A stretch of DNA of 27,393 nt from a virus, in IMG/VR virus record IMGVR_UViG_3300044547_000374, positions 1 to 27,393 of that record. One strand, 5' to 3'. Position numbers and translations under genes: made by a program. This document shows, piece by piece, positions 1-27,393 of the stretch. The notes under the pieces are model-generated. The model was given only the letters and a program-made list of their open reading frames with translations, searched no databases and was not told the DNA's origin. The first letter of the stretch is position 1. Every line of letters begins with the position of its first letter.

Positions 1-1646
1 TTAGATCCTCTTGTATCAACAGTTCCCGATATATCGTAACTATCACAACCAAAAGCTCCAACGTGTTCATTACCAGGGTATTTAACACCATTCCTTAGTA
101 CTACTCTATTTTGTAGATGCGCAGGAGGTACCCACGATATTAAAAATCTACCGTCTTTATTAGGATAGAATTGAACTCTTGTATCAGGAATTCCGTTCTC
201 CCATTGAAAACTACCTCTTGTTACTACACTTGTATTTCTTAAATCATCGTTATAATCTATTTGTTCGTATATACGAGTAAGATTAAATAATGATTGTTTT
301 GCTTCATCTCTAAAAGCGTGTTGTTCTGTTCTAGGAAACTGTCGGTAGTATTCGTTCAATCCATCAGGATCGTTCTTTAAACCTTCAACTTCGTTTTGCC
401 AGTGTTCAATAACACCGTATTCAATCCATGATCCATCAACACCTTTTATCGGTTTTTCTGGAGTGTCGAAGACAGGTACGCCATAAGAATCAATGAATCC
501 CTCGTACGACCATTCCATAGGTATGAACAAACTATATAATCCTGAACTAGTCTGTCCATTGCGGTTTCTTTTCGTAACGTCTGAATCATAATATAGTTTC
601 TTAAAGTTTTCTCCTCCTTTATCTAAAGCATTTGATGTTGAACCCATCATACACTTACCAATAATCTTGGATCCTAAACGTAAACATGTTTTTGTTACAC
701 GCCAGTTATTTAATATATTGTCTGGTTTTTCCCATTTACCACTCTCATCATGTACTAATAGCTTTAGCTTTTCACCATCATAAGAGTTATCTCCTGTGTT
801 CTTCCAGTCAATTGTCGTATCCAAACCATCAAGCTCAATAAGCTCTTCGTTTGAATCTAATTTCTTTCTTGTAAATTTTGATGCAGGAATACGATACGCC
901 AACTCTGTTTTAGGTCGGTCCATACCATCTTGGATAGGTTTAAAAAAGAAAGGGTAGTTAACAGATATAGGAACAACCTTATCTGTAAACATTTTCTTAG
1001 CATCACCTCCTGATTTTGATAATATACCAAAACGCGCATCACTTGATATTGTAGCTTGGTTAACTAGTTCCGCTGATGACATAAATGAAAATCCAGAACG
1101 TCTATTCTTTAAATAGCACATTCCGTAACATCTATTATCTGCTATACACGCTTCCCAAAATATAAAGAACAATCTGTTTGATTCCCTGAAATCAGGCGCT
1201 CCAACGTCTATCTTGCTCCATTGCAAGTACATATAATGTGTACCAGTTATGTATGACGGTTTACCGTTACTATAGTAAAAGAAACCCTCATCTCTATATT
1301 TGAATTCGTAATCGATATAGTCATAATACCTTTCCTTAAAATGGTCAGGTTGCTTATTCCAATCGAATACACTTTTAATCTTTTCTAATTCTTTAGGATA
1401 TGGAGCTTGTTCCCAATATTGTTCTTCTGGTTTATCAGATCTCTTATAAACATCTTCTGCTAGTGGTAAAGCTATCTTAAGATTTTGTATCTCATATATC
1501 TCACCAATCTTACCGGTTTTGCTTATAACAACTATATCGTGCTCTTTATCGTAACCGTAAGCCCAAAGCTTATGTTTGTTCTTATGGTTTATTACTTTTG
1601 GTTTTATATACTCATCGAGTACTTTAAACAAGGTTTGTTCATACAT
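1..1646 (-). CDS. terL: Terminase large subunit (partial, C-terminus beyond window edge)
   Basis: This is the DNA-packaging motor: its ATPase pumps DNA into the prohead and its nuclease cuts concatemers. The frame is open from the ATG at 1646 to the window edge, giving 548 residues with no stop. A Walker A-like loop, KNRRSGFS, lies near residues 180-187; it is a known kind of deviant loop lacking the usual GKS. A hydrophobic strand ending in acidic residues (LKLLVHDES, about 294-302) is the Walker B motif. GSTSN at about 335 fits the coupling motif. GCDSYDI close to the cut end would be the first acidic strand of the RNase H-like nuclease, so most of the nuclease lies outside the window. The start overlaps the stop of the upstream gene by one base (TAATG). 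The assignment rests on motif order and length and is firm; the packaging type cannot be told. Confidence 0.88.
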   Translation of the reverse strand, partial: MYEQTLFKVLDEYIKPKVINHKNKHKLWAYGYDKEHDIVVISKTGKIGEIYEIQNLKIALPLAEDVYKRSDKPEEQYWEQAPYPKELEKIKSVFDWNKQPDHFKERYYDYIDYEFKYRDEGFFYYSNGKPSYITGTHYMYLQWSKIDVGAPDFRESNRLFFIFWEACIADNRCYGMCYLKNRRSGFSFMSSAELVNQATISSDARFGILSKSGGDAKKMFTDKVVPISVNYPFFFKPIQDGMDRPKTELAYRIPASKFTRKKLDSNEELIELDGLDTTIDWKNTGDNSYDGEKLKLLVHDESGKWEKPDNILNNWRVTKTCLRLGSKIIGKCMMGSTSNALDKGGENFKKLYYDSDVTKRNRNGQTSSGLYSLFIPMEWSYEGFIDSYGVPVFDTPEKPIKGVDGSWIEYGVIEHWQNEVEGLKNDPDGLNEYYRQFPRTEQHAFRDEAKQSLFNLTRIYEQIDYNDDLRNTSVVTRGSFQWENGIPDTRVQFYPNKDGRFLISWVPPAHLQNRVVLRNGVKYPGNEHVGAFGCDSYDISGTVDTRGS

Positions 1647-1921
1647 TATTTGGATCTCCCTTCTGCGAACCCTCTAAAAGGTTTTATCGCCTCAGCATCA
1701 GTAGGTTTATCTGCTAATGCTTTTTCTTCTTCATCAACCCTATTAAGAATTTCAAATGCATCAAATATCGCTAACTTTTTAGTAGCCGCTGCATTCTTAA
1801 GCCTATCAGCAGAAAGATCATCTTCGCTTCCTATGATAGCTTCTTCTGCAACTTTAATTAATTCCTCAACTGCTCTGCGACCAGCTTGGATTATACTCAA
1901 CTTCGCTTCCTTCGTAGTCAT
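1646..1921 (-). CDS. Probable terminase small subunit
   Basis: This 91-residue, mostly helical, charged protein (MTTKEAKL..., AVEELIKVAEEA) is directly upstream of the large terminase and joined to it by a one-base TAATG overlap. That is the usual place for the small subunit, which recognises the packaging site and loads DNA on the motor. No helix-turn-helix is obvious by eye, so the call is from position, size and helical character. Its only usable start, at 1921, lies 56 nt inside the end of the double-Cpn10 gene in a different frame, an unusually long overlap for this genome. It could instead be another small virion protein. Confidence 0.55.
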   Translation of the reverse strand: MTTKEAKLSIIQAGRRAVEELIKVAEEAIIGSEDDLSADRLKNAAATKKLAIFDAFEILNRVDEEEKALADKPTDAEAIKPFRGFAEGRSK

Positions 1922-2471
1922 ACTTAATTACAATATCATTTGATTTCATACAATATAATCGCTGCTGATCTATAATAAATTCGAATTCTCCATAAGGAGT
2001 ATATCCAACTAGATCACCAGGATTGATTTTAAGCTTGTTTAAGGAGTCATTTCCATACTTTAGTATTCCAATAAGCTTCCTTTCTTTTTCTAAGCTAAAA
2101 TCGTCATTATTTTTTATAGGCATAACAAAACATCTATCAGCAAATGCTTTCCATTTACCGGTATCACCATACATATATATCTGATCAGGTTGTACAAAGT
2201 ACATATCTTCCATATAATATGATCTACTATTTTTTTGTCTGCCTTTCATGTCGTAGAATCTCCTAAATACGTTGTGGTGAATTATTACTTTATCACCAAC
2301 TTTTATATCTGTATCATAAGCAAGCGGTACATTCACGACTTCAGCCATGTTATTAACCGCTTTAAATGATTCGATGCGTGTATTTAAGATTAGTTCTTTA
2401 CCATCAACCATCTTGGAATTATCGTATCGATCTCCAATAGGCTTGACTATAAAATCACTAAATGCTTTCAT
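1866..2471 (-). CDS. Double-domain Cpn10 (GroES-like) co-chaperonin
   Basis: This 201-residue protein looks like two GroES folds in tandem. The first half starts FIVKPIGDRY, carries a mobile-loop-like stretch (KELILNT, 25-31), then KVGDKVIIHHN (58-68), which matches the GroES VGDIVIF strand, and closes with VQPDQIYMYG. The second half restarts at CFVMPIK (114-120), then KLIGILKYG, then PGDLVGYTPYGEFEF (151-165) and LYCMKSNDIVI (172-182), which lines up well with the GroES C-terminal half (GDIVIFNDGYG ... VLIMSESDIL). Known tandem Cpn10 proteins (chloroplast Cpn20) cap a GroEL ring with fewer subunits. A normal GroEL and single-domain GroES lie 2.6 kb upstream in the same block, so this may be an alternative lid, or the fold may have been reused structurally. 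It is flanked by TAATG (2471) and by a 56-nt overlap with the next gene. Confidence 0.62.
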   Translation of the reverse strand: MKAFSDFIVKPIGDRYDNSKMVDGKELILNTRIESFKAVNNMAEVVNVPLAYDTDIKVGDKVIIHHNVFRRFYDMKGRQKNSRSYYMEDMYFVQPDQIYMYGDTGKWKAFADRCFVMPIKNNDDFSLEKERKLIGILKYGNDSLNKLKINPGDLVGYTPYGEFEFIIDQQRLYCMKSNDIVIKYDYEGSEVEYNPSWSQSS

Positions 2472-2698
2472 TAATATTCTAGATCAAATTCAACTGATAT
2501 AGCCATGTTAGAATTAAACTTCTTCCAAGGCATTACTTCATCAACTTTCTTAATATAGATATTATATGAGTTATCAATTTCATCAAACAGTATATGGGAG
2601 ATTTTATGTCCCCCGTATACTTCTTGATGTATTGCGTAGTGCATAGCGTCGTTTTTATAATCAGATCCAATACTTATCTTTCTTATAACGCTACTCAT
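2471..2698 (-). CDS. Hypothetical protein, 75 aa
   Basis: I do not recognise this gene. It encodes a small mixed alpha/beta protein (MSSVIRKISIG... EFDLEY) with no membrane segment or cysteine motif. It is joined by one-base TAATG overlaps to the coiled-coil gene upstream (2698) and the double-Cpn10 gene downstream (2471), so the three are probably translated in series. Position between chaperonin-like and packaging genes suggests a late role, but nothing in the sequence shows which. Confidence 0.7.
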   Translation of the reverse strand: MSSVIRKISIGSDYKNDAMHYAIHQEVYGGHKISHILFDEIDNSYNIYIKKVDEVMPWKKFNSNMAISVEFDLEY

Positions 2699-2943
2699 TA
2701 CTCACTTTTTTGCTCTACTTCTTGATAAGATCCATCTTTCAAATCGATACTAATAGCTCCGTACTCTGCTTCGAGTTCTGCCTTTGTTTCTTCAATCTCT
2801 TTATTGACATCAGCCAAAGCGTGTAACATAGCGTGTTTTTGTGCTTCAGCAGCACCAATATCAGCTAACATTCTTTGTAGTCTAGATTGTTGATCTTGAA
2901 TCTTTTCTAATTGTTCTTTTGTAATTTGTTTTACTACTTCCAT
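2698..2943 (-). CDS. Small coiled-coil protein, 81 aa
   Basis: Residues 5-65 are almost wholly helical with heptad-like spacing of Leu/Ile/Ala (EQLEKIQDQQSRLQ, then ADVNKEIEETKAELEAEY), which predicts a coiled coil. The acidic tail has no fold signature. It is the first gene after a 73-bp gap (2944-3016) that contains one copy of the late-block motif ACGTGATTAAATAA, so it probably heads a transcription unit running through the terminase genes. Function is unknown; short coiled-coil proteins near terminase genes can be scaffolding or head-associated, but that is a guess. Confidence 0.72.
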   Translation of the reverse strand: MEVVKQITKEQLEKIQDQQSRLQRMLADIGAAEAQKHAMLHALADVNKEIEETKAELEAEYGAISIDLKDGSYQEVEQKSE

Positions 2944-2966
2944 TATATTTGATTTAATTGTTATAT

Positions 2967-2980
2967 TTATTTAATCACGT
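2967..2980 (-). promoter_or_regulatory. Candidate late promoter motif, copy C
   Basis: The minus strand reads ACGTGATTAAATAA, 23 nt before the ATG at 2943 when measured from the motif end. It fits the consensus ACGTRAKWAWATAA also found in the gaps at 6946-7002 and 20668-20745. It lies in the only gap of more than 50 bp between 1 and 6945. Role as a promoter is inferred from position and recurrence only. Confidence 0.4.
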
Positions 2981-3016
2981 AATCTACCTTACTTTTATGA
3001 TACACAGGTAAATATT

Positions 3017-4219
3017 TTATTTAAGACCTAGGTTTGCTTTTCTTTTAGCGTTATACTGAGAAAAGTTCATTTTAGCATCAGCTGCTTTTGAAGTCATAAT
3101 GTTTTGATTCATTGTAGATTCAGGGCTCATGTATGTTTTTCCTTTTGTAGGCCCAGAATATGTGACAGTGCTAGGGTCGAAAGTAACATCTGTAGGATAT
3201 TCGTACTTCTGTTTATATGTTGACTCAAATCCGCCTTGCTTAGCTATAGGTTTGTTTCTATTAACAATTGTATTAAGCTCCTGCATTGCGCTTTCGCCTT
3301 TTTGTCCAGAAGCATTAGCAATACCAATTAAGTTTTCAAGGTTACCTTGTTTTAAGTGGTAAGAACCATTTCCTGGCTGGTATTGAGCATATATTGGTTG
3401 ATTTCTAAGATTTCCGCTCTCCGCTGATCTTTTAATTTCTTTTGTAATTTGAAGATCAATTTTTTCATTTCTGCTAGGATCTGTTGCTCCTTTAAATACA
3501 TTTTTTCTATCATCAGTTGATCTGCTGTAACCTAGGTCTCTGCTTGCTCTAGATGGATTTTGAGTTCCACCCATTTCTTGGTTAAATTTATCTGCAGCCC
3601 CGAAAGAGTCCTTAATAACATTTTCCATTTTTGTTGGCTTTCCGTTATCGTAAGATTGCTTAGTAGCTAACGTTTCTAGTTTTCCTAAATTACCCGGTGA
3701 CTTATTAGCAGAGTTGTAGCTAGTACCCATTCTAAAATTAGGTATTACCTGCCCTTCTGGGCTTTTACTGTATTCACGCAATGTTCCACCCGGAGCGTTT
3801 GGTTTGAAATCAGGAAATATAGAAGTGTAGTCAGTACTACCTTTAAAACCTTTACCACCTGGCAATTGGTTTTCATTTTGCTTAAGAGTCATCGCTTCAG
3901 CTGAACTTTCGGATGCTTTAGCACTTCCTTTTCCGAAAGAATATGATGCTTGAGCGTCTTTCAATGTACCACCCACCAAACTGTTTGATTTTGAAGCTCT
4001 ATCAAAACTTGCTCTATCTTCAAAAGAAGCATTTTTGTAAGCCATATCGTCTTTAACAGTAGCTCCTGCTTTTGGGGCTGTAATTTTACCAAATCCAGTT
4101 TTAGATTGTGCAACCGCTTCGCTGAATGGGTTTGTTCCTTGAATAGAACTAGTAATTGATTCTACACCAGCTCCTGTTTTAGGGCCGTCTCCTCTGCCAG
4201 GTTTTTGTTTATATGCCAT
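3017..4219 (-). CDS. Low-complexity, probably disordered phage protein, 400 aa
   Basis: The protein is rich in Gly, Ser, Lys, Asn and Gln with few hydrophobic runs, no membrane segment and a single short aromatic cluster here and there (GTSYNSANKS, YAQYQPGNGSYH). It begins MAYKQKPGRG, a start seen in many small phage proteins of this kind. No catalytic motif is visible. It follows two other Pro/Gln- or Ser-rich short proteins (4221-4681), so the three form a run of disordered products between the winged-helix-like gene and the packaging genes. It could be a virion-internal, scaffold or ejected protein. Codon structure and the clean ends (2 nt from the next gene) support real coding. Confidence 0.7.
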   Translation of the reverse strand: MAYKQKPGRGDGPKTGAGVESITSSIQGTNPFSEAVAQSKTGFGKITAPKAGATVKDDMAYKNASFEDRASFDRASKSNSLVGGTLKDAQASYSFGKGSAKASESSAEAMTLKQNENQLPGGKGFKGSTDYTSIFPDFKPNAPGGTLREYSKSPEGQVIPNFRMGTSYNSANKSPGNLGKLETLATKQSYDNGKPTKMENVIKDSFGAADKFNQEMGGTQNPSRASRDLGYSRSTDDRKNVFKGATDPSRNEKIDLQITKEIKRSAESGNLRNQPIYAQYQPGNGSYHLKQGNLENLIGIANASGQKGESAMQELNTIVNRNKPIAKQGGFESTYKQKYEYPTDVTFDPSTVTYSGPTKGKTYMSPESTMNQNIMTSKAADAKMNFSQYNAKRKANLGLK

Positions 4220-4220
4220 C

Positions 4221-4430
4221 TTATTTGTTTTTTGCTCTATTAGTAATTGGCCTAGGATCGTATTCTGGGCACATAAGTTTTAGTTTCATTCCGTTTTTAC
4301 CTGAACTACTTCCCTTCTCTTTTGGGAAATCGTTTAATTCAAGTGGTCCGTCAAGTAAAGTTTGACCTCCAACACCAGCTACTTTAGAACTTGGTACAGA
4401 AGGAGTAGTTTCGTTCTGGTTAAATTTCAT
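4221..4430 (-). CDS. Hypothetical protein, 69 aa, Ser/Lys-rich
   Basis: I do not recognise this gene. The protein starts MKFNQNETTPSVP, has a Gly/Ser/Lys linker in the middle (KEKGSSSGKNG) and ends in MCPEYDPRPITNR followed by a basic tail. It sits 2 nt from genes on both sides and is in the run of low-complexity late proteins. There is no evidence for an enzymatic role. Confidence 0.62.
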   Translation of the reverse strand: MKFNQNETTPSVPSSKVAGVGGQTLLDGPLELNDFPKEKGSSSGKNGMKLKLMCPEYDPRPITNRAKNK

Positions 4431-4432
4431 AA

Positions 4433-4681
4433 TTAATAAGTTTGTTGATTATAAGTTGTCGGTGCTGCAATTCCTACTTGAGGTTGTTGCGGTACATTAA
4501 GCATTCTGTCAAATGACCCTGCTACTGGTGTACCAAACATATTTGTCATAGTATTTTGTGTAGTTGGATTAAAGTTAACAGGAGCACCTGATGGTTTAAT
4601 ACCAGGATTAAATGTTTGTACCGGCGGTTGCGCGTTAAGATCTTGGCTGAAAGCTGGATCAATTTGAGCGTTGTTCATCAT
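4433..4681 (-). CDS. Hypothetical Pro/Gln/Asn-rich protein, 82 aa
   Basis: The protein is dominated by Pro, Gln, Asn, Thr and Ala (NAQPPVQTFNPG, NVPQQPQVG) and ends YNQQTY, so it is predicted to be extended or disordered. The start is MMNN; the second Met (4678) is an equally good start. The first overlaps the end of the 149-aa gene by 4 nt (ATGA). Function is unknown. Confidence 0.6.
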   Translation of the reverse strand: MMNNAQIDPAFSQDLNAQPPVQTFNPGIKPSGAPVNFNPTTQNTMTNMFGTPVAGSFDRMLNVPQQPQVGIAAPTTYNQQTY

Positions 4682-5127
4682 GTTTTTCTATTGTCTTTGT
4701 TAACGTTATCTATTGCTTTTTGCAATACCGTATCTGAGTACGTCTTGCCTCTCATTATAGTATTCCTTCTTTCACTAGTAGGAATATCTTCTTCACCGAG
4801 CATTATACGGTACATTTTATTTATTAGCTGTTTGCACTTAAAGGAAACTTTATATATGTTGTATTTTTGTGTTGTCCTGTTTCTTTCTCTCCATACAGTT
4901 ATCCAACCCTCTTTTAACAAATTGTTCCAGCGCTTACTATCCCAGCTATAAGCATATGTACCCATCATATAATCCTGCTTGGTAAATAGATCCAAACAAT
5001 CAAAGAATATTAATAACTCTAAGTCTGAATCTGTTAAGTTGTTATTACGGCAAGCCCATCTACGTATAACTCTATAATGTTTAAGCAATCCAATATCTTT
5101 TATATCTTTTGCTTCTAAACGTCTCAT
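4678..5127 (-). CDS. Winged-helix-like phage protein, 149 aa
   Basis: The protein is compact and globular: helices at LLKHYRVIRRWACRNN and LTDSDLELLIFFDCLD, then SKRWNNLLKEGWITVWRERN followed by NIYKVSFKCK. The order of helix, helix, then a hairpin around GWITVWRE is what a winged helix domain looks like, and the C-terminal third is basic and polar (SERRNTIMRGKTYSD). I recall similar proteins in marine Bacteroidota phages without a known function. It overlaps GroES by 4 nt (ATGA type). It could regulate late genes or be a virion protein; a DNA-binding role is inference. Confidence 0.68.
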   Translation of the reverse strand: MRRLEAKDIKDIGLLKHYRVIRRWACRNNNLTDSDLELLIFFDCLDLFTKQDYMMGTYAYSWDSKRWNNLLKEGWITVWRERNRTTQKYNIYKVSFKCKQLINKMYRIMLGEEDIPTSERRNTIMRGKTYSDTVLQKAIDNVNKDNRKT

Positions 5128-5390
5128 AGAACTCCGATTATATCTTCTTTACGTATAACTTTGTAATCAACTTTATTTATTTCTACACCGTGTCCAGCGT
5201 GCTTATCATATTTGATACGCATTCCAGGACTAAGAACTTTTGAATCTATTTCATCTCCAACAGAGATTACTGTAGCGTTTCTATAACGGATATTTTCTTT
5301 ATCTTTTTCAAGTAGTAAAATACCACCTTTTGTTTTTTCCGCAACCTCTTTATCAGGTTCGATTATGATCACTCTACCTATTGCTACCAT
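5124..5390 (-). CDS. groES: GroES-family co-chaperonin (single domain)
   Basis: This 88-residue protein is the seven-membered lid of the chaperonin folding chamber. It has the Cpn10 layout: N-terminal strand IGRVIIIEPDK, mobile loop about 17-32 with KGGILLLEKD (counterpart of GGIVLTG in GroES, the segment that docks on GroEL), then ATVISVGDEI, a PGMRIKYDKHAG turn in the roof region, and KVIRKEDIIGVL at the end. It is slightly shorter than bacterial GroES (about 97). The gene starts 17 nt before the GroEL stop, so the order is groEL then groES, opposite to the bacterial operon. It very likely works with the adjacent GroEL in folding phage structural proteins in the cytoplasm. Confidence 0.88.
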   Translation of the reverse strand: MVAIGRVIIIEPDKEVAEKTKGGILLLEKDKENIRYRNATVISVGDEIDSKVLSPGMRIKYDKHAGHGVEINKVDYKVIRKEDIIGVL

Positions 5391-6945
5391 CGATTCTAAG
5401 ATTATTGATTACACAATCTGTCGATAATATAGTAGTAGCTACTGACGATGCATTCTTTAAAGCACTTTTCGTAACTAATAACGGATCAATAATTCCAGTT
5501 TCAATCATATTAACAACATCTCCAGAAATTACATTAAGCCCGTATCCCTCTTTAAACATGTTAAAATCGGTTGGGAACTCATCAATACCCGCATTAGATA
5601 ATATTGTCAGAAACGGCGCTCTAATCGCATCTAATAATACAAGTTCCTCATTTGATTCAATTGTATCTTTCAAAATATTAGAAGCATTCAATAAAGCGAT
5701 ACCACCACCAGGTACAATACCCTCTTTGATAGCTGCTTTAGTTGCGCAAATAGCATCTTCAACTCTATCTGCTTTTTCTTTAAGTTCTAATTCAGAATTA
5801 GCTCCTACTTTTACAATTGCAACTTTAGCAGATAATCTAGCCAGTCTTCTTTCAAGTCTAATGATTTCTCCTGGCGCTTTTGTATTGTCAATTTGATTTT
5901 TAATATCTTCTATAAGTTGTAGAATGTCTTCAGACAATTCACCAACCTGTAATATTGTATCTGAATCAGTAGTTACACTTTTAATACAAGAACCTAAATG
6001 TTCAACAGATATTAAATCCATATCATCGCCTAAGTCTTCATTAATAACTGTAGCTCCAGTAAGCAAAGCTAAATCAGATAACATATCTTTTTTGTTAACT
6101 CCGTATGTTGGTGCATTAATTACATTCACCTTCATATTCCCTTTAACTCTGTTCATTGCTAATACAGATAAAACACTTTGTTCTACGTCTGCAATAATAA
6201 GCAATGCTCTGTTTGATTTTATTGTGTATTCTAATACCGATTGTATTTGTCTAATCGTTTCGATAGGTGATTCTACAATTAATACTAATGGATTTTCTAA
6301 TACAGCTTCTCTTTTGTTTTTATTATTAACAAAGTGAGAATTAACTAATCCTTTATCATATTGTACACCATCAATTATTTCAATCTCAGTACTAGTGGCT
6401 CCAGTAGTCTCCATCATCACAACTCCGGTTTCTCCAACGGATCTAAACGCATCGGCAATAATCTTACCAAGCTCTTTATCGTTGTTTGTTGAAATAGTAG
6501 CAACGTGATCAATCATATCACCTGAAACAGGTATTGCAATTGACTCTAAGTACTTAACTACTTTATCAGTTGCTCTGTCAATACCATCTTTTAATTTTCT
6601 TTGGTTTGCTGGTGGTTTAACTGAGTAAGCTTGCTCTAATATAGAATGAGCTAATACAGTTGCAGTAGTTGTTCCGTCACCGGCTTCTTTAACTGTTTTC
6701 CTAGCAGCTTCTTTTAATAACGTAGCTCCCATGTTTTCAATAGGATCTAGTAGTATAATACTATCAGCCACTGAAACACCATCTTTTGTTATAATTGGTT
6801 TACCTTGATTATCCTCTAGCATAACACATTTACCACTTGCTCCAAGTGTTGAACTTACAGCAGAAGTCAATTTGGTTATGCCTTCAAAAACCTTAAGTCT
6901 AGCTTCTTCGCCAAAGCTAAGGTTCTTTACAATTGCATCTGTCAT
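5374..6945 (-). CDS. groEL: Phage-encoded GroEL-type chaperonin
   Basis: This 523-residue Hsp60 is close to full length (bacterial GroEL is about 548). ATP-binding and catalytic positions are present: ITKDG with D55, GDGTTTAT (89-96), VEDA with D397 (counterpart of D398) and VPGGG (411-415). The apical domain is recognisable around EIIDGVQYDKG, LLIIADVEQSVL and VINAPTYG, but it is more diverged than the equatorial domain. The C-terminal Gly-Gly-Met tail of bacterial GroEL is missing; the protein ends LRIDGSNR. So it should form an ATP-driven folding ring, probably tuned to capsid or tail proteins. The gene follows a 57-bp gap with a late-type motif and overlaps groES by 17 nt. Confidence 0.95.
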   Translation of the reverse strand: MTDAIVKNLSFGEEARLKVFEGITKLTSAVSSTLGASGKCVMLEDNQGKPIITKDGVSVADSIILLDPIENMGATLLKEAARKTVKEAGDGTTTATVLAHSILEQAYSVKPPANQRKLKDGIDRATDKVVKYLESIAIPVSGDMIDHVATISTNNDKELGKIIADAFRSVGETGVVMMETTGATSTEIEIIDGVQYDKGLVNSHFVNNKNKREAVLENPLVLIVESPIETIRQIQSVLEYTIKSNRALLIIADVEQSVLSVLAMNRVKGNMKVNVINAPTYGVNKKDMLSDLALLTGATVINEDLGDDMDLISVEHLGSCIKSVTTDSDTILQVGELSEDILQLIEDIKNQIDNTKAPGEIIRLERRLARLSAKVAIVKVGANSELELKEKADRVEDAICATKAAIKEGIVPGGGIALLNASNILKDTIESNEELVLLDAIRAPFLTILSNAGIDEFPTDFNMFKEGYGLNVISGDVVNMIETGIIDPLLVTKSALKNASSVATTILSTDCVINNLRIDGSNR

Positions 6946-6974
6946 AATTGATTTGATTAAATTAAATTTATTAC

Positions 6975-6988
6975 TTATATTATTACGT
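6975..6988 (-). promoter_or_regulatory. Candidate late promoter motif, copy B (before GroEL)
   Basis: The minus strand reads ACGTAATAATATAA, about 29 nt before the GroEL ATG, in the only gap between the long tail fibre gene and GroEL. It fits the consensus ACGTRAKWAWATAA. A 12-nt palindrome (TAAAACGTTTTA, 6991-7002) lies just upstream and could be an operator or a weak terminator for the fibre gene. Function is inferred. Confidence 0.4.
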
Positions 6989-7002
6989 GGTAAAACGTTT
7001 TT

Positions 7003-9948
7003 TTAATTCTGGCCTGACGAAAGCCTTGTATTAGGAACTTGCAAATAATTTGTTGGTTTACCGTTACTAAAATATACCAAAGATAAATAACGTACTCCAT
7101 TAGCGTCTTCCATAAATACACTATTAGCAGGACCTGTTATGTAATATGCCCACCATCCGTTTGTAATGAATGGGGATGAAGTACTTTGGTCATTATGGAA
7201 ACCTTCATATATTTCATTTGCAGAACTTTCAGGGTTTACTCCAGCACTGTAATTATATTTTAATTGGTGGTTTAACGGGAAAGTAGCATTGCTATCCGGG
7301 CCTGTTATTCCTAATTGCTGTTCACCTGTTCCGCTCGCTATAGCTAATTGTTGATCAGCCGTGTACTCTAGTTCAGTCTGCTCTGATTGCGATGGATATT
7401 GACTTACACTTGACGATATTAATCCAATAGAATAACTAGTGAAAGAAGCAGGTACATTGTTAACATATCTAATTCCAGAATCACCACCTCTCCATATAAG
7501 CACGCCTTGGTCATTATACCAATTCAAAACCAGCTGCCCGGCTATAATACCTATTTCAATTCCAATCTGACCATTAGCATGGCGGAATCTTAAAGCATTA
7601 TCATTACCCATGTTAACAGATAACCCGTTCCATCCGCTCGCTGGATAGTTTGCTGCAGTTCCAGGTGTTACTATGTTATCCACAGAAACGTTTGTCATTC
7701 TAACCTGATTATTTGCAACAGTAAACGGAGCTATGCTTGACGATCCATTATATATTTTAAACTTGTCAGCATTGAATATAACATCAGATGATGTACCATT
7801 TGATAATAACTTCATTGAAGCAATCCTACCTCCAGCGTCTACAGATAATCCATAGCTAGCATTTAGTTTTCCATCAATACCAGCTATTGTATTCTGAGCT
7901 GTTGTAATCGAAGCTGTTTGCCCATTGACAGTTGACGTAAGTGTATTTATAGTATTATTTACTGTTTGCAAAGCATTTGTTCTTGTATTTGCTTCAGTTG
8001 TTATACTACTAGATAATGTATTATAATTGTTTGTTACTGTTGTGCCTAATGTTGTAATAGCTGATGCTCTAGTTGATGCTTCGTCCGTTATTGCAGTATT
8101 AAGCGTTGTAATTGCAGCTCCACGATTAGTAGCTTCTGTATTTATTGCAGCGGTAAGCGTTGTACCTAATGTAGCTCTAGCCGTAGATTCGTTTGCTATT
8201 GCCGTATTTAGCGTATTAACAGCTGCTTCTCTATTTGTTGCTTCAGTAGCTATCGCGGCCGTCAAAGTTGTACCTAATGCCGCTCTTGTAGCCGCTTCAG
8301 TTGTATCTACCTCTTGTAACGTTGTTATTGCCGACGCTCTAGTAGTTGCTTCTGCGTTTATAGCTGCTGTTAATGTTGTTCCTAATGTAGCTCTAGCGGT
8401 TGACTCGTTAGCTATTGCTGTGTTTAATGTTGTTACAGCGGCTTGGCGATTTGTTGTCTCTGTTCCTATTGCCGCGGTTAATGTTGTACCTAAAGCGGCC
8501 CTAGTCTCAGCTTCAGTAACGTCTGCTTGTTGCAAAGTTGCTACAGCAGCTTGTCTATCAGTTTTTTCGGTATTTATTGCAGCAGTAAGTGATGTTACAG
8601 CTGATGTTCTTGCTGAGGTTTCATTTGCTACCGCGGTATTCAATGATGTTATTGCAGCAGCTCTTGCTGAAGCTTCTGTTGTTATAGCTGCATTCAACGT
8701 TGTGCCTAACGCTGCTCTTGTTTGAGCTTCGGTAGTATCAGCTTGCTGTAATGTTGTAACGGCCGATTGCCTATTAGTTGTTTCAGTTGCTATTGCAGTA
8801 CTTAAATTCGTGCCTAACGTAGCTCTAGCAGTCGATTCATCAACTATAGCTTGATTAAGCGTTGTAACGGCTGCTTCTCTTGCGGACGTTTCATCTTCAA
8901 TTGCAGCATTTAAAGCTGTTTCTAAAGCCGCTCTTGACGTTGTCTCGTTAGTAATAGCTGTTTGCAATGTATTTACCGCTGCCTGCCTATTACTGGTTTC
9001 TGTACCTATAGCCGCATTTAATGCTGTTCCTAGTGTCGCTCTTGCAGTAGATTCGTTAACTATAGCTTGGTTTAAAGTTGTTACCGCAGCTTCCCTCGCT
9101 GAGGTTTCATCTTCTATAATAGCGTTTAAAGAAGTCTCAAGTGTTGATCTTGCCTCAGACTCATTAACAATTGCTTCGTTTAATGTGCTTACAGCAGCTT
9201 GTCTATTAGCTGTCTCTGTCTGTATTGCTGCATTAAGGTTAGTGCCTAATGTAGCTCTTGCTGTGGATTCTGTAACTATAGCTTGGTTTAATGTATTAAC
9301 TGCTGCTTGTCTGCTTGACGCTTCACTTTGGATGGCTGCATTCACTGAAGTACCTAAAGTAGCTCTAGCTTCTGCTTCGTTAACTAACGCTTGATTAATT
9401 GTACTTACATTTGCCTGCCTTGTCTCAGCTTCACTATTTATAGCTGCAGTAACATTTGTAATAAGAGTTGCTCTGACTTCAGATTCATTAGCTATTGCTT
9501 CACTTAAAACCGAAATTGCTGCTTCTCTACTTATACCCTCGTCAGTTATTAACGATCTTATTGTATTAACATTTATGCCAGCTAGAGCTATAAAGTCTTC
9601 ATCTTCTACAACTTCGCTATTATGACCAATAGTTACGCCTTGTCTTGTAAATAAATACTTATCTTCATTTATAGCCACGATTAATATATGATACCTAAGT
9701 ACTTCAATATCAGGGTTTAATGAATTAACAAACTCGGCTGGTGTAGAATATTGTCCACCCTCATAGCTTATTTCATGGTATTTTAAAAGACCACCTGTTT
9801 CAGGTTCTAGCCCTTCAAGCATAAACCTACGTACAGCGTTTATTTTATAATTTTTAACAGTAGCGACTTTTTTGTACACTTCTGTACCGACAAGCATTGA
9901 TGTATTATCAACACGTCCCGCTACGTCAAAACTATTTAGTCTACTCAT
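7003..9948 (-). CDS. Long tail fibre / host-specificity protein with 18-residue repeats and DUF1983-like C-terminal region
   Basis: This 981-residue protein has three parts. Residues 1-135 form a non-repetitive head. About 136-660 is a run of close to thirty 18-residue repeats around E-x-x-x-R and T-L-x-x-A-I (for example ETSNRQAAVNTLQTAI and ESTARATLGT), which predicts a long trimeric coiled-coil shaft. From about 690 the pattern LNASYGLSVDAGGRI then FNADKFKIYN resembles the DUF1983 region near the C-terminus of lambda gpJ-type host-specificity proteins; the remainder (760-981) is probably the receptor-facing tip. It lies directly after the lysis cassette and before the chaperonins, so the lysis genes interrupt the adhesin cluster. 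The repeat shaft may vary in copy number. Confidence 0.82.
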   Translation of the reverse strand: MSRLNSFDVAGRVDNTSMLVGTEVYKKVATVKNYKINAVRRFMLEGLEPETGGLLKYHEISYEGGQYSTPAEFVNSLNPDIEVLRYHILIVAINEDKYLFTRQGVTIGHNSEVVEDEDFIALAGINVNTIRSLITDEGISREAAISVLSEAIANESEVRATLITNVTAAINSEAETRQANVSTINQALVNEAEARATLGTSVNAAIQSEASSRQAAVNTLNQAIVTESTARATLGTNLNAAIQTETANRQAAVSTLNEAIVNESEARSTLETSLNAIIEDETSAREAAVTTLNQAIVNESTARATLGTALNAAIGTETSNRQAAVNTLQTAITNETTSRAALETALNAAIEDETSAREAAVTTLNQAIVDESTARATLGTNLSTAIATETTNRQSAVTTLQQADTTEAQTRAALGTTLNAAITTEASARAAAITSLNTAVANETSARTSAVTSLTAAINTEKTDRQAAVATLQQADVTEAETRAALGTTLTAAIGTETTNRQAAVTTLNTAIANESTARATLGTTLTAAINAEATTRASAITTLQEVDTTEAATRAALGTTLTAAIATEATNREAAVNTLNTAIANESTARATLGTTLTAAINTEATNRGAAITTLNTAITDEASTRASAITTLGTTVTNNYNTLSSSITTEANTRTNALQTVNNTINTLTSTVNGQTASITTAQNTIAGIDGKLNASYGLSVDAGGRIASMKLLSNGTSSDVIFNADKFKIYNGSSSIAPFTVANNQVRMTNVSVDNIVTPGTAANYPASGWNGLSVNMGNDNALRFRHANGQIGIEIGIIAGQLVLNWYNDQGVLIWRGGDSGIRYVNNVPASFTSYSIGLISSSVSQYPSQSEQTELEYTADQQLAIASGTGEQQLGITGPDSNATFPLNHQLKYNYSAGVNPESSANEIYEGFHNDQSTSSPFITNGWWAYYITGPANSVFMEDANGVRYLSLVYFSNGKPTNYLQVPNTRLSSGQN
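8020..9540 (-). repeat. Tandem 54-bp coding repeat array
   Basis: In-frame degenerate repeats of 54 bp (18 codons) encode the shaft of the 981-aa fibre. Units alternate between two slightly different types, giving a 108-bp (36-residue) higher-order period. The DNA is diverged between units, mostly at third codon positions, which points to selection on the protein rather than recent expansion. Long open frames on the other strand here are a by-product of the repeat. Confidence 0.8.
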
Positions 9949-9954
9949 TAGATT

Positions 9955-10437
9955 CTATTTAAAATTTTTTAAAAAAGGAAACATAACGCTTCCATACTTT
10001 TCTAATAGCCATATAATAGCTATTGGTACTAATAACCAAAGATACATCCAATAGTTTGCTTTCTTTTCGACTTTCTTAACAAACACTTTTTTAGACTCTG
10101 CTCTTTTTACATTTAACTTTTTTACAGAAGAGACTTTAGCTATATCTTTGGTTTTATCTATCTTAACAGTCTTTTTCTTCTTTGACTTTATAATAGTATT
10201 AGTATAAGACTTACCATCGATAACCATAGGTTTTAAACTATCGATTGGCTTGTATTCTAATTCTTCTTCAGTTTCTACCGTAGCTACGTTTGCTTCTTTA
10301 ACATAAGTTCCGTCAACTTTAACAACAACAGAACTATCAACTTTCGTTTCGATGGCTATTTTTGATACATCGACTTTTCTAGAGGCACAAGAAACTAATA
10401 GTAATAAACTAATAATTAATATAAGACGTTTTGCCAT
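9955..10437 (-). CDS. Probable unimolecular spanin (lipoprotein with C-terminal membrane anchor)
   Basis: From the Met at 10437 the 160-residue product has a lipoprotein signal: Lys-Arg, a hydrophobic core, and a lipobox LVSC with Cys17. A charged, Lys/Val/Glu-rich periplasmic part follows (about 18-127), and then a single hydrophobic helix near the C-terminus (about 129-145, YWMYLWLLVPIAIIWLL). An outer-membrane lipid anchor joined to an inner-membrane helix in one chain is the U-spanin plan (phage T1 gp11), which fuses the two membranes at the end of lysis. It overlaps the endolysin by 29 nt and completes a holin-endolysin-spanin order. A longer frame to 10527 exists, but it would bury the signal peptide, so the internal start is preferred. 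Confidence 0.65.
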   Translation of the reverse strand: MAKRLILIISLLLLVSCASRKVDVSKIAIETKVDSSVVVKVDGTYVKEANVATVETEEELEYKPIDSLKPMVIDGKSYTNTIIKSKKKKTVKIDKTKDIAKVSSVKKLNVKRAESKKVFVKKVEKKANYWMYLWLLVPIAIIWLLEKYGSVMFPFLKNFK

Positions 10438-10867
10438 TTTTTCTGATTGCTTTAAGTATTTGTTTTCTTTGCTTACCAGTTGACTCGTAAGATACGTGAA
10501 CCCAGTCTGGATTTTTATCTGTACCAAACTCCCATATCAATTGATCAAATACTAAACTATCTTTTATATAATTAAATATTTGAGCGTTTGTAATGCTTGT
10601 CCCATCCATATCAATATCCATAGCTTCGCCTGAACAGTGCTGACTTGTCGCAGCGCCTTTTATAGCCTTATTAAGAGCCAAACTTCTGTAACCTGAAGAT
10701 ATACGTATCGGAGACTTAAAGTGTTCTCTAATGGGCTGAAATACGTTCTCAGCTAGCTTCTTCATGTTAGCTAAGTGTTCTTCCGTGGGAGCATTAGTAA
10801 TTCCCCTTCTTTTTGCTTCGTTACTGACAGTCATTTCAGCAAGCGATAGATTTTTAGATAATTGCAT
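10409..10867 (-). CDS. Endolysin, peptidase M15 family
   Basis: This 152-residue zinc peptidase is expected to cut peptide cross-links in peptidoglycan at lysis. The M15 (D-Ala-D-Ala carboxypeptidase-like) zinc site is visible: H77 and D84 in SQHCSGEAMDID, H124 in DWVHVSY, and a candidate general base E113 in LIWEFG. ISSGYRS (57-62) is the usual preceding loop. There is no signal peptide, so it needs the adjacent holin for release. The gene joins the holin through a one-base TAATG overlap at 10867 and overlaps the spanin-like gene. Confidence 0.9.
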   Translation of the reverse strand: MQLSKNLSLAEMTVSNEAKRRGITNAPTEEHLANMKKLAENVFQPIREHFKSPIRISSGYRSLALNKAIKGAATSQHCSGEAMDIDMDGTSITNAQIFNYIKDSLVFDQLIWEFGTDKNPDWVHVSYESTGKQRKQILKAIRKNGKTSYINY

Positions 10868-11301
10868 TAGCTTGTTAGTTGGTTTATATCGTCTTTTGTT
10901 TCTTTAGCTCTATTTAGTGCTTTTTTCAACAACGCCCACATATCAATACTAAAAGTTTCTTCTATATTTTCTTTAACAGACACTAGCTCAACAAATATTA
11001 ATACGATTGCACAAACTTTGGTAAACATGAAGTCAAAACCAAATGCATGTTTAACAAACTCGTTTAATACGTATTTATCCATAACAAATAAGAACAATAT
11101 ACATATTTCGTATAAAGCCATTTTACTTATTACGTTTGAAAGTTTTCTGCTTCTGATACTTGCCCATCCGTGTAATTTAACGCTTTTAAATATTCCAGTG
11201 AACGTATCTAATATTATAGAAGCCCCAACGGCTACAAGTAAACCATATATTGGCATAAACAATAGCAGTATTGATGTTACGATGTAATTAATATATCTCA
11301 T
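10867..11301 (-). CDS. Holin (phage_holin_4-like)
   Basis: This 144-residue membrane protein has an N-terminal hydrophobic stretch (about 6-33) containing the DTFTGIFK motif typical of the phage_holin_4 group, and two further segments (about 64-80, YEICILFLFVMDKYV, and 92-109, KVCAIVLIFVELVSV). The tail is charged and cytoplasmic-looking. It would open the inner membrane to let the M15 endolysin out. It overlaps the next gene by one base and is separated from an upstream small basic gene by a TAATG as well. Confidence 0.8.
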   Translation of the reverse strand: MRYINYIVTSILLLFMPIYGLLVAVGASIILDTFTGIFKSVKLHGWASIRSRKLSNVISKMALYEICILFLFVMDKYVLNEFVKHAFGFDFMFTKVCAIVLIFVELVSVKENIEETFSIDMWALLKKALNRAKETKDDINQLTS

Positions 11302-11438
11302 TATCTCCCCTGGCCTTTATATGTTTTCTTATAGTTCTTAGAGTCTTTCAGTTTTGATGTCTTTGTTTTTGAATGAACACCAGGTCGACTTATTTTCTTT
11401 TTATCTAGCTTAGTAGATTCTGCTTTTGCTTTAGCCAT
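11301..11438 (-). CDS. Small basic phage protein, 45 aa
   Basis: The protein starts MAKAKAEST and is about one third Lys/Arg, with the core RPGVHSKTKTSKLKDSKNY and ending KGQGR. Proteins with this RPGVHxKTKTSKLK pattern recur in marine phages with no known role; the charge suggests nucleic-acid binding or packing in the capsid. A longer frame opens at 11507, but its extra 23 residues overlap the end of the upstream gene and look unnatural, so the Met at 11438 is chosen. Confidence 0.72.
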   Translation of the reverse strand: MAKAKAESTKLDKKKISRPGVHSKTKTSKLKDSKNYKKTYKGQGR

Positions 11439-11446
11439 ATTGTTTG

Positions 11447-11959
11447 TTATTGTGTAAATATTATTTGACCTATTCCTGTTCCTGCTCCAGCAGGCGATAT
11501 TTGACATGAGAATGTATAACTATATGTACCTGGCCCTAACGTAAAAGTTGTTGAGTTTAATGTTCCAGTTGTTGTCTGTCTAGCTCTTCTACTATTTCCA
11601 TTTATATTTATAATAGTATCTGTGCTAAAATTTCCTGTAGACGTTGATCTAGCGTTAAAAGTAGCACTAGAACCACTTATTATAACTACGCCGCTAAAGC
11701 TATTGCTCTGGCTACCCGTATATGAAAAACCGCTACTAAATACAACAGAGTTAGCTGGGGCGGCTGAATGATTATATGAATACCATTCTGATATTGATGC
11801 AGGGTCACTTGAACTTGGCCTACTAGAGCTATTCGTATTTATAGCTCCATACCCTCCATCTTCAGCTGTGTTTATAGATATCGTGGACGTTCTGGCCCTG
11901 CCTAATTCAACATTGATATCACCCATTGACATTGTTGCGTATGCTGCTGGTAATGCCAT
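11447..11959 (-). CDS. Small tail-fibre-like structural protein, 170 aa
   Basis: The first 30 residues (MALPAAYATMSMGDINVELGR, then ISIN) follow a pattern common at the start of phage fibre or tip proteins (ISM..INxELG). The remainder is Ser/Thr/Gly-rich beta-type sequence (STGNFSTDTIININGN, TFTLGPGTYSYTFS) with no cysteine except C152 region, consistent with a beta-sandwich adhesin or tip. It is part of the adhesin cluster 11447-19975. Confidence 0.65.
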   Translation of the reverse strand: MALPAAYATMSMGDINVELGRARTSTISINTAEDGGYGAINTNSSSRPSSSDPASISEWYSYNHSAAPANSVVFSSGFSYTGSQSNSFSGVVIISGSSATFNARSTSTGNFSTDTIININGNSRRARQTTTGTLNSTTFTLGPGTYSYTFSCQISPAGAGTGIGQIIFTQ

Positions 11960-11965
11960 GATAAA

Positions 11966-12301
11966 TTATTTTAATTCGTTAATATTCCAAGGAAGAGATA
12001 CTCCTTTATAAATAAAACCTGATTTGTATTTTATTTCATCATCAACCATTTGCTTAGCTAATTCAATATCAGCTATTGATTCAATCCAAGAGATAATAGT
12101 ATCCTTACTAATTTCTTCAACAGGTACAAATGATTGATCTATTGGCGCTGCTAACTTTACCATTCCAGGTAATCTAGATGTGATACCATTATCGGATTCA
12201 GCTACGTACTCGTATATAACCTCAGTTATAACTTTATTTAACTCTCCGATAGAAGGTTCACATCTTAATTCCTGTATCTCGTAATTGTAAGTAATAGCCA
12301 T
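11966..12301 (-). CDS. Small virion-associated protein, paralogue 2 (111 aa)
   Basis: The protein starts MAITYNYEI and aligns along its length with the next gene: MAITY, then GELNKVITEV against GELTNVVTRV, then a tryptophan-containing IISWIES against VISWLET, and a shared end SLPWN against PLPWA. So it arose by tandem duplication. It resembles the small MAITYT proteins linked to tail fibres in aquatic phages (possibly the family listed as DUF7936, from memory). Function is unknown; the location between fibres suggests a fibre-associated protein. Confidence 0.65.
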   Translation of the reverse strand: MAITYNYEIQELRCEPSIGELNKVITEVIYEYVAESDNGITSRLPGMVKLAAPIDQSFVPVEEISKDTIISWIESIADIELAKQMVDDEIKYKSGFIYKGVSLPWNINELK

Positions 12302-12663
12302 TATACCTCTGGTTCTACAACTGGTTCTACAACTTCTTCAACCGGAGCCCAAGGAAGAGGAGTGTCTACGTGCATAGGTTCAACCTGCCCCGATATTTGC
12401 TTTTCTATCCTTTCTTGCATGTGAGGTTTGTCTGCGTGAGTTTCTAACCAAGATATTACATCTTCTTCAACTAATTCAGCTAAAGGTTTAAAGTCTGCGT
12501 CTCCGGGAGCTGGCATTGGCGTAACTCCAGCAAAAACTCCTTCAATACCATTTTCATTAATACCTTTGTAGTCGTATCTAACTCTTGTTACTACGTTTGT
12601 TAATTCTCCAAGTACTGGAGCAACCTCAATTTTGTTTACTTTAAATGTGTACGTAATTGCCAT
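12301..12663 (-). CDS. Small virion-associated protein, paralogue 1 (120 aa)
   Basis: This is the upstream member of the tandem pair. It has the same plan as its paralogue (MAITYTFKV, GELTNVVTRVRYDYKG, DVISWLETHAD, PLPWAP) and an extra acidic Pro/Val/Glu tail (VEPVVEPEV) that the other lacks. It is joined by one-base TAATG overlaps to the 1540-aa fibre (12663) and to the paralogue (12301), so the three are probably co-translated. The role is unknown but likely tail-associated. Confidence 0.68.
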   Translation of the reverse strand: MAITYTFKVNKIEVAPVLGELTNVVTRVRYDYKGINENGIEGVFAGVTPMPAPGDADFKPLAELVEEDVISWLETHADKPHMQERIEKQISGQVEPMHVDTPLPWAPVEEVVEPVVEPEV

Positions 12664-15600
12664 TATTTATTTATTAATTTATTTACTAATTCTTTTAATT
12701 CTTCTATTTGTGTCTGTTGTTCTTTTATAGCTTCAATTAATAACCCGGTTATGTTACCGTAAGAAACACCGTATTCGTCAACATCTTCAGCATAAGTAAC
12801 TACCTCTGGTAATACTTCTTGTATTTCTTGAGCAATTACACCGACTTGTCTTTTCTTAGAATCGTCATCTATTCTATTGTAGTATACGCCTCTTAGCTTA
12901 TTTACTTTATCTAAAGCATTATCTACAGTGATTATATTTTCCTTCTTTCTTCTATCAGAGTATGCAACAATATCACCTTCAGCATATAATGATCCTCCAA
13001 CATAAGCTCTATACGAACTAGAAGTTGTAGACGTACTTATTGCAGTACAGTTATTTCCAACGTGATGGTATAAGTACCATCTTCCATTAGTTTCTCTGTA
13101 TATACCACCATTACCCGCTGAATCGTACATAATTCCGTTCACCCCGCTGAATGAGTCGTAAATACCTCCCCAATTATTTTTAGACCCTTGTAGTCTAAAC
13201 TGAGTATAACTACTTCCATCATTTGCATGAAAGTGTGCACCATAATTACTAGGCCAATATAATCCATAAGATCCATTAAACTGCATCCAAGTATTAGTCT
13301 GGTAATAACTAGTTCCAGATTTATTTGGAGCATCCATGTTATATGATGAGTACATCTCGTATAATGTACCATAAGATGTTGCATTCGAAGCTTGCACGCT
13401 TATGTAAGCTCTCGGTGTTCCATTTCTTTGAAAGTGCATTGCGCACATTTGAAGTACATCCCCACCGGCATAACCATTAATCCATAACGTATCTGACCAA
13501 TACCCAGCGGTTGCAGTCATTGCAGCTTTTAGACCAACACCCATTCCAAAATAAGTTTGAGGGTTTAATTGTTGACCTCCTACATAAGCAGTACGCAAAT
13601 GACCAGCATTGTCAGAGTTAGTTGCATTTGTAGCTGAACCAGCACTTCCAGCACTTCCAGCACTATCAGCATATCTTGATACATCAACTCTAACTCCGTA
13701 TGTATTTGATCCATTCCATCCCATCAATGTTGGATATGAGCCAGACCAGTTATTTTGAGGATTTGTATTACTACATGAAGTTCCACTTGGAGTAGTCCCG
13801 TTAGAAGCATCAAATATAACATGACTACTACCATAGTTTTTCCAAGATAGCATACCTACAACATTGTCTATAACACCAGATCCTGCCCAGTTACTTTGAC
13901 CTCTAGAAAGAACAGCATAAGATCCTACACTATTTGTGTCTATAACTCTATATTGACCCTCGTTTTGATAAAAGAATCCATCAGCATAAGGATGTATTTG
14001 ACCTCCAGAGTAAGCTAATGCAAATTCACCTCCATCAGGTGATGTGGCTCCACGTAGTCTAGTTGAAGAAGCTAAAGATGCTGGTTTCCATCCACCTTCT
14101 AAAGGCCAAGCATAGCTACTATAATTTCCACCGTGTAATACTGTATTACCATTTACAAGGAGGGTCTGATTGAAATAGAAACTAGGTCTATCTGTATATA
14201 TATGGCAAGTACCGCCGTTTTTTGGCCCTATATCAATATACCCGCTAGGCGTTTGAAATCTATGAGATGCATCTGTATTAGGATTAAAATAATAACCAGA
14301 ATCATTAGCGTCATAATATATAGGTGAATACATATTGTCAGTAGCTTGTACAGAATTGCTCTTTAACTGTCTTAAGTCACCAGAAACCCAGGAATACGAG
14401 TCTGACTCAATGCCTATAGAGTAAGCTCCACCGAGATCCATAACGTTATTGTAATACGTTCCGTTTTGTATTTTTCTTAATACAACTTGGCCATATTCCC
14501 ATACACTAGATCCGTTTCCTATCACAATACAAAATCTACCGTCTTTAACGGCTAATCTAACCGGTTTATTTGTATAACCGACAACTTGAGCTCCGTAGTT
14601 ATGCCACTGCGTACTCCAGTTATGCCCACCGATTGTTACCGTGCAAACATTGTTGCTGTTATATTCATATATATCTATAACGGCATGAATCATACCATAA
14701 TTAGACGTTGTGCCTGGAAGTTTAATTACAACAGCTCCAGTGGCGTTTCCTGATGCACCCCATTGAACCAAAGGTCTTGATAAATTATTGCCTTGCTCAA
14801 CAGCTCCTGCTATCTGTAAAGATGTAGTAGTTGAAGCGGGATCTAAATAATATCCTGTGTCATTTGAATCATAGAATATAGGAGAACGCATACTATTATT
14901 AGCCAATACATATCCATCATTAATAACCATCTGAGTGCCATTGTTCCAGTCATAGAAATCTAATCCCCAAAAAACAATTCTAGCGAAAGTATTTTGATTC
15001 TCAAAAGCTAAACCAGGGCCTGATCCACCTCCATATCCTCCAAACCAAGAAGTATTACCAGCTACGCTCAATCCACCAGTTAATGATGTATATTGAGATC
15101 CGTCTATAGTCATTGCTAAATTGCAATTCTGTCCAGAGTAAAATTTAAACGAACCTTTACCTGCGCTATTACCTTGTGACTTGAATAACATATCGTAGTC
15201 AGCTCCGACTAACAATCTAGCATCATAGTTGGAAACTCCTCCGTAAAGTATTAATTTATCACCAGCTCCTGATCCATTTATAGTTGTATTTATCGCGCTG
15301 TATCTTGAACTATCGCCAAAAGATATTGCTTGGTATTGTCTTGTTGTACTATTAAAATCACCGTAGTATGAAGTATCGTTTGAATCATAGAAGATAGGCG
15401 CTCTGGCACTATTTCCAGCTGTCAAATAATCTGTTACTTCAAATATTCCTCTTACATATCCTCCGCCATTTTGGCCTTGTTGTATTCTAAATGTTGTTGA
15501 AGCATCAACGTTTGATGTTCCTTGATAAACATCTTCATCAATTACTCTAAATACATGACCGCTATCTCCAGCTCCATATATAGTAGTACCATCATTATCA

Positions 15601-17285
15601 ATAGCAATACCTCCGGTGTCTCCATCATTAACATCAATCCAAAAAGCATTTGGCCCACCTGTAAAAGGAAAACCTAATGTTGGTGAAGAGTTAGCTGCCC
15701 ATCTTAATTTAGCGTTACCTATATTTAATCCTCCATCAAATGTTGATAAAGTACTTGTACTAGCTCCTCTTCCTGTAACTGTAGCTAATGTATCCGTTTC
15801 TGATGCTGTTACTGTCCAGCTTCTATTAGCTGATAAATCGTAAGATGTACCATTAATAGTTATTGTTCTTGATGAAGGCACAGCGTATGAAGATATATTA
15901 CCATCATGCAGTACTAATCTTTCAATATTACCACTTCTAATATACATTGCTGTATCAGACGTTACATCAGATTCTCCTTCACCTCCGCCTCTAAAATGCC
16001 ATGCGTCGTCTTGGTAATAAAACCTACCGTTTGTTAGAGAATTATTTCCATAATCTCTAAACATAAGACCACCATCAATATATGTCTTATAACCCCCTCC
16101 TCCTAATCTTGTTATACCAGATAAAGTGACATTGCTAGAAGTGCTAGCTCCTCTTGATGTAACTGATGCTAATGTGTCTGTTTCTGTGTATCCAGTTATA
16201 TATCCTTGAGATGTTACCCAAGGTCTTGTTGCTAATGTATCACCGTTCCATGTAGCATTAGTGGATGCTTGAATTTTTACAGTTGAAGCTTGAACGTTTA
16301 AAATTCCGTCATTTGTATGTAATCCACCAATAGAAACCCCATTTCTAAAAGACTGTATCAACCAAGATCCCTCTGGGTTTTCTACAGATATAGACTCATT
16401 TGAACCAGCAGCTCTACCTATACCAAGTTTACCAAGTTGAATTGTATTAGATGTTACAGATCCACGGCTAGTTACGCTATTTAATGTATCAGTTTCTGTA
16501 TAAGTAGAAATATAACCATTAGGGTTTGAAGCTGGATAGTAAGATGTATTATCATAAGTAATTGTAGTACCTGATGCTTTTACAAATCCAGTTCCATTAA
16601 GTTGCGCTTGTGGTGTATATCCTAACCAACCAGCTATTGTTTTATTTACCCATAATGTTCCATTATATCCTAATAGATGTCCATTAATGGGTGCTGTACT
16701 TTTTAGATCTACATCATGTAATTCATCAAGTTCAAATCCATTTTGTACTTTAACGAATATCTCTCCATTATTAGCATTAACCCTAGTTACAATACCAATG
16801 AATACTAAGTGATTTGGAGCAGAAGGTTTAGTAGATAATCCAAACCTAAGATTACCATTAGTTCCTAGCCATACTGGATCCCCAGGTTCCGCTGAACTGG
16901 TATTTAAACCACTTAGCAACCCTTCTGTGACAACATCTACAAAACCATTAGCAGCAACGTTTGCATTAACCAACCCCATTGTTTTAGATGAAGTTGACTC
17001 TGCAAGGCACGAGGCTAAACCAACGACCATGTTTGTTCCATCGGCTCCCGTTACATAAACGGCCTGGCCTTTAAATATTGAAACACCAGCTTTTACTTGA
17101 TGTTGAACCTTCGACGTTGTACCGGCTGATACACCTAAGTCAGAGGCCATCTCTGCTCCGGTTCTATATTTTATAACGCCTCCATCAGACACCAAAAATT
17201 TATCGGTGTCCGTGGTTGCGTTTGCTATCTGTGATGCACTTAATGAGCCGTCTATCTCAACGGAAGTTTTTATTTTTTGACTCAT
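12663..17285 (-). CDS. Giant tail fibre with C-terminal S74 autochaperone domain
   Basis: This 1540-residue adhesin has a long beta-rich body and a C-terminal intramolecular chaperone. The last 100 residues hold the S74 peptidase signature: SDRRKKEN near 1442-1449 gives the catalytic Ser and Lys, then VGVIAQEIQEVLPEVV and a coiled-coil end (QQTQIEELKELVNKL). The domain guides trimer folding and then cuts itself off. The body repeats a PIFYDSNDTxYY motif three times (one diverged, PIYYDANDSGYY), each near the start of a module, and includes a Gly/Ser/Ala linker (AGSAGSAGSATNATN). Such modules are frequent in aquatic phage fibres. It follows the 340-aa fibre gene after 17 nt and is the largest gene here. 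Confidence 0.9.
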   Translation of the reverse strand: MSQKIKTSVEIDGSLSASQIANATTDTDKFLVSDGGVIKYRTGAEMASDLGVSAGTTSKVQHQVKAGVSIFKGQAVYVTGADGTNMVVGLASCLAESTSSKTMGLVNANVAANGFVDVVTEGLLSGLNTSSAEPGDPVWLGTNGNLRFGLSTKPSAPNHLVFIGIVTRVNANNGEIFVKVQNGFELDELHDVDLKSTAPINGHLLGYNGTLWVNKTIAGWLGYTPQAQLNGTGFVKASGTTITYDNTSYYPASNPNGYISTYTETDTLNSVTSRGSVTSNTIQLGKLGIGRAAGSNESISVENPEGSWLIQSFRNGVSIGGLHTNDGILNVQASTVKIQASTNATWNGDTLATRPWVTSQGYITGYTETDTLASVTSRGASTSSNVTLSGITRLGGGGYKTYIDGGLMFRDYGNNSLTNGRFYYQDDAWHFRGGGEGESDVTSDTAMYIRSGNIERLVLHDGNISSYAVPSSRTITINGTSYDLSANRSWTVTASETDTLATVTGRGASTSTLSTFDGGLNIGNAKLRWAANSSPTLGFPFTGGPNAFWIDVNDGDTGGIAIDNDGTTIYGAGDSGHVFRVIDEDVYQGTSNVDASTTFRIQQGQNGGGYVRGIFEVTDYLTAGNSARAPIFYDSNDTSYYGDFNSTTRQYQAISFGDSSRYSAINTTINGSGAGDKLILYGGVSNYDARLLVGADYDMLFKSQGNSAGKGSFKFYSGQNCNLAMTIDGSQYTSLTGGLSVAGNTSWFGGYGGGSGPGLAFENQNTFARIVFWGLDFYDWNNGTQMVINDGYVLANNSMRSPIFYDSNDTGYYLDPASTTTSLQIAGAVEQGNNLSRPLVQWGASGNATGAVVIKLPGTTSNYGMIHAVIDIYEYNSNNVCTVTIGGHNWSTQWHNYGAQVVGYTNKPVRLAVKDGRFCIVIGNGSSVWEYGQVVLRKIQNGTYYNNVMDLGGAYSIGIESDSYSWVSGDLRQLKSNSVQATDNMYSPIYYDANDSGYYFNPNTDASHRFQTPSGYIDIGPKNGGTCHIYTDRPSFYFNQTLLVNGNTVLHGGNYSSYAWPLEGGWKPASLASSTRLRGATSPDGGEFALAYSGGQIHPYADGFFYQNEGQYRVIDTNSVGSYAVLSRGQSNWAGSGVIDNVVGMLSWKNYGSSHVIFDASNGTTPSGTSCSNTNPQNNWSGSYPTLMGWNGSNTYGVRVDVSRYADSAGSAGSAGSATNATNSDNAGHLRTAYVGGQQLNPQTYFGMGVGLKAAMTATAGYWSDTLWINGYAGGDVLQMCAMHFQRNGTPRAYISVQASNATSYGTLYEMYSSYNMDAPNKSGTSYYQTNTWMQFNGSYGLYWPSNYGAHFHANDGSSYTQFRLQGSKNNWGGIYDSFSGVNGIMYDSAGNGGIYRETNGRWYLYHHVGNNCTAISTSTTSSSYRAYVGGSLYAEGDIVAYSDRRKKENIITVDNALDKVNKLRGVYYNRIDDDSKKRQVGVIAQEIQEVLPEVVTYAEDVDEYGVSYGNITGLLIEAIKEQQTQIEELKELVNKLINK

Positions 17286-17302
17286 ATTGAGATTTTATTT
17301 GA

Positions 17303-18325
17303 TTATCCTATTTTCTTAACAAGCACTCTAATAGAAGCAGCGCTTGGTGCAGTATTGAATGATACTATCAATGTATCTATTGTATCCCTAACCACATCAG
17401 CAATTACGGTTTCATAAGTTGCATTGTCATATAACTGTACATCTACATCTCTTGTATTCAAGTTATGCGTTACAGTGATTGATGTTGCGCCACCAATTGA
17501 TGTAGCGTATGAATCAGCTCCTGTTACATAACCAATAGGGTAGTAACTACCGTCGTTAGCTTGTAATTCCCATCTGTTGTTAGTCTCGTTCCAGATTAAT
17601 GATCTATTATCCTCAGAGCCACGTTCAACCTCAATACCTGCACTTTCAGTAGCAGTTCCTGTAGCATTACTATTTAATAGTATAATATTATCAGCAAGGT
17701 TGATTGTTTCAGTATTAACAGTAGTAACGGTTCCGTTAACGGTTAAGTTACCACCAACAACCAAAGCTCCGGCAACAGTTACATCGTTAGGTAAACCAAT
17801 TGTAATAGTATTACTACTTTCAGTAACTTCTATTTCATTAGCTGTCCCAGATATTGTAACGGTGTTAGAAGAAGAATCAGATCCTGCTAATACAATTGTT
17901 GAAGTATTTGCTCCGCCTGCCCCTACAGATATACTGTATGTAGTGTTTGTGTCAACAACCGTTTCAGTACCTGTAGTAAATCCAGTAACGTGTCCGAATG
18001 TATCGAAAGTTAATCCAGTTACATAAGTTCTACCAGACGCAGTAAGGTTTGATACAGATGATGTATCAGTATGACCTACTGTGAAAATTCCTGTTAAAGG
18101 ATCACTAGAAACATCAATACCAGCACCAGCTGTGATAGAAGTTACTCCACCTACAGTTTGCCAACCACTTGACGTATATATTTTAAGTTTATTATCTGCT
18201 GTGTTAAAGTACACCTGCCCCAATTGAGCCGTTAATGCGGAAGGGGCAGAAGTTAGCGGATGTATCGATGCGTATTGTAACTCGTTAGTTCTAAGGTCTA
18301 AGCTAGTTAAATATTTTACTGCCAT
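17303..18325 (-). CDS. Tail fibre protein, 340 aa
   Basis: The N-terminus MAVKYLTSLDLR with LGQVYFNTADNKLKIYTSSGW (about 36-56) is a module repeated across phage fibres. The middle is Thr/Ser/Val-rich beta structure, and a segment around 210-250 (TINLADNIILLNSNATG, then GIEVERGSEDNRSLIWN) is another well-travelled fibre module. The C-terminus (ITVTHNLNTRDVDVQLYD) resembles the end of the 231-aa neighbour, so the two may share a tip or attachment domain. It is in the adhesin cluster, read just before the giant fibre. Confidence 0.8.
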   Translation of the reverse strand: MAVKYLTSLDLRTNELQYASIHPLTSAPSALTAQLGQVYFNTADNKLKIYTSSGWQTVGGVTSITAGAGIDVSSDPLTGIFTVGHTDTSSVSNLTASGRTYVTGLTFDTFGHVTGFTTGTETVVDTNTTYSISVGAGGANTSTIVLAGSDSSSNTVTISGTANEIEVTESSNTITIGLPNDVTVAGALVVGGNLTVNGTVTTVNTETINLADNIILLNSNATGTATESAGIEVERGSEDNRSLIWNETNNRWELQANDGSYYPIGYVTGADSYATSIGGATSITVTHNLNTRDVDVQLYDNATYETVIADVVRDTIDTLIVSFNTAPSAASIRVLVKKIG

Positions 18326-18334
18326 AGTTTTTTT

Positions 18335-19030
18335 TTAGTTTATATAAGCTTTGCCTGAAAACGCTCCGCTAAATGTTATTGTTAAATTGTTTGTATCATT
18401 ATATGTTATATCACCTACAACTACATTGTTACCAGAATCAACAACAGTTGCCGATGCGAACTTATCTAGGTTGTGTTCTATATTCCAGGTTGCCGAAGCA
18501 ACGTTTTGAGTATGTACATAATTCTTATCGTCATTCGGGAATGGATTGAAAATCGCCATATCATATACGGCATCCATAACTAAATTCCCACTACCACCTA
18601 AATACTCTAATGTTATTATATGAAAACCAGGCTGGCTATCCGGCACATATCCTGTTATTTTATAGTGCCCAAAAAAACTGAGCTCTTTTTGCTCCGCAAT
18701 AAGTATGTCTGTACCCATAAGGTAATTAACAAACTCAACAACTCTTTGTTCTCCTAAATCATTATTAGCTAAACGTAATGTGGTTATACTACTGAACGGT
18801 GTACCGTTGCCTCCTAGATTAGGGAATGTAAATGTTCCTTGCAGAGGTGTGGTAGTCTTAAACTTCCAAGTCATTTGTCCGCCAACAGAGATCTTTCCAT
18901 TGGCGTTCAAATAATCTGCTACAGACTGCGCTGTGAAGTTTGCGGTTTTCCTGTTCTCTGCTCTAGTGCCTAAGAAGATGTCATTATCTTTTATCTCAGC
19001 ATAAGCCCTATAAGCATTACCTATCGCCAT
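18335..19030 (-). CDS. Structural / baseplate-fibre protein, 231 aa
   Basis: The N-terminus (MAIGNAYRAYAEIKDNDIFLG) resembles attachment regions of phage fibre proteins. The C-terminal 60 residues contain VHTQNVASATWNIEHNLDK and a TITFSGAFSGKAYIN ending, a beta module that I associate with aquatic phage virion proteins and that echoes the C-terminus of the 340-aa fibre. No enzyme motif is visible. It probably connects or tips a fibre. Confidence 0.7.
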   Translation of the reverse strand: MAIGNAYRAYAEIKDNDIFLGTRAENRKTANFTAQSVADYLNANGKISVGGQMTWKFKTTTPLQGTFTFPNLGGNGTPFSSITTLRLANNDLGEQRVVEFVNYLMGTDILIAEQKELSFFGHYKITGYVPDSQPGFHIITLEYLGGSGNLVMDAVYDMAIFNPFPNDDKNYVHTQNVASATWNIEHNLDKFASATVVDSGNNVVVGDITYNDTNNLTITFSGAFSGKAYIN

Positions 19031-19036
19031 TTATTA

Positions 19037-19252
19037 TTATTTTATGTGTTGAGGTTTAAACAACCCTAGTTTTTCTGCTTCTGCTTCGCATTCAGCTTTT
19101 GTTCCAGCTACAAACACTTCTGTGTCTCCTCCAGTTTCCATTGCATGCTCTCCTTCGAATAGTGCAACAATAATTCCACTATTGTGGATAAGTCTCCAGC
19201 TTTTTTCTGCTGGTGTAATTTTTATTCCGTTTTCGTCTGTGATTATATACAT
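19037..19252 (-). CDS. Small structural-region protein, 71 aa
   Basis: The protein is compact and acidic (MYIITDENGIKIT, then GTKAECEAEAEKLGLFKP), with one Cys. It could be a small fold packed against a fibre or a fibre-assembly factor; I do not recognise it. It lies 6 nt from the 231-aa gene and 12 nt from the LRR-like gene, all in the same direction. Confidence 0.6.
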   Translation of the reverse strand: MYIITDENGIKITPAEKSWRLIHNSGIIVALFEGEHAMETGGDTEVFVAGTKAECEAEAEKLGLFKPQHIK

Positions 19253-19264
19253 GTCTTTGATTTA

Positions 19265-19975
19265 TTAGTTATGTGATACTGTCCAACCTCTTCCTAGTAA
19301 TGTTGCTTTCGCAGCTAGCCCAGCAGCCGATGGTGCGGCATTAGTGCCACCCGTAAAATCGAGCATCCCACCTATTGATCCGCTTCCTGCTATTTTTACC
19401 AATATGTGGTCAACAGAGGCTTGGGTCAACGCATTATTAGTAAATCTAACATCAGAGAATGAGTCAACATTAGCTAATACTGGAAATGATACAGTTGTTA
19501 AAGCTTGATTATAACTAACGAAGCAGGCACCCATTCCACCATTAACTATGGTAGTTAAATCAGGGAATGTTAATGACTGCAAATTCTGACAGTTACTAAT
19601 ATATATATTTGCTAGATCAATGTCAACAAAATTTAGAAAAGTAAAGGTAGAATTACTACCAACACTTAAATTTGGTACTATACGTGGAGTGATTGTTTGA
19701 TTTCCACTGCTATTAGGAATAAAACCTGCTATGCTGTAAGAAATATTAGCGTAGTTGCCCCAGCTTCCTAACGTCCCGTCTTTTTCAATTGTAAACGGAG
19801 CAACACCTATACCGCCACCACCACCACTACCGCCACCATCTGCAGCAACAGTATCTTTTAAATCTTGGATAGTATAATATTTTTGACGATCCTGCAACAT
19901 TGTACTACCAGTATATCTAGTGTCAGTATTGTTGTCAATGATCATTAACTTTTCGTCATTCGGGATTATTGCCAT
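19265..19975 (-). CDS. Adhesin with Gly linker and leucine-rich-like repeats, 236 aa
   Basis: Residues 1-50 are a head (MAIIPNDEKLMIID) followed by a Gly/Ser hinge (GGGSGGGGG, about 47-56). The second half has short leucine-rich-like repeats of the type L-x-S-L-x-F-P-x-L (LQSLTFPDLTTI, LTTVSFPVLANV). The end, LTQASVDHILVKI then TNAAPSAAGLAAKATLLGRGWTV, is a cap seen in many phage adhesins. It is a good receptor-binding candidate. It is the first of the adhesin genes to be transcribed. Confidence 0.75.
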   Translation of the reverse strand: MAIIPNDEKLMIIDNNTDTRYTGSTMLQDRQKYYTIQDLKDTVAADGGGSGGGGGIGVAPFTIEKDGTLGSWGNYANISYSIAGFIPNSSGNQTITPRIVPNLSVGSNSTFTFLNFVDIDLANIYISNCQNLQSLTFPDLTTIVNGGMGACFVSYNQALTTVSFPVLANVDSFSDVRFTNNALTQASVDHILVKIAGSGSIGGMLDFTGGTNAAPSAAGLAAKATLLGRGWTVSHN

Positions 19976-19987
19976 TTTGTATTTTTA

Positions 19988-20233
19988 TTATTTAGTTATT
20001 TTATATTTTTTACCAGACTCAGCTTTAGTACCTTTACCTTCGTTTCCACGATTTTGTTTCGGCGTTTCCCATCTACCATCTTTATGATCCCAATCTTTGC
20101 CTTTACCGGCGGGATCTTTACGATGCATTCTTTGCGCGTGAGCTTTTTTATCTTTACGTTCTTTGGTCTTAGCAAAAGCAAGATCTCTCTCAGCTTTCTT
20201 TTTCTTTGCTAATGGTGATAATTTCTGTGGCAT
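19988..20233 (-). CDS. Small highly basic protein, 81 aa
   Basis: About 35% of residues are Lys, Arg or His (KKKKAERDL, KERKDKKAHAQRMHRKD). The stretch AGKGKDWDHKDGRW followed by NRGNEGKG resembles the end of small phage proteins with an HNH-like DHKDGN motif, but the usual Asn after the Gly is replaced, so nuclease activity is doubtful. It is more likely a DNA- or RNA-binding or capsid-packed protein. It forms a trio with two other basic proteins upstream. Confidence 0.65.
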   Translation of the reverse strand: MPQKLSPLAKKKKAERDLAFAKTKERKDKKAHAQRMHRKDPAGKGKDWDHKDGRWETPKQNRGNEGKGTKAESGKKYKITK

Positions 20234-20234
20234 A

Positions 20235-20516
20235 TTAACAGTTCCATTTACGAAGAGCTAATGCTTTTCTAGTTGGTTCACCTTTCTCATCCTTCATAGG
20301 CCCTGGCATTCCAGACATACGTGCACAGAAAGACTTACGTCTTGCCGCATCTTTACTACCTGGTTTCAGTTTAGAAGGAGGTGTAGTAACTGCAGTCTGC
20401 AATTTAGAACCTGGATTTTCTTTTCTATAGCTCGCAACACCTTTAGCATTCAATCCACCTTTAGGATCTTTACCTTCTTTACGTGTCCAAGCAGCAGTTT
20501 TCTTTTTCTCTGCCAT
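20235..20516 (-). CDS. DUF6321-like small basic protein, 93 aa
   Basis: The pattern SYRKENPGSKLQTAVTTPPS, then KDAARRKSFCARMSGM, then RKALALRKWNC at the end is a signature I associate with DUF6321, a family of small phage proteins found in marine myoviruses and similar phages. Function is unknown. Two Cys are conserved in the family (in SFCARM and at the C-terminus). It is 1 nt from the next gene and starts within 2 nt of the stop of the first late gene. Confidence 0.8.
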   Translation of the reverse strand: MAEKKKTAAWTRKEGKDPKGGLNAKGVASYRKENPGSKLQTAVTTPPSKLKPGSKDAARRKSFCARMSGMPGPMKDEKGEPTRKALALRKWNC

Positions 20517-20517
20517 A

Positions 20518-20667
20518 TTATTTCTTTTTAGATTTTAGTTTCTTTTCTTGTGCTATCATAGCTTTAGTAGGTTTCTTTCCAGATCCCTTATTATCACGCA
20601 TGTTATCCCATAGACCTCTCTCGGAATAACTACCGTCCTTGCGCTTAATCATTTCTTTCTTTGCCAT
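20518..20667 (-). CDS. Small basic protein, 49 aa; first gene of the leftward block
   Basis: The 49-residue product starts MAKKEMIKRKDGSYS, continues ERGLWDNMRDNKGSGKKPT and ends in a Lys run. The pattern K-R-K-D-G-S-Y-S-x-R-G-L-W-D-N is found in small proteins of many Bacteroidota phages. It is too short for many gene finders. The ATG at 20667 is 34 nt after a late-type motif, so it heads the late transcript. Role unknown. Confidence 0.72.
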   Translation of the reverse strand: MAKKEMIKRKDGSYSERGLWDNMRDNKGSGKKPTKAMIAQEKKLKSKKK

Positions 20668-20689
20668 AATATCTACCTTAATATATACC

Positions 20690-20703
20690 TTATATACTCA
20701 CGT
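20690..20703 (-). promoter_or_regulatory. Candidate late promoter motif, copy A (head of leftward block)
   Basis: The minus strand reads ACGTGAGTATATAA, about 23 nt from the motif end to the ATG at 20667. This is the third instance of ACGTRAKWAWATAA. Its place at the head of the whole 20-kb block makes it the most likely main late promoter. No classical host promoter was found at this exact place. Confidence 0.42.
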
Positions 20704-20745
20704 ATAAACACTTTGTTTTACCACACAAATAGCATAGTCAAAATA

Positions 20746-20789
20746 GCGACAATAGCCTGTTACTATATAATATAACTACCTAATGTCAC
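20746..20789. repeat. 44-bp imperfect palindromic element, copy 1
   Basis: The element starts GCGACAATAGCC and ends CTAATGTCAC, with TACTATATAA in the middle. The two ends are imperfect inverted repeats (GCGACAATAG against GTGACATTAG). A second copy of identical length, with 37 of 44 bases the same, lies at 22779-22822. It sits 79 bp upstream of the first late gene. It could bind a dimeric regulator or a replication initiator. Confidence 0.7.
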
Positions 20790-20860
20790 ATTATTTCCGG
20801 TAGGAAAAAAATTTTTTTTAAAAATTATATTTAAGGGCTTGTTGGAGAAAAAGTACATTG

Positions 20861-20868
20861 CAAATATA
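20861..20868 (-). promoter_or_regulatory. Possible host-type -7 box (TAnnTTTG), leftward
   Basis: The minus strand reads TATATTTG, a full match to the -7 element of Bacteroidota primary-sigma promoters. I see no clear TTG at the expected distance upstream, so it is weak. If used, transcription would run left through the 44-bp element into the late block. Confidence 0.28.
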
Positions 20869-20920
20869 TAAGTAAGGGGTTATAACACTATTTTCCGACT
20901 ACTACCCTAAAAGGGAAACG

Positions 20921-21112
20921 CGTTTTGTTTTGCCCAGTCCCCCGTTGTTTTGTGCTGTGTTTTGTATGGTTTCGGCTTTCGGTGCGGTTTCGGCGCGCAG
21001 GTTCAGGTATTAGGTTCCAGGTATCTGTTAGTCAGTGCTGGTGTGTTTGTGTGCGGTGTGGACCGTGTGTGTGTGCTGTGTCGTGTGTTGTATCGGATCG
21101 TAAATGTAACGT
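20921..21112. other. GT-rich, A-poor noncoding stretch
   Basis: On the plus strand almost all bases here are G, T or C with very few A, including runs of GTGTGTGTG near 21066-21075. It is visibly richer in G+C than its neighbours. The 68-codon open frame on the plus strand reads as a Cys/Val/Arg-rich string and does not look like a protein. It may be a structured RNA leader, a skewed replication region or imported DNA. Confidence 0.45.
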
Positions 21113-21132
21113 AAACGTAAGCGAAGCGTAGC

Positions 21133-21153
21133 GTATAGCATACGCGTATAGCA
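21133..21153 (+). promoter_or_regulatory. Paired GTATAGCA operator-like repeat A
   Basis: Two GTATAGCA copies with a 13-nt period lie directly against the first early promoter box. The same pairing, with a 12-nt period, occurs before the second and fifth boxes. One turn of helix between repeats suggests a tandem-binding protein. Confidence 0.5.
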
Positions 21154-21193
21154 CAAGCCGGATACGTGGTGTAAACGATAATATATATGTAAC
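21154..21193 (+). promoter_or_regulatory. Early promoter-like box 1
   Basis: The 40-nt box has CAA, 20 nt including ATACG, then GATAATATATATGTAAC. It ends 18 nt before the ATG at 21212. It is the most diverged copy in its upstream half (GCCGGATACGTGG instead of ACTAAACACGA). Confidence 0.6.
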
Positions 21194-21211
21194 AAGTAAA
21201 TGATATATAAT

Positions 21212-21355
21212 ATGAAACTACAAGAACTAATAAACAGATTGATTGAACGCGGATCGTTTGATCTTAACTCAGACGCGGAGTTCAGCGCATTGAACAGAGC
21301 AGATCAGATCAGTGTACGCATGGCGGTTAGGTTTAACTTATTAATGGAATCATAA
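21212..21355 (+). CDS. Hypothetical early protein, 47 aa
   Basis: The product is MKLQELINRLIERGSFD... ending FNLLMES, predicted helical, with no known motif. It is the first gene of the rightward block and the first of three overlapping genes (TAATG at 21355). Together with the next two it has a noticeably higher G+C than the other early genes. Function unknown. Confidence 0.6.
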   Translation: MKLQELINRLIERGSFDLNSDAEFSALNRADQISVRMAVRFNLLMES

Positions 21356-21441
21356 TGAAAGCGATCCGTAACATCTACAACAGTATATCCATGTTCTTAT
21401 TCGGAGGCAAACCAGCTGCTCCATCTGAGACTAAATGGTAA
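21355..21441 (+). CDS. Hypothetical early protein, 28 aa
   Basis: This short product (MKAIRNIYNSISMFLFGG... ending ETKW) has an amphipathic N-terminal helix with a small hydrophobic patch. It overlaps both neighbours (one base at 21355, and 7 nt at 21435), which supports translation. It could be a membrane-active or host-modifying peptide, but nothing proves that. Confidence 0.45.
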   Translation: MKAIRNIYNSISMFLFGGKPAAPSETKW

Positions 21442-21680
21442 CGATAAACAAATACATTAACAATACAAAACAATACGATATGATACGAATAAATGATTTA
21501 CCAAGACAAGTGAGACTGGATCTGATAGAGGAAGCCAGATGGCAGAATGGTGCTGAGTATGTGAATGACTGTGTACGTGACAATGTGTTTATTGCAGAGA
21601 TCTGTAACTGGGCTAGAACACGTCAGGGTTACGACTACTGGCAATGGGTTAACAAAGGACTGTTTGTACAGATGAATTAA
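21435..21680 (+). CDS. Hypothetical early protein with TxxGxxYW motif, 81 aa
   Basis: The C-terminal part NWARTRQGYDYWQWVNKG resembles a short motif (T-x-x-G-x-x-Y-W) also present in the early gene at 24384. I recall it from many small phage proteins of unknown role. A second possible start is the Met at 21480 (MIRINDLP), which would give 66 residues and fits the family better; the upstream ATG overlaps the previous gene. Function unknown. Confidence 0.6.
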   Translation: MVTINKYINNTKQYDMIRINDLPRQVRLDLIEEARWQNGAEYVNDCVRDNVFIAEICNWARTRQGYDYWQWVNKGLFVQMN

Positions 21681-21709
21681 CAAGCGGAGCGCGGAGACGC
21701 GCGAAGCGT

Positions 21710-21729
21710 GTATAGCAACGCGTATAGCA
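21710..21729 (+). promoter_or_regulatory. Paired GTATAGCA operator-like repeat B
   Basis: Two GTATAGCA copies with a 12-nt period lie 3 nt upstream of promoter box 2, after a G+C-rich tail (GCGGAGCGCGG) behind the previous gene. The pair is identical over 20 bases to the pair before box 5. Confidence 0.5.
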
Positions 21730-21732
21730 TGG

Positions 21733-21772
21733 CAAACTCAACACGATGGGTATTTGATAATAATAATGTAAG
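21733..21772 (+). promoter_or_regulatory. Early promoter-like box 2
   Basis: The box reads CAAACTCAACACGA, then a variable part, then GATAATAATAATGTAAG. It lies 33 nt before the ATG at 21806 and keeps the 20-nt spacing. Confidence 0.62.
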
Positions 21773-21805
21773 TAACAAAGTAAATAACTTAATAAAAATA
21801 ACAAA

Positions 21806-21979
21806 ATGACTTTAACAAATCAAATCTTCAATCCATCAAAACATCACTTCACAATTTATTATTCACATGAATTTAAAATGTATGACTTTTCAGTCTTTGA
21901 TCAAGATAACACATTAATATACCATTATCACTTTTCAAACTTAAAAGATATTAATAAATTAATTCAAGAATTCAAATAA
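21806..21979 (+). CDS. Hypothetical early protein, 57 aa
   Basis: The product (MTLTNQIFNPSKHHF, ... KDINKLIQEFK) is rich in His, Phe, Tyr and Asn and probably a small beta/alpha fold. It is a single-gene unit between two promoter boxes. The clean open frame and box-to-start spacing support it. Function unknown. Confidence 0.6.
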   Translation: MTLTNQIFNPSKHHFTIYYSHEFKMYDFSVFDQDNTLIYHYHFSNLKDINKLIQEFK

Positions 21980-21984
21980 CCTTA

Positions 21985-22024
21985 CAAACTTAATACGACT
22001 AGTATTTGATAATAATAATGTAAA
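21985..22024 (+). promoter_or_regulatory. Early promoter-like box 3
   Basis: The box reads TTACAAACTTAATACGA upstream and GATAATAATAATGTAAA downstream with the 20-nt spacing. It starts 5 nt after the stop of the previous gene and ends 28 nt before the ATG at 22053. Confidence 0.62.
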
Positions 22025-22052
22025 TAAATAATAACAAATAAAATTAAATATC

Positions 22053-22442
22053 ATGACAAACAAAGAATTATTACAACAAGCAATTTCTAAATTAACTAAA
22101 GAAGAATTACAAGCAATCTATCCACCAATTGAACGAGCTAACTTTGTAGTACGCAAGTCTTGGCTAGGTCGTAATCAAGTTATAACCTTTGTCAACAAGA
22201 AAAATCAAAGAGTAACTTACAATCACGATGAAGTACTTAATGTAATGCTACCTAAGCTAAGTATCATGCCATGTTGGATCAAACGTGAGTATTGGTCACA
22301 ATCAACGGATATGCCAAAAGATGTTCGTCACTTAGCAACCATCGAACAACTTCCAAGTGAATTGGATATGATTGAAGCATTTGGTGAAGAGTTCATGGAA
22401 TCAACTAACAAAGGTGAATTAGTAGAGTATGAGGTTGCATAA
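22053..22442 (+). CDS. Hypothetical early protein, 129 aa
   Basis: The first 25 residues are helical (NKELLQQAISKLTKEELQ), followed by a basic beta-type part (VVRKSWLGRNQVITFVNKK, residues 32-50) and an acidic helical end (FGEEFMESTNKGE). The basic central part could touch nucleic acid. No family is recognised. It stands alone behind its own promoter box. Confidence 0.68.
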   Translation: MTNKELLQQAISKLTKEELQAIYPPIERANFVVRKSWLGRNQVITFVNKKNQRVTYNHDEVLNVMLPKLSIMPCWIKREYWSQSTDMPKDVRHLATIEQLPSELDMIEAFGEEFMESTNKGELVEYEVA

Positions 22443-22452
22443 GCCTCCTCTA

Positions 22453-22492
22453 CAAACCTAATACGAAACTAAATTGATAATATTAATGTAAC
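22453..22492 (+). promoter_or_regulatory. Early promoter-like box 4
   Basis: The box reads TACAAACCTAATACGA and GATAATATTAATGTAAC with the 20-nt spacing, 14 nt before the ATG at 22507. It drives two small genes. Confidence 0.62.
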
Positions 22493-22506
22493 TAAATAAA
22501 ATAATT

Positions 22507-22671
22507 ATGATGACTTACGAAGAAAAACTACACGAATTAGCAAGAATGTTTATGTATCAATTCCCTGATCTAGAAACATTATCATTAGATGAATTCCTAA
22601 TGGAATACAGAGAAGAATTAACTGACGAACAGTACGAACTAGGAACTTATATATTAACTTTATTTGAATAA
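22507..22671 (+). CDS. Hypothetical early acidic protein, 54 aa
   Basis: The product starts MMTYEEKLHELARMF and is strongly acidic (LDEFLMEYREELTDEQYE), predicted all-helical. Such small acidic proteins can mimic DNA or bind host enzymes, but there is no direct evidence. Two adjacent Met codons are possible starts. It is followed after 2 nt by a membrane peptide. Confidence 0.58.
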   Translation: MMTYEEKLHELARMFMYQFPDLETLSLDEFLMEYREELTDEQYELGTYILTLFE

Positions 22672-22673
22672 CC

Positions 22674-22763
22674 ATGAGTGAACAACAAAAAGAATCGATC
22701 ATCGAAGGATTATGCTTAGGATTAGTAATTGGCATCGTAATTGGATGGCTAATCTTCGGATAA
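22674..22763 (+). CDS. Small membrane peptide, 29 aa
   Basis: After a polar start (MSEQQKESIIEG) the remainder is one hydrophobic helix with small residues (LCLGLVIGIVIGWLIFG), so it should insert in the inner membrane. It shares a promoter unit with the acidic 54-aa gene. It may act on host membranes or exclude other phages; this is inference. Confidence 0.52.
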   Translation: MSEQQKESIIEGLCLGLVIGIVIGWLIFG

Positions 22764-22778
22764 TTTAACTTAAAAAGT

Positions 22779-22822
22779 GCGACAATAGCCCCCTACTATA
22801 TAACTTAATTAGCTAATGTCAC
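22779..22822. repeat. 44-bp imperfect palindromic element, copy 2
   Basis: This is the second copy of the element at 20746-20789: identical at both ends (GCGACAATAGCC and TAATGTCAC) and in the TACTATATAA centre, with differences only at 7 positions. Here the arms pair slightly better. It lies 16 nt after a gene and 142 nt before promoter box 5. Confidence 0.7.
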
Positions 22823-22937
22823 CTTTTTCTACGATCTTAACTTATGCACCGGAACACGGTGTATAGCATACCTATTGCTTTAAGTGAAATATACTATAAT
22901 TTCGTCAAATCTTCACTGTTTTTGCCGTTTTTATAGT

Positions 22938-22957
22938 GTATAGCAACGCGTATAGCA
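22938..22957 (+). promoter_or_regulatory. Paired GTATAGCA operator-like repeat C
   Basis: Two GTATAGCA copies with a 12-nt period lie 6 nt upstream of box 5. They are identical in sequence and spacing to pair B. Confidence 0.5.
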
Positions 22958-22963
22958 CCCGAG

Positions 22964-23003
22964 CAAGTCGAATACGTGGACCATTTGATAATATAAGTGT
23001 AAC
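22964..23003 (+). promoter_or_regulatory. Early promoter-like box 5
   Basis: The box reads CAAGTCGAATACGTGG and GATAATATAAGTGTAAC with the 20-nt spacing, 20 nt before the ATG at 23024. Like box 1 it has ATACGTGG in place of ACACGA, and like boxes 1 and 2 it is preceded by a GTATAGCA pair. Confidence 0.6.
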
Positions 23004-23023
23004 AATTAATAAATTATACTATT

Positions 23024-23137
23024 ATGAATGAATTTTCCGAGTGTTGTAGTGCTTCAAGGCACCATATATGGGATGAATTATGCTCCGAATGCTTAGATCA
23101 CGCTGAGTTTATCGATTATGATGATAATGACGAGTAG
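23024..23137 (+). CDS. Small Cys/His-rich (zinc-finger-like) protein, 37 aa
   Basis: The 37-residue product has a Cys pair (C7, C8), His pair (H13, H14), then CSEC (C20, C23) and H26, followed by an acidic tail (FIDYDDNDE). The spacing fits a tiny zinc ribbon of the kind common in Bacteroidota phages. It is alone behind box 5 and followed by a probable terminator. Partner unknown. Confidence 0.6.
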   Translation: MNEFSECCSASRHHIWDELCSECLDHAEFIDYDDNDE

Positions 23138-23142
23138 TGAGA

Positions 23143-23170
23143 TAGTGGGTTATACCTTTAACACTATTTT
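23143..23170 (+). terminator. Probable intrinsic terminator
   Basis: An interrupted stem (TAGTG, GG bulge, TTA pairing with TAA and CACTA) closes a 6-nt loop and is followed by TTTT, six nt after the stop of the Cys/His-rich gene. Parts of the sequence (GGGTTATA and ACACTATTTT) recur without the loop insert near 20877-20894. Confidence 0.45.
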
Positions 23171-23197
23171 ATGTAGCAAACAAAGTATATCCTCTTG

Positions 23198-23237
23198 CAA
23201 ACTCAATACGAGCTCCGTATGATAATATAAATGTAAC
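23198..23237 (+). promoter_or_regulatory. Early promoter-like box 6
   Basis: The box reads TTGCAAACTCAATACGA and GATAATATAAATGTAAC with the 20-nt spacing, 16 nt before the ATG at 23254. It heads a four-gene unit. Confidence 0.65.
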
Positions 23238-23253
23238 TAATAACAATTATACT

Positions 23254-23457
23254 ATGACTATAGAAATAACCTCTTATATTAACCCATATTACCCCACAAG
23301 GGTATATTACAAAGCAACTTATGGTCGTGAGTGTTATCACCATATTGACAAGGCTATTGTCGATGCGTGGTTAAAAGCGAAGATCAAGTATAGAGCACAA
23401 GATATTAAAAAACAACGTCTAACCGAACGAGCAATGGATTCGTTCTATAAAAAGTAA
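23254..23457 (+). CDS. Hypothetical early protein, 67 aa
   Basis: The product (MTIEITSYINPYYPT..., KYRAQDIKKQRLTE) is basic, with a Tyr/Pro-rich beta start and a helical end. No family recognised. It is the first of four tightly spaced genes after box 6; the next starts 4 nt after its stop. Confidence 0.62.
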   Translation: MTIEITSYINPYYPTRVYYKATYGRECYHHIDKAIVDAWLKAKIKYRAQDIKKQRLTERAMDSFYKK

Positions 23458-23461
23458 AATT

Positions 23462-23653
23462 ATGAAGAAATTAAATGGATTTGAAAGCTTCCTAGCAACA
23501 CAAGGATTGGAATTATTAAGAGAACAAATGGTGAATGATATTACCGAATATGTACGACAAGGTAAAACACCTTTAATGACTACGGGATTCGTCGATGACT
23601 CTATCAATGCATTAATCAAGAAGATCGAATCGTTAACCTTAAAACAAAAGTAA
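23462..23653 (+). CDS. Hypothetical early protein, 63 aa
   Basis: The product (MKKLNGFESFLATQG, ... IKKIESLTLKQK) is predicted helical with amphipathic ends. It lies between genes at 4 nt and 1 nt distance, so it is surely part of the unit. Function unknown. Confidence 0.62.
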   Translation: MKKLNGFESFLATQGLELLREQMVNDITEYVRQGKTPLMTTGFVDDSINALIKKIESLTLKQK

Positions 23654-23654
23654 T

Positions 23655-23822
23655 ATGAGTGAGTACAATGTAGAAATTATTGAAACTTTAAGTAAAGTTG
23701 TAACCGTAAATGCATCATCTCCCGATATGGCGAGAAGAATGGTTGAAGATATGTATCGCGACGAAGATATAGTATTAGATTATGCCGACTTTGATACCGT
23801 TGAATTTAAAACCGAATATTAA
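23655..23822 (+). CDS. DpnD/PcfM-like small protein, 55 aa
   Basis: The pattern YNVEIIETLSKVVTVNASS, then AxxMVEDMYRDEDIVLDYADF, matches the DpnD/PcfM family of small proteins (known in phages, plasmids and next to DpnII restriction genes; function unresolved). The residues E-x-L-S-x-x-V-x-V and Y-x-x-E-x-I-V-L-D are the conserved ones. It starts 1 nt after the previous stop and ends 2 nt before the next start. Confidence 0.68.
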   Translation: MSEYNVEIIETLSKVVTVNASSPDMARRMVEDMYRDEDIVLDYADFDTVEFKTEY

Positions 23823-23824
23823 TT

Positions 23825-24034
23825 ATGTACCTAAATATAACTAAATACGACCTAAATGTAATTCAAGTGGCTTTAGACCATTTGTACGAAGAACATACGG
23901 ATATATTAGCAAATGCTATACGTACCGAAGATAACGAGCAAGCAAGAATGTCTTACCATATTCAACGAACGATCGAAGATTTGCAAGAAGAATGTAAGCA
24001 TCAATTACAACACTACGAAAACACTAAAGAGTAG
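23825..24034 (+). CDS. Hypothetical early protein, 69 aa
   Basis: The product is acidic and helical (MYLNITKYDLNVIQVALDHLYEEH, shown in part; ... IEDLQEECKHQ), with a possible coiled coil. Last gene of the unit behind box 6; promoter box 7 starts within 4 nt of its stop. Function unknown. Confidence 0.62.
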   Translation: MYLNITKYDLNVIQVALDHLYEEHTDILANAIRTEDNEQARMSYHIQRTIEDLQEECKHQLQHYENTKE

Positions 24035-24038
24035 CTTA

Positions 24039-24078
24039 CAAACTAAACACGAATAATAAATGATAATATTAATGTAAC
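24039..24078 (+). promoter_or_regulatory. Early promoter-like box 7
   Basis: The box reads TTACAAACTAAACACGA and GATAATATTAATGTAAC with the 20-nt spacing, 17 nt before the ATG at 24096. Close to the consensus. Confidence 0.66.
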
Positions 24079-24095
24079 TAATAAAAATATATACT

Positions 24096-24365
24096 ATGTG
24101 CAAATTAATCAAACAAACTAAAGTTTATGAATGTAGCGATTACGACCGTTATATATGGGTTGAATATACAAACGGTAAAGTAAGCGAATTAAATTACCAT
24201 CAAGGTATTAGCGAAGACTTTGATCCATACTACGCTGCAAACGACGCTGACTTACTTAAATTCTACCGCGCAATAAGCGATGCATTATACCACATGAGTG
24301 AAAATGAAGTTGATCAATTCAACTACGCAATCGACATGCACTTTGCATACAAAAATAATTACTAA
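24096..24365 (+). CDS. Hypothetical early protein, 89 aa
   Basis: The product (MCKLIKQTKVYECSDYDRY..., DQFNYAIDMHFAYK) is acidic and aromatic, with a beta start and helical end. It is the first of three genes behind box 7. No family recognised. Confidence 0.65.
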   Translation: MCKLIKQTKVYECSDYDRYIWVEYTNGKVSELNYHQGISEDFDPYYAANDADLLKFYRAISDALYHMSENEVDQFNYAIDMHFAYKNNY

Positions 24366-24383
24366 TAAATAAAAATAAATATT

Positions 24384-24629
24384 ATGACTAGACAAGAATG
24401 GTTTAATACATTGACACCTGAAGTACAAGAAAAATTTAGAAACAACACTAATCAAAACGAAAGCGCATCCGAAGATTCATTCTTTAACTTTTGGATTAGC
24501 CAAAAAGGTATAACATCTGGAATTGGCGGTGCATTCGTATTCCACAAAACACCCGAAGGTTTTACATACTGGAATGACATTGATACCGAAGCAATAAAGT
24601 TAATTAAAAGTAAAGAAAATGAAGACTAA
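24384..24629 (+). CDS. Hypothetical early protein with GAFVF...TPEGxxYW motif, 81 aa
   Basis: The start TRQEWFNTLTPEVQEKFRNN and the later GIGGAFVFHKTPEGFTYWND form a layout I know from many small phage proteins of unknown role (W-x-x-L-x-P-E-x-x-x-K-F then GAF and T-P-E-G-x-x-Y-W). The same C-terminal motif is seen in the early gene at 21435. It overlaps the next gene by 11 nt. Confidence 0.68.
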   Translation: MTRQEWFNTLTPEVQEKFRNNTNQNESASEDSFFNFWISQKGITSGIGGAFVFHKTPEGFTYWNDIDTEAIKLIKSKENED

Positions 24630-24708
24630 GATAAAAGCATTACTTAAAAGACTGTACAAAGAATTACAAGAAGCCGGGAAAGCAGCGGTTTATGCAATGA
24701 GACATTAG
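24619..24708 (+). CDS. Short basic amphipathic peptide, 29 aa
   Basis: The product starts MKTKIKALLKRLYKELQEAG and is one amphipathic basic helix ending VYAMRH. Its start lies within the end of the previous gene (11-nt overlap) and it ends 15 nt before box 8, so it is plausibly translated. It is short enough to be a chance frame. Confidence 0.42.
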   Translation: MKTKIKALLKRLYKELQEAGKAAVYAMRH

Positions 24709-24723
24709 CGATATAAGTATCTA

Positions 24724-24763
24724 CAAACTAAACACGATACTTAATTGATAATACAATTGTAAT
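24724..24763 (+). promoter_or_regulatory. Early promoter-like box 8
   Basis: The box reads TACAAACTAAACACGA and GATAATACAATTGTAAT with the 20-nt spacing, 12 nt before the ATG at 24776. The downstream half differs most from consensus. Confidence 0.58.
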
Positions 24764-24775
24764 TAACAAATAACA

Positions 24776-24955
24776 ATGAAAGATATTAAAAAGAAAAAAG
24801 ACGGAACCTTAATTGTTGACGGCGTGCTATACACACCTTATAATGTCAGCGATCTACCAATGAGCTTTGGCTTTAAAACTAACGAAACACGTGTAACACC
24901 GGGCTATGCCGAATGGTTTAACTATAAAGGCATAACCTATATAATCAAAAAATAA
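24776..24955 (+). CDS. Hypothetical early protein, 59 aa
   Basis: The product (MKDIKKKKDGTLIVDGVLY..., EWFNYKGITYIIKK) has a basic head and beta-type body. First of four genes behind box 8; the next starts 2 nt after its stop. Function unknown. Confidence 0.6.
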   Translation: MKDIKKKKDGTLIVDGVLYTPYNVSDLPMSFGFKTNETRVTPGYAEWFNYKGITYIIKK

Positions 24956-24957
24956 CT

Positions 24958-25107
24958 ATGGAAAAAGCAATTCAAGAAACTGAACGATTCGAAGAGTGGA
25001 TGAAAAATGTTGTACAAAGTGTACACTATGCTAATAACTCTAAAATGACAGTCGCATACGACAAAGTATTCAAAAACAATTTAAAAACAACTATAATATC
25101 TATATAA
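24958..25107 (+). CDS. Hypothetical early protein, 49 aa
   Basis: The product (MEKAIQETERFEEWMKNVVQ, ... LKTTIISI) is helical, with one Trp and a mildly hydrophobic end. It sits 2 nt and 1 nt from its neighbours, which supports translation. Function unknown. Confidence 0.58.
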   Translation: MEKAIQETERFEEWMKNVVQSVHYANNSKMTVAYDKVFKNNLKTTIISI

Positions 25108-25108
25108 T

Positions 25109-25324
25109 ATGGCGGACACCATCAAATACCTAGCTAGTTGTAAAGGATATTCAAGAGTACTATCCTTAACAAGTGAACTTAAAAGAATGCAACACGACGT
25201 TGACTACCAATTAACCGGTGGTGTATCGCTTGAAGAAGTCATTGCGGTACGAGATGGTGTTGCTAAAGAATTAGAAGTGTGGAAATATATCTTTAAACTT
25301 ATAGAAAACGATAATAAATTATGA
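25109..25324 (+). CDS. Hypothetical early protein, 71 aa
   Basis: The product (MADTIKYLASCKGYSRVLS..., EVIAVRDGVAKELEVWKY) is predicted to be three helices. It overlaps the next gene by 4 nt (ATGA). No family recognised. Confidence 0.62.
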   Translation: MADTIKYLASCKGYSRVLSLTSELKRMQHDVDYQLTGGVSLEEVIAVRDGVAKELEVWKYIFKLIENDNKL

Positions 25325-25560
25325 GCGACGAATCACATAACGGTTATACAAACTACGCTACATGGCGTATACACTTAGAAGTCTTAAGTAAATACGAATT
25401 TACTGAACCGGTTCACGCAAGTGATCTTGAAGATGTAGTAGCTATCGAAGTATTTAAAAACTACAACGGTCCAACGCTCATAAGCGATTACGCTACGGCA
25501 TTTATTAATCAAGTAAATTTCTACGAACTAGCAGATATGATTAACAACGAATTAGAATAG
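25321..25560 (+). CDS. DUF7249-like small protein, 79 aa
   Basis: The start SHNGYTNYATWRIHLEV carries the NGYTNYATW signature of a small phage family that I remember as DUF7249; function unknown. The rest is acidic and aromatic (YNGPTLISDYA, NFYELADMINNE). Last gene of its unit; box 9 begins 5 nt after the stop. Confidence 0.66.
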   Translation: MSDESHNGYTNYATWRIHLEVLSKYEFTEPVHASDLEDVVAIEVFKNYNGPTLISDYATAFINQVNFYELADMINNELE

Positions 25561-25564
25561 CTTA

Positions 25565-25604
25565 CAAACTAAACACGACAACACAACGATAATATAAATG
25601 TAAC
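25565..25604 (+). promoter_or_regulatory. Early promoter-like box 9
   Basis: The box reads TTACAAACTAAACACGA and GATAATATAAATGTAAC with the 20-nt spacing, 16 nt before the ATG at 25621. It is the copy closest to the consensus. Confidence 0.67.
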
Positions 25605-25620
25605 AAATAAAAAATTATAT

Positions 25621-25896
25621 ATGAAAACAATTAACACTACCCAACAGTTCAAAGAATTTGTTGGAGACAATGGCAGATTATTTAGCGTAACATTCAGAAA
25701 AGCTGACGGATCAATTAGAAAAATGGTTGCAAGACTAAATGTAAAGTCTTACTTAACTGGCGGCGGTGCAAAATACAATGCATCCGAGCGTAACAATATC
25801 GTAGTATTCTCTATGCGAGATAAAGCATACCGTACAATTAAGATTGATAACTTATTGAGTATCAAGGCTAATGGTGAATTAATCGAAAACAACTAA
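25621..25896 (+). CDS. Probable SH3-like beta-barrel phage protein, 91 aa
   Basis: The body has the pattern LFSVTFRKADGSIRKMVARL, then YLTGGGAKYNASERNNIVVF, then YRTIKIDNLLSI. I recall this series (two-strand start, V-x-Y-L-x-G-G-G, then I-V-V-F, then Y-R-x-I-x-I-D) from phage proteins listed as SH3 beta-barrel fold. Binding partner unknown. It precedes the GP88-like gene by 10 nt. Confidence 0.62.
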   Translation: MKTINTTQQFKEFVGDNGRLFSVTFRKADGSIRKMVARLNVKSYLTGGGAKYNASERNNIVVFSMRDKAYRTIKIDNLLSIKANGELIENN

Positions 25897-25906
25897 ATAA
25901 AAATAT

Positions 25907-26512
25907 ATGAACTTATTAACTCAAAATTCGAAATTAAAAAAGACAAGCAAATTAACAGGTCTACGAGTATTTAATTTTGGCATTCCTGCATACAAAAGCG
26001 CAACGGGTAAATTAACCTGCCCGTTCGCTGCAGAATGTGTTAAGTTTTGTTATGCTCAAAAAGGTGCATACTCTTGGAGTAATGTTAAGCCAGCGTTTGA
26101 AAAACGTTATGAGCTAACTAAGACTGACGATTTTGTTAATGAGATGAATAAAGAAATAGCTAAGAAAAAACCTGATTATGTGCGTGTCCACGACAGTGGC
26201 GACTACTACTCTAAAGCATATCTTGATAAGTGGATCGAGATTGCTATACACAACCCTCATGTCAGGTTTTATAGCTATACTAACAGTGTTGAAATGCTAA
26301 AATCAGCTGATCTACCTGATAATTACGACATTATCTTTAGTGATTCTGGCAAGCAAAAAGATAAAATTAATACTAAAGTTGATCGCCATACCAGAATTTT
26401 TGCTACCTTAGCCGATATGACATTAGCTGGCTATGTAAACGCTATGGAAACTGATCTTAATGCAACTAAGTGGTTCAATAAAACAAATAGAGTAGGATTA
26501 ATCTTCCACTAA
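25907..26512 (+). CDS. GP88-family phage protein with Cys cluster, 201 aa
   Basis: The protein resembles the phage family named after mycobacteriophage gene product 88: NFGIPAYKSATGKLTCPFAA (cut here) leads into a Cys cluster CPFAAECVKFCYA (C38, C44, C48; C-x5-C-x3-C), then RVHDSGDYYSKAYLDKW and YSYTNS. The Cys cluster could bind a metal or an iron-sulfur cluster, and the RxHxSGD part looks like a catalytic or ligand loop; neither has been shown here. It is the largest early protein in the window. The start at 25907 is 10 nt after the previous stop. Confidence 0.75.
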   Translation: MNLLTQNSKLKKTSKLTGLRVFNFGIPAYKSATGKLTCPFAAECVKFCYAQKGAYSWSNVKPAFEKRYELTKTDDFVNEMNKEIAKKKPDYVRVHDSGDYYSKAYLDKWIEIAIHNPHVRFYSYTNSVEMLKSADLPDNYDIIFSDSGKQKDKINTKVDRHTRIFATLADMTLAGYVNAMETDLNATKWFNKTNRVGLIFH

Positions 26513-26520
26513 TACTCTTG

Positions 26521-26560
26521 CAAACTGAACACGAATAACAATTGATAATATAAATGTAAC
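26521..26560 (+). promoter_or_regulatory. Early promoter-like box 10
   Basis: The box reads TTGCAAACTGAACACGA and GATAATATAAATGTAAC with the 20-nt spacing, 17 nt before the ATG at 26578. It precedes the gene-tRNA-gene unit. Confidence 0.66.
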
Positions 26561-26577
26561 ATATAAAAATATATATA

Positions 26578-26976
26578 ATGAAAACAATCGAACAAATTTT
26601 CCAAGGTGTTGAAACTAATGTTAAAATGTCAATCAGTAGCGTATTTACTAAAGATGATGTACTAAATATTATGTCAAATGTTTTTGCAGCAATTAAAGAA
26701 GCTGAACAACCTCAACAACCAATATCAACCCCTAACATATTAGCGAGTGATTTTGCTAACTTCACATCTAAAGTTCGCGAAAAACTATCTTACTACTTAG
26801 AAAGTTCAGATATTGTTGATTACGATTCTGCTAATTTTGAATTTGAATATGACAATCGCATTGTACTTAGCCATGTTAATGTAGATCTTGATAGCTGGAC
26901 TGAAGAGTTCGATGAATATATGCTAGATAACTTTACAGAAATATTTGGTGACGATAGTATTATTGCTGATAAATAA
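26578..26976 (+). CDS. Hypothetical early protein, 132 aa
   Basis: The product has a helical head (MKTIEQIFQGVETN; DVLNIMSNVFAAIKEAEQ), a Pro/Gln linker (QPQQPISTPN, about 43-52) and a strongly acidic second half (DIVDYDSANFEFEYDN, DSWTEEFDEYMLDNFTEIFGDD). The acidity of the second half could mimic DNA. No family recognised. The tRNA starts 7 nt after its stop. Confidence 0.68.
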   Translation: MKTIEQIFQGVETNVKMSISSVFTKDDVLNIMSNVFAAIKEAEQPQQPISTPNILASDFANFTSKVREKLSYYLESSDIVDYDSANFEFEYDNRIVLSHVNVDLDSWTEEFDEYMLDNFTEIFGDDSIIADK

Positions 26977-26983
26977 TACTTAA

Positions 26984-27057
26984 GGACTTATAGCTCAGTT
27001 GGTTAGAGCAGGACACTCATAATGTCAAGGTCGTAGGTTCGAGCCCTACTAGGTCCA
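26984..27057 (+). tRNA. tRNA with CAT anticodon (Met or lysidine-type Ile)
   Basis: It folds as a standard cloverleaf: acceptor GGACTTA with TAGGTCC (one T-G pair), D arm GCTC/GAGC, anticodon stem GGACA/TGTCA with one mismatch at the top, loop CTCATAA (anticodon CAT at about 27018-27020), T arm GTAGG/CCTAC with loop TTCGAGC. The discriminator is A, and no CCA end is encoded. CAT may be elongator Met or Ile (after C34 modification); sequence alone does not decide. It lies inside an early unit between two genes. Confidence 0.92.
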
Positions 27058-27076
27058 CAAACTTAAAACAATTAAT

Positions 27077-27393
27077 ATGAATATATTTTATTTAGACAGA
27101 GATCCAGTTAAAGCAGCTGAACAGCATTACAATAAGCATGTTGTTAAAATGGTCTTAGAAGCAGCGCAATTACTTTGTACAGCGCATCATTTAGCTGGTA
27201 ATCCAAGCGATGTTCCATACAAAAAAACACACATGAATCATCCATCTGCTGTATGGGTACGATCATCAGTAGCTAATTATATGTGGTGCTACGAATATAT
27301 GTTAGCTCTTGGTGCTGAATATACTAAACGTTACGGTAAGCATCATTTAACTATTGCAAAGTGTCGTGAGATTCTTTCTAATGTACCACATGC
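27077..27393 (+). CDS. Conserved phage protein (partial, C-terminus beyond window edge)
   Basis: The visible 105 residues start MNIFYLDRDPVKAAEQHYNK and continue HVVKMVLEAAQLLCTAHH, then HMNHPSAVWVRSSVANYMWC. This series (FYLDRDP, KHVVKMVLE, HP-x-x-x-W-V-R) occurs in many marine phage proteins that I remember only as uncharacterised. The conserved His, Asp and Lys residues look like an active site, but the reaction is unknown. It follows the tRNA by 19 nt and runs off the window end. Confidence 0.68.
   Translation, partial: MNIFYLDRDPVKAAEQHYNKHVVKMVLEAAQLLCTAHHLAGNPSDVPYKKTHMNHPSAVWVRSSVANYMWCYEYMLALGAEYTKRYGKHHLTIAKCREILSNVPH

Follow-up and report, generated by a model that had tools for sequence, protein, structure and literature searches.

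Conserved 44-bp imperfect palindromes as probable operators of an autoregulated HTH protein in uncultured Bacteroidota phages

Small activators of temperate phages such as P2 Ogr, a zinc-binding protein, and Mu C act on imperfect dyads located upstream of late promoters; such activators have one site per late promoter and use the host sigma-70. Autoregulated repressors form a more general class, in which an operator covers the promoter or the start of the regulator's own gene and a few other operators exist. The p4 protein of phi29 is made early, and its dimers occupy a small number of imperfect inverted repeats located between early and late promoters (sites 1-4), activating the late promoter and repressing the early ones, and its sites are functionally asymmetric (PMC3100819).

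The locus described here belongs to an IMG/VR fragment of 27,393 nucleotides (hereafter, the window), which comes from an uncultured Bacteroidota podovirus. The large terminase encoded in the window shares 66% identity with its counterpart in MW202828, an uncultured podovirus record, and about 40% with the terminases of Cellulophaga and Flavobacterium phages. The left part carries late genes together with GroEL/GroES on the minus strand, and the right part carries small early-type genes on the plus strand, the terms "early" and "late" being assigned from strand and gene content. Two 44-bp elements, E1 and E2, had been noted in a preliminary description of this DNA (Table 1). Their coordinates proved right and 37 of the 44 bases were again found identical, their imperfect inverted-repeat ends correspond to arms GYGACAWTAG/CTAATGTCRC separated by 24 bp, and both copies lie outside plausible ORFs, in agreement with the noncoding position assigned to them. 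To say that they frame the first four early units is also fair, as promoter-like repeats at 21154, 21733, 21981 and 22449 are located between them. The 27-kb window contains just four exact matches to GYGACAWTAG, namely the four arms of E1 and E2, and a Markov-1 control under the scan rule yielded one element in 622 kb, which excludes a chance origin. The element is intrinsically asymmetric and has an orientation.

Table 1. Positions of the elements and neighbouring features in the window.
Feature	Coordinates	Strand	Remarks
First late-side ORF, 49 aa	20518..20667	-	Follows the late motif; further late genes extend to the left
Late-promoter-like motif ACGTGAGTATATAAGGTAT	20685..20703	-	Edge of E1 43 bp away, a distance in register with the 22 and 32 bp of relatives
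E1, imperfect palindrome of 44 bp, operator-like	20746..20789	.	GCGACAATAGCCTGTTACTATATAATATAACTACCTAATGTCAC; late(-)/early(+) divergent junction; L-type half (GCGACAATAGCCTGTTACT) towards the late promoter
First early promoter-like repeat (ATACGTGG...GATAATATATATGTAAC)	21154..21199	+	Early side of E1
Early ORF, 129 aa	22053..22442	+	Between E1 and E2, also in relatives; served as bait for relatives
E2, second 44-bp element	22779..22822	.	GCGACAATAGCCCCCTACTATATAACTTAATTAGCTAATGTCAC; after early block 1; points the same way as E1; AAAAAGT / CTTTTT tracts on its flanks
Early promoter-like repeat	22964..23009	+	Downstream of E2
Early ORF, cut off at the window end	27077..27391	+	Counterpart in L034 at 16033-16473

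Relatives were retrieved with two small proteins of the window, giving 80 and 35 related loci, and the element is present in nearly all loci of the first search (80), often two or three times. Scanning IMG/VR with the exact consensus, with N at the variable places, gave no match; a relaxed pattern recovered at least 119 stretches among the IMG/VR viral contigs. Overall, 284 distinct examples were gathered from relatives, their arm spacing being limited to 23-26 when every spacing from 0 to 70 was tested, and whole records contained one to three exact-type sites each and none for the reversed control pattern. The check in relatives, where absence would speak against the element, thus found it in well over 100 related contigs, and the check for coding sequence showed that only a third copy, E3, touches one, at its start codon, which strengthens the operator reading. 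Across the 36 loci spanning the region, the rule used detected three sites in 25, four in 5 and two in 6, so the usual number is about three per genome (E1, E2 and E3), and the order E1-E2-E3-HTH gene is kept. In these relatives, E1 lies at the late/early junction beside the late promoter, E2 usually comes 1-3 kb inside the early region and E3 follows after another 5-9 kb, two copies being direct and one inverted. The nearest record, MW202828, has neither the site nor the HTH protein, and the only Rfam match was tRNA-Met.

A conserved gene for a protein of ~206 amino acids has its start codon inside E3, whose right arm CTAATGTCAC reads as CTA followed by ATG-TCA-C (Met-Ser-His). A protein-alignment search with this gene matched 442 viral contigs, and the position of E3 was scored in the best 80 of these 442: 73 have the element over the start codon, 4 have it 24 nt upstream and 3 have it ~1.1 kb upstream, with an insertion between. 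This ~1.1-kb insertion (in L257, L258 and L260; L257:8864-10000) contains HNH-endonuclease-like sequence, so that a homing endonuclease may have entered where the regulator gene begins. In an independent set, about 10 of 10 full-length homologues in GTDB MAG contigs have E3 at their start, one of them with a TTG start. In the window phage, E3 and the HTH gene would lie outside the window, E3 probably 1-3 kb past its end, because the L034 counterpart of the truncated last early ORF precedes E3 and the HTH gene by about 1.3 kb.

Sequence comparisons weakly, and structural comparisons moderately, support a helix-turn-helix (HTH) DNA-binding protein as the predicted product of this gene. Weak HTH_11 matches, with Pfam scores below the gathering thresholds, were found at residues ~161-191 in three diverged members, and the predicted recognition region contains the invariant residues C182, R185, T186, R189 and N190. 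The AlphaFold model is confident, with a pLDDT of 88, and its C-terminal ~55 residues (150-205) align with HTH domains with middling Z values of 5-6. No relative of solved structure was retrieved by sequence and Foldseek gave no significant match; no clear relative emerged either when only the N-terminal domain was compared with known folds, which is not evidence of a new fold. Among 50,697 records of cultured phages, no homologue was found. Two primase-like (BT4734/PriCT-type) proteins of Chitinophagaceae MAGs (L343 and L344) have a C-terminus that the C-terminal half of the HTH protein resembles.

The elements and the HTH gene are linked. All 27 searched records encoding the HTH protein carry the elements, and 9 of the 10 searched records without the protein are devoid of the element, the exception (G035) presenting a single E1-like site and no detectable HTH gene. 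In 74 of 74 loci long enough to hold it, a sigma-70-type gene, scoring above the TIGR02937 cut-off, follows the HTH gene on the same strand at a distance of 0-1.75 kb; another neighbouring gene encodes an ERF-type annealing protein. In an HTH-less sister clade, the corresponding junctions (L093-L117) keep a late-type promoter (GGGTAATAATATATATTATAG) together with another conserved upstream sequence (TAGCCCTATACCTATAATTATGCAAC), and display telomere-like CCTAAACCCT runs. A replacement palindrome was sought in this clade, where conserved sequence is present without a clear palindrome. Taken with the location of E3 on the HTH start codon and of E1 and E2 elsewhere, as in an operator set, this co-occurrence identifies a likely binding protein, and the earlier suggestion of operators is well supported: the elements are very probably operators of the HTH protein.

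Late-ward of E1, a conserved motif RCGTRATNNTAYANNGTATA lies immediately ahead of the first late gene. Among 39 sequence clusters, the distance between the E1 edge and this motif was 20-23 bp in 19, 30-33 bp in 12 and 42-44 bp in 5, a distribution phased at 10.5 bp (Rayleigh R=0.79, p~2.5e-11 assuming independent clusters, as clustering lessens shared ancestry and some remains). In a uniform control, 99.9% of the runs stayed below R=0.50, and the distance from E2 to the next early promoter, used as a negative control, was unphased (R=0.20). This phasing, as in class-I-type activator sites, implies contact between E1-bound and promoter-bound factors, and the position of E1 upstream of the late promoter makes activation likelier than repression. 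The late promoter-like motif (RCGTRATNNTATA...) occurs in the window at 6970(-), ahead of GroEL, at 2962(-), ahead of the ORF that starts at 2943, and at 20685(-), by E1. No element accompanies the motifs at 6970 and 2962, and therefore the HTH protein would not be needed at every late promoter.

On the early side, a repeat resembling an early promoter (ACAAACTNAACACGA-N8-TTGATAATATAAATGTAAC) stands ahead of start codons throughout the early region, in at least nine places (window 21154-26580), and a CGTATAGCA motif is repeated near the early promoters (21132-22957), including two identical 22-bp copies (21708 and 22936). A C-poor, G/T-rich noncoding stretch (20930-21130) separates E1 from the first early promoter. 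Near E2, a conserved RNA-like GGCCTGACTTTGAAATAGAGTCGGAAGAGTAGACTCCGTCCTAC is found in L027 (10844-10858) and in ~95 other loci; it is absent from the window and has no Rfam match.

The main rival explanation, which is compatible with the operator reading and which we regard as unlikely in itself, is that each element embeds a promoter (GTGACA, 15-18 nt, TATAGT/TATAAT) whose transcript would leave on the side of the L-type half, the arms being an overlapping operator. E3 would then start a nearly leaderless HTH mRNA and E1 a late-ward RNA. The arm spacing of 23-26 does equal a promoter spacer of 15-18 nt, and positions 15-19 of the L half show extra conservation in E1 and E3 that is absent in E2. 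Both elements also score 10/12 matches on the minus strand in a sigma-70 scan, although its sites are no commoner than in shuffled sequences (16 versus 14.3). Moreover, GYGAC..TAG is equally conserved in both halves, which is needless for a promoter, and E2 would point opposite to its neighbouring genes. The sigma-A of Bacteroidota is not known to use TTGACA/TATAAT.

Another rival is a replication origin, in which the elements would be initiator sites and the HTH protein the initiator. E1 coincides with the strand switch and with the cumulative GC-skew minimum of the profiled stretch, and the two weak C-terminal homologues mentioned above (L343 and L344) are fused to primase-like domains. Nevertheless, the skew switch tracks gene orientation, and instead of clustered initiator repeats or iterons, single copies are dispersed 1-8 kb apart over ~10 kb, one of them helically phased to a promoter (E1) and another on the start codon of the regulator itself (E3). 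The replication-initiator sites of the preliminary description are thus not upheld, and we consider this explanation improbable.

The two arms of the element do not behave as the strands of a hairpin. Across the 284 distinct elements, the arms pair at 7.78 of 10 Watson-Crick positions, versus 8.13 in shuffled arms (sd 0.04), and perfect pairing was never observed, with 22.8 cases expected. The half-sites are identical at positions 6-8 in a single element, versus 57 expected, and at positions 6-9 in none. This mismatch is seen in both E1 and E2 and survives the thinning of related sequences, small sets losing power; at E3, the start codon nearly always sets one half to ATT, and the other half is never ATT. 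Since the arms pair less than shuffled arms and matching halves are missing, matching half-sites appear to be avoided and each half appears to be read separately as DNA. An element acting at the RNA level, as a hairpin terminator or attenuator or by sequestering the start codon at E3, is for its part very improbable. It would suit the A-tract/T-tract flanks that are frequent at E2 (TTTT within 10 nt in 58% of its copies), and several copies fold with better energy than shuffles, as palindromic operators do anyway; compensatory change was sought between the arms and anti-covariation was found instead, and a terminator scan found no terminator. Site-specific recombination or resolution sites can practically be dismissed: the inverted arms are paired and two copies are direct and one inverted, but the central length varies (23-26) where a fixed-length core is expected, the order of the sites and the HTH gene is kept in the 36 loci, and the linked genes tested are the sigma factor and the ERF-type annealing protein, with no linked recombinase found.

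The best explanation is therefore that the elements are operators of an autoregulated ~206-aa phage HTH protein acting as an early/late switch, a reading that we consider probable and that builds on the conservation, positions, linkage and phasing shown above and on the independence of the half-sites from hairpin pairing. Early transcription would produce the HTH protein and the sigma factor. We infer that the HTH protein binds, that it dimerises and whether it activates or represses at each site: a dimer would read the two half-sites GYGACRWTAGSYNNYTA, inverted with respect to each other and separated by an AT-rich centre whose length may vary. When bound to E1, the protein would stand immediately ahead of the first late promoter, always on one helix face, and would most likely contact RNA polymerase, most likely resulting in class-I-type activation of late transcription; late activation by this protein is a role towards which we lean slightly. 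At E3, over its own start codon, the protein would most likely shut off its own synthesis, and autorepression seems reasonably likely. E2 probably blocks or tunes early transcription, or serves as a looping partner, since the DNA looping raised in the preliminary description may take place, and with its terminator-like A/T-tract flanks it may cut early transcription. As the early region would supply both the regulator and a sigma factor, the arrangement suggests an early-to-late switch.

A simple symmetric dimer leaves the strict half-site mismatch unexplained, and this forced asymmetry is an unusual quantitative rule for which any mechanism must account. One tentative idea, which we hold to be rather doubtful, is that of direction-coded operators, in which the regulator requires two unequal half-sites, the L-type half being turned, at E1 and E3, towards the promoter or gene under control. 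If true, asymmetry would tell a homodimer in which direction to act, and a single oriented 44-bp word would serve as late activator site, autorepressor site and early-gene brake, in a protein family without a cultured member. Regardless of this idea, the operator reading provides a list of sites, a named regulator and promoter motifs for the putative early/late switch in uncultured Bacteroidota phages of a widespread group, whose regulation appears undescribed; our literature search found no description of an E1-E3/HTH switch system.

In comparison with known systems, the elements and the HTH protein would work like phi29 p4, an analogy that makes no claim of family membership. The functional asymmetry of the p4 sites resembles the unequal half-sites found here, a resemblance to be taken as a lead only. 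In contrast, p4 has a unique N-hook fold rather than an HTH, its site is CTTTTT-15-AAAATG, and an operator on its own start codon, as at E3, is undescribed in that work (PMC3100819); sequence and fold searches of the PDB with the HTH protein did not match p4, which is not evidence against a relation. With P2 Ogr and Mu C, E1 shares a dyad upstream of a late promoter; their folds differ, and they have a site at each late promoter and rely on the host sigma-70, unlike the elements described here. Autoregulated repressors have a similar layout, combining an operator at the start of their own gene with a few others, as here. Nevertheless, the start codon is built into one operator arm in these phages, a feature conserved across dozens of diverged contigs, and their other sites include one that is phased to the late promoter (E1).
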